A stretch of 64,000 nt of DNA from Lacipirellulaceae bacterium (GTDB lineage: Bacteria > Planctomycetota > Planctomycetia > Pirellulales > Lacipirellulaceae). Numbering within the stretch: position 1 is the first letter of the stretch; each line of letters begins with the position of its first letter. The translations under genes and the position numbers were made by a program. The notes beneath the pieces were generated by a model. It searched no databases and had not been told where the DNA came from. It saw only the letters and a list, made by a program, of their open reading frames with translations. The stretch is from the NCBI GenBank assembly GCA_040218535.1, contig JAVJRG010000005.1, forward strand, positions 1,178,001 to 1,242,000, read 5' to 3'. This document shows positions 1 to 64,000 of this stretch, one piece after another.

Positions 1-1161
1 GCAAACTGGCAGCAACAGCGCGTTGTCGAGGCGTTAGTAGCAACGGCTGAGTCGGGCACTGCCAGTTCCAGCGCGATAGCAGTCCGCAAACTGGGCGAGC
101 TGGAGCAGCCAGCCATTGTCGAACTAACGCGGATTGCCTCTTCTGAGCAAATCACCTCCGCGGATGTGGCCCAACAGCAACTGACGATGTTGCTCGCACA
201 CTGGCGGACGCTTCAGAACGAGCAGTTGGCTGACGAGCAGGTGACAGACAGTTTGGTTATGCTCGCCGATTCCCTCTCAATGCATGCTCACCGGCTTGGA
301 CCGGCCGGACAGCAGTGGGCGGAGCAACTGGCACTCGATCTGCTCGACGCGACGGAAACCCTTCCGCCACGAGCGACAGCAAAGATCTTAAGTGCTTGCG
401 ATGCGACGCTTTCACACATTCCCGCACGGCGACCACGGCAGCCAGTAGCAACGCAGCTCGTCGATGCCTCATCTGAGTCGCTTACCGTTCCGCAACCCGA
501 CATGGCGATTCTTGCCGAGCAGTCGGGAGAAGACCTGCCAGAGCGTTTTCGCGATCCGCCGCGAGCAGCAGTCGCAACACCGCTTCCACAAGCGTCGGGA
601 AACGCCGACGAAGCAGAGCGATCGCCGCTCACGTGGAACGCTCGTTCCAAACAGGACGTATCCCAAGGAAACGATGAACCTTTGGTAGAAAATTTTGACC
701 GAGAGCCTACAATCGCAGAACGCGCAACAAACAAAGCCATCAGCGTGCCCTCACCCGAAGAAGCCCGTCAACTGCTACGGGAACTTTCCGGTCGTTCCTC
801 GCGTGATTTGCTCCTGGAACTCGAAAAAGCGAATCGCTATCGGGCGGCGATTCTGAGAGAAGCACTTCGCAGTAAAGGTTACAGCGATGCGGAAGTGACA
901 CTCTTCCGCCGGATTAGTTCCCCCAAGGTTGCTGATCGACGGCGATTGCTGGAGCTCGCCCCGAACCTGCCTGCTGACTCCGCACGTCGGTTGCTCGTCG
1001 CGCTGACCGAAGACGCTGATGCCGACATTCGCCTTGCAGCGCTCACGGCATTCGCAACAACCGGCGACCCACGCATTCGCCAGATTGCCCAGCAGCGAGT
1101 CCGTGTTGATGCCGACGACCGCGTTGCGAAGTTGGCGAGTCGGATTCTGCGAGAGCAGTAG
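1..1161 (+). CDS. HEAT-repeat protein, N-terminus outside window
   Basis: The reading frame is open from base 1, so this is the C-terminal 386 codons of a longer protein; the GTG at 166 is only an internal codon. The last ~100 residues contain paired amphipathic helices of HEAT type (for example SARRLLVALTEDADADIRLA followed by a second helix around DDRVAKLASRIL). The middle is low-complexity and rich in Pro, Ala and Glu. No catalytic motif is visible. HEAT repeats normally serve as protein-binding scaffolds; the partner cannot be told from here. The stop codon lies inside the left arm of a palindromic element that separates it from the convergent SH3 gene. Confidence 0.7.
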   Translation, partial: ANWQQQRVVEALVATAESGTASSSAIAVRKLGELEQPAIVELTRIASSEQITSADVAQQQLTMLLAHWRTLQNEQLADEQVTDSLVMLADSLSMHAHRLGPAGQQWAEQLALDLLDATETLPPRATAKILSACDATLSHIPARRPRQPVATQLVDASSESLTVPQPDMAILAEQSGEDLPERFRDPPRAAVATPLPQASGNADEAERSPLTWNARSKQDVSQGNDEPLVENFDREPTIAERATNKAISVPSPEEARQLLRELSGRSSRDLLLELEKANRYRAAILREALRSKGYSDAEVTLFRRISSPKVADRRRLLELAPNLPADSARRLLVALTEDADADIRLAALTAFATTGDPRIRQIAQQRVRVDADDRVAKLASRILREQ

Positions 1162-1222
1162 CCACGTGCGCCAGAACGTGGAAACGCTGCCAACGATTCC
1201 ACCGTCTGGCGACGGTGGCTAC
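1158..1222. repeat. Palindromic intergenic element, family A copy 1
   Basis: Arms begin GTAGCCAC and end GTGGCTAC. Read on the minus strand the left arm carries CGTCGCCAGACGGTGGA, the 17 bases found identically at 7482-7498. The element sits between two convergent genes, overlaps the stop codon of the first, and could act as a bidirectional terminator. Confidence 0.75.
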
Positions 1223-1225
1223 TTG

Positions 1226-3058
1226 CTACCGCCGTTGCGTACCACCAAGCATATTCACACGACTCGCCGTCACATGTGCCCGTTTGTAGTCCGGCATATA
1301 GCCACGCTTGCCTTGAATGCCGACGCGACGCCCAACATAACGCTGCAGATTGACATCGGGAGTCGGGGTAACGAAGGAAACGACTTCTCCCTTCTGATCG
1401 ACCAGAGCGTAGCGGGGAGCTTTCGCTCGCTTGGAAACGACCGGCTTCAGGATACCCACCGCATCGTACTTGGCTTCTTCGGTGCCATTGGCTGATAGTT
1501 GATTCCCCGTCGACTCAAACGGATCAACCTGCACCGGGGTGAGCGTTCGATGATTCTGCACCAGCTCCGCCGCTCGCGGCTTAGCCGCCCTACCTCCCAG
1601 GTCTTCCCGAATCCTATCCAAGACTGCAGCACTCCCAGGAGTATGCGCCGGAGACTGGCCACTCGTACCAGAAGCAGCAATTTCCTCAGTCAATGCGACC
1701 TCCGGCAGTGCGACTTCGGGCAATTCTACTTCTTCAGTCGCGAGTTGGCCTAATTCAGGCATCGGTTTCGCTTCCACTGCCGCTGGTTCAATTGCTTTAG
1801 TGACCGCTGCTGGAGCAAGCACCGGCTGCTGATACCGTGCTTGAACTTGCTCGAACGTCGCGATCCGATTCAGTAGTTCCCGATACTGTTCGCGTGCCCC
1901 TGGAGCTTGCTCGTTCGCAAGCAGAACCGCGGTCTCTTCCCGCAGGGCAATGAGATTCCACTGCTTCGGCGGTTGAATCACTTCACGCGAAAGCCGCATC
2001 TGCAACTCCGCGATTCGCTTATTTTCCGGCAAGGTCGAAGCCTCGTCACGGAACTTGATTCGAGGGGGCATGCGACCGTCGTAGTCGACACGTTTCGGGG
2101 TGTCGAACACTGCGGGCAACGGCTTCTTATCAGCAAGGATGTCAGAAGCCGGGTTACTGTTCCGCGTCGGGTAGAGCGGCGGTGCGGTGATCTTCTCTTT
2201 GGAATCCGATTTCTGGGCATACTGAGCGAGCTGAAGCTCAGCGGGTGAGCCTTCAACGATTCTCACGGTCTCGTCATCCGCTTGATGCATCTCAATTGAG
2301 TGCATTGAATCTGTGGCAATAGGCTCAAGGTTTGTTGCACTAATCGTTTGATGGCGTAGATGTGCGAATGCGTTGCCGCCGCTGTTCGCATTCTCGCTTT
2401 GAACCGGGGAGGGCGGTGCCGACGGGATCGCGGAACCGTAGGACTGCCAAATCATCTTTGGCGAACTTGTTGACGGTTGCGTACTCGGCACTGTCGGAGT
2501 GGGCGGGTTGGGTTCAAGCGGGGGATCCAAGGAAAGGTCCTTCGCGGCAACCCAACGAAACTCCCCGGCTGGTGGTGCGATTCTTACCCAATCGTTTCCA
2601 GGTTGCTGTCCGACAACTGGCAAAGTCGATCTCAGTAGTTGCACTCGCTCACCTTTTTTAAGCATTACCTGAACCGCCTGCTTTTGCGGTGAGAGCTGGC
2701 TGCCTACCCGGGCGACCGCATCATCGACGATCACCTCGGCGGTTCGTTCGTCGATGATTCTCAGACTTTGCTTCGGCACCAAACTAAAGGCGTTGTGGGG
2801 CGGACGTACCGCGCACCAGCCGTCGGCGTCATGCCGAAAGACCTCCACTGCCGCACCAGAAGTGAGCGAACTGGTCGGATAGTGCCGTTCACTCGGGCCG
2901 CTGCGTACAAAAGCGTTTGCGCCGCTCACAAATGCGACATATGGGAAATGTTGCTGCCCCCAAGCGATCGTTGCCTGCGAGAGCAAGACTCCGAGTAGGC
3001 AACTGATGACGAAGCGGTAAGAAAACGAAGCTTGTCGGCGATTCATCGCAAACCTCAT
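1226..3058 (-). CDS. Secreted protein with two bacterial SH3-like domains
   Basis: 610 aa. A signal peptide (hydrophobic stretch around FVISCLLGVLLSQATIAWG) is followed by an SH3-like region (~residues 38-105, NAFVRSGPSE and DGWCAVRPP) and a second one (~112-180, GNDWVRIAPP). The middle is long, Pro/Ala/Glu-rich and probably disordered. The C-terminal ~65 residues form a compact basic domain containing VGRRVGIQGKRG. An ATG at 3046 has an AGG seven bases upstream and may be the real start instead of 3058. SH3-like domains of this type often bind cell-wall or protein ligands; the actual function is unknown. Confidence 0.75.
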   Translation of the reverse strand: MRFAMNRRQASFSYRFVISCLLGVLLSQATIAWGQQHFPYVAFVSGANAFVRSGPSERHYPTSSLTSGAAVEVFRHDADGWCAVRPPHNAFSLVPKQSLRIIDERTAEVIVDDAVARVGSQLSPQKQAVQVMLKKGERVQLLRSTLPVVGQQPGNDWVRIAPPAGEFRWVAAKDLSLDPPLEPNPPTPTVPSTQPSTSSPKMIWQSYGSAIPSAPPSPVQSENANSGGNAFAHLRHQTISATNLEPIATDSMHSIEMHQADDETVRIVEGSPAELQLAQYAQKSDSKEKITAPPLYPTRNSNPASDILADKKPLPAVFDTPKRVDYDGRMPPRIKFRDEASTLPENKRIAELQMRLSREVIQPPKQWNLIALREETAVLLANEQAPGAREQYRELLNRIATFEQVQARYQQPVLAPAAVTKAIEPAAVEAKPMPELGQLATEEVELPEVALPEVALTEEIAASGTSGQSPAHTPGSAAVLDRIREDLGGRAAKPRAAELVQNHRTLTPVQVDPFESTGNQLSANGTEEAKYDAVGILKPVVSKRAKAPRYALVDQKGEVVSFVTPTPDVNLQRYVGRRVGIQGKRGYMPDYKRAHVTASRVNMLGGTQRR

Positions 3059-3226
3059 GGTACTGACGGCGCAAACTCGGCGCGGTTAATAGTGCCGCTG
3101 CTTGTAGAAAATCTAGCCGCTAGCAACAAGGTCGCTTGAGCCTTGCTAGCTGAGGGTACTCGTCACTGTTAAACTAAAAGCTGCCAGCAAACCTCCATGT
3201 CCTCCCTGCCTCCGCGGTAAATCCCC

Positions 3227-5104
3227 ATGCAAGTCGAACAACTAGGCCCATACAAGCTGGGCAAGCGAATCGGCAAAGGGGGGATGGGCTCGGTTTATGA
3301 AGCGGTAGAAGAATCAACGGACAACCGCGTAGCCGTCAAAGCGCTCAGCCCGCAGCTAGCAGTTGCTGACGGCTTCCGAGAACGATTCGAAGCGGAGATC
3401 GAATCGCTGAAAATACTCCAGCACCCGGGAATCGTTCGCCTCTTGGGCTACGGCGAAGACTCGGGCGTGGTTTTCTACTCGATGGAACTCGTCGACGGGC
3501 CCAGCCTCGAGCAAGAGATTACCGCCGGTCGTCGCTTTGATTGGCGCGAAACGCTTCAGATCGGTATCCAAGTCTGCAAAGCGCTCAAGCACGCCCACGA
3601 TCACGGAGTTGTCCATCGCGACATCAAACCTGCAAATCTTTTGCTCACGCAAGACAATCGCGTCAAAATCGCCGACTTCGGTATCGCTCGCCTCTTCGGA
3701 GCGACGCAACTGACCACCGCCGGCGGAGTGCTTGGCACCGCGGATTACATGTCGCCAGAACAAGCCGACGGCCGCCCGGTGACGGAGAAGTGCGATCAGT
3801 ATAGTCTCGGCTCGGTCATGTACGCGTTGCTGTCAGGCCGCCCGCCGTTTCGAGCGAAGAGCATGCCCGAAATGTTGCAGATGCAACGTTACGCTGAGGC
3901 AGAGCCCGTCACACGCTACGCACCTCGTACGCCTGCTCATCTCGAAGGATTGATCAAGCAACTGTTGAGCAAAGAGCCCGACGATCGTTTCCCTAACGTC
4001 ATGGTGCTTGCTCGCCACATGGAGGCGATGGAGAAAGCACTCTCTCGGCGTTTTCAGGAGGCGGAAGGAACAGCCGAGAGCTCGGCTGAGCCCAGCATCC
4101 CGAAGCATTCGACGATCCAAGAAGATGCAACACTCGTGCATGACAGCCAAGTGTCACTCTCCGACGACTCGGTCGATCTGCTCATCCCTGATGAAGTTCA
4201 CGATGCGCCCACCTTAGCCGAATCCGACGAGATCGAGCTGGCACCTCCCGAGCCACGCCAGCCGATTCCGCGGAACGCTACGGTGGCGAACTCCCTGGCA
4301 AGCCATTCAACGCGTGCGGCGGACGAAACAGAATCAGCTAGCCCTGCCGTCCAGCCGGTCGCTCCCGCCAAAAGGTTCACCACGGTCGACGAAGAGGCTC
4401 GTCGCCAGAGCAAGGCTCAACGGGGCGAGCGTTGGGCGGTTGTGGCACAGGTGGCTGGTCTCGTTTTTTCATTGGCTGCCGTCATCGGAACCGGGTGGTG
4501 GCTGCTCAAACCGAAGTCAGCGGATCAACTTTACTCCTCGATCCAAGCCACCATCGAAGAAAACGGCGGCAAGGATCTTCGTCTGGTTGAAGACGAAGTC
4601 GAAGAGTTTGCCGAGCGCTTCCCTGACGATCCGCGACTGCCAGACTTCGCGGAAATCCAGCAAGAAATCGAGCTGAGCAAACTGGCCCGGCGACTCCGTG
4701 CCGAGTCCCTGTTTGCGAAGAGCGATTCACTCCACCCAATTCAGCAGATCTACGGCGAGGCGATTGCCGTCGAGGAGGAGAATCCGGCCCTAGCGGCAAG
4801 CAAGCTGCGTGGCCTACTCGATCTGTACGATCAGCCAGCCGCCAAAGAGTTGGAGGAAGAGCAAAGACGCTGGCTGGAACTCGCGGCTCGCCAGCTCGAA
4901 AAACTCGAGTCGCAAGTTGCTGCAATTGCCCAGCAACAGCTCCCAGCCTTGGAGGCTCGTCTTCGTCGAGCGAACTCTCTGCGAGCCAGTGACCCCGCCG
5001 CCGCGAAAACCATCTACACGGCACTTGTCGATCTGTATGAAGACAAACCTTGGGCAAGCGAAATCGTCGAGGCTGCGCGAGCACAACTTCAAGAACTAAA
5101 ATAA
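3227..5104 (+). CDS. Membrane-anchored serine/threonine protein kinase
   Basis: 625 aa. Complete Hanks-type kinase domain at ~residues 8-275: glycine loop GKGGMGSVYEA, ATP-anchoring Lys38 in VAVKAL, catalytic loop HRDIKPAN (His130-Arg131-Asp132), DFG at 150-152 and the SPEQA activation segment. A linker rich in Ser, Glu and Pro follows, then one transmembrane helix (~residues 403-425, VAGLVFSLAAVIGTGWWLL) and an extracytoplasmic C-terminal region of ~200 residues with long charged helices. This fits a PknB-like topology with a cytoplasmic kinase and an external sensor. The C-terminal sensor has no PASTA repeats. Substrates cannot be deduced. Confidence 0.93.
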   Translation: MQVEQLGPYKLGKRIGKGGMGSVYEAVEESTDNRVAVKALSPQLAVADGFRERFEAEIESLKILQHPGIVRLLGYGEDSGVVFYSMELVDGPSLEQEITAGRRFDWRETLQIGIQVCKALKHAHDHGVVHRDIKPANLLLTQDNRVKIADFGIARLFGATQLTTAGGVLGTADYMSPEQADGRPVTEKCDQYSLGSVMYALLSGRPPFRAKSMPEMLQMQRYAEAEPVTRYAPRTPAHLEGLIKQLLSKEPDDRFPNVMVLARHMEAMEKALSRRFQEAEGTAESSAEPSIPKHSTIQEDATLVHDSQVSLSDDSVDLLIPDEVHDAPTLAESDEIELAPPEPRQPIPRNATVANSLASHSTRAADETESASPAVQPVAPAKRFTTVDEEARRQSKAQRGERWAVVAQVAGLVFSLAAVIGTGWWLLKPKSADQLYSSIQATIEENGGKDLRLVEDEVEEFAERFPDDPRLPDFAEIQQEIELSKLARRLRAESLFAKSDSLHPIQQIYGEAIAVEEENPALAASKLRGLLDLYDQPAAKELEEEQRRWLELAARQLEKLESQVAAIAQQQLPALEARLRRANSLRASDPAAAKTIYTALVDLYEDKPWASEIVEAARAQLQELK

Positions 5105-5122
5105 GAAGATCTACGTTATTAT

Positions 5123-5263
5123 GGACACGGATTACACGGATCAACGGTAGGATGGCCACTCCTGGCCGTCACTCGAAATCTACCTGAAGGCAATAAGTTC
5201 GGAGACAGGTCCAAACATCGGGCAGGAGTGCCCAATCTAAAAAAATCCGTGTCATCCGTGTCC
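5123..5263. repeat. Palindromic element with CACGGAT arms
   Basis: GGACACGGATTACACGGAT at 5123-5141 is repeated in inverted form at 5245-5263 with one mismatch. Between the arms there is a second inverted pair around ACTCCTGGCC and GGCAGGAGT. It fills the gap between the kinase gene and hemL. Similar ACACGGAT palindromes are common dispersed repeats in environmental bacteria. Confidence 0.7.
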
Positions 5264-5317
5264 CGATTCATCGGGATGTCCTAAAAGCAGGCCAAACACA
5301 CCAGAAAACAGACATTC

Positions 5318-6619
5318 ATGAGTACGCCCCAGATCACCAATCACGAGAAAAGCCAAGCCCACTTCGCCAGAGCCCAAGAACTCATGCCCGGCGGAGTCAA
5401 CAGCCCCGCGCGTGCTTTTGGGGCCGTTGGGGGCACGCCGCTGTTTATTGAGCGAGGCGATGGGGCCTATCTCTACGACATCGATGGCAACCGCTACATC
5501 GATTACATCGGTTCTTGGGGACCCATGATTCTTGGCCATCGCCATCCAGAGGTGATCGCTGCCTTGCAAGCGGTGCTCGAAACGGGTACTAGCTTTGGCG
5601 CACCGACCGAAGCGGAAAGTCTCATTGCCGAGCAAATCATCGATGCCGTGGCGTCGATCGAAAAAGTAAGGCTCGTGAACTCTGGCACCGAAGCGACCAT
5701 GAGTGCCATCCGGTTGGCCCGTGGCTATACTGGTCGTGACCTGATTGTAAAGTTCGCCGGCAACTACCACGGGCATGTTGATAGCCTGTTGGTCTCCGCG
5801 GGAAGTGCGGCAGCAACGCTGGGAGTTCCCAATTCGCCTGGCGTCACTGCCGGAGCTTCGCAAGATACGCTCGTCCATCAATACAACGACGTCGAAGGTC
5901 TGCAGCAAGCCTTCGCCGAGCATGGCTCAAAGATCGCCGCAGTGATTCTTGAGCCAGTGGTCGGCAACATGGGCGTGGTCAAGCCAAGCGAGTTGTTCTG
6001 CAACGCTCTGAATACTCTGACCAAAGAGCATGGTGCCTTGCTCATTTGCGATGAAGTGATGACCGGTTTTCGCGTCGCCTTCGGTGGAGCGCAATCATTG
6101 TTTGGACTGAAGCCCGACCTGACGACTCTCGGCAAGATCGTTGGGGGTGGACTCCCGGTTGGTGCCTACGGCGGACGCGAGGAGGTGATGAATCACGTCC
6201 TCCCAGCTGGCGAAGTCTTTCAAGCTGGCACGCTCAGTGGCAATCCGCTGGCCACGGCAGCGGGCAGTGCAACACTACGCCTTCTCAAGGAGCAACCACC
6301 TTACGAGCAGCTAGAGGCCTACGGCGCGAAACTGGAAGAGGGCATGCGAGCCGCGGCCCAGCGACACAGCATTCCACACACGATCGCTCGCGTTGGTAGC
6401 ATGATGACGCTGTTCTTCAACGATCACCACGTTGAAGACTGGGGCGTTGCGAGCCAAAGCGACACAGATCGCTTCGCCAAGTATTTTTGGGGCATGATCC
6501 AAAGGGGCGTCTATATGCCTTGCAGCCAGTACGAGGCGTTGTTCTTCTCCGCCGTGCATAGCGAAGAGGATTTGCAGCAGACAATCGCCGCGGCCGACGA
6601 AGTGTTCGCGACGTTTTGA
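5318..6619 (+). CDS. hemL: Glutamate-1-semialdehyde 2,1-aminomutase
   Basis: 433 aa, the usual family length. Converts glutamate-1-semialdehyde to 5-aminolevulinate in the C5 route to tetrapyrroles, in the cytoplasm. Class-III aminotransferase fold with the hallmark N-terminal MPGGVNSPARAF, the PLP-phosphate region NSGTEATMSAIRLAR, the cofactor aspartate in LLICDEVMTGFR and the Schiff-base lysine Lys273 in TLGKIVGGGLPVGAYGG. Stands alone on the plus strand, so expression is probably monocistronic. The ATG at 5318 precedes the conserved start. Confidence 0.97.
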   Translation: MSTPQITNHEKSQAHFARAQELMPGGVNSPARAFGAVGGTPLFIERGDGAYLYDIDGNRYIDYIGSWGPMILGHRHPEVIAALQAVLETGTSFGAPTEAESLIAEQIIDAVASIEKVRLVNSGTEATMSAIRLARGYTGRDLIVKFAGNYHGHVDSLLVSAGSAAATLGVPNSPGVTAGASQDTLVHQYNDVEGLQQAFAEHGSKIAAVILEPVVGNMGVVKPSELFCNALNTLTKEHGALLICDEVMTGFRVAFGGAQSLFGLKPDLTTLGKIVGGGLPVGAYGGREEVMNHVLPAGEVFQAGTLSGNPLATAAGSATLRLLKEQPPYEQLEAYGAKLEEGMRAAAQRHSIPHTIARVGSMMTLFFNDHHVEDWGVASQSDTDRFAKYFWGMIQRGVYMPCSQYEALFFSAVHSEEDLQQTIAAADEVFATF

Positions 6620-6708
6620 GTTAAGCAGTGTAAGCTCCCGAGCCGAGAAGCATAAGCTCTCGGGTTGAACTCTCGAACGCTGCAACCCGACTGCTTACGC
6701 GAGTCGGC

Positions 6709-7395
6709 TCAGGCTTCCGCCTTTTCTTCCGCTGCGCTCCGCCTTCCATATTTGGGAACCAGTTGTAAAGCGTCGACTGTTTCACCACGCAAGAACCGCT
6801 GGTAGCCTAGCGTACCCACATCCGCCGCTCGTGGTTGATTGCCGTTCGCTTCCATGATTCTAACATCCGAAGGAAGCCGCTCGCTGAGTTTCTCCACCGC
6901 CGGCCCATGAACAAAGTCACCCGCTTCGAGCTTCGCCAGAAACGTCTCGACCGAAAGCAACTCCCCATTCTGCTGCGTCTGTTGTGTCAATGAATCATTC
7001 ACGTTGAAGCAGCAGGTAAATAATTCTTGTCGCTGCGCGTCCAGAACGCACCAGAGCCGCTCGAACTCTACGGAGACACCGACCGCCAAAGCCGCGAGCG
7101 TGTTGACCTCGACGAGCGGCACGCCAAGGGCGTAGGCAAGTGTCTTAGCCGTCGTGACCCCAACCCTAAGGCCTGTGAACGAACCCGGTCCCGTGCAAAC
7201 ACAGATCAGCTCCAACTCACTCGTTTGCCAATCATTTTGCTTCAGCAGGTGATCGAGCGTCGGCACAAGAGACTGTGCCGAGCGCGTCTCGCTAGGCAGC
7301 TCGATTTCCCCAATGAGCTTCGTCTCAGGCTGCTGACCTTCTAACAGGGCAACTGACCCTGACTTGCCGCTGGTTTCCAATGCGAGGATTTTCAT
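6709..7395 (-). CDS. tsaB: tRNA threonylcarbamoyladenosine biosynthesis protein TsaB
   Basis: 228 aa from the ATG at 7395, which gives the canonical N-terminus MKILALETSG; the frame extends upstream to 7458 without family similarity. ASKHA-fold protein of the TsaB/YeaZ family, with CTGPGSFTGLRVGVTTAKTL as its signature. TsaB is the scaffold partner of TsaD in making t6A37 on tRNAs that read ANN codons. Convergent with hemL; the palindromic element at 7471 lies upstream. Confidence 0.93.
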   Translation of the reverse strand: MKILALETSGKSGSVALLEGQQPETKLIGEIELPSETRSAQSLVPTLDHLLKQNDWQTSELELICVCTGPGSFTGLRVGVTTAKTLAYALGVPLVEVNTLAALAVGVSVEFERLWCVLDAQRQELFTCCFNVNDSLTQQTQQNGELLSVETFLAKLEAGDFVHGPAVEKLSERLPSDVRIMEANGNQPRAADVGTLGYQRFLRGETVDALQLVPKYGRRSAAEEKAEA

Positions 7396-7470
7396 GAGAT
7401 AGGAAGAACTTGCCTCAAGTGCCCTGGTCAAAAGTTCCCTGGTCAACTGGGGAGGCAATCATCGTAGTTT

Positions 7471-7543
7471 GCCGTAGCTACCGTCGCCAGACGGTGGAAG
7501 TGTTCTTCAAGGGTCTCCATGTTCTGGCGAACGTAGCTACGGC
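7471..7543. repeat. Palindromic intergenic element, family A copy 2
   Basis: Begins GCCGTAGCTAC and ends GTAGCTACGGC. It shares CGTCGCCAGACGGTGGA exactly with the inverse of 1158-1222, and TTCTGGCG in the other arm, while the loop differs. Lies between the divergent tsaB and phosphoesterase genes. Confidence 0.75.
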
Positions 7544-7658
7544 GGTCCCTCTCTCACCCTGTCCTTGACCCTAAAAACCCCGGCATTTAGACTGTGGGAT
7601 TAGCTCGAAACCGTAATCGACCCATCTTCCAAGCCGTCATCTCCAGGTAACCAACACC

Positions 7659-8411
7659 GTGAAGCGGGCCATTATCAGTGACATTCACGGGAATCTGGAA
7701 GCGGCCCAGGCGGTGCTGGCCCATATCGGTGACCAAAACGTCGACGAGATCTTCTGTCTCGGCGATGTGATCGGCTATGGACCCAACCCCTGTGAGTGCC
7801 TCGATCTCGTAATAGAGAACTGCAAAGTAGGTCTTTTGGGCAACCACGATCAGGGAGCGATGTTCGACCCTGAGGGTTTCAACAGTGGCGCTGAACGGGC
7901 CATCTTTTGGACGCGCGAGCAACTGGAAAGCGGCAACGGACCTCGCGATAAAATCGACGCTCGTTGGGATTTTCTGGGAACGCTCCCGCGTATCCACCGC
8001 GACGATCCTTGGCTCTACGTTCACGGATCGCCACGCAATCCGGTGAACGAATATGTTTTCCCCGAGGACATCTACAACCAGAAGAAGATGGAAAAGCTCT
8101 TCGCCTTGATTACCAAGGGCTGCTTCCAGGGGCACACGCACGTCCCGGGCGTGTTCCTCGAGAGCATGGAATTCATTTCCCCCGATCAGACCGACTACGT
8201 CTACCCTATCGGAAACGAAAAGTTCATGGTCAATGTCGGCTCGGTCGGACAGCCGCGCGACGGCGATCCGCGATCTTGCTATATCGTGCAAGAAGACGAC
8301 AAGATTACCTTCCATCGGATCGAATACGATATCGAGAAGACGTCTGAAAAGATTTATCAAACGCCCGATCTCGATAACTTTCTAGGCGACCGCATCAAGG
8401 AGGGACGCTAG
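7659..8411 (+). CDS. Calcineurin-like metallophosphoesterase
   Basis: 250 aa, GTG start giving [12 protein letters not shown]. All metal-site blocks of the superfamily are present: D8-x-H10 in SDIHGN, Asp36 in [14 protein letters not shown] at 61-64, and late His motifs in YVHGSP and QGHTHVP. A small cytoplasmic enzyme with no signal peptide, close to the MJ0936/YfcE-like group of phosphodiesterases. The substrate is unknown. No operon partner; yidC follows after a 327-bp gap. Confidence 0.88.
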
Positions 8412-8738
8412 CACTGTCCGTGTCAGTGCAAAAATAATAGTAGCCCCGGGATTTATCACGGGGTTGGGATACTGCCCTCAGCAATCGACCGAGCAACATG
8501 GATTTTACTCAGCGTAGCACAATCGAGGTCGAAACAAGCCGCGGATGATTTCGGTCTCGTCAAAGCGCCAATCGGATTGAGACCGAACGACTCGACCGAT
8601 TATCTGGCTACGACATATCCCCCGGGATAAATCCCGTGGCAAATAAATTGGCCACGCTCCGGCGGCGGTATGCCAGAAGCAGAAACAGACGTAATCGTCT
8701 TTAGAACCATTGAAGAATTTGTATAAGGACCACACGAA
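8412..8738. other. Intergenic gap with nested inverted repeats before yidC
   Basis: No gene seen. CCCCGGGATTTATCACGGGG (8444-8463) is itself nearly palindromic and is matched by an inverted copy at ~8620-8640. Inside lies TTCGGTCTC (8550-8558) paired with GAGACCGAA (8579-8587). These could fold as a long cruciform or a structured 5' leader of yidC. Confidence 0.6.
8441..8640. repeat. Nested palindromic element, family F
   Basis: Outer arms carry CGGGATTTATC and its inverse GATAAATCCCG, each next to a GTAGCC or GGCTAC edge. Inner arms are TTCGGTCTC and GAGACCGAA. The TAGCC edges resemble those of the other palindromes in the window, but the arm sequence differs. Confidence 0.6.
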
Positions 8739-11111
8739 GTGGATCGTCGTTTTATCCTCTGGTTATCTGTCTCGCTTCTTTTGATCTTGCTGTTAGGCAA
8801 GCGCCCCGAACTTCCACAGCCGGACGACAAAGAAAAACAGGCCGCCAATCAACTCGCCGAAGACGGGGCAGGCGAGGGAGTGCAGGATGCTGGGGAGAAG
8901 CCAGCTGAAGGGGAAGACGCTGCCGGAGACAACGCAGAAAAGCCCCAGCCGAAGCAAGAGCCGGAAGTTGAGGTCGCCGCTCAAAAACTCACTCTCGGCA
9001 CGGTTGATGAAAGCTCTGACTATCGCATGTTGGTCACGCTCACCAACGAGGGTGCCGCGGTTGAGCGAATCGAGCTGGCCAATCCAAAGTACTTAGACCT
9101 GACTGACCGCGGCGGCTACCTGGGCCACTTGGCGTTAGCTTCTGCCCAGCAAGGTGAAGGTCTGAAGGTGCAGGTCGTCGGAGCCGGGACGCCCGCAGCC
9201 GAAGCGGGTATCCAGATCGGGGATCTCCTTCTCGCCGCAGGTGTGAAAGAGGCCAAGCCGATCGAATCCGTGGAAGCCTTCAACAAGCTGCTCGCCAAGA
9301 CCAAGCCTGGCCGCGAATTGAGCCTGACCCTCGAACGCGACGGAGTCGAGCAACAAGTTACCGCCAAGCTCGTGCGTCGTCCGTTGGAAGTCATTCGACC
9401 GGAGAAAGAAAACGTGTTGCTCTGGGCAGACAAACTGCCCGCCGGTTCGCGTTCGCCGCCGTCATTCCAGATGACTCTTGAACAGATCGACCGTCGCACA
9501 CTTACCGGCGAAAACGAGAAGCGTGCGGAAAACGAGCTGCCCAAGCTGAGTGAATTCGCAGAACTCGAACTTCGCAAAGCTCCTTGGGAAATCTCCGAGC
9601 CGTCACAAGACTCAGTAACCTTTCGCAAACGCTCGTCGCAGCTTGGGCTGACGTTCGTCAAGCGATATCGCCTAGAAGAAACCCCCGAGGGAATGCAGAC
9701 TTCGGCGGACTATCCGGCCTATCACCTGACGCTCGAATTGGCAATCGAAAACACCGGGTCAGAAGCTAAGGAAATCGCTTACCAACTCGACGGCCCGAAC
9801 GGATTGCCGATTGAAGGTTGGTGGTACGCCTACAAAATCGGTCACGATTGGGGGGCGGTTGGACTCCGAGACGTGATGTCCCGAACGTTCGACGCCAAGG
9901 TGCAACAATTCGCACCCGCGACGATCGCCACTGAAGGGGTAGAGCCACTCGAAGGGAGCCCTCTGGCGTTCGTGGGTGTGGATGCCCAGTACTTTTCAGC
10001 AATGATGATCCCCGAGCGACAAGATGCTGACGAGCTTTGGATCGAGAGAACCGAATTTGTCTCACTGAGTCCTGAGCCCAAGAAAAGAGGCTCCGAAGGC
10101 AAGTATGTCAACGCGACCTGCCGGCTGATCAGCGTGCCAAAGTCGCTTCCCGCCGGAGAAACTCGCACCGAAAAGTACACCCTCTTTGCGGGACCGAAAC
10201 GCCCCGAACTCTTAGAGCAATACAAGGCCGTTGATAGCCCGATCTACAGCTTAGCGGACCTAATCACCTACGGCTGGTTCACCCGCATCGCCAAGGGCAT
10301 GCTGTGGATCCTCCATTTCTTCTACGGCATCGTCGGCAACTACGGCATATCGATCATTCTGCTCACGGTACTCGTCCGTAGCTGCATGTTCCCGATCAGC
10401 CGGAAGCAAGCGCACAGCATGACGAAGATGCAGGAACTTCGCCCGGAGATGGATCGCATCAAGGAGAAGTATAAAGGCGACATGCAAAAGCAGTCGCAAG
10501 CGACCCAAGAGCTGTATCGCAAGCATGGTGTGAACCCGCTGGCCGGTTGCTTGCCGATGTTGATCCAGTTGCCAGTGTTCGTTGGCCTGTACCGCGGCCT
10601 CGCTGTGGACATCGAACTCCGCCAAGCCTCGTTGTTTGGGGATAGCGTCCGTTGGTGCTCGAACCTCGCCGCACCGGACATGTTCTGGGACTGGTCCGCC
10701 TTCATGCCCGACTTCATCAATCGCGGCGAGGGTTTCTTTGGTCTCGGTCCCTATCTGAACGTGCTGCCGCTGATCACGATCGTACTCTATCTGTTGCAGC
10801 AAAAGCTCTTCATGCCGCCCCCGGCGAACGAGCAAGCCGAGCTGCAGCAAAAGATCATGAAGTACATGATGATCTTCATGGGCTTGCTGTTCTACAAAGT
10901 CCCCAGCGGCCTCTGCTTGTACTTCATTGCTTCCAGTGCTTGGGGAATCGCCGAGCGGATGTTGTTGCCAAAGCCAACACCTCCGACAGAAATCGCAGCG
11001 ACGAGTAGCGGTGATACGCCGCTGTTTGGTGGGAACGATCGAGCGAAAAAGGAAAAGAAAAAGCGTCCCAACAACAGCGGTAAGAAAAGCAGCAAGAAAA
11101 AGAAGCGATAG
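8739..11111 (+). CDS. yidC: Membrane protein insertase YidC with PDZ-like insertion
   Basis: 790 aa, GTG start. N-terminal transmembrane helix (~residues 5-20), acidic linker, large periplasmic P1-type domain and the conserved insertase core (~residues 520-750) containing YGISIILLTVLVRSCMFPIS, the cytoplasmic hairpin and GCLPMLIQLPVFVGLYR. The C-terminus is Lys-rich, as expected for ribosome binding. Residues ~131-215 read as a PDZ domain (VVGAGTPAAEAGIQIGDLLL) inside the periplasmic region, which the E. coli protein lacks; this explains much of the extra length. YidC inserts membrane proteins alone or with SecYEG. mnmE follows after a repeat element, recalling the usual yidC-mnmE linkage. 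Confidence 0.95.
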   Translation: MDRRFILWLSVSLLLILLLGKRPELPQPDDKEKQAANQLAEDGAGEGVQDAGEKPAEGEDAAGDNAEKPQPKQEPEVEVAAQKLTLGTVDESSDYRMLVTLTNEGAAVERIELANPKYLDLTDRGGYLGHLALASAQQGEGLKVQVVGAGTPAAEAGIQIGDLLLAAGVKEAKPIESVEAFNKLLAKTKPGRELSLTLERDGVEQQVTAKLVRRPLEVIRPEKENVLLWADKLPAGSRSPPSFQMTLEQIDRRTLTGENEKRAENELPKLSEFAELELRKAPWEISEPSQDSVTFRKRSSQLGLTFVKRYRLEETPEGMQTSADYPAYHLTLELAIENTGSEAKEIAYQLDGPNGLPIEGWWYAYKIGHDWGAVGLRDVMSRTFDAKVQQFAPATIATEGVEPLEGSPLAFVGVDAQYFSAMMIPERQDADELWIERTEFVSLSPEPKKRGSEGKYVNATCRLISVPKSLPAGETRTEKYTLFAGPKRPELLEQYKAVDSPIYSLADLITYGWFTRIAKGMLWILHFFYGIVGNYGISIILLTVLVRSCMFPISRKQAHSMTKMQELRPEMDRIKEKYKGDMQKQSQATQELYRKHGVNPLAGCLPMLIQLPVFVGLYRGLAVDIELRQASLFGDSVRWCSNLAAPDMFWDWSAFMPDFINRGEGFFGLGPYLNVLPLITIVLYLLQQKLFMPPPANEQAELQQKIMKYMMIFMGLLFYKVPSGLCLYFIASSAWGIAERMLLPKPTPPTEIAATSSGDTPLFGGNDRAKKEKKKRPNNSGKKSSKKKKR

Positions 11112-11124
11112 AGCAGGGCAGTTG

Positions 11125-11234
11125 AGAACGTGTTTTGAAATTCAAAAAATCGACCGCGAAGCGGTACTTTATGTTCCCTCTCCCGCTTGCGGGAGAGGGC
11201 TAGGGTGAGGGTGTCTGAATTTCAAAACACGCTC
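11125..11234. repeat. Palindromic element, family E copy 1
   Basis: Outer arms GTGTTTTGAAATTCA and TGAATTTCAAAACAC enclose a CCCTCTCCC stem with GGGAGAGGG and the tail TAGGGTGAGGG. The same inner core occurs at 32257-32295. Lies between yidC and mnmE. Confidence 0.75.
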
Positions 11235-11249
11235 TGAGGAGCTTCTATC

Positions 11250-12650
11250 GTGTATGACACGCGTGAAGAAATCGTAGCCGTCGCCACGGCACCTGGTGGC
11301 CAAGCGGCAAGGAGCATCGTCCGTGTGGGAGGGCCGAATATCGTTTCGCTTCTGCGCGAACTCTTCACGCCCTGCGAGCCAATCGACTTGGCTGCGATTC
11401 GCACCGCGAGAATAGTCGAGGGAAATTGTGATATCCGTCTTAGCGACAGCGAGCAGCTAAGCATCCCCTGCAGCTTGTTTCTCTGGCCGGGCAGCTCAAG
11501 CTACACCCGCCAGCCGATTGCGGAGTTTCATCTGCCTGGTTCCGCGCCGCTGGCTGATGCCGTGGTTCAGTCGCTATGCGCTGCCGGGGCGAGGCTGGCC
11601 AGTGCGGGGGAATTTACGCTGCGGGCATTTCTCGGCGGTAGGATTGATCTCACTCAAGCCGAAGCCGTGTTGGGCGTGATCGACGCCTCGGATCGCTCGT
11701 CTCTCGATGCGGCCCTGACACAACTCGCGGGTGGGCTCTCCGGGCCGCTGGACGAGCTCCGCAACCGGCTGCTCAATCTTCTGGCCGAACTCGAAGCAGG
11801 TCTCGACTTTGCTGATGAGGACATCGAGTTCATCAGTCGCGAGAAACTGGCTGAGGATCTAGCAAACGCTGAAACCGTGCTTCAAGACGCGCTGGATCAA
11901 TTACGCACTCGCGACGCCTCGCAACAAGTGCCACGCGTTGTCCTCACCGGACCGCCCAATGCAGGGAAGAGCAGTTTGTTCAACCTGTTGGCAGAGAAGT
12001 TCGCAACGTCAGAAACGAAGGCCGGTGCTATCGTTTCCGAAGTCGCCGGTACGACACGTGACTATATTTCGGCGAAGCTAGAGCTCGGTGGATTTCCGAT
12101 TGAGTTGATCGATACAGCGGGTGTGGAAGAAGTTGAGCAAGTCGATCAAGATGCGATTCCCTCGACACAGGAGATTAGCATCGCCGCCCAGCAAGCGATG
12201 CGAACCCAAGTTGGCTCCGCATCGTTAATTCTCTACTGCTTTCCGTCCGACGAATCGCTTCTCGTAGAAAGAGATTCGATAACGAGTCCGCCGACGATTC
12301 GAGTTGCTACGAAGTGCGATCTGTCAGGTTCTGGTTCTCCCGAGTTCCTTGCTTGTAGCAGTGAGACGGGAGCAGGCATCGACCGGCTTGTGGCGGCCAT
12401 CGTCGAACGACTGAAAGCGTCCGACGAACCGGCCACCGGAGTCGCCTCGACAGCCGCCCGTTGCCGCGTCAGTCTGGAGCAGGCACAGCAATCGATCGAA
12501 GCGGCCAAGTTTCTGTGCGAATCTGGCGGTGAAGAGCTCATCTCCGCCGAACTACGCACCGCCCTCGACCGCCTGGCTGAAGTCGTCGGTGCGGTCTATA
12601 TCGACGACATCCTCGACCGAGTTTTCAGCCAATTCTGCATCGGCAAGTAG
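11250..12650 (+). CDS. mnmE: tRNA modification GTPase MnmE
   Basis: 466 aa, GTG start. N-terminal tetrahydrofolate-binding domain (early DTREEIVAVATAPGG), helical domain, and an inserted G domain with P-loop GPPNAGKSSLF, switch region AGTTRDY, DTAGVEE and TKCD. It ends in the invariant C-terminal FCIGK, whose Cys is part of the MnmE active site. With MnmG it places the (carboxymethyl)aminomethyl group on U34 of tRNAs. mnmG is not in the window. A hairpin (GCGGTCC/GGACCGC, 12683-12699) follows the gene. Confidence 0.96.
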   Translation: MYDTREEIVAVATAPGGQAARSIVRVGGPNIVSLLRELFTPCEPIDLAAIRTARIVEGNCDIRLSDSEQLSIPCSLFLWPGSSSYTRQPIAEFHLPGSAPLADAVVQSLCAAGARLASAGEFTLRAFLGGRIDLTQAEAVLGVIDASDRSSLDAALTQLAGGLSGPLDELRNRLLNLLAELEAGLDFADEDIEFISREKLAEDLANAETVLQDALDQLRTRDASQQVPRVVLTGPPNAGKSSLFNLLAEKFATSETKAGAIVSEVAGTTRDYISAKLELGGFPIELIDTAGVEEVEQVDQDAIPSTQEISIAAQQAMRTQVGSASLILYCFPSDESLLVERDSITSPPTIRVATKCDLSGSGSPEFLACSSETGAGIDRLVAAIVERLKASDEPATGVASTAARCRVSLEQAQQSIEAAKFLCESGGEELISAELRTALDRLAEVVGAVYIDDILDRVFSQFCIGK

Positions 12651-12682
12651 TCGGAAAATGCAAGAAAGGGTCCCCAGCCGCG

Positions 12683-12699
12683 GTCCTACGGACCGCCGG
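12683..12699. terminator. Hairpin after mnmE
   Basis: GCGGTCC-TAC-GGACCGC is a perfect stem 33 bases after the mnmE stop. There is no T-run, so it is only a possible terminator. Confidence 0.35.
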
Positions 12700-12827
12700 A
12701 TACCCTGCCGACCCAACACGCCACTTCTAACGATTGCGCGGGCGTCACCAGCCACCTTCGAGAACTCTGCGGCAAACGTCGAAGATACTACGGATTGCCG
12801 TACTGCCCCACATCACTCTCGGTATCC

Positions 12828-14201
12828 ATGTCTCGCACTCGATTTTTCCCTCGCCTGGCCGTGGGCTTTGGTGAGTACGCTCGCATTGTGTTCCTTCCCG
12901 ACGCTCTTTGTCTCTGGCTCTGTCTCTGGGCAGGCGCGGTTTCCGCTGCGAACGAGCGGCACGCGATGCTCGATGCTGCGCTCGCAACGATTACCAGTGA
13001 AGAAGTGCGAGATCACGCCGGCGTTCTCGCCGGCGATTCGCTCGAAGGTCGCGAGGCAGGCTCTCGAGGCGGGCGAGCTGCTGCGGGCTATCTGAAGGAG
13101 CAATTGGAGCGTATTGGGGCTAAGACTGGGGGCACGGACGGCTACAGCCAGCGGTTTCATGGCACGATGCAAAACCTGATCGCGGTGATCCCGGGAACCG
13201 ATGAGCAAGTCGGCGATGAAGTAATCCTCATCGGTGCCCACTACGACCATGTTGGCTACGGTTCGCGGCGCACCAGCTACGGTCCTTACGGCTACATCCA
13301 CAACGGAGCCGACGACAACGCCAGCGGAGTCGCCGCGATGCTGGAGACGATCGACGCACTCGTTCAGATCGATTTCCGCCCCCGCCGGACGTTGCTTTTC
13401 GTTTTCTGGGATGGCGAGGAGAAAAACTTGCTTGGCTCGAAGCACTGGCTCAGCAATCCGACCGTACCGCTTGAAAAAGTCAAGCTGGTGATCAATCTCG
13501 ACATGATCGGTCGTATGGTCGAAGGGCGTGTGAAAGTGGGCGGCGCACGGACTGCGTTGGGACTGCGTGAGCTACTCAGTTCTGAGCGACTTCCCGAGGG
13601 GATGCGGCTCGATTTCTCTTGGGAGTACAAAAGTAACAGCGACCATTGGCCCTTCTACCAACGGCAGATACCGTCCCTCTACTTCCACACGGGGCTGCAC
13701 GATGATTATCACCGCCCTACTGACGATGTGGAAAAACTAAACGTCGAAGGCATCCGGTTGATCTCGCAATACCTAGTTGGTCGACTCACGAGCCTTGCAG
13801 ACCTCGACAGCATGCCAACGTTTCGTCCGGAGTCTCACTACGAAGACATCGCCGCACAGACCCGACTCGAAGCACCGCTTCCGCCGCACACGACAGGCGA
13901 TCAGCGGCAGCGGCTAGGAATCGCCTGGCGAGCCGATCCCGGCGAACCCAATAGCGTCTTCATCACACGAGTCACACCAGGAACTCCGGCAGAAAAAGCT
14001 GGGCTCGCTGTTCACGACCGGCTGCTGCATTTCAATGGTGTGCCCATTGAGGATCGGGATAAGCTACTGACGAGGGTTCGTACTTCGCTTGAAGAAGACG
14101 TTGACGCACTTCACTTCAAAATGGAAAGAGATGGCCGTATTCGCTACGTTCGAGTCAAGCTGAGAGAGCCCACACAGGCAAGCGAAGATCCGACTCTGTA
14201 G
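12828..14201 (+). CDS. Secreted M28-family zinc aminopeptidase with C-terminal PDZ domain
   Basis: 457 aa from the ATG at 12828; the frame opens at 12795 but the later start gives a clean signal peptide (LCLWLCLWAGAVSA). M28 zinc ligands and catalytic residues are recognisable: GAHYDHVGYG, GADDNASGVAAMLE, WDGEEKNLLGSKHWL, LDMIGR and the late His in FHTGLHDDYHRPTDD. Residues ~355-450 form a PDZ domain (TRVTPGTPAEKAGLAVHDRL). It probably trims peptides in the periplasm. No operon partner. Confidence 0.92.
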   Translation: MSRTRFFPRLAVGFGEYARIVFLPDALCLWLCLWAGAVSAANERHAMLDAALATITSEEVRDHAGVLAGDSLEGREAGSRGGRAAAGYLKEQLERIGAKTGGTDGYSQRFHGTMQNLIAVIPGTDEQVGDEVILIGAHYDHVGYGSRRTSYGPYGYIHNGADDNASGVAAMLETIDALVQIDFRPRRTLLFVFWDGEEKNLLGSKHWLSNPTVPLEKVKLVINLDMIGRMVEGRVKVGGARTALGLRELLSSERLPEGMRLDFSWEYKSNSDHWPFYQRQIPSLYFHTGLHDDYHRPTDDVEKLNVEGIRLISQYLVGRLTSLADLDSMPTFRPESHYEDIAAQTRLEAPLPPHTTGDQRQRLGIAWRADPGEPNSVFITRVTPGTPAEKAGLAVHDRLLHFNGVPIEDRDKLLTRVRTSLEEDVDALHFKMERDGRIRYVRVKLREPTQASEDPTL

Positions 14202-14210
14202 GCGAAAGAA

Positions 14211-14516
14211 TCAGTTCTTAGAATTCGTCGCTAGTTCTTTCAGCCGCTTCCACGTGAACAATCCCGAGTTGTGCCCGTCGGACCAGTTCACGCGAATCGC
14301 GTAGCTTCCGACGAGATCCATTTTCACGATCTGGATATCACGCGGCACGGTCGCCGGATCAAGAATTCGCTCCCCGGTCCACTCATTCACGCACTGGGCA
14401 CACTCGCAAGCACCCCGCAGTTCGTACAGCTTGAATTCATGCTTCCTGTCAGGCCAATCAACAAGCAACACACCTTGCTCATTCTGTGCTTGCAGATTGC
14501 GAGGGACTTCGGACAT
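14211..14516 (-). CDS. DUF971 domain protein
   Basis: 101 aa. The whole protein is a DUF971/GBBH-like domain: basic N-terminus, LLVDWPDRKHEFKLYELRG, CECAQC, WTGERIL, YAIRVNWSDGHNSGLFTW. This domain occurs near Fe-S assembly proteins and fused to gamma-butyrobetaine hydroxylase; the Cys-x-Cys-x-x-Cys could bind metal. Function unproven. A 13-bp tandem duplication covers its start region (14508-14533). Confidence 0.88.
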   Translation of the reverse strand: MSEVPRNLQAQNEQGVLLVDWPDRKHEFKLYELRGACECAQCVNEWTGERILDPATVPRDIQIVKMDLVGSYAIRVNWSDGHNSGLFTWKRLKELATNSKN

Positions 14517-14533
14517 GATTTTCGGACATGATT
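14508..14533. repeat. 13-bp tandem duplication at the DUF971 start
   Basis: TTCGGACATGATT occurs twice head to tail (14508-14520, 14521-14533). It duplicates the start codon out of frame and directly abuts the palindrome at 14532. Confidence 0.8.
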
Positions 14534-14601
14534 TACAGGATCAACAGGATGTTGAGAAACTGTTTTAGCACATCCTGTCGATCCTGTTGATCCCGTCAAA
14601 A
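14532..14601. repeat. Palindromic element with ACAGGAT arms
   Basis: TTTACAGGATCAACAGGATG is mirrored by CATCCTGTCGATCCTGTTGA (14571-14590) with small mismatches. It lies upstream of the DUF971 gene and of tRNA-Leu. Its design parallels the ACACGGAT element at 5123. Confidence 0.7.
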
Positions 14602-14679
14602 TAAGCGAACTAGCCAGAGAGATTTGTGTCTTTTCCATCAAGTCGTGGCTTGCTAAGATTAGGTACACACGAGAATCCT

Positions 14680-14761
<82 letters not shown>

Positions 14762-14777
14762 CTCGATTCTCTTTCTC

Positions 14778-16433
14778 TTAGACTGTCGCCGCCTGTTCTT
14801 GACGGCTCAAGTGCTGGTGAACGCAGGTAATTGCCAGCGCGCCGTCTCCGGCGGCGAAAGCACAACGCTTAGTCGTGCCTGAACGGACATCTCCTGCGGC
14901 GAACACACCGGGCAGTGTCGTTTCCAACTCGCACGGGCTTCGCTCAAGATCCCACAAGGGATGCGATTGAGCGTTGGGGCCTGTAATGACAAAGCCGTGA
15001 TCGTCGAGGGCCACGCCTTCACCCAGCCACTCGGTATGAGGCTTTGCGCCAACGAAAATGAAGACGGCAGCACAGCCCAAGTGGGTTCGCTCATCCGTCT
15101 GGTTGTTGCGAAGCGTCACCTCCGCGAGATGCGTCTCGCCTTCAAGCCCTTCAACTTCGGTGTGGGTCATGACTTCGATGTTTGCGGTCTGTTTAATCCG
15201 ATGACACAAGTAGTGCGACATATTTTTGCCCAGGTCGTCGCCACGGATGACGATTTTTACCTCTTTCGCAGTCCGCGAAAGGAACATGGCAGCCTGTCCC
15301 GCTGAATTACCACCGCCGACGACAATCGCCGTCGAGTTACGGCACGCGCGTGCTTCAACTGAGGTAGCGGAGTAGTAGACTCCCGCCCCCTCCAGACGGC
15401 GACAGTTTTCGATGGGCAGGCGACGATAAGAGGCGCCGGTGGCGACAAGCACCGTTCGCGTATTCACATCCTGTCCCGTGCAAAGCCGTACGCGGTAATT
15501 ACCGTCTTCTCCTTGGGTGACGCTTCGCACGATCACTGGGGCGGTGAAGCTAGCGCCGAATTTCAAAGCCTGAAGAAACCCGCGATTTGCGAGTTCCGCG
15601 CCTGGCAAACCGGATGGGAATCCCATGTAGTTTTCGATCTTCGAACTGGTTCCGGCTTGTCCACCGGGACCCATACGATCGACGACCAGGGTATCGAGTC
15701 CCTCAGAAGCGCCATAAACAGCAGCAGCAAGCCCTGCAGGTCCCGCTCCGACGACAACGACATCATGAACATGCTCGTCAATCGTACGAGTGATTCCTAA
15801 GCAGTCCGCGATCTTGCCCAAGGAAGGCTGTTTCGCGATGTGTTCCGTGCAGGCAATAACGGGCGTTTCTTCGGGAGTGGCACCGAACTCCTTCAGAGCT
15901 TCTTTGCCAGCTTCTTCATCAATGTCGAGAAAAGTGTGCGGGACCTTGTTCTTATAAAAGAATTCGCGAATCTGTAGTGTCTCTTTGGAATTTGCAGAAC
16001 CAGCAATGCGGACGCCCTGAAACTCCGACGCTTCCAAAAGTTGGCGTCGCATCTGAAACGCTTCAAGCAGCTTGTCGCTAAGCTCCGGCACTTCCCCCAT
16101 CAGGCGACGGATTTCGCCGGCTGGGATTTCGTAGGCTTGACAATCGCCCCGCGCGATGGCAGAAATCACCGACGGACGACCCGTGAGCATGGACACGTCG
16201 CCGGTGAAAGCGCCTGGACCGTGCACAACGACATCGCGAGGCTTGCCTGTAGAATACTCAATGATCGCAACATTTCCCTCTTTGAGCACAAACAGCGGAA
16301 AGTCGCGATCACCATGTTTGTACAAAGCTTCCCCATCGCTATAGGCCTTCAAGTCTCCCATCTTAGCGATACAAGTCATTTCCTCGTCGCTAAACGTTGG
16401 GAAGGCAACGGGGTCAAGCGTCGCGTGAGACAT
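14778..16433 (-). CDS. cNMP-binding domain fused to thioredoxin-reductase-like flavoprotein
   Basis: 551 aa from the ATG at 16433 (AGGA eight bases upstream). Residues ~15-125 form a cyclic-nucleotide-binding fold (GDRDFPLFVLKEG, GAFTGDVSMLTGRPS). A short thioredoxin-like region follows (~140-215), then a TrxR-type FAD/NAD(P)H oxidoreductase with GAGPAGLAA (~229), ATG and GGGNSAG. The redox-active CATC of thioredoxin reductase is SATS (residues 355-358), so a disulfide-reductase mechanism is excluded as drawn. Probably a cNMP- or redox-sensing oxidoreductase; the electron acceptor is unknown. Confidence 0.88.
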   Translation of the reverse strand: MSHATLDPVAFPTFSDEEMTCIAKMGDLKAYSDGEALYKHGDRDFPLFVLKEGNVAIIEYSTGKPRDVVVHGPGAFTGDVSMLTGRPSVISAIARGDCQAYEIPAGEIRRLMGEVPELSDKLLEAFQMRRQLLEASEFQGVRIAGSANSKETLQIREFFYKNKVPHTFLDIDEEAGKEALKEFGATPEETPVIACTEHIAKQPSLGKIADCLGITRTIDEHVHDVVVVGAGPAGLAAAVYGASEGLDTLVVDRMGPGGQAGTSSKIENYMGFPSGLPGAELANRGFLQALKFGASFTAPVIVRSVTQGEDGNYRVRLCTGQDVNTRTVLVATGASYRRLPIENCRRLEGAGVYYSATSVEARACRNSTAIVVGGGNSAGQAAMFLSRTAKEVKIVIRGDDLGKNMSHYLCHRIKQTANIEVMTHTEVEGLEGETHLAEVTLRNNQTDERTHLGCAAVFIFVGAKPHTEWLGEGVALDDHGFVITGPNAQSHPLWDLERSPCELETTLPGVFAAGDVRSGTTKRCAFAAGDGALAITCVHQHLSRQEQAATV

Positions 16434-16530
16434 CAAATATTTCCTTAAGCGTTTTAAGGTGATTTGCCCTAGCGAATCACGTTTCGCCGCGGTGCACGCA
16501 CCGCTCTCTACCAGGCTTGCATCAAAGAGT

Positions 16531-17511
16531 TCAGCTTACCGCCAACAGGTGCAACACCGCAAACCACTCTTTCGAGTCGGTCCAGACCTGCTTTACTTCC
16601 ATGCCCGCCTGTTCGGCCATTCCGGCAAAACGTTCGACCGTATACTTGTGTGAAGATTCGGTGTGGATCGTCTCGTCTTTCTCGAAGTCTAACTCGCAGC
16701 CATCTATCACGATCGTCTGAGACTTTAAGCTGCGGAGATGCATTTCGATCCGATTCAATTCGCGGTTGTAGAAGGCAATGTGAGCGAAGTCTTCGACCGC
16801 GATGTCCGCGTCCAGCTCGCGATTGATGCGATGCAGTAGATTCAAATTGAACGCAGCTGTGACGTTCTGCGAGTCGTAATAGGCCGGTTCTAAGACATTG
16901 AGATCCTTTTCAAGATCGATGCCGATTACTAGACCGCCTCCAGTGCCAACGAGATCGGCAATCTGCCCCAAGAGCTCGACAGCTTCTTCCGGCGGAAAGT
17001 TACCAATTGTCGAGCCGGGGAAGAAAACAGTTCGGCGGACGTCGGCAAACTCTTCGGGAAGTTCAACCTCCGAGGTGAAATCGGCGACGACCGGTTTGAT
17101 TGGCAGCCCGGGCAACTGGCGACGTAGTTCGGCAGAAGTCTCCAGCAAATGATCTCGGGAGATATCTAGCGGTACGTAAGCGGCCAGATTCGGTGCAGCC
17201 TTCAGCAGCGGAACCGTCTTCGTGCTACTACCGCTGCCATACTCAACAAGGACTGTCCCTTCGCCGATCGCGTCGGAGATGGCCGCTGCGTTCTCCTCCA
17301 GAATCTTCGTTTCCGTTCGGGTGGGGTAATACTCGGGCAACTCGCAAATGCGATCGAAAAGCTGCGACCCGCGCCTGTCGTAAAAGTACTTACATGGCAA
17401 GGTCTTTGGACTGCTTGAGAGCCCCTCGATCACATCCGCAAGGAGTTTTCCATTGATTGGGGCTTCATCGGCAGAACGCGTGCGGGCTAGTATGGCAGAA
17501 TCAGAAGGCAC
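16531..17511 (-). CDS. egtD: L-histidine N(alpha)-methyltransferase EgtD
   Basis: 326 aa, GTG start. The EgtD signature is clear: YFYDRRGSQLFDRICELPEYY followed by PTRTE, the SAM-binding ELGSG-like block VEYGSGSSTKT, FPGSTIGNF and a C-terminal EL-x-SHKYTVERF. It trimethylates histidine to hercynine, the first step of ergothioneine synthesis. It lies downstream of the DUF427 gene and egtB on the same strand. Confidence 0.93.
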   Translation of the reverse strand: MPSDSAILARTRSADEAPINGKLLADVIEGLSSSPKTLPCKYFYDRRGSQLFDRICELPEYYPTRTETKILEENAAAISDAIGEGTVLVEYGSGSSTKTVPLLKAAPNLAAYVPLDISRDHLLETSAELRRQLPGLPIKPVVADFTSEVELPEEFADVRRTVFFPGSTIGNFPPEEAVELLGQIADLVGTGGGLVIGIDLEKDLNVLEPAYYDSQNVTAAFNLNLLHRINRELDADIAVEDFAHIAFYNRELNRIEMHLRSLKSQTIVIDGCELDFEKDETIHTESSHKYTVERFAGMAEQAGMEVKQVWTDSKEWFAVLHLLAVS

Positions 17512-17563
17512 GGGAGGCTTTCGGTTAGAGTTGGCCGAGCAAGGGGGAGAGCTTGGAATTCAA

Positions 17564-17887
17564 TCAGCAAGAACCACCGCAGGACATTTCTTCGCCCGAC
17601 GAGCCTTCTTCAACGGTGACGCCTTTCCAGAAGGCGATGTGGCCGGCAATTTGGGACGCTTCTGGTTTCGGCTCAGCGTAGTACCAAGCAGCACCTTGAT
17701 TCACCTCGCCCCCGGCTAACACGTCGTAGTAGTTGGCCGTTCCCTTCCAGCCACAAACGGTTGTCGTAGAGTTGGCTTGGAGTTTCGTTTTGTCGACCGA
17801 CTCGGGTGGGAAATAGTGATTCCCTTCGACGATGACGGTTTGGTCGCTTTCAGCGATGATCTCTTTATTCCAAATCGCTTTGGCCAT
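17564..17887 (-). CDS. DUF427 domain protein
   Basis: 107 aa. Single DUF427 domain (AIWNKEIIAESD, VEGNHYFPPESV, CGWKGTANYYDV, AAWYYAEPKP). The family is small and of unknown role. Here it sits between egtB and egtD on the same strand, which suggests a link to ergothioneine or related thiol metabolism. The C-terminal tail MSCGGSC adds two cysteines that could bind metal or take part in redox chemistry. Confidence 0.88.
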   Translation of the reverse strand: MAKAIWNKEIIAESDQTVIVEGNHYFPPESVDKTKLQANSTTTVCGWKGTANYYDVLAGGEVNQGAAWYYAEPKPEASQIAGHIAFWKGVTVEEGSSGEEMSCGGSC

Positions 17888-17920
17888 TTTGCTTTCTCTT
17901 ATTGTCGTTTTTTGTATTTC

Positions 17921-17979
17921 AGCCGGAACGCGTTAGCGTCCGGTTCTCTGAGCAACCGGGGGCTAACGCCCAGCGGCTA
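17921..17979. repeat. Palindromic element, GCGTTAGC family
   Basis: AGCCGGAACGCGTTAGCGTC and the inverse of GGGGGCTAACGCCCAGCGGC form imperfect arms around CTCTGAGC; inner CCGGTT/AACCGG is exact. It occupies the gap between egtB and the DUF427 gene and may form a hairpin in the transcript. Confidence 0.7.
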
Positions 17980-17999
17980 AAAATCTAATGAAACCTAAA

Positions 18000-19247
18000 C
18001 TAGCAAGACCGAGCGAGTCGTATCCCCGTAAATTGCCAGCGACTGCTTGCGTGAAAGAAATTACGGTAGGTGAGTCGTCGGTGCGATTCGGGCGTCGCAC
18101 ACGAGGCCCCTCGTAGCACGTGCTGATTGCACATGAACTTTCCATTGTACTCCCCCAACGCTCCTTCTGCTGCCCGATAGCCTGGGTAGCCCGTGTATTG
18201 CGACGAGGTCCACTGCCATCGCGAACCCATCCAACCCTCGCCACGTCCACGCTCCGCTTGCGACTTAGCTGCATGCTCCCACTCAGCCTCCGTCGGCAAC
18301 CGGCAAGCCCGCCAACGCGCAAAAGCATCCGCTTCGTAAAGACTGACATGACAAACGGGCTCACTCGGATTGAGAGGCTGCGTCCCATTGTGGGTAAACA
18401 ATTCCCAAGAGTCCTTCGAATCAGATTTCTGCCAATAAAGAGGAGCGTTCCAGTCTTCGCGTTTCACAACATCCCAACCCTCGGATAACCAAAGTTCGGG
18501 CCTACTGTAGCCTTCATCTGCGATGAACTTGAGAAACTCTCCATTCGGGACGAGCGAGGAGGAAATCTCGAAAGGCTCAATGAACACCCGGTGACGGGGC
18601 AATTCGTTATCAAAGCAAAAGCCGTCCCCGGTGTGGCCAATTTCCACTAGTGCTTCCTCGTAGCTTAACCATTGCGAACTAGTGGAATCGTTATCGTGCT
18701 GTTCAAGCGGCTCTTTCAAAACCGCGGGTCGCAGAGGATTCTTCCAAAACGCGTGTTTGATGTCCGTAAGCAAAAGCTCCTGATGTTGCTGCTCATGATG
18801 CAACCCAAGCTCGATAATCTTTAGTAACTCGCCGGTGGGCTCCTCTGCCAGTAACGTCTCCATCCGCTTGTCGGTTTCGCCTCGGTACCGCATCACCTCG
18901 CTCACCGAAGGTCGCGAGAGCAGCCCGCGTTCAGGTCGAGGGTGGCGCTCGCCAACCGCGTTGTAATACGAATTGAAGAGGTAATTGAAGTCGGGACTAA
19001 TCGGCTCGTAGTCGGGATTGTCCTTGGCGAGGACAAAAGTCTCGAAGAACCAAGTCGTATGGGCAAGATGCCACTTCGCGGGGCTTGCGTCGGGCATCGA
19101 CTGCAGCAAGAAGTCCTCAGTCTGGAGATTCTCCACCAAGGCTTCCGACCAAGCACGCACCTCCCGATAGCGGGCGGCGAGTCGAGTCGCGTTTAACTGC
19201 GAAGTGGACGCTTCCGCGTCAGAGAGCTTCGTTGCGGTAGCATCCAT
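18000..19247 (-). CDS. egtB: Ergothioneine sulfoxide synthase EgtB
   Basis: 415 aa from the ATG at 19247; the frame is open to 19457 but the upstream part has no family character. N-terminal DinB-like domain with iron ligands HLAHTTWFFETF and HHEQQHQELLL (the HX3HXE type), then an FGE-sulfatase-like domain (FEISSSLVPNGEFLKF, CRLPTEAEWEHAA, WMGSRWQWT, LRGASCATPESH). Joins hercynine to a cysteine-derived thiol with O2. No C-terminal methyltransferase, so it is EgtB and not an OvoA-type fusion. No gene for EgtA, EgtC or EgtE is nearby. Confidence 0.92.
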   Translation of the reverse strand: MDATATKLSDAEASTSQLNATRLAARYREVRAWSEALVENLQTEDFLLQSMPDASPAKWHLAHTTWFFETFVLAKDNPDYEPISPDFNYLFNSYYNAVGERHPRPERGLLSRPSVSEVMRYRGETDKRMETLLAEEPTGELLKIIELGLHHEQQHQELLLTDIKHAFWKNPLRPAVLKEPLEQHDNDSTSSQWLSYEEALVEIGHTGDGFCFDNELPRHRVFIEPFEISSSLVPNGEFLKFIADEGYSRPELWLSEGWDVVKREDWNAPLYWQKSDSKDSWELFTHNGTQPLNPSEPVCHVSLYEADAFARWRACRLPTEAEWEHAAKSQAERGRGEGWMGSRWQWTSSQYTGYPGYRAAEGALGEYNGKFMCNQHVLRGASCATPESHRRLTYRNFFHASSRWQFTGIRLARSC

Positions 19248-19427
19248 AGGCCGCATTGTAGGCTTTTGCCCGGCAGAAGTGAAATCAGACCGATGGTTAG
19301 TTGCACCAAGGCGCGGCAGAAAGCCTTTCAACTCGCCCTGACCGTGCAGACTACCCATGCGGAATTGGCCACTTCTTCTGATAAAATGAACGCCCAGTCG
19401 GCTGCTTGGCGAAGCATGCCATACCGA

Positions 19428-19603
19428 TTTTGCACCAAGACAACCGGGCTTTTGCACCTATTCGAGAGGTGCCAAGAGCAAAAGTCGAGCAGCTTTCGAT
19501 CTACTGAAAGCCACAAGGCGTTTCAGTGTAATAACTTGCAGCGATACCGGACAGCAGAACAACAGGACTTTTGCACTTAGAAACACGTACACTGTGCAAA
19601 AGT
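19428..19603. promoter_or_regulatory. Cluster of TTTTGCAC motifs upstream of egtB
   Basis: TTTTGCAC at 19428, 19451 and 19569, plus inverse copies GAGCAAAAGT (19476) and GTGCAAAAGT (19594). ACTTTTGCAC at 19567 and its exact inverse at 19594 form a spaced palindrome. They could be operators for egtB or for the tRNA-Lys region, or remains of a repeat. Confidence 0.35.
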
Positions 19604-19636
19604 AAAAAACCGCTTGCGGCTTAGCCGCAAGCGGTT
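19603..19636 (-). terminator. Rho-independent terminator of tRNA-Lys
   Basis: Perfect 13-bp stem AACCGCTTGCGGC / GCCGCAAGCGGTT around TTA, followed on the minus strand by TTTTTTAC. It lies directly downstream of the minus-strand tRNA-Lys. Confidence 0.85.
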
Positions 19637-19652
19637 CGGTTTAAAAAAGAAA

Positions 19653-19726
19653 TGAGCCGGGAGCGACTCGAACGCTCGACCTACGGATTAAAAGTCCGTT
19701 GCTCTAACCAACTGAGCTACCGGCCC
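19653..19726 (-). tRNA. tRNA-Lys (anticodon TTT)
   Basis: 74 nt. Acceptor GGGCCGG pairs with CCGGCTC, discriminator A. D-arm GCTCAGTTGGTTAGAGC, anticodon stem ACGGA/TCCGT with loop CTTTTAA, T-arm CGAGCGTTCGAGTCGCTC. CCA is not encoded. A strong terminator follows. Confidence 0.97.
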
Positions 19727-19862
19727 GGTGCAGCCCCTTCGGGGCTACGGAAAGGAGGGATTCTAGTGCATTTTGGCTCGCGATGAAGGGCCTCGCACAA
19801 TGAAAAAGCCGCGAAAACTCAGGCGATTTAACTTGGGCTCAACGAAACCAGCCTCGGAGAAC

Positions 19863-19936
19863 TAGCCGCGGAGCTACGCCTCCGCCGGTGGTAGACGTCT
19901 TCGAATAGTCCCAGCGTCGGCGTCGCTCCGCGGCTA
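19863..19936. repeat. Palindromic element, family B copy 1
   Basis: TAGCCGCGGAGC at the left is the exact inverse of GCTCCGCGGCTA at the right, with further pairing between GCCTCCGCCG and CGTCGGCG. Same plan as 59232-59319. Lies between tRNA-Lys and a PEP-CTERM gene. Confidence 0.75.
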
Positions 19937-19979
19937 TTGGAAAAGTCATCGTGACTGACCGCTCTACAGGGAGTGCTGG

Positions 19980-20765
19980 TTACGAGCGGTTTTTCCGCAT
20001 CGCAGCAAACATGCCGACACAGATCAGTAGCATTGCGGAGGGCTCCGGAATCACCGCTGCGAGGTCATTCACGGTGAGGTTGTTCTCCGTGCTGAAGACG
20101 AAAGCATCAAGTAGCAGGCCGTCCTCGCGTCCGCCGATTTGGAAAGTGTAAGTACCAGCCGCAGGGACAACGTAAGGATCGGGACCGTTGCTGCCTGCCA
20201 GAATCACATCATTACTCGAATTATCGATCCCGCCGCCATTGTTGGTCGCGGGCTGGGTAATGCCAACCCAACCAAAGGTATCGAGAACGCTATTACTGCC
20301 TCTTGTTTTGTCAGCCGTTTGGCTGCCAAAGTTCAACGCTCGCACGGCTTCCGCGAACGTTGGGTACTGAAAGGTTGCAAATGAGGAAGGGACGAAAAAG
20401 CTATCGTTGCGGAAATACTCTTCATCGTCAGGTCCGCCAATGCTCGGAATACCAATCCGCGCATATAGAAAGTAAGTTCCGCTTTCTGGAAAGGTTACGT
20501 CGTATGTAACGGTGTCGTCATTAGCGCCGTTCGGAGCATCGGCCGTATCAAAAACCGACTCAATCGCAGTCCCACCGAATGCGTCAACATCACTGATTTC
20601 GTTCCATCCCGGGCCCGTTGTTGTATTCGTAAGTTGGACGTCAGCAACGGTTCCAGACTCTGCTTCGAAGTAAATCGTCGTAGCGTGAGAGAACTGAGCG
20701 AGGCTTAAGGACAAGCCGACGAGGAGAGAGAGCTTGAGAACATCATCACAACGTAGCCGTAGCAT
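19980..20765 (-). CDS. PEP-CTERM secreted protein
   Basis: 261 aa from the ATG at 20765. Signal peptide (LSLLVGLSLSLAQFSHA), then a jelly-roll-like domain resembling carbohydrate-binding modules (TIYFEAESGTVADVQL, SGTYFLYARIG, GTYTFQIGGREDGLLLDAFV). The C-terminus is a PEP-CTERM sorting signal: VIPEPSAML, a hydrophobic helix and a basic end RKNRS. Exosortase should process it for surface display. The YFEAESG and LLLDAFVF motifs resemble family-6-type carbohydrate-binding domains. No exosortase gene in the window. Confidence 0.85.
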   Translation of the reverse strand: MLRLRCDDVLKLSLLVGLSLSLAQFSHATTIYFEAESGTVADVQLTNTTTGPGWNEISDVDAFGGTAIESVFDTADAPNGANDDTVTYDVTFPESGTYFLYARIGIPSIGGPDDEEYFRNDSFFVPSSFATFQYPTFAEAVRALNFGSQTADKTRGSNSVLDTFGWVGITQPATNNGGGIDNSSNDVILAGSNGPDPYVVPAAGTYTFQIGGREDGLLLDAFVFSTENNLTVNDLAAVIPEPSAMLLICVGMFAAMRKNRS

Positions 20766-20993
20766 GAGCGTACCTTTCGAGTGCTTATCCGGGTGCCGTA
20801 CGAAACAGTGAGAGCCACTAGTCAAGCTAGGGCTTTCTCACGAAGGGCGGGAATAAACAGAAAAGCGCTGCCGCGGTCAATTCCAGAAACGGGCGAAACG
20901 GCAGGTGAAAGGAATTTCGTGAGAACTTCGCAAAATACCGCAAGTTTTGTGGGGGGCTCCCTTACGTTTGCAGCAGAAGTTCTTCGAAGGCAA

Positions 20994-22937
20994 CTATTTT
21001 TCGCGAACGAAATGTCCGAAGCCAGTGTTCAATTCTCGCACACGGTCCGTCCCGCGCCACACGACTTGCGTTGGCTCCTCGTCCGGTTCGTCGGCGTCGT
21101 GCAGAACGACCGTCCCCTGGAGACTATGCCAATCACGTCCTTGGATTTCCTTCACCAGTTTCGTGGGGATCGCGAACTCCAGATCGTAGCCGTCCTCGGT
21201 CCGTATGCCGCTTGCTTTCACGCCTCGATAGCTGCGGTCGCGACGAAAGCGACGAGCATCGACTTTTACTTCGCCGCTTTCAGTCGGGGCGAAGGCGCTA
21301 ATGGTCAGCCCCGTTCGCGTGTAGCGAGGTTCGGTGCTTCGCTTTTCAACTGGGCGGGGGTCAATCAGCAATTCCACCCGGTCAACCGCGGAGATCACTC
21401 GATCATCTTTGACTCGAACGGCAACATAAACTTGTTCACCTGCGGGACCATCGTTCTTGGGAACGTGGCGAGCGAAAAACTTTGCCGAGCCATCGCCAAC
21501 GCCCTGCCAACCGCGCGTGTTGCCAAGCAGCAATGGCTTCTCAGGGGTCGCATTACTGCGCTCCGGCCACGACTTGACCATGCCATCGATCGGCGGAAGT
21601 TCTGCAATCGTTGGGAACTCAAATCGCCGATCAATCACAACGGGAATCACTCTTTCACTAGTCAACGGGTCCTCTCCAACAGTCTTCAAAGTAGAAACCA
21701 TGGCCGTGCGAAAGAGTTGCTCGAACTCCATTGGTTCGGTGAAGGCTATTCGGACACGCAGTTCTTTACTGGTTCCGGGCGGGACGGTCAGGTCAAGCGT
21801 TCCCGGGTCGACAGTCAATCCCTTCAGTGGCAAGCCTTCCAACTCGCCCGACAGCTTGACTACTTCGGTCGACTTGTTGCTGACGCGGATTCCGATTTCG
21901 CCATCAGAGAAGCGATCCGCTGTCGATTCGCTCATCAGGATGGGTGCGACTTCGACAGCAGTTCCTTTCAGAAATGCATTCAGGCGGGTGATGGTTTGCT
22001 CGTCAACGACATCGGCGGCCAGAATACCATCAAGCCGCAAGTTAGCGATCTGCGGACCGTCTTTTTCCATCGTCAACCAAGTGACATGGTCGAACTCACC
22101 GTAGCTGTCTCCACGAAGTTGAGACACACCACCAGTGGTCGCCAGGGAGTAATACTCACGTTCGTTCCGACGATACTGTACGTAGTGATGTACGTGCCCG
22201 GCAAAGACTGTGTGCGGACGATCGATCAACAGTTGTTCGACTTTCTTCCAATTGGTTTGGTCGGGCTTGCCCTCAGCAAGGTCGCGTTCGGCGTAGGTCC
22301 AGAGCGGCTTGTGAAGGAAAACGAGCGTCCATCGTGCGTCGGAGTGTTCCTGCAAATCCTTGCTGATCCATGCGAGCTGCTCTTCGCTGATTCGTTCGCG
22401 AGGCTCTTCGCTGCAGAGACAAACAAAGTGAACGCCCTTGTAATCGAACGAATAGTACTCCTTGCCAAACCGTTCCCGCCACATCCGATGCAGTATCGGG
22501 TTGGTCACGTCGTGGTTCCCAGCGACGAAGAAAAACTTCATGTCGAGTTGGTCAACAAAACCGACGAACTCGTCCCACTCAGCCTTCGCTTGTTGCTCAT
22601 CGTCCGTGTAGCCTTCAATGAGGTCACCGACCGAAACCACGAACTCAGGACGCAGCATATTCAGTTTATTAACAGCATCCATCCAGACCCCGGGGCGATG
22701 TCCGCCAGTCCGGTCGGTCACGATCGCGAACTGGAACCTTTCTGGGTCGTTCAGCAGGGGTTTGTTCGTCCAGGGAGTTGGCCCTTCAAGGGGGGGCAAC
22801 AGCATGCCAACAGCCTCATCGCTTTCCGGTGGCGTGCCTTGAGGCGAGTCGGTCTCTGGATGGGCGAAGCAATGCAGGGAGGAAAGCATTCCCGAGAGAA
22901 GGACGAAAAACGAAAGACGTATATTGGAAAAATGCAT
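20994..22937 (-). CDS. Secreted metallophosphoesterase with C-terminal beta domain
   Basis: 647 aa. Signal peptide (FFVLLSGMLSSLHCFA), then a calcineurin-like phosphoesterase domain (~residues 70-300) with FAIVTDRTGG, VVSVGDLIEGY, FVAGNHDVTNP, FLHKPLW and FAGHVHHYV. The first block reads D-R-T instead of D-x-H, a variant found in some branches. The C-terminal ~200 residues look like a beta-sandwich similar to CBM9 (VYVAVRVKDDRV, YDLEFAIP). Probably periplasmic or surface phosphatase or phosphodiesterase; the substrate is unknown. Divergent from the GNAT gene. Confidence 0.85.
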   Translation of the reverse strand: MHFSNIRLSFFVLLSGMLSSLHCFAHPETDSPQGTPPESDEAVGMLLPPLEGPTPWTNKPLLNDPERFQFAIVTDRTGGHRPGVWMDAVNKLNMLRPEFVVSVGDLIEGYTDDEQQAKAEWDEFVGFVDQLDMKFFFVAGNHDVTNPILHRMWRERFGKEYYSFDYKGVHFVCLCSEEPRERISEEQLAWISKDLQEHSDARWTLVFLHKPLWTYAERDLAEGKPDQTNWKKVEQLLIDRPHTVFAGHVHHYVQYRRNEREYYSLATTGGVSQLRGDSYGEFDHVTWLTMEKDGPQIANLRLDGILAADVVDEQTITRLNAFLKGTAVEVAPILMSESTADRFSDGEIGIRVSNKSTEVVKLSGELEGLPLKGLTVDPGTLDLTVPPGTSKELRVRIAFTEPMEFEQLFRTAMVSTLKTVGEDPLTSERVIPVVIDRRFEFPTIAELPPIDGMVKSWPERSNATPEKPLLLGNTRGWQGVGDGSAKFFARHVPKNDGPAGEQVYVAVRVKDDRVISAVDRVELLIDPRPVEKRSTEPRYTRTGLTISAFAPTESGEVKVDARRFRRDRSYRGVKASGIRTEDGYDLEFAIPTKLVKEIQGRDWHSLQGTVVLHDADEPDEEPTQVVWRGTDRVRELNTGFGHFVREK

Positions 22938-23075
22938 AGCAAGTCACTGGACGGTTCGTTGGAAGGGGGTATCGAGCCTCAGCAGGCTCCGCCTAGTCTA
23001 ACGAGTACACTGGCAAATGCATGTCAGGAAATGATGAAGATCAACGGGAAACTCCGAGAACCAATAGGAATCAGG

Positions 23076-23558
23076 ATGAGACAAACAGCAGTAGCGGACC
23101 TGTCGAGCCCTCTTCACGCCGCCGCGGTACTCGACTTGCTCGACGAGTACGCTAGGGGAATTACCGGCACCGGAAAGCCGCTGCCAGAGTTTGTCAGAGC
23201 AAACCTGATTCACGAGCTCTCACAACGCCCCGATTGCTGCGCGGTTCTCGCTTTCGTCGACGAGCAGCCCGCAGGGCTAGCGATCTGCTTTGAAGGATTC
23301 TCGACTTTCGCGTGCAAGCCGATCCTCAATATCCACGATTTCGTCGTGGCAGAAGCATTTCGGGGCCAGGGCCTCGCCAGAGATTTGCTCGCCAAAGTAG
23401 AAGAAGTGGCGAAGTCCAATGGTTGCTGCAAACTGACGCTTGAAGTGCTCGAAGGCAACGAGCGAGCCCGGCAAGTTTATCAGCGGTATGGTTTCGCGAG
23501 CTACGAACTCGACCCAGAGATGGGACGAGCTGTCTTTCTTGAGAAAACGATCAAGTGA
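23076..23558 (+). CDS. GNAT-family N-acetyltransferase
   Basis: 160 aa from the ATG at 23076 with AGGAATCAGG just upstream; ATGs at 23031 and 23034 are alternatives. Compact GNAT fold: hydrophobic beta-4 ILNIHDFVVAEAFRG, the acetyl-CoA P-loop RGQGLARDLL, and the C-terminal ERARQVYQRYGF. It transfers an acetyl group to an unknown amine. The open frame runs far upstream (from 20781) only as antisense of the phosphoesterase gene, not as a real N-terminal extension. Confidence 0.88.
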   Translation: MRQTAVADLSSPLHAAAVLDLLDEYARGITGTGKPLPEFVRANLIHELSQRPDCCAVLAFVDEQPAGLAICFEGFSTFACKPILNIHDFVVAEAFRGQGLARDLLAKVEEVAKSNGCCKLTLEVLEGNERARQVYQRYGFASYELDPEMGRAVFLEKTIK

Positions 23559-23581
23559 CGGCAGTTTTGAGTGGCCGTAAG

Positions 23582-26500
23582 TTACGGAGGCGTCGGAATC
23601 GGATTAGGCTCGTCAACTACAGTGCCTGAGGTGACAACAGTGCCCGTGTTATTGGTATCTACGTCAGCCAGGTTTGCGACGCTAAAGTTACCATTCACTT
23701 GATTGAGCTCGTAGCCATTGTTAGCAGCGTTGCCTGGGGCAGCAGTGTTACTGCTGCCGGCTGTTCCGTCGCCTCCAAGGTTCAGCTTCAAGTCGGCTGC
23801 AGCGTCGTCGACCTGGATGCGGACGGGAACACCTGTGGCTGCATTGAGGTTGACGAACGTGTTGTCGAGGACTGTTACATTCACGTCGCCTGTTCCTTCA
23901 GCCCGGATGTCAGAGGTAAACGCAGTCGGGTCGTCGTTGCTAAAGACATTATCTTCGACCAGCAGATTAATCGTCTTGGCAGTGCCTCCTGATGTTGTGA
24001 GCAGGAAGGCCTCCGCACTGCCGGAATTCGTCACCGCGTTATTCGTCATCCGAACATTTGAAGTCGCGGCACTGTTGAAGTCGAGTTCCATGGCTGCCAA
24101 TGCTGAAGTGACATTCATGGCGTTGATTGTGACGTTCTCTGAATTAGTGATGCTGATTGCGGTGCCCGTGATGTTGGCCAAGGTGCCTCCATCGCCAGCA
24201 GTTGTTCCGCCTTCCCCAACGGTGATGATGCCGCCTGTTACGTTGTTGAGGACAATGGCCTGAGCCGCACCGTCGGCGGAAACGCTCTGGAAAGTCGCTC
24301 CATTGGCGGTGATGCTCGAATTCGAGATGTCTATTCCAGTGCCGGTCGTCGTTGTGATCGTGTTCGTAGCGCCGGTCACTTCCAAGGTTTGCGTGTTGGC
24401 GACCAAGAGGCCGGTACCACTGGTCGTGTTGATGTTGAGATCTTCGAAGCTGGTTTCGCTATTCGTGTTGCCAGTCACAGTGACTGCGTCGTTCGCGCCT
24501 GTGGTAAGATCGAGCTGCCCCGAGATGCGTGTTCCGCCACCAGTGTTGTCGAGCACCTGGATGCCGGCGCCTGTGTCAGTAACGGTAGCATCGACGACCA
24601 CCGTTGCGCGTGCGTTGTCAGCAACCACGATCGAGCTGCTAGCGCTGTTCGTAATTTCACCCACGTAAGTGACGATGGCCGAGACCGTTCCGCCCGTCGA
24701 GCTGCTGTTGCGAACAACCAGTGCGTCGCCTGTGGGGTTTGTGATGGTCGCGTCGCTGAATACGAAAGTTCCCTGAGAACCATTCAGGATGTCGATGCCA
24801 GCGTCACCGCCGTTCATCGTGATCTGGTCGTTAAAGCGATAGGCCCCGTCAGCATTGTTGAATTGCAAGCCATCACCATTATTGACGTTGAAGACCCCCG
24901 CACCGGTGGTTGCTTCGTTAAAGTCAAGCGTCCCATTGTGCCCCGAAGAAACGGCCAATGCGGACGCAGCGTTGGCTTGATTGACTTGCCCGGTGAAGCT
25001 CAGTGATCCATTACCATCCTGGACATTGATCGCCGTGCCGGTTGGATCCGTAATCGTGGTGTCTGTTAGGGTGATCGTGCCGTCGGTCCCGTTCAGCATG
25101 TCGATTCCGGCGTCGCCGCCGTTTAGTTCAACAGGCCCATTGATCACGTACTGACCATCGGCGTTGTCGAACTGCAAGCCGGTCCCGTTTTGGGCATCGA
25201 CGATCAGGGCTCCAGCGGCTGAGCCTGCTGGGAGGACCATGTTGACGGTACCCGTGTGGCCGCCGTCTGCAGAGAAGGCGGCTGCGCTGCTGGCTGCCGC
25301 ACCTTGAGCGATCTGGCCAATCAGATTCACGTTCGCGTCACCACCGGTGATTTTCACACCAGCTTCACCCGCGGCATCGCCAGCGTCTGTCACGGTGACG
25401 TCGGTCAGATTGTACGTTGCATTCGACCCAACAAGTTCGACACCGTGGCTGGCTGTATTGTCGACCGTCACGTTGTTCACGTTGAGCGTCCCCGTGCCGG
25501 TTGCTTCGGAGCGAATGCCTACGTCGCCATTTGTAATTTGGAAGTTGTTCACTTCCATCGTCGTGGTATCAGCAAGTGAGCCAGCACTTACCTGTACTGC
25601 AGCGAGCGGTGCACCGTCAATCACGGGAACCGCACCTGCACCAGCCCCTAGGGTTGTTTCAGGAAGTTGGAAGACGCCAAAGTCAAGCGAGTTGATCGTG
25701 TGCACGATGCCGCCGCCCTCGCCTAGGAAACGCTGATCGGTCTGCAGGGTGGCAGACTCGCCAGTGTGAGTGCTGCCGGCATGGACAAGAACGATATCGT
25801 CTTCCATCGAGTTGGCGAAGATGTCGTCCAGGCTAGTTAGCGGGCTCTCGAATGTTCCGTCCCCAGGAGCCGTGGCGGTGCTATCGACATGAACGATGCG
25901 TTGCACATCGCCATTCTCGTCTGTCATGTCGGTAACGCCCATAAAGAACGTACGCTGTTGGGTGGCAACGTACATCGGTCGATACACAGGTTCTCGCATG
26001 CGATCGTTGATGTTGTGTAGCTTGCTTGAGGGACCAGAACTGACTCGACCAGGTGTCCAGATGACTTGAAATGTCGTCACTGTGCCAAACTCGTCGTCGT
26101 CGCTGATGCCGAGATCGATAGCCAGATCGTTATACACGTAGCCACGAGCACCCAGCTTGTAACCTCCGGTACTCACCTGATTCCCGTCGAGCTGGTACCC
26201 CCCCGCGTATCCCCAGAAATTTGTCTCAGGTACGCGTAGGGCAATCTCTCCCGTGACGTTTGATAGCGAGACATCCCCACGAGCACTTTCTGATCGTCGA
26301 ATGACATTCCCCGTGTAGAAGAAGTCGTTGGTCATGGCCGTGTCACTGATCTTGATTCCGTTTCCTGGAATATTTGCGTTGAAGCGGAGATCGATCATGT
26401 CACCCAAGGTCTCGAAGCTGATACCACCTTGATTGAAGTAGTTCTCAAGGTTGGTCTCCATACCGTCATACCATCCGCTGACGCCGAAGATGCGAGTTCC

Positions 26501-26878
26501 ACCCGCAACGGGGTCCTCGTACCGCCAGCGTGTTCCGACACCAAGATTCATGCCAAAGTCGCCGCTGTTGCTTTCACGCCATTGCGCTTCAGCGAAGTAG
26601 ATGCCATAGTCGGACGGACGAGCGAGGCGGCCGCCGATGGCAGTTTCACCCTGTTCTTGAGCATAGCCATTTGTGCTGTGCCAGATCCGCAGTGGCGTCG
26701 TCCCGAGATTGATTCTGCCTGCACGGGAGGTGGAGTACGGTGTCCCGGCTTCTTGGCCATTCGCCACGCCGCCGCTAACTGCTAGCAGCCCGGCGGCAAC
26801 CCAGGCAAAGCCTAAGATGGCAGCGCGGATCGTCTTGAGACAACTCTTCTTGGCCTGTGGTATTGCTTGACTCGACAC
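23582..26878 (-). CDS. Large secreted beta-helix protein with inverse-autotransporter-like N-terminus
   Basis: 1098 aa, GTG start. Signal peptide, then ~residues 45-290 resemble the beta-barrel domain of inverse autotransporters (intimin/invasin group): GEKAIGG-like TAIGGRLARPSDYG, NLGVGTRW, FGVSGWYDG, WGYAGGYQLDGNQ, ARGYVYNDLAIDLG. After a linker, ~residues 335-1060 form a right-handed beta-helix of short Asn/Thr/Gly-rich turns. Two longer modules repeat (GLQFDNADGQYVINGPVELN and GLQFNNADGAYRFNDQITMN, each followed by GGDAGID). The C-terminus is PNPIPTPP with no PEP-CTERM tail. Probably a surface adhesin or passenger; the barrel assignment is moderately sure. Confidence 0.75.
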   Translation of the reverse strand: MSSQAIPQAKKSCLKTIRAAILGFAWVAAGLLAVSGGVANGQEAGTPYSTSRAGRINLGTTPLRIWHSTNGYAQEQGETAIGGRLARPSDYGIYFAEAQWRESNSGDFGMNLGVGTRWRYEDPVAGGTRIFGVSGWYDGMETNLENYFNQGGISFETLGDMIDLRFNANIPGNGIKISDTAMTNDFFYTGNVIRRSESARGDVSLSNVTGEIALRVPETNFWGYAGGYQLDGNQVSTGGYKLGARGYVYNDLAIDLGISDDDEFGTVTTFQVIWTPGRVSSGPSSKLHNINDRMREPVYRPMYVATQQRTFFMGVTDMTDENGDVQRIVHVDSTATAPGDGTFESPLTSLDDIFANSMEDDIVLVHAGSTHTGESATLQTDQRFLGEGGGIVHTINSLDFGVFQLPETTLGAGAGAVPVIDGAPLAAVQVSAGSLADTTTMEVNNFQITNGDVGIRSEATGTGTLNVNNVTVDNTASHGVELVGSNATYNLTDVTVTDAGDAAGEAGVKITGGDANVNLIGQIAQGAAASSAAAFSADGGHTGTVNMVLPAGSAAGALIVDAQNGTGLQFDNADGQYVINGPVELNGGDAGIDMLNGTDGTITLTDTTITDPTGTAINVQDGNGSLSFTGQVNQANAASALAVSSGHNGTLDFNEATTGAGVFNVNNGDGLQFNNADGAYRFNDQITMNGGDAGIDILNGSQGTFVFSDATITNPTGDALVVRNSSSTGGTVSAIVTYVGEITNSASSSIVVADNARATVVVDATVTDTGAGIQVLDNTGGGTRISGQLDLTTGANDAVTVTGNTNSETSFEDLNINTTSGTGLLVANTQTLEVTGATNTITTTTGTGIDISNSSITANGATFQSVSADGAAQAIVLNNVTGGIITVGEGGTTAGDGGTLANITGTAISITNSENVTINAMNVTSALAAMELDFNSAATSNVRMTNNAVTNSGSAEAFLLTTSGGTAKTINLLVEDNVFSNDDPTAFTSDIRAEGTGDVNVTVLDNTFVNLNAATGVPVRIQVDDAAADLKLNLGGDGTAGSSNTAAPGNAANNGYELNQVNGNFSVANLADVDTNNTGTVVTSGTVVDEPNPIPTPP

Positions 26879-27130
26879 TTGGTAGCTCGCTCAAAGGTCG
26901 GCGGAGGCTGCCAGAGACGCAGATTTGCGATGTGGGCAAAGTCCGCGCAATCGGCAAGGTTTAACATGCTCCAGCTATCGGTATCGGCCCCTGAGAAGTT
27001 TGCCTTGAGAAACAAGGCGGCAAAATCGGCAAACTCTCTCTATTTTTACATGCGGCAAGATCGACCTTTTGGCAGCACCGAGAGGTCAATACACTCCGCG
27101 GAGCAACTTCACCAACCAAGGGGTTCACCC

Positions 27131-27742
27131 ATGAGCCGTCGACCGATTTCCAAAGTCTCTGCCGTTCTCTCAAACGTTTGCTTGCTAGCTGCGGCACTGC
27201 TGGTCGGCTGCAGCCAGGATTCCACGAGTGAACCGCAAAAAACCACGCCCTCCACGGGGTCTGTGGCCGTGATCGACCTCGACCGGGTTGCTCAGCAATT
27301 GGGGCAGGACAAACGGATCACCCAGACGCTGACGGCTAGCCAGACCAACTTGCAGCAGCAATTGACCAAGCTTGCGCAGAATTACCAGCAGCAGATCACA
27401 CAAAAGAAACAGGCTGCGGAAGGAGCGACAACAGGCGACAACGCAATTCAGCTTGCCAGTTTCCAACGGGAAGCCAGCGCGAAACTGAATGAAGCACGCC
27501 AACAGGTGACACGCGACTTGGCAAGCCAGCGGAGCCAATTGATCGCCAGTTTCAGGCAACAAATTAAGCCCTACGCCCGTGAAGCCGCACGAGCCCGCGG
27601 CCTATCGGTGATCGTCACCAATAACGACAGCGTGATCTACGACTACGTAGCGTCCGTCGACATTACCGACGATGTGGTGAAGGCAATCACCAGCCGTCAA
27701 CAAAACGCACCAACTGCATCGAAGTTCCCTGGCTCAAACTAG
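27131..27742 (+). CDS. OmpH/Skp-family lipoprotein
   Basis: 203 aa from the ATG at 27131, which gives a lipoprotein signal peptide with lipobox LVGC. The rest is a Skp-like fold: a short beta segment (VAVIDLDRVAQQLG), long Gln-rich helices that would form a coiled coil, and a final beta strand (LSVIVTNNDSVIYDY). Skp proteins chaperone outer-membrane proteins in the periplasm; this one is lipid-anchored. It diverges from the beta-helix protein gene, a possible client. The frame is open to 26867, but those codons lack similarity. Confidence 0.83.
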   Translation: MSRRPISKVSAVLSNVCLLAAALLVGCSQDSTSEPQKTTPSTGSVAVIDLDRVAQQLGQDKRITQTLTASQTNLQQQLTKLAQNYQQQITQKKQAAEGATTGDNAIQLASFQREASAKLNEARQQVTRDLASQRSQLIASFRQQIKPYAREAARARGLSVIVTNNDSVIYDYVASVDITDDVVKAITSRQQNAPTASKFPGSN

Positions 27743-28614
27743 CGTCGACGACGCGATAGCCCGAACACGGCGGTCGCAGCAGACAACAGCAGAACGCTCG
27801 CGGGTTCCGGCACGCCTGCGGCACTCGCACTTGCGACGACGCTTGGGGCCAAGGTCTCTTGAATTCCCAGCGATCGTTGGATGGCGTTTATTAGAGAGAA
27901 GTCTTCGGGCACGTCTAAGATCGTTACGTCTTGGATGACAACGAGCTCGTTTTCATTAACGACAGGGATGTCACTGAATGCGAGACTGTTACCTAGTTGT
28001 GCGGTCAAATCAATCTTCTCAAGGTTTAGAATCGGCCTTAGTGACTCAAAGTCTTCGATCTCTGCAAAGGCAATAAAGCCTTGGCCATCTAGTCCGCGGT
28101 CGTCTTCGTCATCAGGGTCGCCATTGTTGTCAATCAGATTGATAAAAAAACTATTCGTCCCAGAATCGGGATTAGTGGTTCGAGTATTTGGGAAAGGTGA
28201 AAGTGCTAAACTCACAGTTCCGCGACTATTTGAGAGTCCTTCTGCTTCAGACATAAGTAAATCGTCATCTACGAGAACGGGCGGATTAGTCTCAATTGAC
28301 TGGAATAATTGAGCAAACGCAGCGGTACTTGCTGGAAAGGCGGAAAGGCCACCCATTTGCAGGGCAAAATCCGAGTCGTCCTGCATGTCTCTGTCAGTAT
28401 CGATGTCATCGTCGCGATTGATCGCAGAAAAGTGGTAGCGCCCCAAAGCCACGTAACCCAAGAAGTTATCCACGTGGTCTTGCAGATCGGGATTGTTGCT
28501 TGGGTTCAAATTAATGTTGAAGCTGCCAACATTGGTGTCGAATCGCACCGTTTGGGCCGTCGCCGTGGAGACAAAGAGGGTGAGGCAAATAAAGAGCAGG
28601 GCAATCTTACGCAT
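27739..28614 (-). CDS. Cyclophilin-type peptidyl-prolyl isomerase with PEP-CTERM tail
   Basis: 291 aa. Signal peptide (ALLFICLTLFVSTATA), then a divergent cyclophilin domain: VRFDTNVGSFNINLNP, VDNFLGYVALGRY, GTVSLALSP, SGTNSFFINLIDN, LDGQGFIAFAEI. The C-terminus carries VPEPASVLLLSAATAV plus RRRR, a PEP-CTERM sorting signal. Likely an extracytoplasmic foldase or a structural protein using the fold; the catalytic Arg is not obvious. Its stop codon overlaps that of the convergent Skp-like gene in the sequence CTAG (27739-27742). Confidence 0.85.
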   Translation of the reverse strand: MRKIALLFICLTLFVSTATAQTVRFDTNVGSFNINLNPSNNPDLQDHVDNFLGYVALGRYHFSAINRDDDIDTDRDMQDDSDFALQMGGLSAFPASTAAFAQLFQSIETNPPVLVDDDLLMSEAEGLSNSRGTVSLALSPFPNTRTTNPDSGTNSFFINLIDNNGDPDDEDDRGLDGQGFIAFAEIEDFESLRPILNLEKIDLTAQLGNSLAFSDIPVVNENELVVIQDVTILDVPEDFSLINAIQRSLGIQETLAPSVVASASAAGVPEPASVLLLSAATAVFGLSRRRR

Positions 28615-28834
28615 CGACTCGGTTCCTATTGAAAAGTGCCGCTTCTGGTGAGTTGATCTTCAGCATTTATCATAATCACCCGGTTCGAATCGGGCCTCTT
28701 TTCAGGCCATCAATCGGCAGAATTCAGAGCCTGGGGCTGGAATACCCGTCATTTTCGTCGTCCCAGGTGGGACTAACCCTTACGACTGGAACGCCGCAGG
28801 ACGACTTCTACTTTCGTCCTTTCAAAGCGGCAGC

Positions 28835-29806
28835 CTATCTGAGAACACGAATCCAACTAAGAAACGCCACAAGTAGAATCAAGACTGCGCTCGGTTCCGG
28901 TACGGCATGGGTAGAAGAAGCTGAGGGACTTGGGCCGACACCGTAGTTGCTAGTCCAATTACTGAGGTCCATCGCTCCGTAGACATTCGCGGTGTTCTGC
29001 TGCCAGCTTAGAAAGTCCCCGCCCTCAACGTCGCCATTGCCGTCCAGGTCCCCCGGCGTCAGAACCGTCGCTTCAAGGCGAACATCGTCGAAATCAACTT
29101 CGATATCCGACAGCGGAAAGTCGGGATCAAGTTCGTTTAAGTTCACCAGCCTGATGCCCAAGTCGTTGCCGAGTTGCGGATGTTCAGCGCCGGTGACGAA
29201 GGTGATCGTGCTTGTCGCAAATTCACCGTCGTCGATCAAGCCGGCAAGCGAGTTATTGTCAGACTCAAGGTCCACTTCCACGCCACCAGGGTTGCGAGCG
29301 AACAGATCTATCCGGTATCCCGGGAAGCCTTCTAGCGGGAAGAACGACCCGTTCATGGCAGTTGCCGAGTCGATGTCGCCGACCTCAACTTGCAGTGTGT
29401 AGAGTGTATTCGGTTGCAACGTGTCGCTAAGAATCTGCTGCAGGCCGTACTCACCTTGGCCGTCGCTTCCTTGAAAATTGAAGGCAATAGCTACGCGTTG
29501 CCCCTCGGGTGCACCGGCGGGGAAGTTCGCGTAGACGCCCGGATTGGCAACCGGCTCCGGCTCGAAGGGAGTCAGCGTCCCAATGAAATACGTGCCACCG
29601 GCGCCGCCACCTGTAATGCCACTAGGGTCGTAAAGGTCCCAGCCGTTGAGCGGACCAAACGTAAACTCATTGAATGGTGACTCACCCGTGATGTCCTCGA
29701 ACCCAGGGTTCAAGACGTTCAGAGGTACTGCTAGGCAGGGAGAACTCACGCTCAGCAGAAACAGCAACAGAGACGATCTCCTCAACGTTTTGATTGAGTC
29801 ATTCAC
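28835..29806 (-). CDS. PEP-CTERM secreted protein with dockerin-like segment
   Basis: 323 aa. Signal peptide (SLLLFLLSVSSPCLA), a galactose-binding-like beta domain (NPGFEDITGE, GPLNGWDLYDP, ALQ-like YGLQQILSDTLQPNTLYTL), a short calcium-loop repeat of dockerin type (GDLDGNGDVEGGDFLSWQQN) and a PEP-CTERM tail (VPEPSAVLILLVAFLSW, basic end). The dockerin-like loops could bind calcium or a cohesin partner. Nothing downstream reads as its operon mate. Confidence 0.83.
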   Translation of the reverse strand: MNDSIKTLRRSSLLLFLLSVSSPCLAVPLNVLNPGFEDITGESPFNEFTFGPLNGWDLYDPSGITGGGAGGTYFIGTLTPFEPEPVANPGVYANFPAGAPEGQRVAIAFNFQGSDGQGEYGLQQILSDTLQPNTLYTLQVEVGDIDSATAMNGSFFPLEGFPGYRIDLFARNPGGVEVDLESDNNSLAGLIDDGEFATSTITFVTGAEHPQLGNDLGIRLVNLNELDPDFPLSDIEVDFDDVRLEATVLTPGDLDGNGDVEGGDFLSWQQNTANVYGAMDLSNWTSNYGVGPSPSASSTHAVPEPSAVLILLVAFLSWIRVLR

Positions 29807-30044
29807 GTATTCTTGCTTTCAACACAGTTCACATGTATAGCTAGCATGTACTGAGCTACTCTAATTGTATCATCAAGTTCTGCTAGCTAATCCGGACATC
29901 GGCGAACTGAAAAGTAGCGACCTGCCATGGATCTTGCTTGAGGGATAGAGTCCTGAGCTAGATGCTAGCACCAATGCGCCTGGTTTAGCCTCCGCAAAAT
30001 AGTCTGCCTAACCTGGACGCTTGAAATAACCGATATCCTTTCCC

Positions 30045-32216
30045 ATGGGGGGGAACAACGACAAGAAGTGTCTCATGCTGCGCCTACGGTGTAGCCTTGC
30101 GCTATGCGCTGCCCTCATTTCGGGCTGCCGCTCTCCCTCCCAGATCGCCTTTTCCGAGCCCGGCTACCAGCCTTCGCAAGTCGCACCATCACATCCGTCG
30201 TCGGTGGAGCAATGTAGCTACGTTTCTTCAGAAACGCTTCCGCAACCTGCGAACGCTGAAGCTTCGCCTTTTGAGAGTCCTCCGCTAGCGAATCTTGAGT
30301 CGCTCTCGATTGACGAGGCTCTACAATTCGCCCTGCAGCACTCCGATATCGCTCGCTCCATTGATGACGATGAGGTCATTGTGGAGCAGGCTACCGGGTA
30401 CGACGCACCGATCTCTCAGGAAGCGGTTCGAGAAGCACTAGCCGCGTTCGATACTAGTCTTGAGACGACGTTCGCCTGGAATCGATTCGAGGGGCCGCCC
30501 AACTCGTTCTTCGGACCGGGCATCGATCGTGAAGACCGTCGTGACGAAGCCACCTTTGCCACGGGACTGACGAAGCTCTGGCAACGGGGGACGCAGACGC
30601 GTGTCGGCTACAACCCGACACCCGGCTATCTCTTCTTCCCCGCGGGCTCCACCGGTTTTAACCCCACACATGTCGCGGCTTTCGAGATCGAAGTCCGTCA
30701 ACCTGTGCTGCAAGGGGGTGGGCTGGAAGTAAACAGCGCGCCGATTTACGTGGCCCAACTGCAAGCGGATCAATCTGCCTGGGAATTTAAAGAAGCTCTC
30801 TTGGAGATGGTGCAGAACGTCGAGACCGCCTACTGGGAACTGTACGCCGCTCGCGTGGCACGCCAAGTGTTGGAAGAGCAGGCACCATTGATTGAAGAAG
30901 TAGTGCGTGTCGAAGAAGCCAACCTTGCCGTTGACCGATCCGTGAAAGCGGATCTGGCGAGGGCACGGTCGCAACTCTACCGGCTCCAACAACGGACGAT
31001 CGAGGCTGATCGGACGATTCGCGAGCGTGAACTTCGTCTAGGTAGCCTGATCGGCCTCGGAGCCAACTGCCGCGTCTCGATTGAACTGTCGACTCCGCCT
31101 CCCACCGCTCCAATGTTCGTCGACAAACACGCTTCGATCCAGCGAGCGATCAACCAACAGCCGCTCTTGGTCCAGCGCAGAATTCGCGCCCGAATTCGCG
31201 AACTAGAAACGCGGGTCGCAAGCAACCAGTACTTGCCTCGATTTGAGTTACAGGCACTCTATCGGGCCAACGGTCTGGAAGACGATCTTGGGAACGCCCT
31301 GAAGATGATGGTCGAACAGGATTTCTACGATTGGCAGTTCGGGGCAGCTTTCTCGGTGCCACTGGGACGAAACGGCCCCCGTGCCCGTTTGCGTGCCGCA
31401 GAGTTACAGCTCGCGCGAGAGCAAGCCCAGCTTCGCGAACAGGTTCGTCTGACGGTGTTTCAGATCGACGAAATCCACACGCGAATCGAAGCGCTACATG
31501 CAGGCTATCGAGCCGCCAAGCAGCGTGAGAAACAAGCGAAGTTGTGGCTAGAAGGTGCCCAGATTCGCTACAAGAATCCACCGCCGGCGGGACGGAGCGT
31601 CAACTGGATGTTGGTGGCTCTCAACGATTTGCTTCTCGCGCTGCAAGAATCCTCCGATGCTGCCGAGGAACGAGCGCAGTTGTTGGCGGACTACAATGCG
31701 GAATTGGCGCGCCTGCAGCAAGTTGAGGGGAATCTGCTCAACAAATACAACGTCTGTCTGCAGGACGAGCCACTCAGCGAGGACCTCATCGAGCAGCTTC
31801 CGGCCATAGCCATTCCCAAGCAAGAGCCCAAGGTCGAGGAATTGGAGAAGGGGAAGGAAGGCAAACTTCAAGATCAAGACAACAGCGCATTCATGCGTGT
31901 GTCACCCGAGATCGTGTTCGAGGGAGCACCAGAGCCCCCGCAACAATCTGAACTCGAGTCCTTAGAATTGCTCCCTCAAGTGGGACCCCCCCAGGCGACT
32001 GCTCGAATTAGAGGTATCACACCTGTCGAAAACGGCGTTTCCGCTGACTGGACCGTTCTTCCACCGCTAGAAGAAATCCCAAGTGGAGAGGCCCCGACGC
32101 TGCAAACGCCCAAATCAGGTTTGGTTGATAATCCCTACTTCAGACCAAATGTCAGCACTGCGGTGCGTCCCGGAGAAGGGAACGAAAGTGGACCCCGCGA
32201 TGTAAGTCGCCGCTAA
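30045..32216 (+). CDS. TolC-family outer-membrane efflux protein
   Basis: 723 aa; the ATG at 30075 is an equally good start. The N-terminus has a lipobox (LISGC), so it is probably a lipoprotein. Two OEP repeats follow (~residues 85-590) with long helices (VQNVETAYWELYAARVARQV, LRAAELQLAREQAQLREQVR) and barrel strands, as in TolC/OprM. The last ~120 residues are a Pro/Glu-rich extension seldom present in TolC. Forms the outer-membrane channel of a tripartite export system. It converges on the M50-HlyD fusion gene, its likely adaptor. Confidence 0.9.
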   Translation: MGGNNDKKCLMLRLRCSLALCAALISGCRSPSQIAFSEPGYQPSQVAPSHPSSVEQCSYVSSETLPQPANAEASPFESPPLANLESLSIDEALQFALQHSDIARSIDDDEVIVEQATGYDAPISQEAVREALAAFDTSLETTFAWNRFEGPPNSFFGPGIDREDRRDEATFATGLTKLWQRGTQTRVGYNPTPGYLFFPAGSTGFNPTHVAAFEIEVRQPVLQGGGLEVNSAPIYVAQLQADQSAWEFKEALLEMVQNVETAYWELYAARVARQVLEEQAPLIEEVVRVEEANLAVDRSVKADLARARSQLYRLQQRTIEADRTIRERELRLGSLIGLGANCRVSIELSTPPPTAPMFVDKHASIQRAINQQPLLVQRRIRARIRELETRVASNQYLPRFELQALYRANGLEDDLGNALKMMVEQDFYDWQFGAAFSVPLGRNGPRARLRAAELQLAREQAQLREQVRLTVFQIDEIHTRIEALHAGYRAAKQREKQAKLWLEGAQIRYKNPPPAGRSVNWMLVALNDLLLALQESSDAAEERAQLLADYNAELARLQQVEGNLLNKYNVCLQDEPLSEDLIEQLPAIAIPKQEPKVEELEKGKEGKLQDQDNSAFMRVSPEIVFEGAPEPPQQSELESLELLPQVGPPQATARIRGITPVENGVSADWTVLPPLEEIPSGEAPTLQTPKSGLVDNPYFRPNVSTAVRPGEGNESGPRDVSRR

Positions 32217-32227
32217 GAGCACTGCTT

Positions 32228-32328
32228 AGGACCAACGGAAAAATAACTTCTCCATTGCCCCCTCGCCCCTATGGGGAGAGGGCAGGGTGAGGGGCTAAGA
32301 ATACGGAAGTTGTTAATCCGTCGGTCCT
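32228..32328. repeat. Palindromic element, family E copy 2
   Basis: Arms AGGACCAACGGA and TCCGTCGGTCCT, with ATAACTTC/GAAGTTGT inside, enclose CCCCTCGCCCC, GGGGAGAGGG and AGGGTGAGGGG. Same core as 11125-11234. It fills the gap between the convergent tolC-type and fusion genes and may end both transcripts. Confidence 0.75.
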
Positions 32329-32332
32329 TGGC

Positions 32333-34822
32333 TTACCACCACCAGAATTCCGTTCGGAGGTAACGCCTCGCCCGATCAAGTGCGATGCCCCCCACCGAGC
32401 GCTGCTTGCCGTAGATGCGTGCGTAGCCGGTCATCCCCGAGAGCAGTTGGGCGTCTTCCTGGTTGAGTTTGCAATAGACGATCACCTTGCCAGGCACGAC
32501 GGTATTGGGAACCGTCGGGGCAGCGGAAGCCGTGGGCGTGGTTTCCATTTTCGCCGCCGGTGCTGTCCGCACGACTTCCGTTTCAAAGGTGCGCATCGGC
32601 ATGCTTCGCGCGCGAAGTTCTACGCGTTGGCCGGGCATGACTTTCAAAACATCAGACTCGGAAATGGCAATCTCGGTGGCCATGTCGGCAAGGTCCTCGA
32701 TAATGCACACCACGGTTCCCGTTGGTACATACTTGCCGTTCAATTCGTGCATGTGAGGTGTGGTCACGATGCCATCGACGGGGCTGCGCAAGACGATCCG
32801 GCTCTTGAGATGCTCAAGGTACTTCAGTTCCTCGGTGAGCCGCGCGAGGCGTGCTCTCTCAGCCTCTGCTTCTTCAGGATGTCCACCAGCTTCGAGGAGC
32901 GTGAGCTTCGATCGCTCGTCGGCAAGCTCCTTCTCACGACGTGCTAACTCAGCTTCCGCTTCGACGGTTCCCTTGGCCACCCGAGAACGCATCTTCGCGT
33001 GGGCGAAGTCGTGCTTCAGAGTTGAGATGCGCAGCTTCGTCTTTTCGCTGAGGAGCTGTTCTCCCGATAGGGCCTGCTGCTGGTGCAACTTCTCAGAATG
33101 GGCGAGTGAAAGCTCTCCGAACTCGACCTCGGCTTCGTGCTGCAGGATTTCGTGTTTGATTTGGATGATCTCCTCGTCGTAGGAGGCCTTAGCGCTTTTA
33201 AGATCTTGCTTCCCCAAAGCAACCCAGTTCTCAACACGCTTGACTCGCAACCTCTGCTCAGCGACTTCTTCGGGGCGAGGGCCGACTTCGAGACGGCGTA
33301 GATTGGCTTTGGATTCGCGTATCTCCGCGTGCTTCTTCGTCAGGTTGACTTCGAGGTCGGGGATTTCAATGCGGGCAATAATATCGCCAGCGTTAACGCG
33401 GCTCCCTTCGGAGACGATAATCTCCTTTAGGAACCCTGCCTCCAGCGCGTTGACTTCAATGTGGGTCGTTGGTCGAACCGAGAAATTTCCAGACACCCGA
33501 TCTTGCATCGGCACAAGGCTGGCAACGACAGGAATGCCGAGGAGCACGAGTAACCAAACCAACGCCCTACCTCTACGTTTTGCGAACATTTTTGTCATCT
33601 CCCCGGCGGACAAACCGCGTAATAAATTCTTGCCGATGACTAACGGCATCAACACTGCCACGAAGATTCCGATGGGTCCAAGCTGCACACTGCTTAAGCT
33701 GTGCAACTTGATCAGTCCGTAAACCATGCCCCAGAGAATCGTGGCGATAAACAGCCAGCTTGCCATTCCATAATAAAACAAAAATCGACCATGAGGCTCA
33801 GGTTTCGGACGTCTCCCGCCCCAGAGAAGCCAACGAACGGTCTGCATGAATCGTTTCCGGCCACGGTCGAAGAGATTCGGTAGCCGCATGGCGTCGCTGA
33901 GCAGGTAGTACCCATCTAGCTTAATCAGCGGATTGAAATTAAAGAAACTCCGCCCCCCACAGATGGTTGCGGCCATCCAAGCGAAGTAGTTCAAGGAAGT
34001 TTCAGGGGCTGAGGCCCGCCAAACGAGGGTGGCGACAGCCCAAATCACCAGATCAGAGTAGCCACCTGCCGCTCCCACCCACAAACGTTTTCGCCGCTCA
34101 CGGAACAACCAAGCGTCGGAAACATTGCAGTAAAAACAGGGCATAAAGAACAGCGCCAAGAAACCAATCTCGTGGACTTCTCCGCCATAGTGCTTGCAGG
34201 TGAGCCCATGAGCGAATTCATGAATCAGCGTCACAAAGAAGATCAGCACCCACACCAGGGCGATCGTCTTCCAGGTGATTGCCTCCGGGAACGAGCTGAT
34301 CCAGTGGGCACGGTTGACATAAGCGGTTGCCGCGGCGAAAAGCATCAGTGCGATACTGAAAACCACAAAGCCTTGTGTCCACAGAAAACGCACCTTGGGC
34401 TCGAGCCACGTTAAGATCGGATCCGGATCGAAGAACGGGATTCGCCAATTCAGCAGTGTTTGGTCACTCGCTTGGCTTCTTTTGGCTTTCTTGTGGGGAG
34501 TCGGAGTGACCGCTTCCGAATCCTTCCCCACGACGGGGTCTTGAAGTAGTCCGCGACGGCCGGCGAGATCGACAAATTCTTTGACATCTTTCGCTGACAC
34601 CGATTCTTTGAATCGTGTCTCGAACGCTTCTCGAATAGCAGCCCCGTCATGCTCACCGTCTAATAGCGAGAAGAGATAATGCTCGTGTTCGCCGACGTGA
34701 AAGAATTTTCCCGAGTCGGGGTCCTTAACAACATAGTTCCCGGGGGATGAGTCTTCTCGAATGACAAGAGTCGACCGCAATCGAGGACGAACTTCAGGTT
34801 GCCGCAACGTCGAGGAAGGCAT
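32333..34822 (-). CDS. Fusion of PqqD-like domain, M50 site-2 protease and HlyD adaptor
   Basis: 829 aa. Residues ~15-100 look like a PqqD/RiPP-recognition fold (YVVKDPDSGKFFHVGEHEHY, LLDGEHDG, GRRGLLQD). Next comes a multi-pass M50 (site-2 protease) domain (~130-430) with HEFAH at 201-205 and the second metal motif NPLIKLDGYY at 297-306. After a final membrane segment (~420-440) an HlyD adaptor follows: lipoyl half-motif VNALEAGFLKEIIVSEGSRV, long coiled coil (~485-670) and beta-barrel part. Proteins of the YydH type join a peptide protease to export. No ABC ATPase is nearby. Only 37 bp separate it from the ParB-like gene. Confidence 0.88.
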   Translation of the reverse strand: MPSSTLRQPEVRPRLRSTLVIREDSSPGNYVVKDPDSGKFFHVGEHEHYLFSLLDGEHDGAAIREAFETRFKESVSAKDVKEFVDLAGRRGLLQDPVVGKDSEAVTPTPHKKAKRSQASDQTLLNWRIPFFDPDPILTWLEPKVRFLWTQGFVVFSIALMLFAAATAYVNRAHWISSFPEAITWKTIALVWVLIFFVTLIHEFAHGLTCKHYGGEVHEIGFLALFFMPCFYCNVSDAWLFRERRKRLWVGAAGGYSDLVIWAVATLVWRASAPETSLNYFAWMAATICGGRSFFNFNPLIKLDGYYLLSDAMRLPNLFDRGRKRFMQTVRWLLWGGRRPKPEPHGRFLFYYGMASWLFIATILWGMVYGLIKLHSLSSVQLGPIGIFVAVLMPLVIGKNLLRGLSAGEMTKMFAKRRGRALVWLLVLLGIPVVASLVPMQDRVSGNFSVRPTTHIEVNALEAGFLKEIIVSEGSRVNAGDIIARIEIPDLEVNLTKKHAEIRESKANLRRLEVGPRPEEVAEQRLRVKRVENWVALGKQDLKSAKASYDEEIIQIKHEILQHEAEVEFGELSLAHSEKLHQQQALSGEQLLSEKTKLRISTLKHDFAHAKMRSRVAKGTVEAEAELARREKELADERSKLTLLEAGGHPEEAEAERARLARLTEELKYLEHLKSRIVLRSPVDGIVTTPHMHELNGKYVPTGTVVCIIEDLADMATEIAISESDVLKVMPGQRVELRARSMPMRTFETEVVRTAPAAKMETTPTASAAPTVPNTVVPGKVIVYCKLNQEDAQLLSGMTGYARIYGKQRSVGGIALDRARRYLRTEFWWW

Positions 34823-34859
34823 GATGGCGATTTACCTGACTGAGCAATAGCTCCTTGGC

Positions 34860-35324
34860 CTACTCGTCATCAACTTTCGCGAAGGTCTGAACCGGTTTCC
34901 GCAGCAAGATTTCCTTGCTTTCTTCTTCGGTCAGTATGTAGGCAAAATAAGGCTTGCCAAGTTCCAGGCAGCGAGCCGCACGGTGATTGCCGTCAATCAA
35001 CACATGGGCATGGATCTCCTCACCATCATCGGCATGACAGAAGACATGAGAGATGATGCCAGGCTTTGTCGGGTCGACATGAGAAACGTGGTCTCGATCG
35101 ATGCGACTATTCTCGACGCTGAGCCGCACGCTTTCTTCTTCGACCTCAACAGGCTCGCGTCCGTCCTGCACCATTTCCATGGCGAGCTCCACATCGAAGA
35201 TAAAGTTCTTTCCCCAGTATTTATAAGTTGCGTCGCGGTTTTTCTTGCGACGACAGCACTCAGGGACCTTTTGCTTTTTCTTGGACTTCGAACTCTTCAA
35301 AGCTGATTTCTTTGCCTTCGACAT
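34860..35324 (-). CDS. ParB/sulfiredoxin-fold protein
   Basis: 154 aa from the ATG at 35324; the frame is open to 35429 without similarity. Lys-rich N-terminus (KKSALKSSKSKKKQK), two Cys in PECCRRKK, then a ParB/Srx-like core whose nucleotide-binding loop reads HVLIDGNHRAARCLELGKPY. The same loop (D-G-x-H/T-R) occurs in free-serine kinases of the SerK/SbnI type as well as in ParB. No DNA-binding helix-turn-helix follows. It lies directly upstream of the protease-exporter fusion in one probable operon. Kinase activity is only a hypothesis. Confidence 0.72.
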   Translation of the reverse strand: MSKAKKSALKSSKSKKKQKVPECCRRKKNRDATYKYWGKNFIFDVELAMEMVQDGREPVEVEEESVRLSVENSRIDRDHVSHVDPTKPGIISHVFCHADDGEEIHAHVLIDGNHRAARCLELGKPYFAYILTEEESKEILLRKPVQTFAKVDDE

Positions 35325-35385
35325 GGGCACGGCCTCGTTAAAACGTCGCAAACTTGAGAAAAGAAAAACTGAGATGAGAATAAAT

Positions 35386-35419
35386 CCGGCGCTGGAAAGC
35401 AGTTGCTCTCCAGCGCCGG
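35386..35419 (-). terminator. Hairpin between repeat protein and ParB-like gene
   Basis: CCGGCGCTGGA (35386-35396) pairs exactly with TCCAGCGCCGG (35409-35419). On the minus strand ATTTATTCT follows, a weak T-rich tail. It would cut most transcripts after the repeat gene and let some reach the downstream genes. Confidence 0.6.
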
Positions 35420-35477
35420 TCGACATCAATCATCACTTCACAATCAGATGTGAAGTTGCAGCCGGGTAGCGCCTCCC

Positions 35478-36128
35478 TCAGCTACTACCACCTTTGCCGC
35501 CACTGCTTCCACCACGGCGGCCTCCGCTGCTTCCACCCTTACGGCCACCGCTGCTGCCGCCTTTGCGACCGCCGCTGCTGCCGCCCTTACGACCGCCGCT
35601 GCTTCCACCCTTACGGCCACCGCTGCTGCCGCCTTTGCGACCGCCGCTGCTTCCACCCTTGCGACCACCGCTGCTGCCGCCTTTGCGACCGCCGCTGCTT
35701 CCACCCTTGCGACCACCGCTGCTTCCGCCCTTACGGCCACCACTGCTGCCGCCTTTGCGACCGCCGCTGCTTCCACCCTTACGACCACCACTGCTGCCGC
35801 CCTTGCGACCGCCGCTGCTACCGCCCTTACGGCCACCGCTGCTTCCACCCTTGCGACCACCGCTGCTGCCGCCTTTGCGGCCGCCACTGCTGCCGCCCTT
35901 GCGACCACCGCTACTTCCACCCTTGCGGCCACCGCTACTGCCGCCCTTACGGCCACCGCTGCTGCCTCCCTTGCCGCCGCTGCTACCTCCTCGGCCACCA
36001 CTGCTTCCGCCTTTTCCGCCGCTGCCCGATCCGCCTTTGCCACCACTGCCGCTACCGCCGCCGTGATGCCCGCCCCACTTGCTTGGCGCAATTCGCTCCT
36101 CCAAGCGTGTAATTTTAAATCTACCCAT
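35478..36128 (-). CDS. KGGSSGGR-repeat protein with leader-like N-terminus
   Basis: 216 aa. A good Shine-Dalgarno AGGAG (36137-36141) stands 8 bases before the ATG. The N-terminus MGRFKITRLEERIAPS is followed by WGGHHGGG and Gly/Ser turns, then 19 consecutive exact KGGSSGGR units (residues 53-204) and a short tail. The DNA units vary at third codon positions (GGA/GGC/GGT, AAA/AAG, CGT/CGC/CGG) while the protein stays fixed, which argues for selection on the peptide. Highly basic. It has no ordinary signal peptide. Position ahead of a PqqD-protease-exporter fusion suggests a secreted or processed substrate. The L-E-x-R pattern recalls N-termini of planctomycete extracellular proteins. Confidence 0.8.
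   Translation of the reverse strand: MGRFKITRLEERIAPSKWGGHHGGGSGSGGKGGSGSGGKGGSSGGRGGSSGGKGGSSGGRKGGSSGGRKGGSSGGRKGGSSGGRKGGSSGGRKGGSSGGRKGGSSGGRKGGSSGGRKGGSSGGRKGGSSGGRKGGSSGGRKGGSSGGRKGGSSGGRKGGSSGGRKGGSSGGRKGGSSGGRKGGSSGGRKGGSSGGRKGGSSGGRRGGSSGGKGGSS
35494..36066 (-). repeat. 24-bp tandem repeat tract coding KGGSSGGR
   Basis: The minisatellite-like tract has 19 exact protein units plus imperfect ones at both ends. All three frames of both strands stay open for long stretches because of the composition, so the other frames are shadows. Unit number may vary between strains. Confidence 0.85.
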
Positions 36129-36563
36129 TTGAGTTACTCCTATTATGAAGAGTCTTTTGTTCGCGCCGAGTTGCGAACTCTGCCCAGCTGACTATTCTCA
36201 CCTTGCCAAATTGGCGCATCAAGCATATTTAACCCGATTAGTACAAATTCCCTAATATCCGCACTGGTTGGCACTTAGGAATCAGGCTTGGGGCGGAGAA
36301 TGCCCGTTGGTTTGCTCGGACAAGGGCAACTAGATGATCGCGGCGGCCGTCAACGCCTTAGGTCAAGCCATAGGGAGGATCCCGGAAGATCCGGAATCTG
36401 GACTCGACTGACGGCAATAGGTCGTGAGAAGCTTCAGAGCGTTCGTTCATCATGCTTCAGTTGTCAGTAGGTAGCGCTCTCGACTGTACGAAATGAAGAA
36501 CAATCGCTTTCGGGACCATTCAAAATCGGTGCCCGAGTCAAGCCGAAGAGAGTCTGGAGACCA

Positions 36564-36626
36564 GTAAGCGGACGAAGAGGGATTCGAACCCCCGGTACCT
36601 TGCGAGCACGCCGGTTTTCAAAACCG
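36564..36626 (-). repeat. Left copy of the tRNA-Ser direct repeat (att-like)
   Basis: 63 bp matching 50185-50249 with one substitution and two one-base gaps. The match starts next to the 3' end of the tRNA and stops in the anticodon arm, as expected for an attachment site of a tRNA-targeting tyrosine recombinase. Confidence 0.75.
36569..36626 (-). pseudogene. tRNA-Ser 3' fragment
   Basis: Contains the discriminator end, 3' acceptor strand, T-arm, variable arm and anticodon loop (TTTGAAA) of tRNA-Ser(TGA) but lacks the D-arm and the 5' acceptor strand. It cannot be functional. Confidence 0.85.
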
Positions 36627-37002
36627 AGAATTGAATAGGGCAATTGATATGCACTTGTTGGACATTTGCGTTTCAGTAAGGCCAAGAATCGTTTTGTGTG
36701 AGCGAAGGGTAGGGCGATTGATCACTCTTGGGATGGTAATTACATGGCCCCGTTTCTGTCAGAAATCTGTCAGATTTAACTTGGGTGTCGCACACGGTAT
36801 GACACTGCAAGAGCAAAAGGGTTTCGTCAAAGATGCCGTTGCTCCATTGCCTCCTCGGAGGCCTGCTAGCACTCTCGGCAAGATCATGCCTACCACCGTT
36901 TCCCCTGTAGGGATGAAGCAGGATTTACCGATAAGGAAAAGGAGGTTCCTGCGCGCTTCGTGCGTACCCTATCCTTTTCTTTCTCGACTCGAACCTTCAT
37001 AG

Positions 37003-38469
37003 ATGGATCCGCTTTGCAATTACTGGCGCTCGAAGTTCGCGCTGGTTCTTGCGAGCCTGCAGCTTTGCATCTTGCTTGCCGTTTGGTTCCGAGCCCAAGC
37101 GCGGGCTTCAGAGTTCCCGCACTCATTGACAGCAATTCTGGACTCAGAGGTCTTTCAAGAGTTCCCCTCGGAGCCTCATCCAGCAAGCGGTGAGTCAGCA
37201 CTCATTAGTGATCCGGTAGTCTCGCACGCTTGCCACACGAGCCCGTTCGCTGGGAACACTTTTCAGACTCACGTGGTTGGAGTTGGATACGAAGAAGGTT
37301 TCGTTATTGCTGCTCCAGGGCCGATGAATCTTCGAGCCAGTGACTCGCCTTATTTGTTAAGGCTGAACGGTTGGGGTCAGTTGCGTCACACGGTGCTTGA
37401 TTCACAAGGGGCCAATCCGGATGTCAATCAGTTTCAACTGAAGCGAGCTCGATTGGTATTCTCTGGCCACGCCTACACGCCGGATTTTGCCTATTACGTC
37501 CAGTTGGATGGACGCAGCAGCAGCGGCGACGATGTGCGGTTGCTAGATTACTTTTTGACCTACGACATTGGGCGTCATCTTTGGGAACGTGATCAGGGCA
37601 CGCTAGTATTTAAAACGGGACAATACAAGATGCCATTTACGATGGCGCGATCGCTGTCAGGGCGAGAATTCGAGTTCTCTGATCGTGCAATGGCGAGCAC
37701 CTTCTTCGACGTGAATCGCAGTTTAGCTTGGGGATTGGCCGGACAACAGAATCAGGCGGTGGTGCCTTGGAATTGGGAGGTAGCCGTCTTTAACGGGTTA
37801 GTGACCGGAGGTGCCGAGACCGGTAGTAGTGGGACCTTGGATGACAACTTCGCCTATTCAGGTCGCATCGTTGCCTTCCCGATCGGGGAATGGGGACTTG
37901 GTGCACTGGCAGATTTCGACCAGCATGAGCAACTGGCGGTGCGCTCGGGGCTGGCATTTGCGACTACCACGATCGACTCAAGTGGCACGACGGAGTTCAG
38001 CAGCCTGAGGGTGGTTGACTCGGGAGCGACGCTTGCTTCGCTCTTGCCGGCGTCGGCAACCCAATACACCGTCAATCTCTATTCAATCGATACGTCGTTC
38101 AAGTGGCGAGGTTGGTCGACGACCTTCGAATACTACTTCCGGAACGTGGGGCAAATCAATGATCCAACCATTGATCGCCTCTTCGATCATGGATTCTGGC
38201 TTCAATTGGGAAAATTCGTTGTCCCCAGGAAACTTCAACTGCTCACCCGTTGGTCGCGGGTCGAGGGCGACTCGGGCACGTTGGGGCTGGCGAATCAAAG
38301 TTCCGAAGAGATTTCGGGGGGCTTGGTTTGGTACTTTCGCGAGCAGCATGCTAAGTTCACAGCGGACATGACTTATCTGGATGGTGCTCCCATCCGCTCA
38401 TCAGCCCTCGACATTTCCCCGGGTGACGTCGGCTGGCTGTTTCGTTCGCAGATACAATTCGCGTTTTAG
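37003..38469 (+). CDS. OprP/OprO-like porin
   Basis: 488 aa. N-terminal hydrophobic segment (FALVLASLQLCILLAVWF), a linker, then a phosphate-selective-porin type beta-barrel: LRLNGWGQLRHTV, FQLKRARLVFSGHAYTPDFAYYVQLDG, FKTGQYKMPF and the C-terminal strand SQIQFAF. Such channels carry anions, often phosphate, across the outer membrane. First gene of the proposed island. A small inverted repeat (GAGAAC/GTTCTC, 38480-38502) follows, between it and the convergent HAD gene. Confidence 0.85.
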   Translation: MDPLCNYWRSKFALVLASLQLCILLAVWFRAQARASEFPHSLTAILDSEVFQEFPSEPHPASGESALISDPVVSHACHTSPFAGNTFQTHVVGVGYEEGFVIAAPGPMNLRASDSPYLLRLNGWGQLRHTVLDSQGANPDVNQFQLKRARLVFSGHAYTPDFAYYVQLDGRSSSGDDVRLLDYFLTYDIGRHLWERDQGTLVFKTGQYKMPFTMARSLSGREFEFSDRAMASTFFDVNRSLAWGLAGQQNQAVVPWNWEVAVFNGLVTGGAETGSSGTLDDNFAYSGRIVAFPIGEWGLGALADFDQHEQLAVRSGLAFATTTIDSSGTTEFSSLRVVDSGATLASLLPASATQYTVNLYSIDTSFKWRGWSTTFEYYFRNVGQINDPTIDRLFDHGFWLQLGKFVVPRKLQLLTRWSRVEGDSGTLGLANQSSEEISGGLVWYFREQHAKFTADMTYLDGAPIRSSALDISPGDVGWLFRSQIQFAF

Positions 38470-38544
38470 CGGACTTTGATGAGAACTTCAGTGATGGGTT
38501 CTCGATTGAATGATGCCCAGAGCTAGGGGCAGAGAGTCGTTATA

Positions 38545-39546
38545 CTAGGGGGCCTTGTTCTCGGGCGGGAAGATGCGCTTCCAATCACGCTGCATATCCA
38601 CAACATGCCAACCTCGGCTTTGGGCTTCGTCGAGTCCGCGATCTAGCTTTCCGACGTGGGACTGTCGGTCGTATGCCCATTCGCGCTCAGCGTCCGTGTG
38701 ATGTACAATCATCCCGAATCGAGATCCACTGCCAGCGGTCGTCCACTCGAGCATCTGAAAGTCGCCGTCCGAGTTGCCGAAAGCCATCAGTGGCCGCCTG
38801 CCAATATGGTCTTGGATACCAATCGGTTTCCCTTCTTTGTCATCAATAAAGTTGAGTTCAGGTAGACGGACGATGGCGGGTTTTCCATCGCGAAGCTCAT
38901 ATCTAGTCTTGACGCTGCTTCCAACAACTTGCTCGGGAGGAATCCCATAAACGCGTTCTGTCCAAGGGCGCATGAACTCTATACCGCCGCCGGAAACGAT
39001 GAAGGTTTTAAAGCCATTCGCTCTTAGGTAGTCGAGTAGTTCCAGCATCGGCTGGTAAACCATTTCCGTGTAGAGTCGGCCTGTCTTCGGATGACGAGCG
39101 GTCGTTACCCAATCGATAACCACCTGATCGAACTCTTCCGAGGTCAGCCCTGCGTGCGTCGCCATCACCAATTCAACGAGGCTTTTCTTGCCACCGGCTG
39201 CGACCTTTTGCAAGTCACCGTTCAAGACGGACGCATAAGGCTCCTCGGTTTTCCATTCGGGATGCTTAGGCGTCAGGGCTTTGATGCGGTCAACGATAAA
39301 GAATGCCTGAAAATACATCGGTTGCTCCGCCCACAGGCAGCCGTCGTTGTCGAAGACGGCAATCCGTTCTGCAGCTGGGACGTAATCATCGGAGCCTTCG
39401 TCGGCTACCGTGCTAACGAAGGCAATGATACTCTGCTTCACTGGCCCGTCGTTCCAGGAAGGGAGTGGCTCTGATGCCGATAGCGAGGAAACCTTGAAGA
39501 CTAATACGAGAAAGGCGGCGGTAAGCTTGTTTGTGCTTTGCTTCAT
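38545..39546 (-). CDS. Secreted HAD-superfamily phosphatase
   Basis: 333 aa from the ATG at 39546, giving a signal peptide (LTAAFLVLVFKVSSLSA). HAD motifs: VFDNDGCLW (nucleophile Asp in DNDG), IVSGGG (Ser of motif II), and late GNSDGDFQML for the metal-binding acids. Similar to phosphoserine-phosphatase-like HAD enzymes exported to the periplasm. Follows the arylsulfatase on the same strand, separated by a perfect hairpin. Probably releases phosphate from an outside substrate. Confidence 0.88.
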   Translation of the reverse strand: MKQSTNKLTAAFLVLVFKVSSLSASEPLPSWNDGPVKQSIIAFVSTVADEGSDDYVPAAERIAVFDNDGCLWAEQPMYFQAFFIVDRIKALTPKHPEWKTEEPYASVLNGDLQKVAAGGKKSLVELVMATHAGLTSEEFDQVVIDWVTTARHPKTGRLYTEMVYQPMLELLDYLRANGFKTFIVSGGGIEFMRPWTERVYGIPPEQVVGSSVKTRYELRDGKPAIVRLPELNFIDDKEGKPIGIQDHIGRRPLMAFGNSDGDFQMLEWTTAGSGSRFGMIVHHTDAEREWAYDRQSHVGKLDRGLDEAQSRGWHVVDMQRDWKRIFPPENKAP

Positions 39547-39582
39547 CGTTAGAGATTCCAAATTTTGAGCCGTTGAAATGAG

Positions 39583-39616
39583 ACCGTCCGCCTCCCCGAG
39601 CGGGGAGGCGGACGGT
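39583..39616. terminator. Perfect 16-bp hairpin between sulfatase and HAD genes
   Basis: ACCGTCCGCCTCCCCG pairs with CGGGGAGGCGGACGGT around a 2-base loop. No T-run follows on the minus strand, so it may stabilise or partly stop the transcript within the operon. Confidence 0.6.
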
Positions 39617-39642
39617 GCGAGTTGCAAGCTTCTCTAGAAAAG

Positions 39643-41211
39643 CTATTTCGAACCGACGCCAGCTTTGATCTGCTCGATAACTTTATCGAGGTTGAACGAT
39701 CCTGGGGTCTGGCTGGGCGGATACTCTTGCATGCTCTTAAGGAACTTGCCAGCCACGTCTTGCATGGGGACAAGCACAAAGACGCGGTCGATGTACCAAT
39801 CCCAATACGTGTTGGAGTTCTCCTGGGCTTTCTCAAAGGGGTCGCGACGCAGATTAAACAAGTAGGGGATGCGGAGTTGCACGAATGGCTCCTGCCAAAC
39901 CCCAAGCTGCACGCCACGGTTGGCGAGGAAGACCGCCTTCCACGGACCGAGACGAATCGCGACGATTTGCCCCTCGTCGTTCACGTACATGAACTCTTTG
40001 CGCGGAGAGTCCTTCGTTTTGCCCATCAGATAGTCAAGCTGGTTGTAGCCGTCGATCATGTTCCGATACTTGCGACCGATCAGCTCCGTTCCAGCAGCCA
40101 GTTTCTCCTTAATCTTCGGTTCGCCAGCGGCGGCTGCGAAGGTGGGCAGCCAATCTTCATGGGCGACGATCCCGTTGAGCGTTACATCTTCAAGGAACTT
40201 CCCTGGCCAACGCACAAACGTTGGCACGCGGTAGGCACCCTCCCAGTTGCTGTTTTTTTCACCTCGGAACGGTGTTGTTCCTGCGTCAGGCCAAGTATTA
40301 AAGTGCGGACCATTGTCGGTTGAGTATTGCACGATGGTGTTCTCTGCGATGCCTAGCTCGTCAAGCAGGTCAAGCAACTCGCCAACGTGCATGTCGTGTT
40401 CCACCATGCCATCGTGGTACTCATCGCCGTCTTTGCCGGAAATGCCGCGGTGCTCCTCTTTGACGTGAGTGCGAAAGTGCATTCGCGTTCCGTTCCACCA
40501 GCAGAAGAAAGGCTTGCCCGCTTCGTGCTGTCGCTTGATGAAGTCCTTAGCGGCAGCGACCGTTTCGTCATCGACGGTTTCCATTCGCTTCTTCGTCAAA
40601 GCGCCAGTGTCTTCGATCTTCTGGGTGCCATCGGGCATCGCGTACGAGCGGATGACGCCGCGCGGGCCGTATCTCTCGCCGAACTTTTTGCCACTGGGTA
40701 GGACGAGATCGGTGGGATAGTCTTCATTCTCCGGCTCTTCTTCAGCATTAAGGTGGTAGAGGTTCCCGAAGAATTCGTCGAAGCCGTGGTTCGTTGGGAG
40801 GTGTTCGTCGAGATCGCCCTGGTGGTTCTTCCCGAATTGTCCCGTGGCGTAGCCTTGTTCTTTCATGACGGCAGCTATGCAGACATCGGTTTCTTGCCAA
40901 CCTTCCTTGGCACCAGGCATGCCGACCTTGGTCATGCCCGTTCGAACAGGGACATTCCCGCCCAGGAATGCTGCGCGACCCGCAGTGCACGACTGCTGAG
41001 CATAGTAGTCCGTAAAGGCGATCCCTTCTTTGGCAATCCGATCGATGTTGGGAGTCTTGTAGCCCATCATGCCACGGTTGTTGTGACTAATATTCCAAGT
41101 CCCGATGTCATCGCCCCAAATTACGAGAATATTGGGTTTGTCGGCAGCGTGAGTCGCAGTCGCCACAAGAGCGAGAGCAACAGAAGCGAGTAAACAGAGC
41201 CTCTTAATCAT
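39643..41211 (-). CDS. Arylsulfatase, formylglycine-dependent
   Basis: 522 aa from the ATG at 41211 with signal peptide (LLASVALALVATATHA). Metal site begins NILVIWGDDIGTWN. The sulfatase signature C75-T-A-G-R is the C-x-A-x-R variant of the formylglycine motif, in SCTAGRAAFLGG. Further blocks: GYATGQFGKNHQGD, TDNGPHFNTWPD and TPFRGEKNSNWEGAYRVP. Hydrolyses sulfate esters in the periplasm after Cys-to-formylglycine conversion. Lies in the HlyD/DUF3302 operon. Confidence 0.93.
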   Translation of the reverse strand: MIKRLCLLASVALALVATATHAADKPNILVIWGDDIGTWNISHNNRGMMGYKTPNIDRIAKEGIAFTDYYAQQSCTAGRAAFLGGNVPVRTGMTKVGMPGAKEGWQETDVCIAAVMKEQGYATGQFGKNHQGDLDEHLPTNHGFDEFFGNLYHLNAEEEPENEDYPTDLVLPSGKKFGERYGPRGVIRSYAMPDGTQKIEDTGALTKKRMETVDDETVAAAKDFIKRQHEAGKPFFCWWNGTRMHFRTHVKEEHRGISGKDGDEYHDGMVEHDMHVGELLDLLDELGIAENTIVQYSTDNGPHFNTWPDAGTTPFRGEKNSNWEGAYRVPTFVRWPGKFLEDVTLNGIVAHEDWLPTFAAAAGEPKIKEKLAAGTELIGRKYRNMIDGYNQLDYLMGKTKDSPRKEFMYVNDEGQIVAIRLGPWKAVFLANRGVQLGVWQEPFVQLRIPYLFNLRRDPFEKAQENSNTYWDWYIDRVFVLVPMQDVAGKFLKSMQEYPPSQTPGSFNLDKVIEQIKAGVGSK

Positions 41212-41273
41212 GACAGTTACCTCCGAAAGTAAATTAGAAAGAAGTGTTAAACCAGGTTTCGACGTGACTCGTG

Positions 41274-42401
41274 TTAGAACAAGTATTTGAGCCAACTCTG
41301 CATCCGCACTACGAACATCACCGGAATGCCAGCAATGGGGACGTGATTCGTATAGATTGCAGCCAAACCGTTTGAGCCCGCGGGCAATCGCAAGTCTTCG
41401 GCTTCGTCGATCTGGATACGCACTGCGAACTTCGACGGCTTTGCAGGGCCTAGGTCTTCGGGCAAATCGCCAGTAGCAAGCAGTTGTCCAGCTCCCGAGA
41501 TGTCAATGAGTGTCAAGACTCTCCCCCTGAAGACCTCTCCGGGATATCCATTCAGGACCACTTCTGCGTAATGACCAGGCTCAATCAACAAGTAATTCTT
41601 TTGATCAATCAAAGCGACAACAACGCCACGTTCGTCTTTCTGGGAGTCTCGAACGAAACTCATGACCGAACCGGCTCCAGGACCGCCCACAAGCATTCCT
41701 TCTTGCAGTTGCAGGTTGGTGACAAACCCATTGCCGGGGGCAAGAACGGTGGTCTGCTGCAAATCGTACTTAGCGCTCTCTAGCGAAGCTTGGGCTTGGG
41801 ATAACTTCGCATTGGCAAGTTCCACCGAAAGCAGCGACTGTTTCTCCGTTGCTTTGGCTTGCTCTAAGGTGGTGACAGCTTGTTGGTAGCGGGTGATTGT
41901 CTGCTCAAGTTTTTCTTCAGTTGTTGCTCCACTGGGCAGAAGCTTTTCCTGTCGTTCGCGTTCGCGTGTCATGAATTCCAAGTCAGATTGGGCACGCCTG
42001 ATTCCCGCCTGAGCGATTTCAATGCTCGACTGAGCGACGCCAACACTCTGCTCGGCTTCCTTCACGGTAGCTTCCAGGCGGTCAACTGTTTTTCGATAGG
42101 GTACGGGATCGACCTCGAACAATACATCACCCGCAGAAACAGGTACGTTTGGTTGAACGGCTATTTTGACAACCCGCCCAGCCTGCTTCATCTGTGGAAT
42201 GACGGGCACGACTTTTTGAAAGACGCGAACATCGCTGGAGAGCGGATGGTAGTACTGAGCACAGAACAAGAGGGCGAGTATCAGCGCTGGACCCACGGAT
42301 CCAGCGACAACAGCAATCGGCAGAGAAAACCGTAAGAGCTTTAGCTTGTCGAATACCAACCACAGTACAAGGCAGTAGGCACCTCCCAGGAGCCACATCA
42401 T
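41274..42401 (-). CDS. HlyD-family membrane fusion protein, YiaV-like
   Basis: 375 aa. Two N-terminal membrane segments (WLLGGAYCLVLWLVFDKL and a second), then the adaptor: VIPQMKQAGRVVKIAVQPN, LFEVDPVPYRKTVDRLEA, a coiled coil, and VLAPGNGFVTNLQLQEG. This matches the YiaV/EmrA layout. It begins in a 4-bp ATGA overlap with the upstream 63-aa gene, so translation is coupled. Confidence 0.9.
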   Translation of the reverse strand: MMWLLGGAYCLVLWLVFDKLKLLRFSLPIAVVAGSVGPALILALLFCAQYYHPLSSDVRVFQKVVPVIPQMKQAGRVVKIAVQPNVPVSAGDVLFEVDPVPYRKTVDRLEATVKEAEQSVGVAQSSIEIAQAGIRRAQSDLEFMTRERERQEKLLPSGATTEEKLEQTITRYQQAVTTLEQAKATEKQSLLSVELANAKLSQAQASLESAKYDLQQTTVLAPGNGFVTNLQLQEGMLVGGPGAGSVMSFVRDSQKDERGVVVALIDQKNYLLIEPGHYAEVVLNGYPGEVFRGRVLTLIDISGAGQLLATGDLPEDLGPAKPSKFAVRIQIDEAEDLRLPAGSNGLAAIYTNHVPIAGIPVMFVVRMQSWLKYLF

Positions 42402-42589
42402 GATGTGCTCTCCTTTGTTGACGCCGTCGCAAGTTTCGTTAGTCTCTTCTCAATCCGCCTGATTCTCTCTCGAATACCGCTCGATGCCGACGCGTAGCTC
42501 TCGTCCTCCGACGCTACTGAGTCTTCGGCAGCGTTTAACTTGCGATACAAGTAGAACACGTAAACACAGGTAAGTAGAGCGACGATCAA
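42398..42589 (-). CDS. Small membrane protein in yiaVW-like operon
   Basis: 63 aa. One transmembrane helix at the N-terminus (IVALLTCVYVFYLYRKL) and a charged helical tail rich in Arg, Lys and Glu. No known domain. It overlaps both neighbours by four bases (ATGA junctions at 42586-42589 and 42398-42401), which makes it very likely a true gene of the operon, perhaps a partner of the HlyD protein. Confidence 0.7.
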   Translation of the reverse strand: MIVALLTCVYVFYLYRKLNAAEDSVASEDESYASASSGIRERIRRIEKRLTKLATASTKESTS

Positions 42590-42915
42590 GAACGGGGCAC
42601 CTTTTGCTGATTCTCCAACCTGTCGATGGTGGCTTCCAAGCTACTCAATGCTTCCTCAATCTCGTGACTGTTCGCAGTCTGATACTTCCAGAATGCCCAT
42701 GCGAAGGCAACCACCCAGAGGATGCCTGTTGGCAACCCGAGCCAACCACAAGCGTTGACTGCTGCGGTTTGCGGATGATTTCGTGCCGCAGCAATCCGTC
42801 CCGGAAGGGACGCGAGCAAGATCGCAACAGCGATGCCTACCAACAGCATCGCAAACAACACGAGCAAAGCGATGACGTGCAGAGTTGGCCCGATAGAAAT
42901 GAATGGATAATCCAT
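42586..42915 (-). CDS. DUF3302 inner-membrane protein, YiaW-like
   Basis: 109 aa. Transmembrane segment ~residues 10-35, the family core IAAARNHPQTAAVNACGWLG, and a second helix (TGILWVVAFAWAFW). E. coli has the same pair yiaW (DUF3302) and yiaV (HlyD). The C-terminal ~25 residues form a charged helix. First gene of the operon that runs into HlyD, arylsulfatase and phosphatase. Confidence 0.82.
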   Translation of the reverse strand: MDYPFISIGPTLHVIALLVLFAMLLVGIAVAILLASLPGRIAAARNHPQTAAVNACGWLGLPTGILWVVAFAWAFWKYQTANSHEIEEALSSLEATIDRLENQQKVPRS

Positions 42916-42933
42916 GAAATACGCCCCACCAAA

Positions 42934-44364
42934 CTACTCTTGCGTTGTGTCGCTCTCTGCTTGCTCTTCGGGAAGCCGTACCATTAGCCAATTCTGTGTC
43001 TGATCGGCACCGAAATGAACCAAAGCAGTCGACTCTTCTTGGGTGAGATTGTAGATGGTAGTTTCCATCACGACTTCCGTATTTTTATCGTCGGCGAATT
43101 TCCAAGCAGCACGCTGGCTTTCCCGATCAACCTTGCCTTCCAGGGGCCGTCCTTCATCGGTGGCATCGTTGTAGAAAGTTCCTGCGATAATCCCTTCCTT
43201 GGAAACGGCCAATTGGATGAGCATGCCGTTATCGATGCCATCTTGCTCAGCGATCGCAAAGACGCCTAACGGCATCCACTCGATCTGTTCAGATTCGACT
43301 TCCGCAGGGATGCTTGCTGCGATTGTCTCGGCTTGTTGGTAATACTCCTCTGTGGTCGCCACCTGTTGTTCGTTCACATAGACATAATTGTCTCGGTAGA
43401 CGACATCGGTCCCGTAGTCGTACACCACGGGAGTCGACCAACTCCAGGCAAACCAACCACCAACGGCCGCCCAACTACCGTGACGCCAATACCAACTTCC
43501 CGGATACCGTCCCCAGCCACGATGCCAACGCCATGCGGGAAGCGTTGTCGGGTAACGCCCCCACCAGTTGCGAGTAAAGGGACGACGATCAATGTTGGAC
43601 CAATGATTGCGAATGGAGTTGAAGTTGCGATCACGATTGATGTTTACCCGATTATTACTACCGACATTGATGTCAGGTCTTCTGCCAATATCAGGACGTT
43701 TACTGAAATCGGGCCGATTACCAAGATTCGGGCGATTCCCGAGATTAGGTCGATCACCCCCGCCAGGTCGGTTGCCGACTCCCGGTCGGTTGCCGGCTCC
43801 GGGACGATTGCCCGACCCCGGCCTGCCGACATTCCCTGGGAGCGTCGTCGGTCGGTTTATTCCACCGGGCAAATCAAGGAAATCTCCCAGATCACCAGGC
43901 GATGGCCTGCCTGAAAGTCCGGGTCGATTGCCCCCAGTTCCTGGTCGATTAAGATTCGGTCGATTGATGCTAGGTCGGTTCGTGGCCGGACGATTCAGAT
44001 TAGGACGATTTAAGTCGGGCCGATTCGTATTAGGCCGGGTTAAATTGGGCCGATTGAAATTGGGGTTCGTATTAGGCCTCGTCACATTAGGTCGAGTGAC
44101 GCTGGGCCTGTTGAGACTCGGATTATTGATGTTTGGTCTCGCGACACTTGGTCGGCTCACGTTAGGCCGATTACCGACGGCTCCTCCATAATTGGGCCGC
44201 GCGACAGCAGGTCGGCTCATGGAGGGTGTACGAGCACCCCCGCCCCCAAAGTTCCCGCGGGCAACTCCTCGCCCGCCCCCGCCTCGACCACGTCCCCAAG
44301 CCTCGGTGGTTAGCATTGGTAACGTTGCCGAAAGAACGACGATCGAAAGTAGCAAGCGTTGCAT
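42934..44364 (-). CDS. Secreted Asn/Arg/Pro-repeat protein
   Basis: 476 aa. Signal peptide (LLLSIVVLSATLPMLTTEAWG), a Gly/Arg segment, then ~190 residues of NRPNLNRP-type repeats. A Trp-rich block (RNWWGRYPTTLPAWRWHRGW) and a C-terminal domain (~360-470; MPLGVFAIAEQD, LIQLAVSKEGIIAGTFYND) follow. Probably cell-surface and structural; similar proteins carry the vague label mu-protocadherin-like. It lies 18 bp upstream of the DUF3302 gene, so it may head the same operon. Confidence 0.75.
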   Translation of the reverse strand: MQRLLLSIVVLSATLPMLTTEAWGRGRGGGGRGVARGNFGGGGARTPSMSRPAVARPNYGGAVGNRPNVSRPSVARPNINNPSLNRPSVTRPNVTRPNTNPNFNRPNLTRPNTNRPDLNRPNLNRPATNRPSINRPNLNRPGTGGNRPGLSGRPSPGDLGDFLDLPGGINRPTTLPGNVGRPGSGNRPGAGNRPGVGNRPGGGDRPNLGNRPNLGNRPDFSKRPDIGRRPDINVGSNNRVNINRDRNFNSIRNHWSNIDRRPFTRNWWGRYPTTLPAWRWHRGWGRYPGSWYWRHGSWAAVGGWFAWSWSTPVVYDYGTDVVYRDNYVYVNEQQVATTEEYYQQAETIAASIPAEVESEQIEWMPLGVFAIAEQDGIDNGMLIQLAVSKEGIIAGTFYNDATDEGRPLEGKVDRESQRAAWKFADDKNTEVVMETTIYNLTQEESTALVHFGADQTQNWLMVRLPEEQAESDTTQE

Positions 44365-44410
44365 GGTTTTTCTTCCAATACGGGGTCGATTTCCTTCGAT
44401 GAATGCGGCA

Positions 44411-45322
44411 CTACTCTGCTATTCGAGAAAGCGTGACTGACTCGATACTTGGCATGAGTTGGCCGTCAACCTGTCGTCCGATGGACCGAAATCGAAAAGA
44501 GTTCTCATCGACCTTCTCGTAGATATTCGTGGCAGAGCCACGACGGCCATCGGGAAGCACACTCAGCGTGCGGACCACCCAGCGGCTTTCTTCTTGCGAC
44601 CAACTGCCGACACCGAATCCACCGTCAGAATCAAAAATCCACGAGCGAATTGATTTCCTATGAGGGTCCCAGCCGACAACTTGAGTGCCTTCAAAATCAA
44701 CTTGGTCGCCTTCGATAACCTTAAAGCTATGGACCAAAAAGTTTTGGTTGGTTGTCCAGCGGCAGTTGTTTTCGATCACTGAGTCACCGCTACTCTCCTT
44801 CCAACTGCCAATCATCCATTCCATGCTGGCAAGGTGCTGGTGGTGAGATTTCGGTTCGTCGGGAGGGGCTTGCTCACTGATGCTATCGATTTTCCATCCC
44901 GTCGGGGACTTCAGATGGATTGCCTCGTACATCGTCTCGACAGGTTCCTGTTCAGGAGTAACGATCCTGGCCAATCCGGTTTCAACGGCCACGTTCGGGG
45001 ACAGAAAAGTGAGCTGCGTTTCGAGAAGTTCGAGCTTCACATCTTTCTTGCTCTGGAAGTATTCCGCGAAATCGGCCTCAATCGCTTTGCGTCCCTGTAG
45101 TGTCTTGCCATCGGCTGTGACGAACTCTCCCCCTTTGTTCCAGTGGGCCGCTAGTGATTTCGCATCGCCACTGTTGAAGACCTTTACGTACGAGTCGATC
45201 GACTGACGGATTGCCTGTTCTGCAGGGCTCGGCTCCTCAGGCGATGAATCCTGAGCAAAAGTCATTAATGCGTTGCCGAAAAAGAGGCACAGCAGAGTCG
45301 TAACCGCAGAGAAACGTGTCAT
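44411..45322 (-). CDS. Secreted DUF4440/SnoaL-like protein
   Basis: 303 aa from the ATG at 45322 (GGGAG ten bases upstream); ATGs at 45331 and 45349 are alternatives. Signal peptide (LLCLFFGNALMTFA), then an NTF2-like fold (~residues 35-150; SIDSYVKVFNSGDAKSLAAHW, GEFVTADGKTLQGRKAIEADF) as in SgcJ/EcaC proteins, and a second beta-rich part (~165-300; WMIGSWKESSGDSVIENNCRW, IRSWIFDSDGGFG). The NTF2 fold usually binds a small hydrophobic ligand. Role in the island unknown. Confidence 0.83.
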   Translation of the reverse strand: MTRFSAVTTLLCLFFGNALMTFAQDSSPEEPSPAEQAIRQSIDSYVKVFNSGDAKSLAAHWNKGGEFVTADGKTLQGRKAIEADFAEYFQSKKDVKLELLETQLTFLSPNVAVETGLARIVTPEQEPVETMYEAIHLKSPTGWKIDSISEQAPPDEPKSHHQHLASMEWMIGSWKESSGDSVIENNCRWTTNQNFLVHSFKVIEGDQVDFEGTQVVGWDPHRKSIRSWIFDSDGGFGVGSWSQEESRWVVRTLSVLPDGRRGSATNIYEKVDENSFRFRSIGRQVDGQLMPSIESVTLSRIAE

Positions 45323-45635
45323 GACGCTCATGCTCCCAGATAACTCCAAAGTAATTGGAAATTGATTGGGTGCAGTTCGGAATGCGAGCTGCTACTTATG
45401 CTTTTTGCAAAGATAAGCCTAATTTGCCGAAGTGATCTTGCAGGGTCGCTGAGGCCTCGCAAAAGGTTCACTTCTTTGTCCCGAAAGAAGACTTGTCCCG
45501 TAAGTCTAGCGGTTGGCCCTACGCACTCCAAGCATTTTCTGGTGCGAATACGCAGATTCTTCAAGTGTTTGTAGGTCGCCTTCGATGTGCCGAAGGAGCC
45601 GCTGCACACATCGTGTGCGATCAACGATTGGTGAT
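45323..45635. other. Intergenic gap between DUF4440 and DUF202 genes
   Basis: About 310 bp with no convincing gene, hairpin or repeat. Both neighbours run leftwards, so the DUF4440 promoter should be here, but no clear motif could be picked out. Confidence 0.5.
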
Positions 45636-46022
45636 TCACGACTCTGTTTTCTCCATCATGCGACTCAACCTGCGAAACCGATAGCCACCCAACAAAAACA
45701 GGGCAATGCCCAGAGCGAGTAATGTCCAGCCAATGGCTGCATAGAAAGCTCGGTCCCCATATAGAGTAAAGAGTGTCGCACCGGTTGCCCCAAGCATGAT
45801 CGCTGTGCGGGTGTAGGCCAGTAGGGTGCGCTCGTTGGCCAATTTCGTCCGCTCGAGTGCCAACAGGTCTCGTTCGGAGCGAACGAATCTTTCGGTTGCT
45901 GAGCTCTGCATACGCTTCCCCACCATCGAATCGTCACCGTTTTCGGTTTCCATCAAGAGGTTAAGCTCAGCCTGTGCGAATGCCAAGCCGTCATGCGTAG
46001 TTAATTCTCGCCTGGGGCTCAT
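45636..46022 (-). CDS. DUF202 membrane protein, YidH-like
   Basis: 128 aa. The family motif RDLLALERTKLANERTLLAY occurs at ~residues 51-70, followed by two or three membrane helices (TAIMLGATGATLFTLYG, AAIGWTLLALGIALFLLGG). A short acidic N-terminal part precedes it. DUF202 proteins (YidH, YidG) are inner-membrane proteins of unknown function. Divergent from the secreted protein gene at 46129. Confidence 0.88.
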   Translation of the reverse strand: MSPRRELTTHDGLAFAQAELNLLMETENGDDSMVGKRMQSSATERFVRSERDLLALERTKLANERTLLAYTRTAIMLGATGATLFTLYGDRAFYAAIGWTLLALGIALFLLGGYRFRRLSRMMEKTES

Positions 46023-46128
46023 GGCGACCGTTTGGAATTACTTGAAGAGTGAATTCGAGCAGATTAGCCTAAGGGTTTGAATTTTAGTCACGTAGTCAAC
46101 AGCCAGGTACTTGCCGGAGAAACTGAAT

Positions 46129-46755
46129 ATGACAAGAGTTGCACTCTCTCGTGGAGCCTGGCTCTCTCTATGGGCCATCGTAGCCGTTTCGTTATCTGCG
46201 AAGATCGGCCTTTCTGCAGATGAGCAGACAACGGGGAGTGTGCGCAAGTACGACCCGAAGAATGAAACGTTCGTCCCAGTGAAGTCACAGGACATCAAGC
46301 CTGGAAAAATCTACAGTCACTATAGCCCTAGCCGTGGTCGCTATGTGTGGGCCTACGCCAAGCAAGGGGGCGGTTTTTCGTACCCACTAGGGCCCGGTTC
46401 GACAGAACTCCCCGACAACTTTGACCTGATAGCAACAAAGAGTGAAATCAAGGCGCTCTTAGGGCAAGCGGCAGGGAGTTGGCTCAGTGCAAGCCGCCAA
46501 GAGGGCGTTGATATCTACGTAAGATTGGATACCGATGATCGATGGAGGGTGTTTCGTGGACGAAGTCTCCGATCGCACTACGATTTAGATACCAAGCGGC
46601 GATGGGAATGGCATGGAACGCGTCAGGTCGCGGTCAGGCATATCCATGGATATCTTTGGGATTACGAAGGTCAGCAGTACCAAGCAGTCAATGCTAGTTA
46701 TTCTTCACCTTCCTGGTATCATTTCGGCTGCAACGGTCCGTGTGGATTTAAGTGA
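46129..46755 (+). CDS. Secreted protein of unknown function
   Basis: 208 aa from the ATG at 46129 with GGAGA eight bases upstream. Signal peptide (AWLSLWAIVAVSLSAKIGLS). The mature part is basic, aromatic and beta-like (YSHYSPSRGRYVWAYAKQGG, WEWHGTRQVAVRHIHGY, SPSWYHFGC). No family recognised. Two Cys near the end could form a disulfide. It belongs to the proposed island. Confidence 0.7.
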   Translation: MTRVALSRGAWLSLWAIVAVSLSAKIGLSADEQTTGSVRKYDPKNETFVPVKSQDIKPGKIYSHYSPSRGRYVWAYAKQGGGFSYPLGPGSTELPDNFDLIATKSEIKALLGQAAGSWLSASRQEGVDIYVRLDTDDRWRVFRGRSLRSHYDLDTKRRWEWHGTRQVAVRHIHGYLWDYEGQQYQAVNASYSSPSWYHFGCNGPCGFK

Positions 46756-46893
46756 CAACTGATGCGAGTGACTGTGAGAAACGTTTCTCACGGGAAAACG
46801 CTTTTTGTTCGAGTTCCTGTTTAGGGACAATCGAGTCACACTTCTCTTTGTCGTGGTCTTATGCCTCGAAATACTCAAGACGGGGTCTGCAAG

Positions 46894-48357
46894 ATGCTGA
46901 AATTTGGTAATCACTTCGTTTTCCTGTGCGCCATCCTTGCATCGCTCGCGAATGCTTTACCAGCGGCAGCACAAATCGAGCAACTTGCCAGGCGTGTGCC
47001 AAGCTCGGCTAATGCGCTGATCGTGATCAATGCACGATCGGCCTACAATAGCCCGCTCGCGGAAGCGCGAAACTGGAATCAGTCTGCTGTCGTTTCCAAG
47101 CGAGATGGCATGGTCGAACTGCCATCGCGCGCGAATCAAATTCTTATGGCAGCAGAGTTCGACTATGAGTTCGTTCAGCCACTTTGGGAAGTTGCGGTCG
47201 CCTCGGCCACTGAGCTTCCGCCGATGCGTGACCTTGCAAGTCGCAGCGGCGCTCAACTGGACCGCATCGCTGCCTCGCAGGTTTTTGAGCGAACCAATGA
47301 CAGCGTCGTGGCCAAGTTGGGTACGAAAATCATCGGTGCCTGGGCCCCTGCCAACCGTCAACAGGTGTCGCGCTGGCTCAGGGAGTCGCATCGCCGAAAG
47401 CAGCCGGATCTTTCCGAGTACCTGACTGATGCCATTACGAAGGCGACTGACGAGACGAACCACATCGTTCTCGCGTTAGACTTGCAAGGTCTCCTCGATC
47501 CGGCAGAAGTTGCTAAGACGCTGGCAAAGCGGGATGACCTTCCGACAGATGAAGGCGGCGCAGATAGCCTTGCCACAGTTGTTGCTAGCCTGCGCGGTGC
47601 GCGACTTGTGGTGCAACTTAAGGATCCAGCTCAAGGAAGCCTTACGCTCGACTTCGAACATGAAACAGAAAGCCTCACAGGCTTCGCCAAGCCCATGCTC
47701 CTAGAGGCTTTGTCGAAAAACGGATTGAATATCGATGACATTCAAGCATGGAAAGTCCGCTCAATCGAGAAGTCGATCGTTCTTGAGGGAGAAGTTTCTC
47801 CTGCTGGGCTGAGACGAATCCTCTCCGTATTGACGAGCCCTGTCGGCCCTCTCACGAAGAAGCCCTCAGAAGATAGTATTGCTAGCGGAATCTCTGTAGA
47901 TGCCTCGCAGGAATACTTCCAAGCCATCGTCAATTATTTGAATGATCTGTTCTTCAGCGATCAGAAGCCCCGCAGCCTCCATGAAGTCAAAGTATGGATC
48001 GAACGATACGCTCACAAGATCGAGGATCTTGATACCTATCAAGTGGATCCCGATCTGGTCGACTTCGGACAACAAGCGGTGGGTTCTCTGCGCGAGATTC
48101 TCAGCGTCATTAACCGCGCCCAAACGCGTAGCGACTTGCGTGAGTCGACCATAGATATTGGAGGGCAACGGCGGTACGGCCGCTATGGTGCCTACGGATA
48201 CTATGAAAAAGCAGGGGCGACGCGCGATCGACAATTGATTCAGGCTGATGAGGCTAGCCGGGGTCTTGGGGCGGCTGGGACAATCGTCGAAGAGTTGCGG
48301 AGTCTTTCTTCCCAAACACGCAATGAGATGACAGCTCGCTACAATCGTCAGTTTTAG
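46894..48357 (+). CDS. Secreted protein of unknown function
   Basis: 487 aa from the ATG at 46894 (an upstream ATG at 46861 is possible). Signal peptide (FVFLCAILASLANALPAAA), then a mixed alpha/beta protein with PSSANALIVINARSAYNS, several short basic helices and a Tyr/Gly stretch near the end (RRYGRYGAYGYY). No domain recognised. Same strand as the preceding secreted protein, 138 bp downstream. Confidence 0.7.
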   Translation: MLKFGNHFVFLCAILASLANALPAAAQIEQLARRVPSSANALIVINARSAYNSPLAEARNWNQSAVVSKRDGMVELPSRANQILMAAEFDYEFVQPLWEVAVASATELPPMRDLASRSGAQLDRIAASQVFERTNDSVVAKLGTKIIGAWAPANRQQVSRWLRESHRRKQPDLSEYLTDAITKATDETNHIVLALDLQGLLDPAEVAKTLAKRDDLPTDEGGADSLATVVASLRGARLVVQLKDPAQGSLTLDFEHETESLTGFAKPMLLEALSKNGLNIDDIQAWKVRSIEKSIVLEGEVSPAGLRRILSVLTSPVGPLTKKPSEDSIASGISVDASQEYFQAIVNYLNDLFFSDQKPRSLHEVKVWIERYAHKIEDLDTYQVDPDLVDFGQQAVGSLREILSVINRAQTRSDLRESTIDIGGQRRYGRYGAYGYYEKAGATRDRQLIQADEASRGLGAAGTIVEELRSLSSQTRNEMTARYNRQF

Positions 48358-48481
48358 GTGATTGATAGCAAGCATTCAGGCGATTCGGTCGTTCGCTGAC
48401 CGACCCACACGGTCACTTTCAGGCGTGGGATTAGCGAGGGGGTGCCACACTGCTCGCGGGAAGACTCAGGCAGGCGATTAC

Positions 48482-49714
48482 TTACAGGCGCACAACCGCA
48501 CGTACGCCTGCTACAAGTGCCGTATTCACATTTTCTCGGCTAGGAACAAGCACTTGCAGGTCGGGTGTCACATTGAGCCAAGGGGTCGCCTGCCAGTTGT
48601 AAAAGATTTCCACTCCGTGACCATCTCCAATTGGCCCGAAGGCGGTTTCCAAGATCGGTCCAATTTCGTCACTCGATCCGGCAACAAACCAGCCTACGCC
48701 GAACGTGTCAGCCCCATGTCCCGGTAACGGATTGTGCCCACCCACGCCAAAGCTAAGAAACCATTCCAGTGGATTCGCTTCCTCGTCGGCGATGCCTGCA
48801 CGACCGAACAAACCCCATCCGCGACTTGCGTCTTCGGCATCGACGTGCAAATATTGATCGAAGTTCCAGTAGAGCGACCAAGATCCATCAGCTTGATTGA
48901 TTGGTATGTTGGGAAATATGATCCGCGGATCTTGCCCCAGGGCAACGAACTCCCGGCTGCTCCACGTCCCGCCAAAGAGTTGGTGGCCTGGAAGACCGCC
49001 GAAAGTTGTCGGCAAACGAAGCTCAGCCGACATGGCGACTCCCTCTGCAAAAAGTTCATTGAAGCCATCGGTTTCAGCCGTGTCGGTAGGGTTCAGAATG
49101 GTATAGGCGAATAGAGGCTCTCCTTCTTCTCCTAGGATGACGAAGCCAGCTCCGAGCGTTGAGTACGGAACGGTTCGCAGCGCAATTGGATTAGCCACGA
49201 AACCGGCATTCGAGAATTGCGTTTTGCCCCGCCCATGTGCGAAGGCGTTAATGTCACCGTCAAGCGTATCAAGCTTGCCAAAAAAGACGCCGAATCGTTC
49301 CGAGAGAAACTGCGTGAACAACACGTTGGTCAGTAGGAGTTCCTCGCTATCGAGCACTGGGAGATCGGCCAATACCGAAGCAGGCAGAAACGCCCCTGTG
49401 TCTTGGTTGATGTTTTCACCGAACCGATGTTCAGCACGGACTTTGAGGAATAGGCCTTCTTGCAGTCCCAGCTTTCCAAAATCGAGAGTGGTTACATAGT
49501 CCCCATGTCCGCCGTACTTGAAATTACGATTCAATCCCCCACTAGTTACGCCCTGGTAGAAGTTCGCAACATCAAGATCAAAAGTGATCCCACGATCAGC
49601 AAGCCAAGATCGATTGCCAAACCAATCGCCTGTCAGACCTTCCTGAGCGAAAAGGTTTGAACCGCAAGTGAAAAACAACGCGGTAGCAAGGGTTGTCAGG
49701 CGGTGGGCGAACAT
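48482..49714 (-). CDS. OprB-family carbohydrate-selective porin
   Basis: 410 aa from the ATG at 49714. Signal peptide (LTTLATALFFTCGSNLFA), then the family start GLTGDWFGNRSWLADRGITF and barrel strands (LFLKVRAEHRFGEN, FGVFFGKLDTLDGDINAFAHG, FGVGWFVAGSSDE), ending in AGVRAVVRL. These porins take up sugars across the outer membrane. Last gene of the island before tRNA-Ser. Confidence 0.9.
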   Translation of the reverse strand: MFAHRLTTLATALFFTCGSNLFAQEGLTGDWFGNRSWLADRGITFDLDVANFYQGVTSGGLNRNFKYGGHGDYVTTLDFGKLGLQEGLFLKVRAEHRFGENINQDTGAFLPASVLADLPVLDSEELLLTNVLFTQFLSERFGVFFGKLDTLDGDINAFAHGRGKTQFSNAGFVANPIALRTVPYSTLGAGFVILGEEGEPLFAYTILNPTDTAETDGFNELFAEGVAMSAELRLPTTFGGLPGHQLFGGTWSSREFVALGQDPRIIFPNIPINQADGSWSLYWNFDQYLHVDAEDASRGWGLFGRAGIADEEANPLEWFLSFGVGGHNPLPGHGADTFGVGWFVAGSSDEIGPILETAFGPIGDGHGVEIFYNWQATPWLNVTPDLQVLVPSRENVNTALVAGVRAVVRL

Positions 49715-50184
49715 CGGAATGCGAACTCGCAAGTAAAGGCGCGAAGAAACCTCCGGTAATTATCGTATCGACGACCCTTTCTTGCTTCTGCGATGCAACT
49801 CATTCCAGGCGACTTATTTGCTACAACCAATAAACTCAATGTCGCGCGTGTAAATTCTCGTTAGCCAGTTCTAATTACGGAGTCTGACGAATACTTTACG
49901 GCGTTTCTTGGTCTTGGGGAGATTAAAGAACGATCTGTATCTCGTGTGGCTGCCGGCGTACCGAAAGCGGGCGCGGCAACTACCGGAAGCGGGGGCGAGT
50001 TCGAGGCTGGCCGTAACGTAGGGAGAACGGTGAACGGGTTGAACAATTCCATCGTTCTCCATTGCTTCGTTTCAGACCAGCAGTACGAAGGCCCTGCAAT
50101 CGACCTAGTGTGACAGAAATGTGTCAGATGGCTTTCGAGAAGCAAAACCAACAAGAGAGGGCAATCGACGTAAGTCGTTCCCCT
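49715..50184. other. Gap at the right end of the proposed island
   Basis: No convincing gene. TGACAGAAATGTGTCAGAT (50111-50129) resembles TGTCAGAAATCTGTCAGAT at 36757. Short frames here have no recognisable domain; no recombinase remnant was identified. Confidence 0.55.
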
Positions 50185-50249
50185 GTAGAGCGGACGGAGA
50201 GGGATTCGAACCCCCGGTACTCTTGCGAGCACGCCGGTTTTCAAAACCG
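50185..50249 (-). repeat. Right copy of the tRNA-Ser direct repeat (att-like)
   Basis: 65 bp inside the intact tRNA-Ser gene plus six bases beyond its 3' end, matching 36564-36626. The intact gene thus keeps its sequence at the island's right edge. Confidence 0.75.
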
Positions 50250-50279
50250 GTGCGTTAAACCAGACTCCGCCATCCGTCC
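50191..50279 (-). tRNA. tRNA-Ser (anticodon TGA)
   Basis: 89 nt. Acceptor GGACGGA pairs with TCCGTCC, discriminator G. Anticodon stem CCGGT/ACCGG with loop TTTGAAA reads TGA. Long class II variable arm typical of serine tRNAs, T-arm GGGGGTTCGAATCCC. Intact, unlike the copy at 36569. CCA is not encoded. Confidence 0.97.
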
Positions 50280-50532
50280 GTTGGAGAAGACGCAGTGATC
50301 ACTGCGAAGAGTCTTCATTGGTCTAGCAAGACTCTACGTTTGCCCCAGCGAAGTGTCAATTCCCGCTTGCGGAAAGGCTGCTCAAGTATTGAGGAAACGC
50401 CGCGTTGACGGGGAAGGGTATCAGGGGCAATAATGCGTGACTCGACCGTGCCGCGGACATTATGCTTGGGAGCTCGCGGTTCTCGAATCAACTGTACGAA
50501 TACCCAAGACCAATACCTAAGAAGGTGGCCCG

Positions 50533-50724
50533 ATGCCAGGTAGCGAACGCCAACGAGAACTCCGCCGTCGTCGCAAACGTCGCGAAGCGATTCAGAAACT
50601 CAAAGCCAGACTTCCCAAGGCAACTGCCAGTGAGAAGGGCGAAATCGCCCGCAAGCTTCGCGAGATGACCCCTGGAGCGGAAGAGCTGATCGAAAAGTGG
50701 GAACTGGCCGAAGCGGCCCGCTAG
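50533..50724 (+). CDS. DUF6800-like mini-protein
   Basis: 63 aa. Strongly basic N-terminus (GSERQRELRRRRKRREAI) and an amphipathic helical C-terminus. It matches my memory of a short family conserved in planctomycetes (DUF6800), from recollection only. The charge pattern suggests RNA or ribosome binding. Convergent with clpB. Confidence 0.7.
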   Translation: MPGSERQRELRRRRKRREAIQKLKARLPKATASEKGEIARKLREMTPGAEELIEKWELAEAAR

Positions 50725-50751
50725 ACGTCCTGCCGTTAAATGCCCTTACGG

Positions 50752-53412
50752 TTAGACGCTAGCCGCATGTTGAGCCGCCGCGAAGGTGAACTCCTCGCCA
50801 TCATAATCGACCACTACCTTCGCCCCTTCTGGGAATTCTCCCCGAAGGAGTTCCGTGGCTAGCGGGTTCTGGATCGCTTGCTGAATGACTCGCTTGACCG
50901 GTCTCGCACCGTAGGCAGGATCATAACCATCAGCGGCGATTTGGTTGCGAGCTTTCTCAGTGACTTCCAGGGCTAAGCCGCGAGCGGCTAGGAGCTTCTC
51001 CAAGTTATTGAGTTGCAGGTCGACAATCTTGGCGACCTGGTCGCGTTGGAGCGGTTCGAATACGATCGTCTCGTCGATGCGGTTGAGGAACTCGGGCAGG
51101 AATCGCGTGCGGAGCGAATCGTGCAGTGCTTCGCGCAATTGCTCCTGATCGCCACCCTCGCTGGCGATCTCTTGAATGAGTTGGCTGCCGACGTTCGAGG
51201 TCATCACGATAATTGTGTTCGTGAAATCAACCGTGTGGCCGTGATTGTCGGTCAGGCGACCATCGTCGAGCACTTGCAGCAAGATGTTAAACACATCGCG
51301 GTGGGCTTTTTCGATTTCATCAAGTAGCACGACGCTGAACGGACGACGGCGGACCGCCTCGGTGAGCTTGCCCCCTTCTTCGTAGCCGACGTACCCGGGA
51401 GGGGCACCGATCAAGCGGCTGACGGTGTGCTTCTCCATGAATTCGCTCATGTCGATGCGCACCATGGCGTTCTCGTCGTCGAACAGAGTCTCCGCGAGAG
51501 CTTTACAAAGCTCGGTCTTCCCAACACCTGTGGGTCCGCAGAAGAGGAATGAGCCGATGGGGCGATTCGGGTCTTGCAGGCCACTCCGGCTACGGCGCAC
51601 CGCGTTTGCCACGGCTTCAACCGCTTCGTTCTGGCCAACGACACGTTGGTGCAAACGCTCTTCGAGAACGAGCAACTTCGCCCGCTCCGTCTCAACCATG
51701 CGAGAAACAGGCACGCCGGTCCACGCACTGACGACCTCAGCGATTTCATCGGGGCCCACTTCTTGGCGAAGCAGACGCTTCTTGTCATCAGATGCTGTGG
51801 CGTCTTCAGCCTGACGTTCTTCTTGCTCATCAAGCTGTTTCTGCAATTGCTTGCGGCGCGAATCGAGATCGTACAGCGACTGATAAAGGTCCTCGCCAAT
51901 CAACTCACCCACGGACTGCTTCTCCTTGAGCGTCGCGGCCAGTTGTTCGTACTGATGCTCGACTTCTTGCAATTGCTCGCGCACCTGATGCACGTCGCCC
52001 ATGCCGAGTTTTTCGCTCTCCCACTGTTCACGCAGGTCGGCGAGTTCTCTTTTGAGGCCGGACATTTCTTCTTCGATGTCGGAGAGCCGCTGCTGAGCGT
52101 GCTCTTCGGTTTCGTCCGAGAGTTGTCGTGCGGCTAGTTCCAACTGCATCAGCCGCCGTTGGACCTGGTCGATCTCCTCGGGAACGCTCTCCAACTCCAT
52201 CGCCAATCGGCTGGTCGCTTCGTCCATCAAGTCGATGGCCTTGTCAGGTAGGAACCGATCGGCAATGTAGCGATTCGAGAGCTCCGCCGCGGCAACGAGC
52301 GCGCTGTCCTTGATCTTCACGCCTTTATGGTGCGCTTCGTAGCGAGGTTTCAAGCCACGCAGAATGGCGATGGTATCTTCAACCGAAGGCTCGCCGATGA
52401 ACACGGGTTGGAACCGCCGCTCCAACGCCGCATCCTTCTCGATGTACTTGCGATACTCGTCGAGCGTCGTCGCCCCGATACAGCGCAACTCACCACGGGC
52501 GAGTGCCGGCTTTAGCAAATTCGCCGCGTCGTTGCCGCCCTCGGCAGCGCCAGCACCGACGACCGTGTGAAGCTCGTCAATAAACAGAATGACTTGGCCC
52601 TGCGAATCCTCAACCTCGCGCAGCACGGCTTTCAAGCGATCCTCAAACTCGCCACGGTACTTTGCCCCGGCGATGAGCGCACCCATGTCGAGTGCGATCA
52701 CCCGTTTGTTTTTGAGGCTCTGCGGTACGTCGCTATGAACGATTCGCAAGGCGAGCCCTTCGGCAATCGCCGTCTTCCCAACGCCAGGGTCGCCGATCAG
52801 TACGGGGTTATTCTTCCGACGGCGCGAAAGTACCTGCACGACGCGGCGGATTTCGTTGTCGCGGCCAATCACGGGGTCAAGCTTGCCTTGCTCCGCGCGG
52901 GCCACGAGATCGATGCCGTACTTTTCGAGGGCTTGGAATTTGTCCTCGGGGTTCTGGTCAGTCACTCGAGCCGAGCCACGCACCTTCTGCATGGCGGCGA
53001 GCAAGTCCGCTTCAGTGACGGCGTTGAGCTTGAGCGTCTCTTGTGTTTTCGACTTCGTGGTTGTCAGCGCAAGCAACATGTGCTCGGTCGAAACGTACTC
53101 ATCCTGCATCGTCTCGGCTGTCTTTTGAGCCGCTTCGAGTACCTTGTTCAAGTCGCCGGATAGCCCGGGCGGTGAACCGCCGCTGGCCTTGGGCAAGTGG
53201 CCCAGCTCCGATTCCACAATCGAGCGCAACTGCCCCTGCGGCACGCCCACGGCATCAAGCAAAGGGCGCACAACGCCTTCCTGCTCATCCAGCAACCCAG
53301 CGAGCAAATGAATTGGCTCCATCTGCGGATTCCCCGCATCAGCCGCCCGCTCCTGCGCACGCTGAACCGCCTCTTGGGCCTTTTGAGTCAGTTTGTCGAA
53401 TCGGAATGCCAT
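50752..53412 (-). CDS. clpB: ATP-dependent disaggregase ClpB
   Basis: 886 aa, the normal family length. N-terminal Clp repeat domain, first AAA+ module with Walker [10 protein letters not shown] and sensor region, a long coiled-coil middle domain (~410-530; [20 protein letters not shown]) and a second AAA+ module with [10 protein letters not shown] and Walker [12 protein letters not shown]. Works with DnaK to rescue aggregated proteins. Lies 151 bp downstream of dnaK on the same strand, so they probably share heat-stress control. Confidence 0.97.
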
Positions 53413-53563
53413 GGGTGTCCTCTATTTGCTTGCTCCAAACATTGGTTGACTGCGAAAAAAATCCCGAGGAGGTGGTGAGTCACGCTTTCGCTAGACTCGC
53501 CACCTGGCTCGGGCTGTAATAAAAAATAGCTGACGGCTGAGAGCTAACAGCCGATAGCTTTAC
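53413..53563. other. dnaK-clpB spacer
   Basis: Contains AGCTGACGGCTGAGAGCTAA and a matching GATAGCT-type inverse close to the dnaK end, a weak hairpin that may terminate or attenuate transcription into clpB. No promoter motif is clear. Confidence 0.4.
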
Positions 53564-55474
53564 TTAACTCTTCACCTCAAACTCCGCATCAATCGCGTCG
53601 TCGTCCGACGAATCCGCACTGGCCGTTTCGTCAGGTGAAGGAGCGTCGCCTTCGCTGCCTTCGGCTTGGGCGTTCTTGTACATCGCTTCGCTCATCGCGT
53701 GGCTGGCGGTTTGCAGCGCTTCGGTGGCGGAAGTGATTGCGGCGGCGTCCTCGCCCTTGATCGCTTCGCGCACTTTGGTGATCGCGTCTTCGATCGGCTT
53801 CTTGTCGCCGTCGCTCAGCTTGTCGCCTTGATCCTTGATGGTTTTTTCCACCTGATAGGCGAGGCTTTCACCCTGATTGCGGGCTTCGACCAGCTCACGC
53901 TTCTTCTTGTCCTCTTCCGCGTGGGCGGCGGCGTCCTCTTGCATGGCCTTGATCTCGTCTTCGCTGAGGCCCGAGGATTGCTCGATCTTGACGGTTTGCT
54001 CCGTCCCGGTGCCGAGGTCCTTCGCGCTAACGTTAAGGATGCCATTGGCGTCGATGTCGAATTTGACTTCGATTTGAGGAACTCCACGTGGTGCGGGCGG
54101 AATGCCTTCCAGGTTGAACTGGCCAAGCAGCCGGTTGTCCGCGCACATTTCGCGTTCGCCTTGGAACACCCGCACGGTAACGGCGGTTTGGTTGTCGTCG
54201 GCGGTGCTGAACACCTGCTTCCGCTCGGTGGGAATCGTCGTGTTCTTCTCGACGAGCTTGGTCATCACGCCGCCAAGGGTTTCGATGCCCAAGGAAAGCG
54301 GAGTGACGTCCAGCAGCAAGATGTCTTGCACGTCGCCTGAGAGCACACCACCCTGGATGGCCGCACCGATGGCGACGACTTCGTCCGGGTTGACGCCCTT
54401 GTGAGGGTCTTTGCCGAAGATGTCCTTCACCAACTCTTGCACGGCAGGGATGCGTGTCGAACCACCGACGAGGACTACTTCGTCAATGTCCTTGGGGTCC
54501 ATCTTCGCGTCTTTGAGCGCTTGCAGCACAGGGCCGCGTGTTCGCTCGACCAGACTGTCGACCAGCTTCTCGAAGTCCGCACGGGTGATGTTCATCTGTA
54601 AATGCTTCGGCCCGCTGGCGTCGGCGGTGATGAACGGCAAGTTCAGGTCGGTCGATTGGGCAGAGCTCAGCTCTTTCTTCGCTTTTTCGCACGCTTCCTG
54701 AAGACGTTGCAACGCCATTTGGTCAGAGCGAAGGTCGATGCCTTGCTCTTTCTGGAATTCATCCGCTACGTGGTTGATGAGCGCTTCGTCGAAGTCGTCA
54801 CCACCTAGGTGCGTATCACCGTTGGTGCTGATCACGCGGAACACGCCATCGGCCACTTCGAGAATCGACACGTCGAACGTACCACCACCGAGGTCGAACA
54901 CGCAGATTTGCTCTTGCGCTTTCTTATCGAGACCATAGGCAAGCGATGCGGCGGTTGGCTCGTTGATGATACGAGCAACTTCCAAACCGGCGATCTGACC
55001 AGCGTCTTTGGTGGCCTGACGTTGCGCGTCGTTAAAGTAAGCTGGAACGGTGATCACAGCCTTGTTGACGGTGTGGCCAAGATAGGCTTCGGCAGATTCT
55101 TTCAACTTACGAAGAGTCTTCGCGGAAACCTCTGGCGGCGTGAATTCTTTATCATCCACTCCAACCTTCACGTAATCCTCGGGCCCGCCGACGACTTTGT
55201 AGGGGACCATCTTTTCTTCCGAGGCGACTTCATTGTGGCGACGCCCCATAAACCGCTTCACGGAATAGACCGTGCGGGCAGGGTTGGTGACGGCCTGACG
55301 ACGAGCCGGCTCGCCGACGAGCACTTCGTCTTTATCAGTGAACGCAACGACGCTCGGCGTAAGGCGGTTCCCCTCGGGGTTGGGGATGACCTTCGCCTCC
55401 TTGCCTTCCATGACGGCAACCACACTGTTGGTGGTTCCCAGGTCGATGCCAATGATCTTCTCTCCAGCGGCCAT
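53564..55474 (-). CDS. dnaK: Molecular chaperone DnaK
   Basis: 636 aa. ATPase domain starts [17 protein letters not shown]; other blocks are [31 protein letters not shown] and [11 protein letters not shown]. Linker [14 protein letters not shown] leads into the substrate-binding beta-domain, and the lid is followed by the acidic tail ending [10 protein letters not shown]. Good GAGGAGAG before the ATG. Hsp70 with ATP-driven binding of unfolded chains. No dnaJ or grpE in the window. No CIRCE operator was found upstream. Confidence 0.98.
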
Positions 55475-55865
55475 GTTTCTCTCCTCGGATGGGGAAATTC
55501 GGTGTTTTCGTTTCGATATGGTTGAGCTGCGACATGGGGGATCCAGCCGCAGACGTATATTTCACTCCGACAGAAGAAAGCAAAGGCCGTGCCGAGTCTT
55601 GCTTGGAGTATCGGATGTGACACAAGTCATTATTGGGTATTGCTTTATGTGGATTTTGGATTGCCAGAGTTGAACCCTGGACTGGCATGTCGCTGTCAGA
55701 TTGGCAGCGAATCGCGAATCGGCGACTTGTCGCTTAGCCGCCAAACCCGCCAAATTGACAGCTTAGTAAGTATCTGGCCGATTTTGAGGGCTCGAGTGCT
55801 AGAGTTTCTCGGGCTTTGCACGCCTGAGCCCTTGGTGACCTCTCGATAGCGAACATACTGAGCAA
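55475..55865. other. Divergent gap between dnaK and pheA
   Basis: 391 bp, no gene. The minus strand has CCCCCATGT at ~55532-55540, somewhat like a sigma-32 -10 box, but no matching -35 at the right distance. A stretch CGACTTGTCGCTTAGCCGC (55723-55741) recurs at ~61759. Promoters for both genes must be here. Confidence 0.5.
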
Positions 55866-56945
55866 ATGGCCAAGAAATCTCCCAAGCCACGCACTTCGAC
55901 CCCCAAGCAACTGGCGAAGCTTGATCGCGAGTTGCTTGCGGCGATGAACGAGCGCGTGCAGAAGGCACTTGATCGACGTGCGACCAAGCCCAATGAGGAT
56001 TCGACGTTGGCCGATGCGCACGAGGCGATCCAGTCGCTCTTGGAAGAAAACGAGGGCCCGCTGGGCGATGAAGCCGTTCGGGCCATCTTCCGCGAACTCT
56101 ACAGCGGACTGCGGGCAGCGGAGCAAAAAACACGGGTCGCGTTCCTCGGACCGGAGTTCACGTTCAGTCACTTGGCGGCGATTGAACACTTCGGCCAGAG
56201 CGTCGAGTTCGTCCCGGTTAGCTCCATCGCAGCCGTGTTTGAGTCGGTGGAGCGCGGATCGGCTGAGTTTGGCATGGTCCCGCTGGAGAACTCGACTCAC
56301 GGACGCGTTACCGACGCGCTCGATTGTCTCTCAAATAGCAAGGCGAAAATCTGCGGTGAGGTGCCTTTGCCCATCCGGCATTGCCTGCTGGGAGTCGGCG
56401 AGCGGAGCGAGATCCGAAAGGTTTGCAGCAAGCCGCAGGCCCTTACCCAGTGCCGGAATTGGCTGGCGAAGCACCTGCCAGAGGCGGAAATCACACCAGT
56501 CGCGAGTACGGCAGAAGCGGCGAAGATGGCCGCTACGGACCGAACCATCGCAGCGGTGGCCAGTGCTGAGGCGGCAGCCGTGCACGAAATCAAGATTCTT
56601 GCCCGAAATATCCAGGATCAGACGGATAATGTCACTCGCTTCGCGGTGATTGGCGAACAGGCGGGGGAGAAGACTGGCAACGACAAAACGGCCCTGGTTT
56701 TCGAGGCCCCGCACGAGCCGGGAGCTCTCGCCGACGCGATGGCCATCTTCAAAAAGCAGCGTCTGAATCTCACGTGGATCGAGTCGTTTCCGATCCCCGG
56801 GGCCCACGGGCGATATCTGTTTTTTCTCGAGTTCCAAGGCCACCCCAGCGAACTCCGCCCCCGCCGTGCGCTAGCTTCGCTGGAGAAGAAGTCGCTTCGC
56901 CTGACGGTACTGGGCTCCTATGCACAAGCCGGCTCGGTTGATTAA
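55866..56945 (+). CDS. pheA: Chorismate mutase/prephenate dehydratase (P-protein)
   Basis: 359 aa. N-terminal helical segment (~residues 14-90, AKLDRELLAAMNERVQKAL) matches an AroQ-type chorismate mutase. The prephenate dehydratase domain follows (VAFLGPEFTFSHLAA, GMVPLENSTHGRV, TDNVTRFAVIG), then a C-terminal ACT domain (TALVFEAPHEPGALADAMAI with ESFPIPG) for phenylalanine feedback. Converts chorismate to phenylpyruvate. Next to an aroF-type DAHP synthase, linking both ends of aromatic synthesis. Confidence 0.93.
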   Translation: MAKKSPKPRTSTPKQLAKLDRELLAAMNERVQKALDRRATKPNEDSTLADAHEAIQSLLEENEGPLGDEAVRAIFRELYSGLRAAEQKTRVAFLGPEFTFSHLAAIEHFGQSVEFVPVSSIAAVFESVERGSAEFGMVPLENSTHGRVTDALDCLSNSKAKICGEVPLPIRHCLLGVGERSEIRKVCSKPQALTQCRNWLAKHLPEAEITPVASTAEAAKMAATDRTIAAVASAEAAAVHEIKILARNIQDQTDNVTRFAVIGEQAGEKTGNDKTALVFEAPHEPGALADAMAIFKKQRLNLTWIESFPIPGAHGRYLFFLEFQGHPSELRPRRALASLEKKSLRLTVLGSYAQAGSVD

Positions 56946-56997
56946 ACTAGTTGATTCGAGCGAGGTGATCAGAGCTGACTATATAGGGGGCTCAACC

Positions 56998-57261
56998 ATG
57001 ACGATCAAGCTTGGATTGGCGACGGTGATTAGTTGCTTCTTCGCGGGAGTCGTTGCAGGTGGTCTGATCGGCTACCTAGTCGGAAGCCTTTCGCCTTCGT
57101 TGATTCCCGCCTTGGTGCCAACCTTACCAGAAGGCGTGAATCTTCGCGAAGTTGCGGTGAGCCTCGGGCTCATCAACGGCGCTTGGGGCGGTCTGGCCGT
57201 CGGCATAGCACTCACGGTAGTTGTCGCTTGGTTTGAGAGTCGAAAACTGAATAACAAATAA
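56998..57261 (+). CDS. Small two-helix membrane protein
   Basis: 87 aa from the ATG at 56998, with GGGGG seven bases upstream. Two hydrophobic helices ([22 protein letters not shown] and [18 protein letters not shown]) and a short cationic end. No recognised family. It lies between pheA and the DAHP synthase gene on the same strand, so may be cotranscribed. Confidence 0.7.
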
Positions 57262-57311
57262 CTTGCCCTCGAAGGATTAAGCGAATCACCGAAACGCGAT
57301 TCGATAGTTCC

Positions 57312-58349
57312 ATGATTATCATTTTGAAAGAATCCGCGACGGACGAGCAGATCAATCACGTCGTCAAGAAAGCCAAAGAGCTAGGCTTCGATACCAACGT
57401 CAGCCGCGGCAGTTACCGCACCGTCATCGGCATGATCGGCGACGAGTCGAAACTGCAGCCCACGGCCTTGGAAGCGATCCCCGGTGTGGCTCAAGTCGTC
57501 CCTGTGATGCCGGCTTACAAGTTGGCGAGTCGTGAAGCGCATCCCAAGAGCTCGATCATCGAAGTGGGAGCTACGAAGATCGGCGGCGGACACTTGGCGA
57601 TGATCGCGGGGCCCTGTGCCGTCGAGTCCGCCGAGCGGATGGACGAAATCGCCAAGTCGATTCGCGATTCTGGGGCGAACATCCTGCGTGGCGGCGCGTT
57701 CAAGCCTCGGACAAGTCCTTACTCATTCCAAGGACTTGCCGAAGAGGGGTTGAAGATCCTCCGCGACACCGGCGACCGCTACGGTTTGCCGATCGTGACC
57801 GAAGTCGTCGATCCGCGCTTGGTCGACTTGGTTGCCCAGTACACGGACATGATTCAACTCGGCGCACGCAACATGCAAAACTTTGTGTTGCTCACCGAGG
57901 TTGGCAAGACGAATAAGCCCGTCCTGCTGAAGCGAGGCATGAGTGCCACGATCAAAGACTTGCTAATGAGTGCCGAGTACGTGATGGCCCAAGGCAACTC
58001 GAATGTCGTCCTCTGCGAACGCGGCATCAAAGGCTTCGATCCGGCGACACGCAACCTGTTCGACGTGGCCGCCGTGCCGCAGGTTCAGGAGCTTTCGCAC
58101 CTGCCGATCATCGTTGATCCAAGCCATGCGACCGGTCGCCCTGAGTTGATTCCGTCGTGTGCTTTAGCAGGAGTTGCTGCCGGGGCGGACGGCGTGCATA
58201 TCGAAGTCCATAACAAACCCGAAGACGCCATGTCCGACGGGCCCCAGGCCTTGCTGCCGGATCAGTACGCAGAGGTCATGCAGCAGATCAAGAAAGTGGC
58301 TGAGGTGATGGGCAAGGAGATTTCCGAACCTGCCGCTGCTGCCGTATAA
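57312..58349 (+). CDS. aroF: 3-deoxy-7-phosphoheptulonate synthase (AroF, beta type)
   Basis: 345 aa. N-terminal ferredoxin-like regulatory domain (~residues 1-70, [18 protein letters not shown]), then the DAHP synthase barrel: [64 protein letters not shown], and [14 protein letters not shown]. This matches the AroAI-beta family of Thermotoga/Bacillus type. Condenses PEP and erythrose-4-phosphate, the first step to aromatic amino acids. Confidence 0.95.
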
Positions 58350-58451
58350 GTCTCGCGCAGAGACGCGGAGACGCAAAGAATAATCGTATTCAACTAACTC
58401 GCTTCGCGCCTTAGCGCGTTCGCGAGAGACAAGAAATCAAGGAGAGAGAAA

Positions 58452-59222
<771 letters not shown>

Positions 59223-59231
59223 TAATATTCC

Positions 59232-59319
59232 CTAGCCCGCGAGCCACGTCTCGCGCGGTTAGCTGAGTGTGAGTTCATCCTCGCGAGCCAATTTCGATAA
59301 CACAGTGCTCGCGGGCTAG
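59232..59319. repeat. Palindromic element, family B copy 2
   Basis: CTAGCCCGCGAGC is the exact inverse of GCTCGCGGGCTAG at the other end. Similar outer arms to 19863-19936, and related to 60807-60867. Lies between tpiA and secG. Confidence 0.8.
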
Positions 59320-59375
59320 AAACTAGTAAGTACAAACACGATTCAAAACCCATACGAAGCGACGGAGCACTCCCC

Positions 59376-59852
59376 GTGGATCTGACACTCGCCACCGCAT
59401 TGCTGGCTCTTAGCATGAAACCCGTTTACGGTTTTCTGCTATCTGTGATCGCCATATTCATCATTCTTCTGGTCCTCGTGCAGCGAGGGCGCGGAGGCGG
59501 CTTGGCCGGCGCTCTCGGCGGCGTTGGTGGATCGAGCGCTTTCGGTGCCAAAGCGGGTGATGTTTTCACCCGGATCACCATCGGTGCGGCTGCCGTTTGG
59601 ATCGTTGTCTGCATCGCTGCTGCGAAGTGGGGCGGCGATACCGAAAGCATGATCGGCGACGACTTCGGCGGCGGCAAAGCAGCCGCTTCGGCCGAAGATG
59701 GGGCTGCTGAGGGCGGTGATGCTGAAGAAGGGGCGGAAGCTTCTGAGGGTGAAGGGGACGCCGAACCAGGAGACTCCGGCGAGCAGGCGTCTAGCGAAGG
59801 AGACTCTGAGAAGGCGAGCGACTCTGAAAGCACCGATGAGTCAGCCGAGTGA
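59376..59852 (+). CDS. secG: Protein-export membrane protein SecG
   Basis: 158 aa, GTG start. Two membrane helices with the family loop [20 protein letters not shown] between them, giving the SecG core in residues ~1-90. The remaining ~65 residues are a very acidic tail of Glu, Ala, Ser and Asp, unusual for SecG. Assists SecYEG translocation. Same strand as tpiA and the yicC-gmk run. Confidence 0.9.
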
Positions 59853-59892
59853 CTTTTCCTCCCCATCCAGAGTTCGTTAAGCAGGGTTCGCA

Positions 59893-60780
59893 GTGACGCT
59901 TTTGAGTATGACCGGGTTTGGCGAAGCTCGCGCTGAGCAAGCCAACTGTTCTGCAGTCTTCGAGCTGCGCACGATCAACAGCCGTCATTTCAAGCTTAGT
60001 CTCCGTTCTACCGACGGTTACGGATCACTCGACGCCCGCATCGAGTCTTTGCTACGCGAGTCGATTCGCCGCGGTACGGTTCACGCCAACTTGAAGATTC
60101 GTGAACTGGGCACCGACGAAGATTTTCGCATCAACGAGCAGGTTCTGAATCAATACCTCGACCAACTTCAAGCCGTTGCCGCCAAGCGGGATTTGAACGA
60201 AGAGCTACGGGTTGAGCCGCTGGCATCGTTGCCGGGAGTCGTTCAATTAGCCGCTACCGATACCACGGACCCCGACCAGGCTTGGCCCCTGGTGCAGTGC
60301 GTGATTAGCGAAGCGTTGGAAAACCTGACCAAGATGCGCGCTGAGGAGGGGGCTGCACTTGCTGCCGATTTGAAATCGCAATGTGACGCCGTTGCTAAGG
60401 CGCTCGACATCATTGAGAAACGGACCGAAGTGGTTGTTGAGCACTATCGTCAGCGCCTCCATGAACGGGTTTCCGGAGCTCTTTCCGATTTGCAAGTGAC
60501 GCTCGAACCGGCAGACCTGATGCGTGAGGTTTGCCTTTTTGCCGAACGCTCCGATATTTCCGAGGAAGTTGTCCGCCTGCGAAGCCACCTCCAGCAGTTT
60601 GAAAAGACGATGCAGCTGACCGAAAGTTCTGGTCGCAAACTCGAGTTTATTTGTCAGGAGATGGGCCGCGAAACGAACACGATCGGATCGAAAGCGAACG
60701 ACGCGGAGATTTCCGCACAGGTTGTTGAAATCAAGACGGCCTTGGAACGCATTCGCGAGCAAATACAGAACGTAGAATAG
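59893..60780 (+). CDS. yicC: YicC/YloC-family endoribonuclease
   Basis: 295 aa from a GTG giving MTLLSMTGFGEAR; an ATG at 59908 is also possible. N-terminal domain has the signature FELRTINSRHFKLSLR, and the C-terminal domain contains LQQFEKTMQLTESSGRKLEF and RETNTIGSKAND. YicC proteins are divalent-metal RNases that act on mRNA and sRNA. Here it starts the usual yicC-gmk-rpoZ order. Confidence 0.93.
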   Translation: MTLLSMTGFGEARAEQANCSAVFELRTINSRHFKLSLRSTDGYGSLDARIESLLRESIRRGTVHANLKIRELGTDEDFRINEQVLNQYLDQLQAVAAKRDLNEELRVEPLASLPGVVQLAATDTTDPDQAWPLVQCVISEALENLTKMRAEEGAALAADLKSQCDAVAKALDIIEKRTEVVVEHYRQRLHERVSGALSDLQVTLEPADLMREVCLFAERSDISEEVVRLRSHLQQFEKTMQLTESSGRKLEFICQEMGRETNTIGSKANDAEISAQVVEIKTALERIREQIQNVE

Positions 60781-60806
60781 CATCGTACGGAGTACGACTA
60801 GCAGAC

Positions 60807-60867
60807 GAGCCACGCCTCGCCCGGCTGCTTGCAGCTTAGCCGTAGCACACCGTGCGAGGCGTAGCTC
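60807..60867. repeat. Palindromic element, family B copy 3
   Basis: GAGCCACGCCTCGC pairs with GCGAGGCGTAGCTC with one mismatch. It shares the GAGCCACG start with 59240-59247. Lies between yicC and gmk. Confidence 0.65.
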
Positions 60868-60891
60868 GCGGGCTGAGAAGTAAACTTGAAC

Positions 60892-61482
60892 ATGTCTTCA
60901 ACACGCCACGGAAAACTGATCGTCCTCTCTGGGCCCTCGGGCGTTGGAAAGTCGACCGTGGTGAAGCGGATTTTGGAAGAGAGTGGCGATGGTCTGAAGC
61001 TAAGCGTCTCTGCCACCACGCGGCCACCAAGACCAGGTGAAACCGACGGTGTTGACTACCACTTCCTCAGCGATGCGGACTTTGCTCAGCGTCGCGAGGC
61101 CGGTGAGTTCCTCGAATGTATCGAGGTTTTCGGTCGCGGGCACTGGTATGGAACCCTGTGGAGCGAGGTGAGGTCTAGTCTGTCAGCCGGGAAATGGGTT
61201 ATCCTAGAGATTGACGTCGATGGGGCAAAAGACGTGCTGCAGGACTTTCCTGCCGCAATTTCGATCTTCATCGGTCCAGAAAGCCTTGAAGAACTCGAAC
61301 GCCGTCTGCGGACTCGCGGTACGGAGACCGAAGAAGCAATCCAGCGTCGGCTGGCGGTCGCCCGCCACGAATTGGCGATGGCGGGCAACTATCAATACAA
61401 CGTAATCAATATCTCCGTCGAAGAGACGGTCTCAGAAATCTGCGGCATCCTGAAGAGTCAGGGATTCAAGAAGGAAGAATAA
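60892..61482 (+). CDS. gmk: Guanylate kinase
   Basis: 196 aa from the ATG at 60892; the frame also has a TTG at 60886. P-loop GPSGVGKSTVVK, GMP-binding region SATTRPPRPGETDGVDYHFL, lid region with RRLRTRGTETEE, and VILEIDVDGAKDV for the Walker B-like acid. Phosphorylates GMP to GDP. Four bases before rpoZ. Confidence 0.97.
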   Translation: MSSTRHGKLIVLSGPSGVGKSTVVKRILEESGDGLKLSVSATTRPPRPGETDGVDYHFLSDADFAQRREAGEFLECIEVFGRGHWYGTLWSEVRSSLSAGKWVILEIDVDGAKDVLQDFPAAISIFIGPESLEELERRLRTRGTETEEAIQRRLAVARHELAMAGNYQYNVINISVEETVSEICGILKSQGFKKEE

Positions 61483-61486
61483 TCGA

Positions 61487-61750
61487 ATGATTGATGCATT
61501 AAAAGAAGAAGAAATCGTCAACAAAGTAGGCGGGCGTTTTAAGCTGTCCACTCTGATTCAGAAACGACTCGCCGCGATTAATGCCGGTGCGCGACCGTTG
61601 GTTGATCTGCAGTCAGACGACAAGATGGAAATCGTCGTGCAGGAAATCCTGCAAGACAAGATTTTCCTTGACACCTCAAACGAGGTGAAAGTCGTAGCCG
61701 ACGGACCTGAATCGGGCGGTCCTCCTGAGTTGGATCTCTCGGCACTCTAG
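61487..61750 (+). CDS. rpoZ: RNA polymerase omega subunit
   Basis: 87 aa. MIDALKEEEIVNKVGGRFKL, LIQKRLAAINAGARPLV and EIVVQEILQDKI follow the omega family. Its position right after gmk supports the call. Helps assemble the polymerase core around beta-prime. The tail is acidic. Confidence 0.9.
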   Translation: MIDALKEEEIVNKVGGRFKLSTLIQKRLAAINAGARPLVDLQSDDKMEIVVQEILQDKIFLDTSNEVKVVADGPESGGPPELDLSAL

Positions 61751-61803
61751 TCTTCTTCGACTTGTCGCTTAGCCGCTTGATCATTTTGAAGGAGTGACTC
61801 CCT

Positions 61804-62346
61804 ATGAAACGCGAAATCATTGTCGGCGTTTCGGGAGGAATCGCAGCCTACAAATCAGCGAGTCTCGTCAGTCAGCTGGTCCAGGCCGACAACGCAGTAA
61901 CGGTCGTGATGACCGAGTCCGCGAAGCAGTTCGTTGGTGAGGCGACGTTTGCTGCCTTGACCGGACGGACCGTGGCGAGCGATTCTTTCGACCCTTCAGC
62001 CTACCCACTGGGTGCGCACATCGAGCTGGCCCGCCGTGCGGAGTTGCTATGCGTCGCCCCAGCAACCGCCAACTACCTAGCCCAAGCCGCTTGCGGCTTA
62101 GCCAGCGACCTCTTAAGTACGCTAACTCTCTGCTTCAAAGGCCCCATACTGGTCGCGCCTGCAATGAACAACGAGATGTGGACCAACCCCAGCGTTCAAA
62201 GAAATGTCGCGCAAGTGATCGCCGATGGGTTCCATACCATTGGTCCTAACGAGGGTTGGCTTAGCTGTCGCGAGCGTGGTCCAGGACGCATGGCGGAGCC
62301 AGCAGAAATCGCCGCGGAAGTGCATCGTTTGCTGTCCGAAAAGTGA
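61804..62346 (+). CDS. coaC: Phosphopantothenoylcysteine decarboxylase (CoaC, separate from CoaB)
   Basis: 180 aa. Flavoprotein fold starting EIIVGVSGGIAAYKSASL, with the phosphopantothenoylcysteine-binding ALTGRTVASDSF, PLGAHIELARRAELLCVAPAT, and the catalytic region LVAPAMNNEMWTNPSVQRN. The substrate-clamp Cys sits in GWLSCRERGPGRM. Decarboxylates 4'-phosphopantothenoylcysteine for coenzyme A. CoaB follows as its own gene 17 bases later instead of as a fusion. Confidence 0.94.
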   Translation: MKREIIVGVSGGIAAYKSASLVSQLVQADNAVTVVMTESAKQFVGEATFAALTGRTVASDSFDPSAYPLGAHIELARRAELLCVAPATANYLAQAACGLASDLLSTLTLCFKGPILVAPAMNNEMWTNPSVQRNVAQVIADGFHTIGPNEGWLSCRERGPGRMAEPAEIAAEVHRLLSEK

Positions 62347-62363
62347 GCTAGACGGAGGCGGCG

Positions 62364-63002
62364 ATGGCAAAGATTCTCATCACTTCTGGCCCGACGCGGC
62401 AGTATATCGATCCGGTTCGCTACCTTACGAATGCCTCGAGCGGTCGAATGGGCGCAGCGCTCGCTCAGGCTTGCATGGAGCTAGGTCACGAAGTGGTCGT
62501 CGTCAGCGGACCAGTCGAGGTGAAGTACCCCAAAGGTGCCCGAGTCGTTCCGGTCACTTCCACCGAAGAGATGCTAGTCATCGCCCGTGACGCCTTCGAC
62601 AAGTGCGATGGCCTGATCGGCGCCGCAGCGCCGTGCGACTATCGCCCCAGGCAAGTCGAACCTGCGAAGATTGCCAAGACCGGGGAGCCTCTGTTACTTA
62701 AATTGATTGAGACCGAGGACGTTGTTGCAACGCTTGCCGCCGAGAAGGGTCATCGCTGGGTCGTCGGTTTCGCTTTAGAAACTGAGGATCACCGGCTGAG
62801 AGCACTGGCGAAACTCGAACGCAAGCGATGTGATCTCATGGTCTCCAACGGTGTCGAGGCCATGCATGCCATCGATAACAGCGTCGAAGTTCTCGACGCC
62901 CAAGGAACGGTTATTCAGAAGGCCAGTGGTCCGAAGGAAAACGTGGCGCGAGAAATCCTCGAGGTGATTCAATCCCGCCTCATCGAGCCGGTGATGAATT
63001 GA
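62364..63002 (+). CDS. coaB: Phosphopantothenate-cysteine ligase (CoaB)
   Basis: 212 aa. Starts KILITSGPTRQYIDPVRYLT, then NASSGRMGAALAQA (nucleotide-binding), GAAAPCDYRP, and the late VGFALETED and LMVSN blocks. Joins phosphopantothenate and cysteine at the cost of a nucleotide triphosphate. Downstream partner of coaC. Confidence 0.94.
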   Translation: MAKILITSGPTRQYIDPVRYLTNASSGRMGAALAQACMELGHEVVVVSGPVEVKYPKGARVVPVTSTEEMLVIARDAFDKCDGLIGAAAPCDYRPRQVEPAKIAKTGEPLLLKLIETEDVVATLAAEKGHRWVVGFALETEDHRLRALAKLERKRCDLMVSNGVEAMHAIDNSVEVLDAQGTVIQKASGPKENVAREILEVIQSRLIEPVMN

Positions 63003-63003
63003 T

Positions 63004-63240
63004 CTAGTAGCTTGCAGCCCGACCGCGGATCCTCTGGAAAAACCTCAGCAAGGGGCCACGCGGCTGCGTATGCTTGGCTTCGATGATTAGCTGATCGACC
63101 GCCGCTTGCCAGTCGTCCTGGCCGTTCGTCTCGGGACGCCCCCGTTCTTCCCAGATTTCGTAGGCACGGCGGGAGATTTCTTCGTCGGTGATTCCCAGCT
63201 TGTGGGCTTCAGATGCGTCTTGCGCGCTGTTTCTTGACAT
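63004..63240 (-). CDS. DUF2934 domain protein
   Basis: 78 aa from the ATG at 63240, with AGAAGGAG eight bases upstream; the ATG at 63259 is less likely. Core EEISRRAYEIWEERGRPETN and DDWQAAVDQL matches DUF2934, a family of short helical proteins of unknown role, common in planctomycetes and proteobacteria. Converges on coaB, with stops two bases apart. Confidence 0.85.
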   Translation of the reverse strand: MSRNSAQDASEAHKLGITDEEISRRAYEIWEERGRPETNGQDDWQAAVDQLIIEAKHTQPRGPLLRFFQRIRGRAASY

Positions 63241-63534
63241 CAGGGAGGCTCCTTCTCTCATTTAGGCGGGAATGGCTGATCGAATATTGATCACTCCATC
63301 TCGGCGTAGTCTATCGTGAGGTCTAGCATTTTTGCAAGGCGGACGTCAGTCTCCATCTGTAGAACTAGGCCGAACCTGCCTTGTCGGATCGTGTCCCATG
63401 CTCCTGACAGGCTGTGGCAAGCCGCCACAGCGTCGGCTATACTATGGGATTGTCGGGTAGTCGCTGCGTCGCGGTGTTCCTACGCAGACCCCGGCAATTC
63501 CTTCCTCCCGCCTCCGTAATCTGATTTTCTTGCG

Positions 63535-64000
63535 ATGATTCGAGTTGCCGTCCTTGGTGCTACTGGGTATGCCGCCAGGGAACTGCTGGCGCTTTTGCTG
63601 CGGCATCCGGAAGTTCAGGTTACCACTCTCACCACGCGGTCTGAAGACCGACCCCATTTGGGAGATGTCCATCCAACCCTCAGGGGACGATTGGACCTGC
63701 ACCTCGAGAATCTCAATCCGACGGAAGTTGCCGAGCGGGCGGACTGCGTTTTCTGTTGTTTGCCTCACGCCGCGAGTGCAGCCGTAGTAAGCGAGTTGCT
63801 CGCTGCCGACTGTCGCGTCGTCGATTTTAGTGCCGACTATAGGCTGAATGACGCCGAAGTTTACAGCCGATGGTACGGAGTGACGCATCCCGATGCCGAG
63901 CGTCTTGGGCATGTTCCGTACGGTCTCCCCGAGTTGTTTCGCGACTCGATCCGCGACGCTAAACTCGTTGCCAATCCGGGCTGCTACCCGACGGCTGCCA
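63535..64000 (+). CDS. argC: N-acetyl-gamma-glutamyl-phosphate reductase, C-terminus outside window
   Basis: The first 155 codons are visible. Starts MIRVAVLGATGYAARELL (NADP-binding), has CCLPHAAS, VVDFSADYRL and the catalytic cysteine in NPGCYPTAA at the window edge. It reduces N-acetylglutamyl phosphate to the semialdehyde in arginine synthesis. The gap before it contains a GCTGTGG/CCACAGC hairpin (63412-63432). Confidence 0.93.
   Translation, partial: MIRVAVLGATGYAARELLALLLRHPEVQVTTLTTRSEDRPHLGDVHPTLRGRLDLHLENLNPTEVAERADCVFCCLPHAASAAVVSELLAADCRVVDFSADYRLNDAEVYSRWYGVTHPDAERLGHVPYGLPELFRDSIRDAKLVANPGCYPTAA

Follow-up and report, generated by a model that had tools for sequence, protein, structure and literature searches.

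A candidate RiPP-like peptide maturation and export cassette with an RRE-M50-HlyD fusion protein in a planctomycete

A cassette of four genes is found in the 64,000 nucleotide stretch of a Lacipirellulaceae genome analysed here (the window). It encodes a 216 aa leader-plus-repeat protein, a 154 aa protein of predicted ParB/sulfiredoxin fold, an 829 aa RRE-M50-HlyD fusion and a converging TolC (Table 1). The cassette probably represents a RiPP-like peptide maturation and export set in which tag reader, cutter and export arm are combined in one protein. The gene set, its conservation, the leader, the protease motifs and the HlyD and TolC regions are read from the sequence; the RRE fold comes from a structure model. 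An earlier note on this DNA had listed the same four genes, and its positions are borne out. Its interpretation, leader-guided maturation and export, is supported for fusions of the "LRTEFWW" class only. A literature search of open-licence papers found no paper on the cassette, and PADLOC gave no match at it.

Table 1. Features of the cassette and their positions in the window
Feature	Position	Strand	Remarks
TolC-family outer membrane channel, converging	30045..32216	+	Pfam OEP 9.7e-25
RRE-M50-HlyD fusion	32333..34822	-	829 aa
Class-specific C-terminus LRTEFWWW	32336..32359	-	R823, E825 and W828 invariant in the 13-member alignment
HlyD-type periplasmic adaptor, residues 438–809	32396..33511	-	resembles EmrA, MacA, MexA and HlyD
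LDG, M50 second motif, residues 302–304	33911..33919	-	D303 and G304 invariant in the 13-member alignment
HEFAH zinc site, residues 201–205	34208..34222	-	H201, E202 and H205 invariant in the 13-member alignment (A3)
RRE (PqqD-like) domain, residues 11–97	34532..34792	-	model superposition, Pfam PqqD
ParB/sulfiredoxin-fold protein	34860..35324	-	DG[NH]HR motif; predicted structure
Hairpin with T-rich tail	35386..35419	-	between precursor and ParB-like gene; 15 bp stem
Precursor	35478..36128	-	15 aa leader MGRFKITRLEERIAP and basic repeat core; leader conserved in relatives
Leader	36084..36128	-	predicted cut after Pro of LEERIAP|S; 22 distinct leaders aligned

Domains of the fusion protein

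By its predicted fold the N-terminus belongs to the RRE/PqqD superfamily. Residues 11–97 of the model superpose on the lasso RREs 5v1v, 5v1u and 6jx3, with Z = 10.8, 85 aligned residues and an rmsd of 2.6 for 5v1v. Residues 182–371 superpose on RseP (Z = 10.4), and the HExxH and LDG motifs together with membrane helices identify an M50 site-2 protease. The model has a pTM of 0.41, thus the mutual placement of the domains is not fixed by it. Fusions of a second PqqD-M50-HlyD class end differently from the window fusion, often in FNFxL.

Pfam matches to HlyD_D23 and HlyD_3 are above their cut-offs, while PqqD (E-value = 1.4e-3) and M50 (E-value = 8.8e-4) are below. Among 13 fusion members, PqqD is matched with E ≤ 0.01 in 7 and PF02163 in all 13. 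PF02163 does not pick up the window fusion when the genome it comes from is searched, and protein and alignment queries were used instead. The earlier note had called the N-terminus PqqD-like and proposed a profile search and a fold check of residues 1–100. The profile search is weakly positive by E-value and negative by the Pfam cut-off, but the predicted structure does give an RRE fold. The best NCBIfam match of the window fusion is the daptide leader peptidase MpaP/DapP (NF041824), which is matched by 13 of 13 members. This model (daptide_HExxH) covers residues 13–398 with 206 bits (cut-off 300) and type_I_hlyD covers residues 420–756 with 100 bits (cut-off 208.65). The YydH/LiaK profile NF058609 gives 35.2 bits and does not reach its cut-off of 225, so the label of a YydH-type protease given previously is replaced by a closer likeness to the daptide enzyme.

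Leader and repeat core

The core contains 20 exact copies of KGGSSGGR and ends in SS. At the DNA level the copies form 16 different units, and every difference lies at a third codon position, which indicates that selection preserves the sequence of the protein. Lys and Arg make up 22% of the core and Gly and Ser 77%; acidic residues are absent. Long open reading frames in other frames overlap the repeat gene (35444–36112) and look like by-products of the repeat. NCBIfam and Pfam show nothing worth naming in the repeat protein. MSCRAMM model matches of two cores were set aside as low-complexity matches based on composition only.

The leaders of relatives are alike, mostly [KR]F.[ILM]..LE[ED]R[IV].P, with the predicted cut position taken from daptide numbering, P(-1). 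F(-12) and I/L/M(-10) are present in 22/22 distinct leaders and K/R(-13) in 21/22. These three positions lay outside the search motif. The cores found under these leaders are of different kinds, as is expected if the fusion reads the leader. A wide codon pattern for the leader was dropped as a counter: it matches 68 of 296 genomes, a reversed control pattern matches too, and the matches read individually (30 places, then 20 stretches) were mostly chance. For this reason, all counts are based on the fusion instead.

The region 35330–35480, which contains the hairpin following the precursor gene, has a folding z of -4.84. The hairpin is likely a partial terminator. Hairpins of 14–18 bp with T-runs are also found in three other loci (L067, L069 and L070) but are absent from six others inspected. 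With 4 of 10 loci, the hairpin is not a fixed part of the cassette.

Occurrence in relatives

Among 296 genomes from the order, a full-length fusion of the window type is encoded in 15, and these are separated from all other matches by a clear gap in score (at least 944 bits versus at most 354 bits). A small leader-bearing gene adjoins the fusion in 13 of the 15, compared with 0 of 15 loci of the second class (p = 2e-6, with relatives treated as independent). The neighbourhood survey proposed in the earlier note thus finds leader proteins beside this type of fusion. The same note had held that fusions occurring widely without such a protein would refute its reading; the second-class fusions do lack such a neighbour, and the claim is limited to the "LRTEFWW" class. 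Three pattern matches in the 15 second-class loci were dropped as leaders of small proteins, namely a large gene and an antisense open reading frame (both L148) and a 13 aa stretch (L142).

The leader and repeat gene are found in relatives from several families. In a phylum sample of 392 genomes, only one further full-length fusion was found (G632), and a leader gene is present there as well. In one genome (G004) the fusion has no adjacent leader gene; two leader genes are situated elsewhere in that genome. At one locus (L076), the fusion and the ParB-like gene are present and a leader gene was not found on the contig stretch, including 9.9 kb upstream. At two loci the cassette is accompanied by proteins of the types Methyltransf_28-TPR and TPR-PhyH, and an APH kinase domain is matched in one of the two TPR-PhyH proteins. 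Full-length TPR-PhyH homologues are found in two of the 296 genomes, one of which is that of the query, and in each case they are situated at the cassette.

The ParB/sulfiredoxin-fold protein

The true start of this gene is probably the ATG at 35324 (154 aa) and not the TTG at 35429, as the TTG is situated upstream of the hairpin. The model has a pLDDT of 80.3 and places the protein in the ParB/sulfiredoxin superfamily by fold. In the VIA structure comparison, 26 of the 30 matches listed are by title sulfiredoxin, free serine kinase, SbnI, ParB, Noc or KorB. The best Z is 5.5, a value that alone could reflect a common arrangement, and the best Foldseek E-value is 0.05. The DG[NH]HR motif is conserved in 14/14 members, none of which matches Pfam ParB, and no NCBIfam or Pfam match worth naming was found for the window protein. 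A PDB sequence search with the family alignment gave a single match (E-value = 1.3), which was disregarded. SerK, SbnI and sulfiredoxin share the predicted fold but show no sequence match. The part of PMC12704722 covered here describes the free serine kinases SerK and SbnI, and sulfiredoxin, as lacking the DNA-binding domain of ParB.

A core or its tail is readable in 16 loci with a ParB-like gene, and in all of them it shows Gly/Ser/Lys(Arg, His) repeats. Loci of the sub-clade that lacks the gene have other cores, mostly hydrophobic. A Fisher test of the ParB-like gene versus basic cores gives p = 3e-6, but it counts relatives as independent, and among the 14 basic loci entered are near-copies (L077/L078) and a pair from the same genus (window/L067). 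As the loci without the gene form one clade inside the rest of the tree, a single evolutionary change is represented and the p-value overstates the link.

TolC and the source of energy

TolC is present in 12 of 14 loci, and the contigs of the remaining two measure 4.1 and 3.3 kb. In the six loci without a ParB-like gene no convincing TolC is found nearby (a weak 70-residue stretch in L093 has E-value = 5e-5), thus the fusion does not always have TolC beside it. By motif scan, ABC signatures are absent from the window, from 24 loci and from 63 loci of at least 9 kb; the motifs match an invented ABC-like test string, and the scanned loci give no natural positive. This agrees with the earlier suggestion that the system works without a local ABC ATPase. 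By the same scan no energy source is encoded nearby, which counts against the export reading.

Proposed mechanism

We infer leader binding, cleavage, export, core modification and end use from sequence, models and analogy. The precursor would carry a short leader, F-x-I-x-x-L-E-E-R-I-A-P, ahead of its polycationic Gly/Ser/Lys repeat core. The N-terminal RRE domain of the fusion would bind this leader from the cytoplasmic side. The ParB/sulfiredoxin-fold protein, which accompanies basic cores, would act on the core before export. It would most likely be a nucleotide-dependent modifying enzyme, with a serine phosphotransferase as first guess; a chaperone is the alternative. The intramembrane M50 site would cut after the Pro of LEERIAP, and the fusion's own HlyD arm may dock onto TolC so that the core exits the cell, possibly to serve as a secreted adhesive or coating peptide.

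Comparison with known systems

The cassette belongs with RRE/site-2-protease peptide maturation as a variant, and is neither a daptide system nor type I secretion. The sections of PMC10036551 covered here describe daptides in which an ELExMEAP leader is accompanied by an intramembrane site-2 protease with a fused RRE; the authors assign leader removal to this protein. The window fusion has the same RRE-M50 order, the RRE being fused N-terminally to the protease, though it scores under the NF041824 equivalog cut-off. The leaders share LExxxAP at the same spacing, that is L(-7), E(-6), mostly A(-2) and P(-1), whereas window-type leaders have R(-4) and I/V(-3) in place of the daptide M(-4) and E(-3). 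Unlike the daptide peptidase, the window fusion adds an HlyD arm, with a TolC and no ABC signature at the locus. The C-terminal Thr of daptides is lacking in the window core and in all 15 cores read beside a ParB-like gene. Daptide oxidative decarboxylase, aminotransferase and methyltransferase genes are absent among the nine window proteins scanned. As for type I secretion, HlyD and TolC are there but an ABC transporter was not found at the loci scanned.

Lasso peptide systems use other chemistry. Their RRE proteins (TbiB1, 5v1v/5v1u; 6jx3) share the fold predicted for residues 11–97, but are not fused to a protease-exporter. Diatom silaffins carry Lys/Ser/Gly repeats. The core resembles them in this, and methyltransferase, dioxygenase and kinase-like domains are found beside two cassettes; homology is not claimed.

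A Planctomycetes locus of GAF-HlyD, M50-HlyD and SecA_DEAD proteins is described in the sections covered of Kamneva et al. (2015; PMC4452313), where the M50 protein is put forward by the authors as a possible passage through the membrane. It also shows an M50-HlyD fusion, no ABC transporter and sometimes an OEP protein; a leader peptide, PqqD/RRE and a ParB-like protein are not named in those sections. No GAF domain is found among the window proteins scanned. Fusions taken for the GAF class form a separate starred clade in the tree and match only over roughly the initial 550 of the 817 positions, the label resting on Pfam for one locus (L016) and on neighbour likeness judged by eye for the others.

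The LEPR-8K leader (NF012209) of giant planctomycete proteins also shows, by eye, LExR near the N-terminus. It mostly continues xLLA or xMLA, and the small window-type leaders continue xPS.

Alternative explanations

The repeat protein may instead be an intracellular, histone-tail-like DNA- or RNA-binding partner of the ParB-like protein, with the fusion and TolC forming an unrelated efflux or stress system. The basic core without acidic residues fits this, as does the action of many ParB-fold proteins on DNA (in the part of PMC12704722 covered). We consider it unlikely: a leader gene stays beside the fusion even where the ParB-like gene is missing and a different kind of core follows the leader, and the predicted fold of the 154 aa protein ends near residue 141, which leaves no space for a separate DNA-binding domain. 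A leader of the LEPR kind, read by another machine as a cell-surface sorting signal while the fusion exports only, is quite unlikely. Large proteins encoded in the genome of the window do carry LExR leaders, and LEPR-8K is matched there at 16 places (E ≤ 10), six of them above the cut-off, although this short, weak model also matches 7 of 14 control genomes, one of them above the cut-off. It matches none of seven small leaders even at E ≤ 10, and the adjacency of the leader gene is specific to one class of fusion.

The RseP-like M50 part would also suit a site-2 protease that has an adaptor arm and a regulatory role, cutting an anti-sigma factor or similar, with the leader protein as inhibitor or sensor ligand. 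The RRE fold, which matched leader-bound lasso RREs, and the daptide-like leader motif both make this very unlikely, and regulation does not require an HlyD arm. That a chance repeat open reading frame simply adjoins a multidrug efflux adaptor is extremely improbable. Tandem repeats do readily yield long open reading frames in several frames, but here the copies vary at third positions only and the leader and repeat gene are conserved in distant relatives.

Significance

If leader-guided maturation and export is correct, the cassette would define a class of peptides with leader reader, leader peptidase and export adaptor in a single polypeptide, so that a single protein would allow tests of how maturation and export are coupled. 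The cassette would also suggest what reads a family of leader peptides in planctomycetes, and would link a ParB/sulfiredoxin-fold protein to peptide maturation. One leader with swappable cores would give a genetic handle on the secreted polycationic peptides of the phylum.

A wider reading is speculative and on balance doubtful. RRE-M50-HlyD fusions could form a planctomycete-wide secretion route for LExR leaders, the window class for small peptides and the GAF-linked class for giant LEPR-type surface proteins, with membrane cleavage coupled to HlyD/TolC hand-over and no ABC ATPase. In the genome of the window, a 2635 aa protein starting ...RRLEQRRVLNAE is found directly upstream of a GAF-type operon. 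LEPR proteins beside second-class loci were rejected as a signal, since the single large LEGRRLL gene among the 15 loci (at L148) and this own-genome case are, by rough estimate, within chance. If the giant LEPR proteins do follow the same logic, this would explain the LEPR leader, which is named as a family but for which no paper was found in the literature search.

Gene organization and genomic setting

The window's host is a planctomycete with a 5.36 Mb genome and a congener of Adhaeretor mobilis HG15A2; NCBI taxonomy places Adhaeretor in the Lacipirellulaceae, Pirellulales. The gene set described in the earlier note, i.e. a leader-bearing repeat precursor, a ParB-like gene, a fusion of an RRE (PqqD-like), an M50 protease and an HlyD adaptor, and a TolC gene, is confirmed.

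Features of the cassette in the window
Feature	Position	Strand	Remark
Precursor gene	35478-36128	-	
Hairpin	35386-35419	-	between precursor and ParB-like gene
ParB-like gene	34860-35324	-	
RRE-M50-HlyD fusion	32333-34822	-	
TolC	30045-32216		converges on the cassette's minus-strand genes

Just upstream of the cassette (36567-36626) is a partial copy of tRNA-Ser(TGA), a 61 bp segment of the 3′ part with 97% identity. The complete tRNA-Ser is at 50190-50279 (-), 13.6 kb from its partial copy. The fragment may have been left behind by an island that integrated into a tRNA gene. In A. mobilis (locus L030), a clpB-like gene, recognized by eye, is found shortly after the precursor in place of the fragment. 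The window also carries a 1098-aa Asn/Thr/Gly-rich protein at 23582-26878 (-), for which a Pfam search gave no match; L030 displays a protein with a similar start at the same place.

Leader and core of the precursor

The precursor starts with 15 residues, MGRFKITRLEERIAP, followed by a 201-residue core. The window core consists of 22% K/R and 77% G/S, and D/E are absent from its sequence. KGGSSGGR is present in 20 exact copies, whose DNA variation is confined to third codon positions; the protein sequence is therefore under selection.

Positions are counted back from the predicted cut. An alignment of 23 precursors, whose leader 16-mers take 22 different forms, shows no variation at F(-12), L(-7), E(-6), R(-4) and P(-1). 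The search motif included L, E, R and P, so that their invariance proves nothing; outside the motif, F(-12) is found in 22/22 leaders, I/L/M(-10) in 22/22 and K/R(-13) in 21/22. According to PMC10036551, daptide precursors show ELExMEAP, numbered E(-8) to P(-1), beside an RRE-S2P protease that the authors hold responsible for removing the leader; the step that relies on the RRE of its partner MpaB requires L(-7) and M(-4). In the cassette leaders, L(-7), E(-6) and P(-1), and in most of them also A(-2), occupy the same places. Because these residues sit where the daptide motif has them, the cut is predicted to fall after the AP of the leader.

Cores beside a ParB-like gene have a K/R share of 14-39% (15 rows, 14 loci), and those without this neighbour 0-3% (8 rows). 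The core is basic in all 16 loci with a ParB-like gene and a readable core, a count that includes the near-copies L077 and L078 and the tails of L073 and L175. The L082 core has an acidic stretch as well. Cores in L068, L069, L072, L075, L077 and L079 contain 4-10 cysteines, in several of these cores directly after the predicted cut; no cysteine is present in the window core. Non-basic cores under the leader are hydrophobic, aromatic or Gly/Val-rich; those of L084, L088, L093, L135 and L137 belong to leader peptides that adjoin a fusion of the window's class without a ParB-like gene, and L085, L086 and L087 are orphan leader peptides with no fusion nearby.

The fusion protein

The best NCBIfam match of the window's fusion is the daptide intramembrane metalloprotease, which 13/13 members match. 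The predicted model has a mean pLDDT of 76.7 and a pTM of 0.41. Its residues 11-97 can be superposed on RRE domains from lasso peptide synthesis whose structures were determined together with leader peptides (Z 10.8 for both 5v1v, with 85 aligned residues and rmsd 2.6, and 6jx3, with 83 and rmsd 2.2). The best fits of the other parts are E. coli RseP for residues 182-371 (Z 10.4, rmsd 4.0 over 159 aligned residues) and the EmrA, MacA, MexA and HlyD adaptors for residues 418-812 (EmrA: Foldseek E 3.4e-18). HExxH and the aspartate and glycine of LDG are invariant among the members. The RRE would lie inside, the protease in the membrane and the adaptor outside, an arrangement that would suit a putative machine that binds the leader, cuts, and hands the core over. 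The earlier note had proposed such a role, with transfer to TolC, and its interpretation is supported as far as sequence goes.

Conservation of the cassette

The ParB-like protein is rare, being found in 9/296 genomes of the order, and its profile matches 3/392 genomes of a phylum sample, one of them the window's and another a weak match. Eight relatives in the order carry the gene, seven of them in neighbourhoods free of contig ends; in 7/7 the fusion adjoins the ParB-like gene, and TolC and a leader gene are present as well. In the eighth (genome G029), the contig ends just upstream within a basic repeat protein, of which the tail is left; its fusion and a TolC lie on a different contig.

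A fusion profile from 13 sequences, run over the same 296 genomes with matches listed to E 1e-100, gave 15 full-length fusions, one in each of 15 genomes, at 944-1242 bits; the next match scores 354 bits. A leader gene adjoins 13 of the 15, eight with and five without the ParB-like gene. The remaining two are G029, a contig-end case, and genome G004, with two leader genes elsewhere. The phylum sample, which overlaps partly with the order's genomes, has two full-length fusions, the window's and that of genome G632, where a leader gene is present.

A scan of named genomes gave 14 loci, five of which (L067, L068, L077, L078, L079) come from genomes already counted, with the fusion in 14/14, TolC in 12/14 and a leader gene in 10/14. 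Of the four others, the L073 stretch starts within a repeat tail, L071 starts just ahead of the ParB-like gene, L080 has only a ParB-like fragment, and no leader gene was found on the stretch of L076. In the L070 MAG, the TolC region (13026-14921, -) is in two frames, either by sequencing error or by decay.

In the tree, loci without the ParB-like gene form one clade (99/96) nested among loci with it; the gene was lost once, coupled with a change of core. This pattern hints, short of proof, that the ParB-like protein may serve basic cores. In the six loci that lack the gene, no convincing TolC lies nearby.

The ParB-like protein and candidate modifications

The ParB-like model is confident over its core. 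The first eight Foldseek rows are sulfiredoxins (E 0.05 and above), and VIA gives Z 5.5 for sulfiredoxin, 4.8 for free serine kinase and 3.9 for SbnI, with 26/30 rows titled sulfiredoxin, free serine kinase, SbnI, ParB, Noc or KorB. According to PMC12704722, SerK, SbnI and sulfiredoxin employ the same fold as an enzymatic module that binds ATP, and the DNA-binding domain is missing from them. All basic cores contain serine, which makes core phosphorylation by the ParB-like protein the foremost candidate modification. An APH-type kinase gene is found beyond TolC in L071.

Two loci from different families of the order (L034:4780-8586, L035:6376-10265) have Methyltransf_28-TPR and TPR-PhyH proteins at the cassette, with an APH domain matched, and Methyltransf_28 over the cut-off, in L035 only. 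Relatives of the PhyH protein over its full length are present in 2/296 genomes, that of the query and one more, in both cases at the cassette. Such enzymes beside Lys/Ser repeats bring to mind the modifications of diatom silaffins; a silaffin-like modification at L034/L035 would be a speculative reading.

The second fusion class and known systems

Kamneva et al. 2015 (PMC4452313) describe planctomycete loci with M50-HlyD, GAF-HlyD and a second SecA, and propose secretion without an ABC transporter; the second, PqqD-M50-HlyD class is taken as their M50-HlyD class. The window's genome has two second-class fusions, and the two classes separate in the tree. As a control, 15 second-class loci yielded no small leader protein. 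A second-class fusion is found near the cassette, beyond TolC, at L034:15444-17666 (-) and L073:5706-7862 (-), thus both classes can be neighbours. In the window's genome (L174:5868-13775 (+), and L016) a 2635-aa protein with the LExR leader RRLEQRRVLNAE is directly upstream of a GAF-HlyD/HlyD/PqqD-M50-HlyD/TolC operon.

In the open-licence literature searched, no paper was found on the window's fusion class, its leaders or the ParB-like partner. Judged from its sequences, the cassette is a putative RRE-guided site-2 protease maturation system, already known as a kind; new in it would be the joining of export adaptor and protease in one protein, and a distinct leader family.
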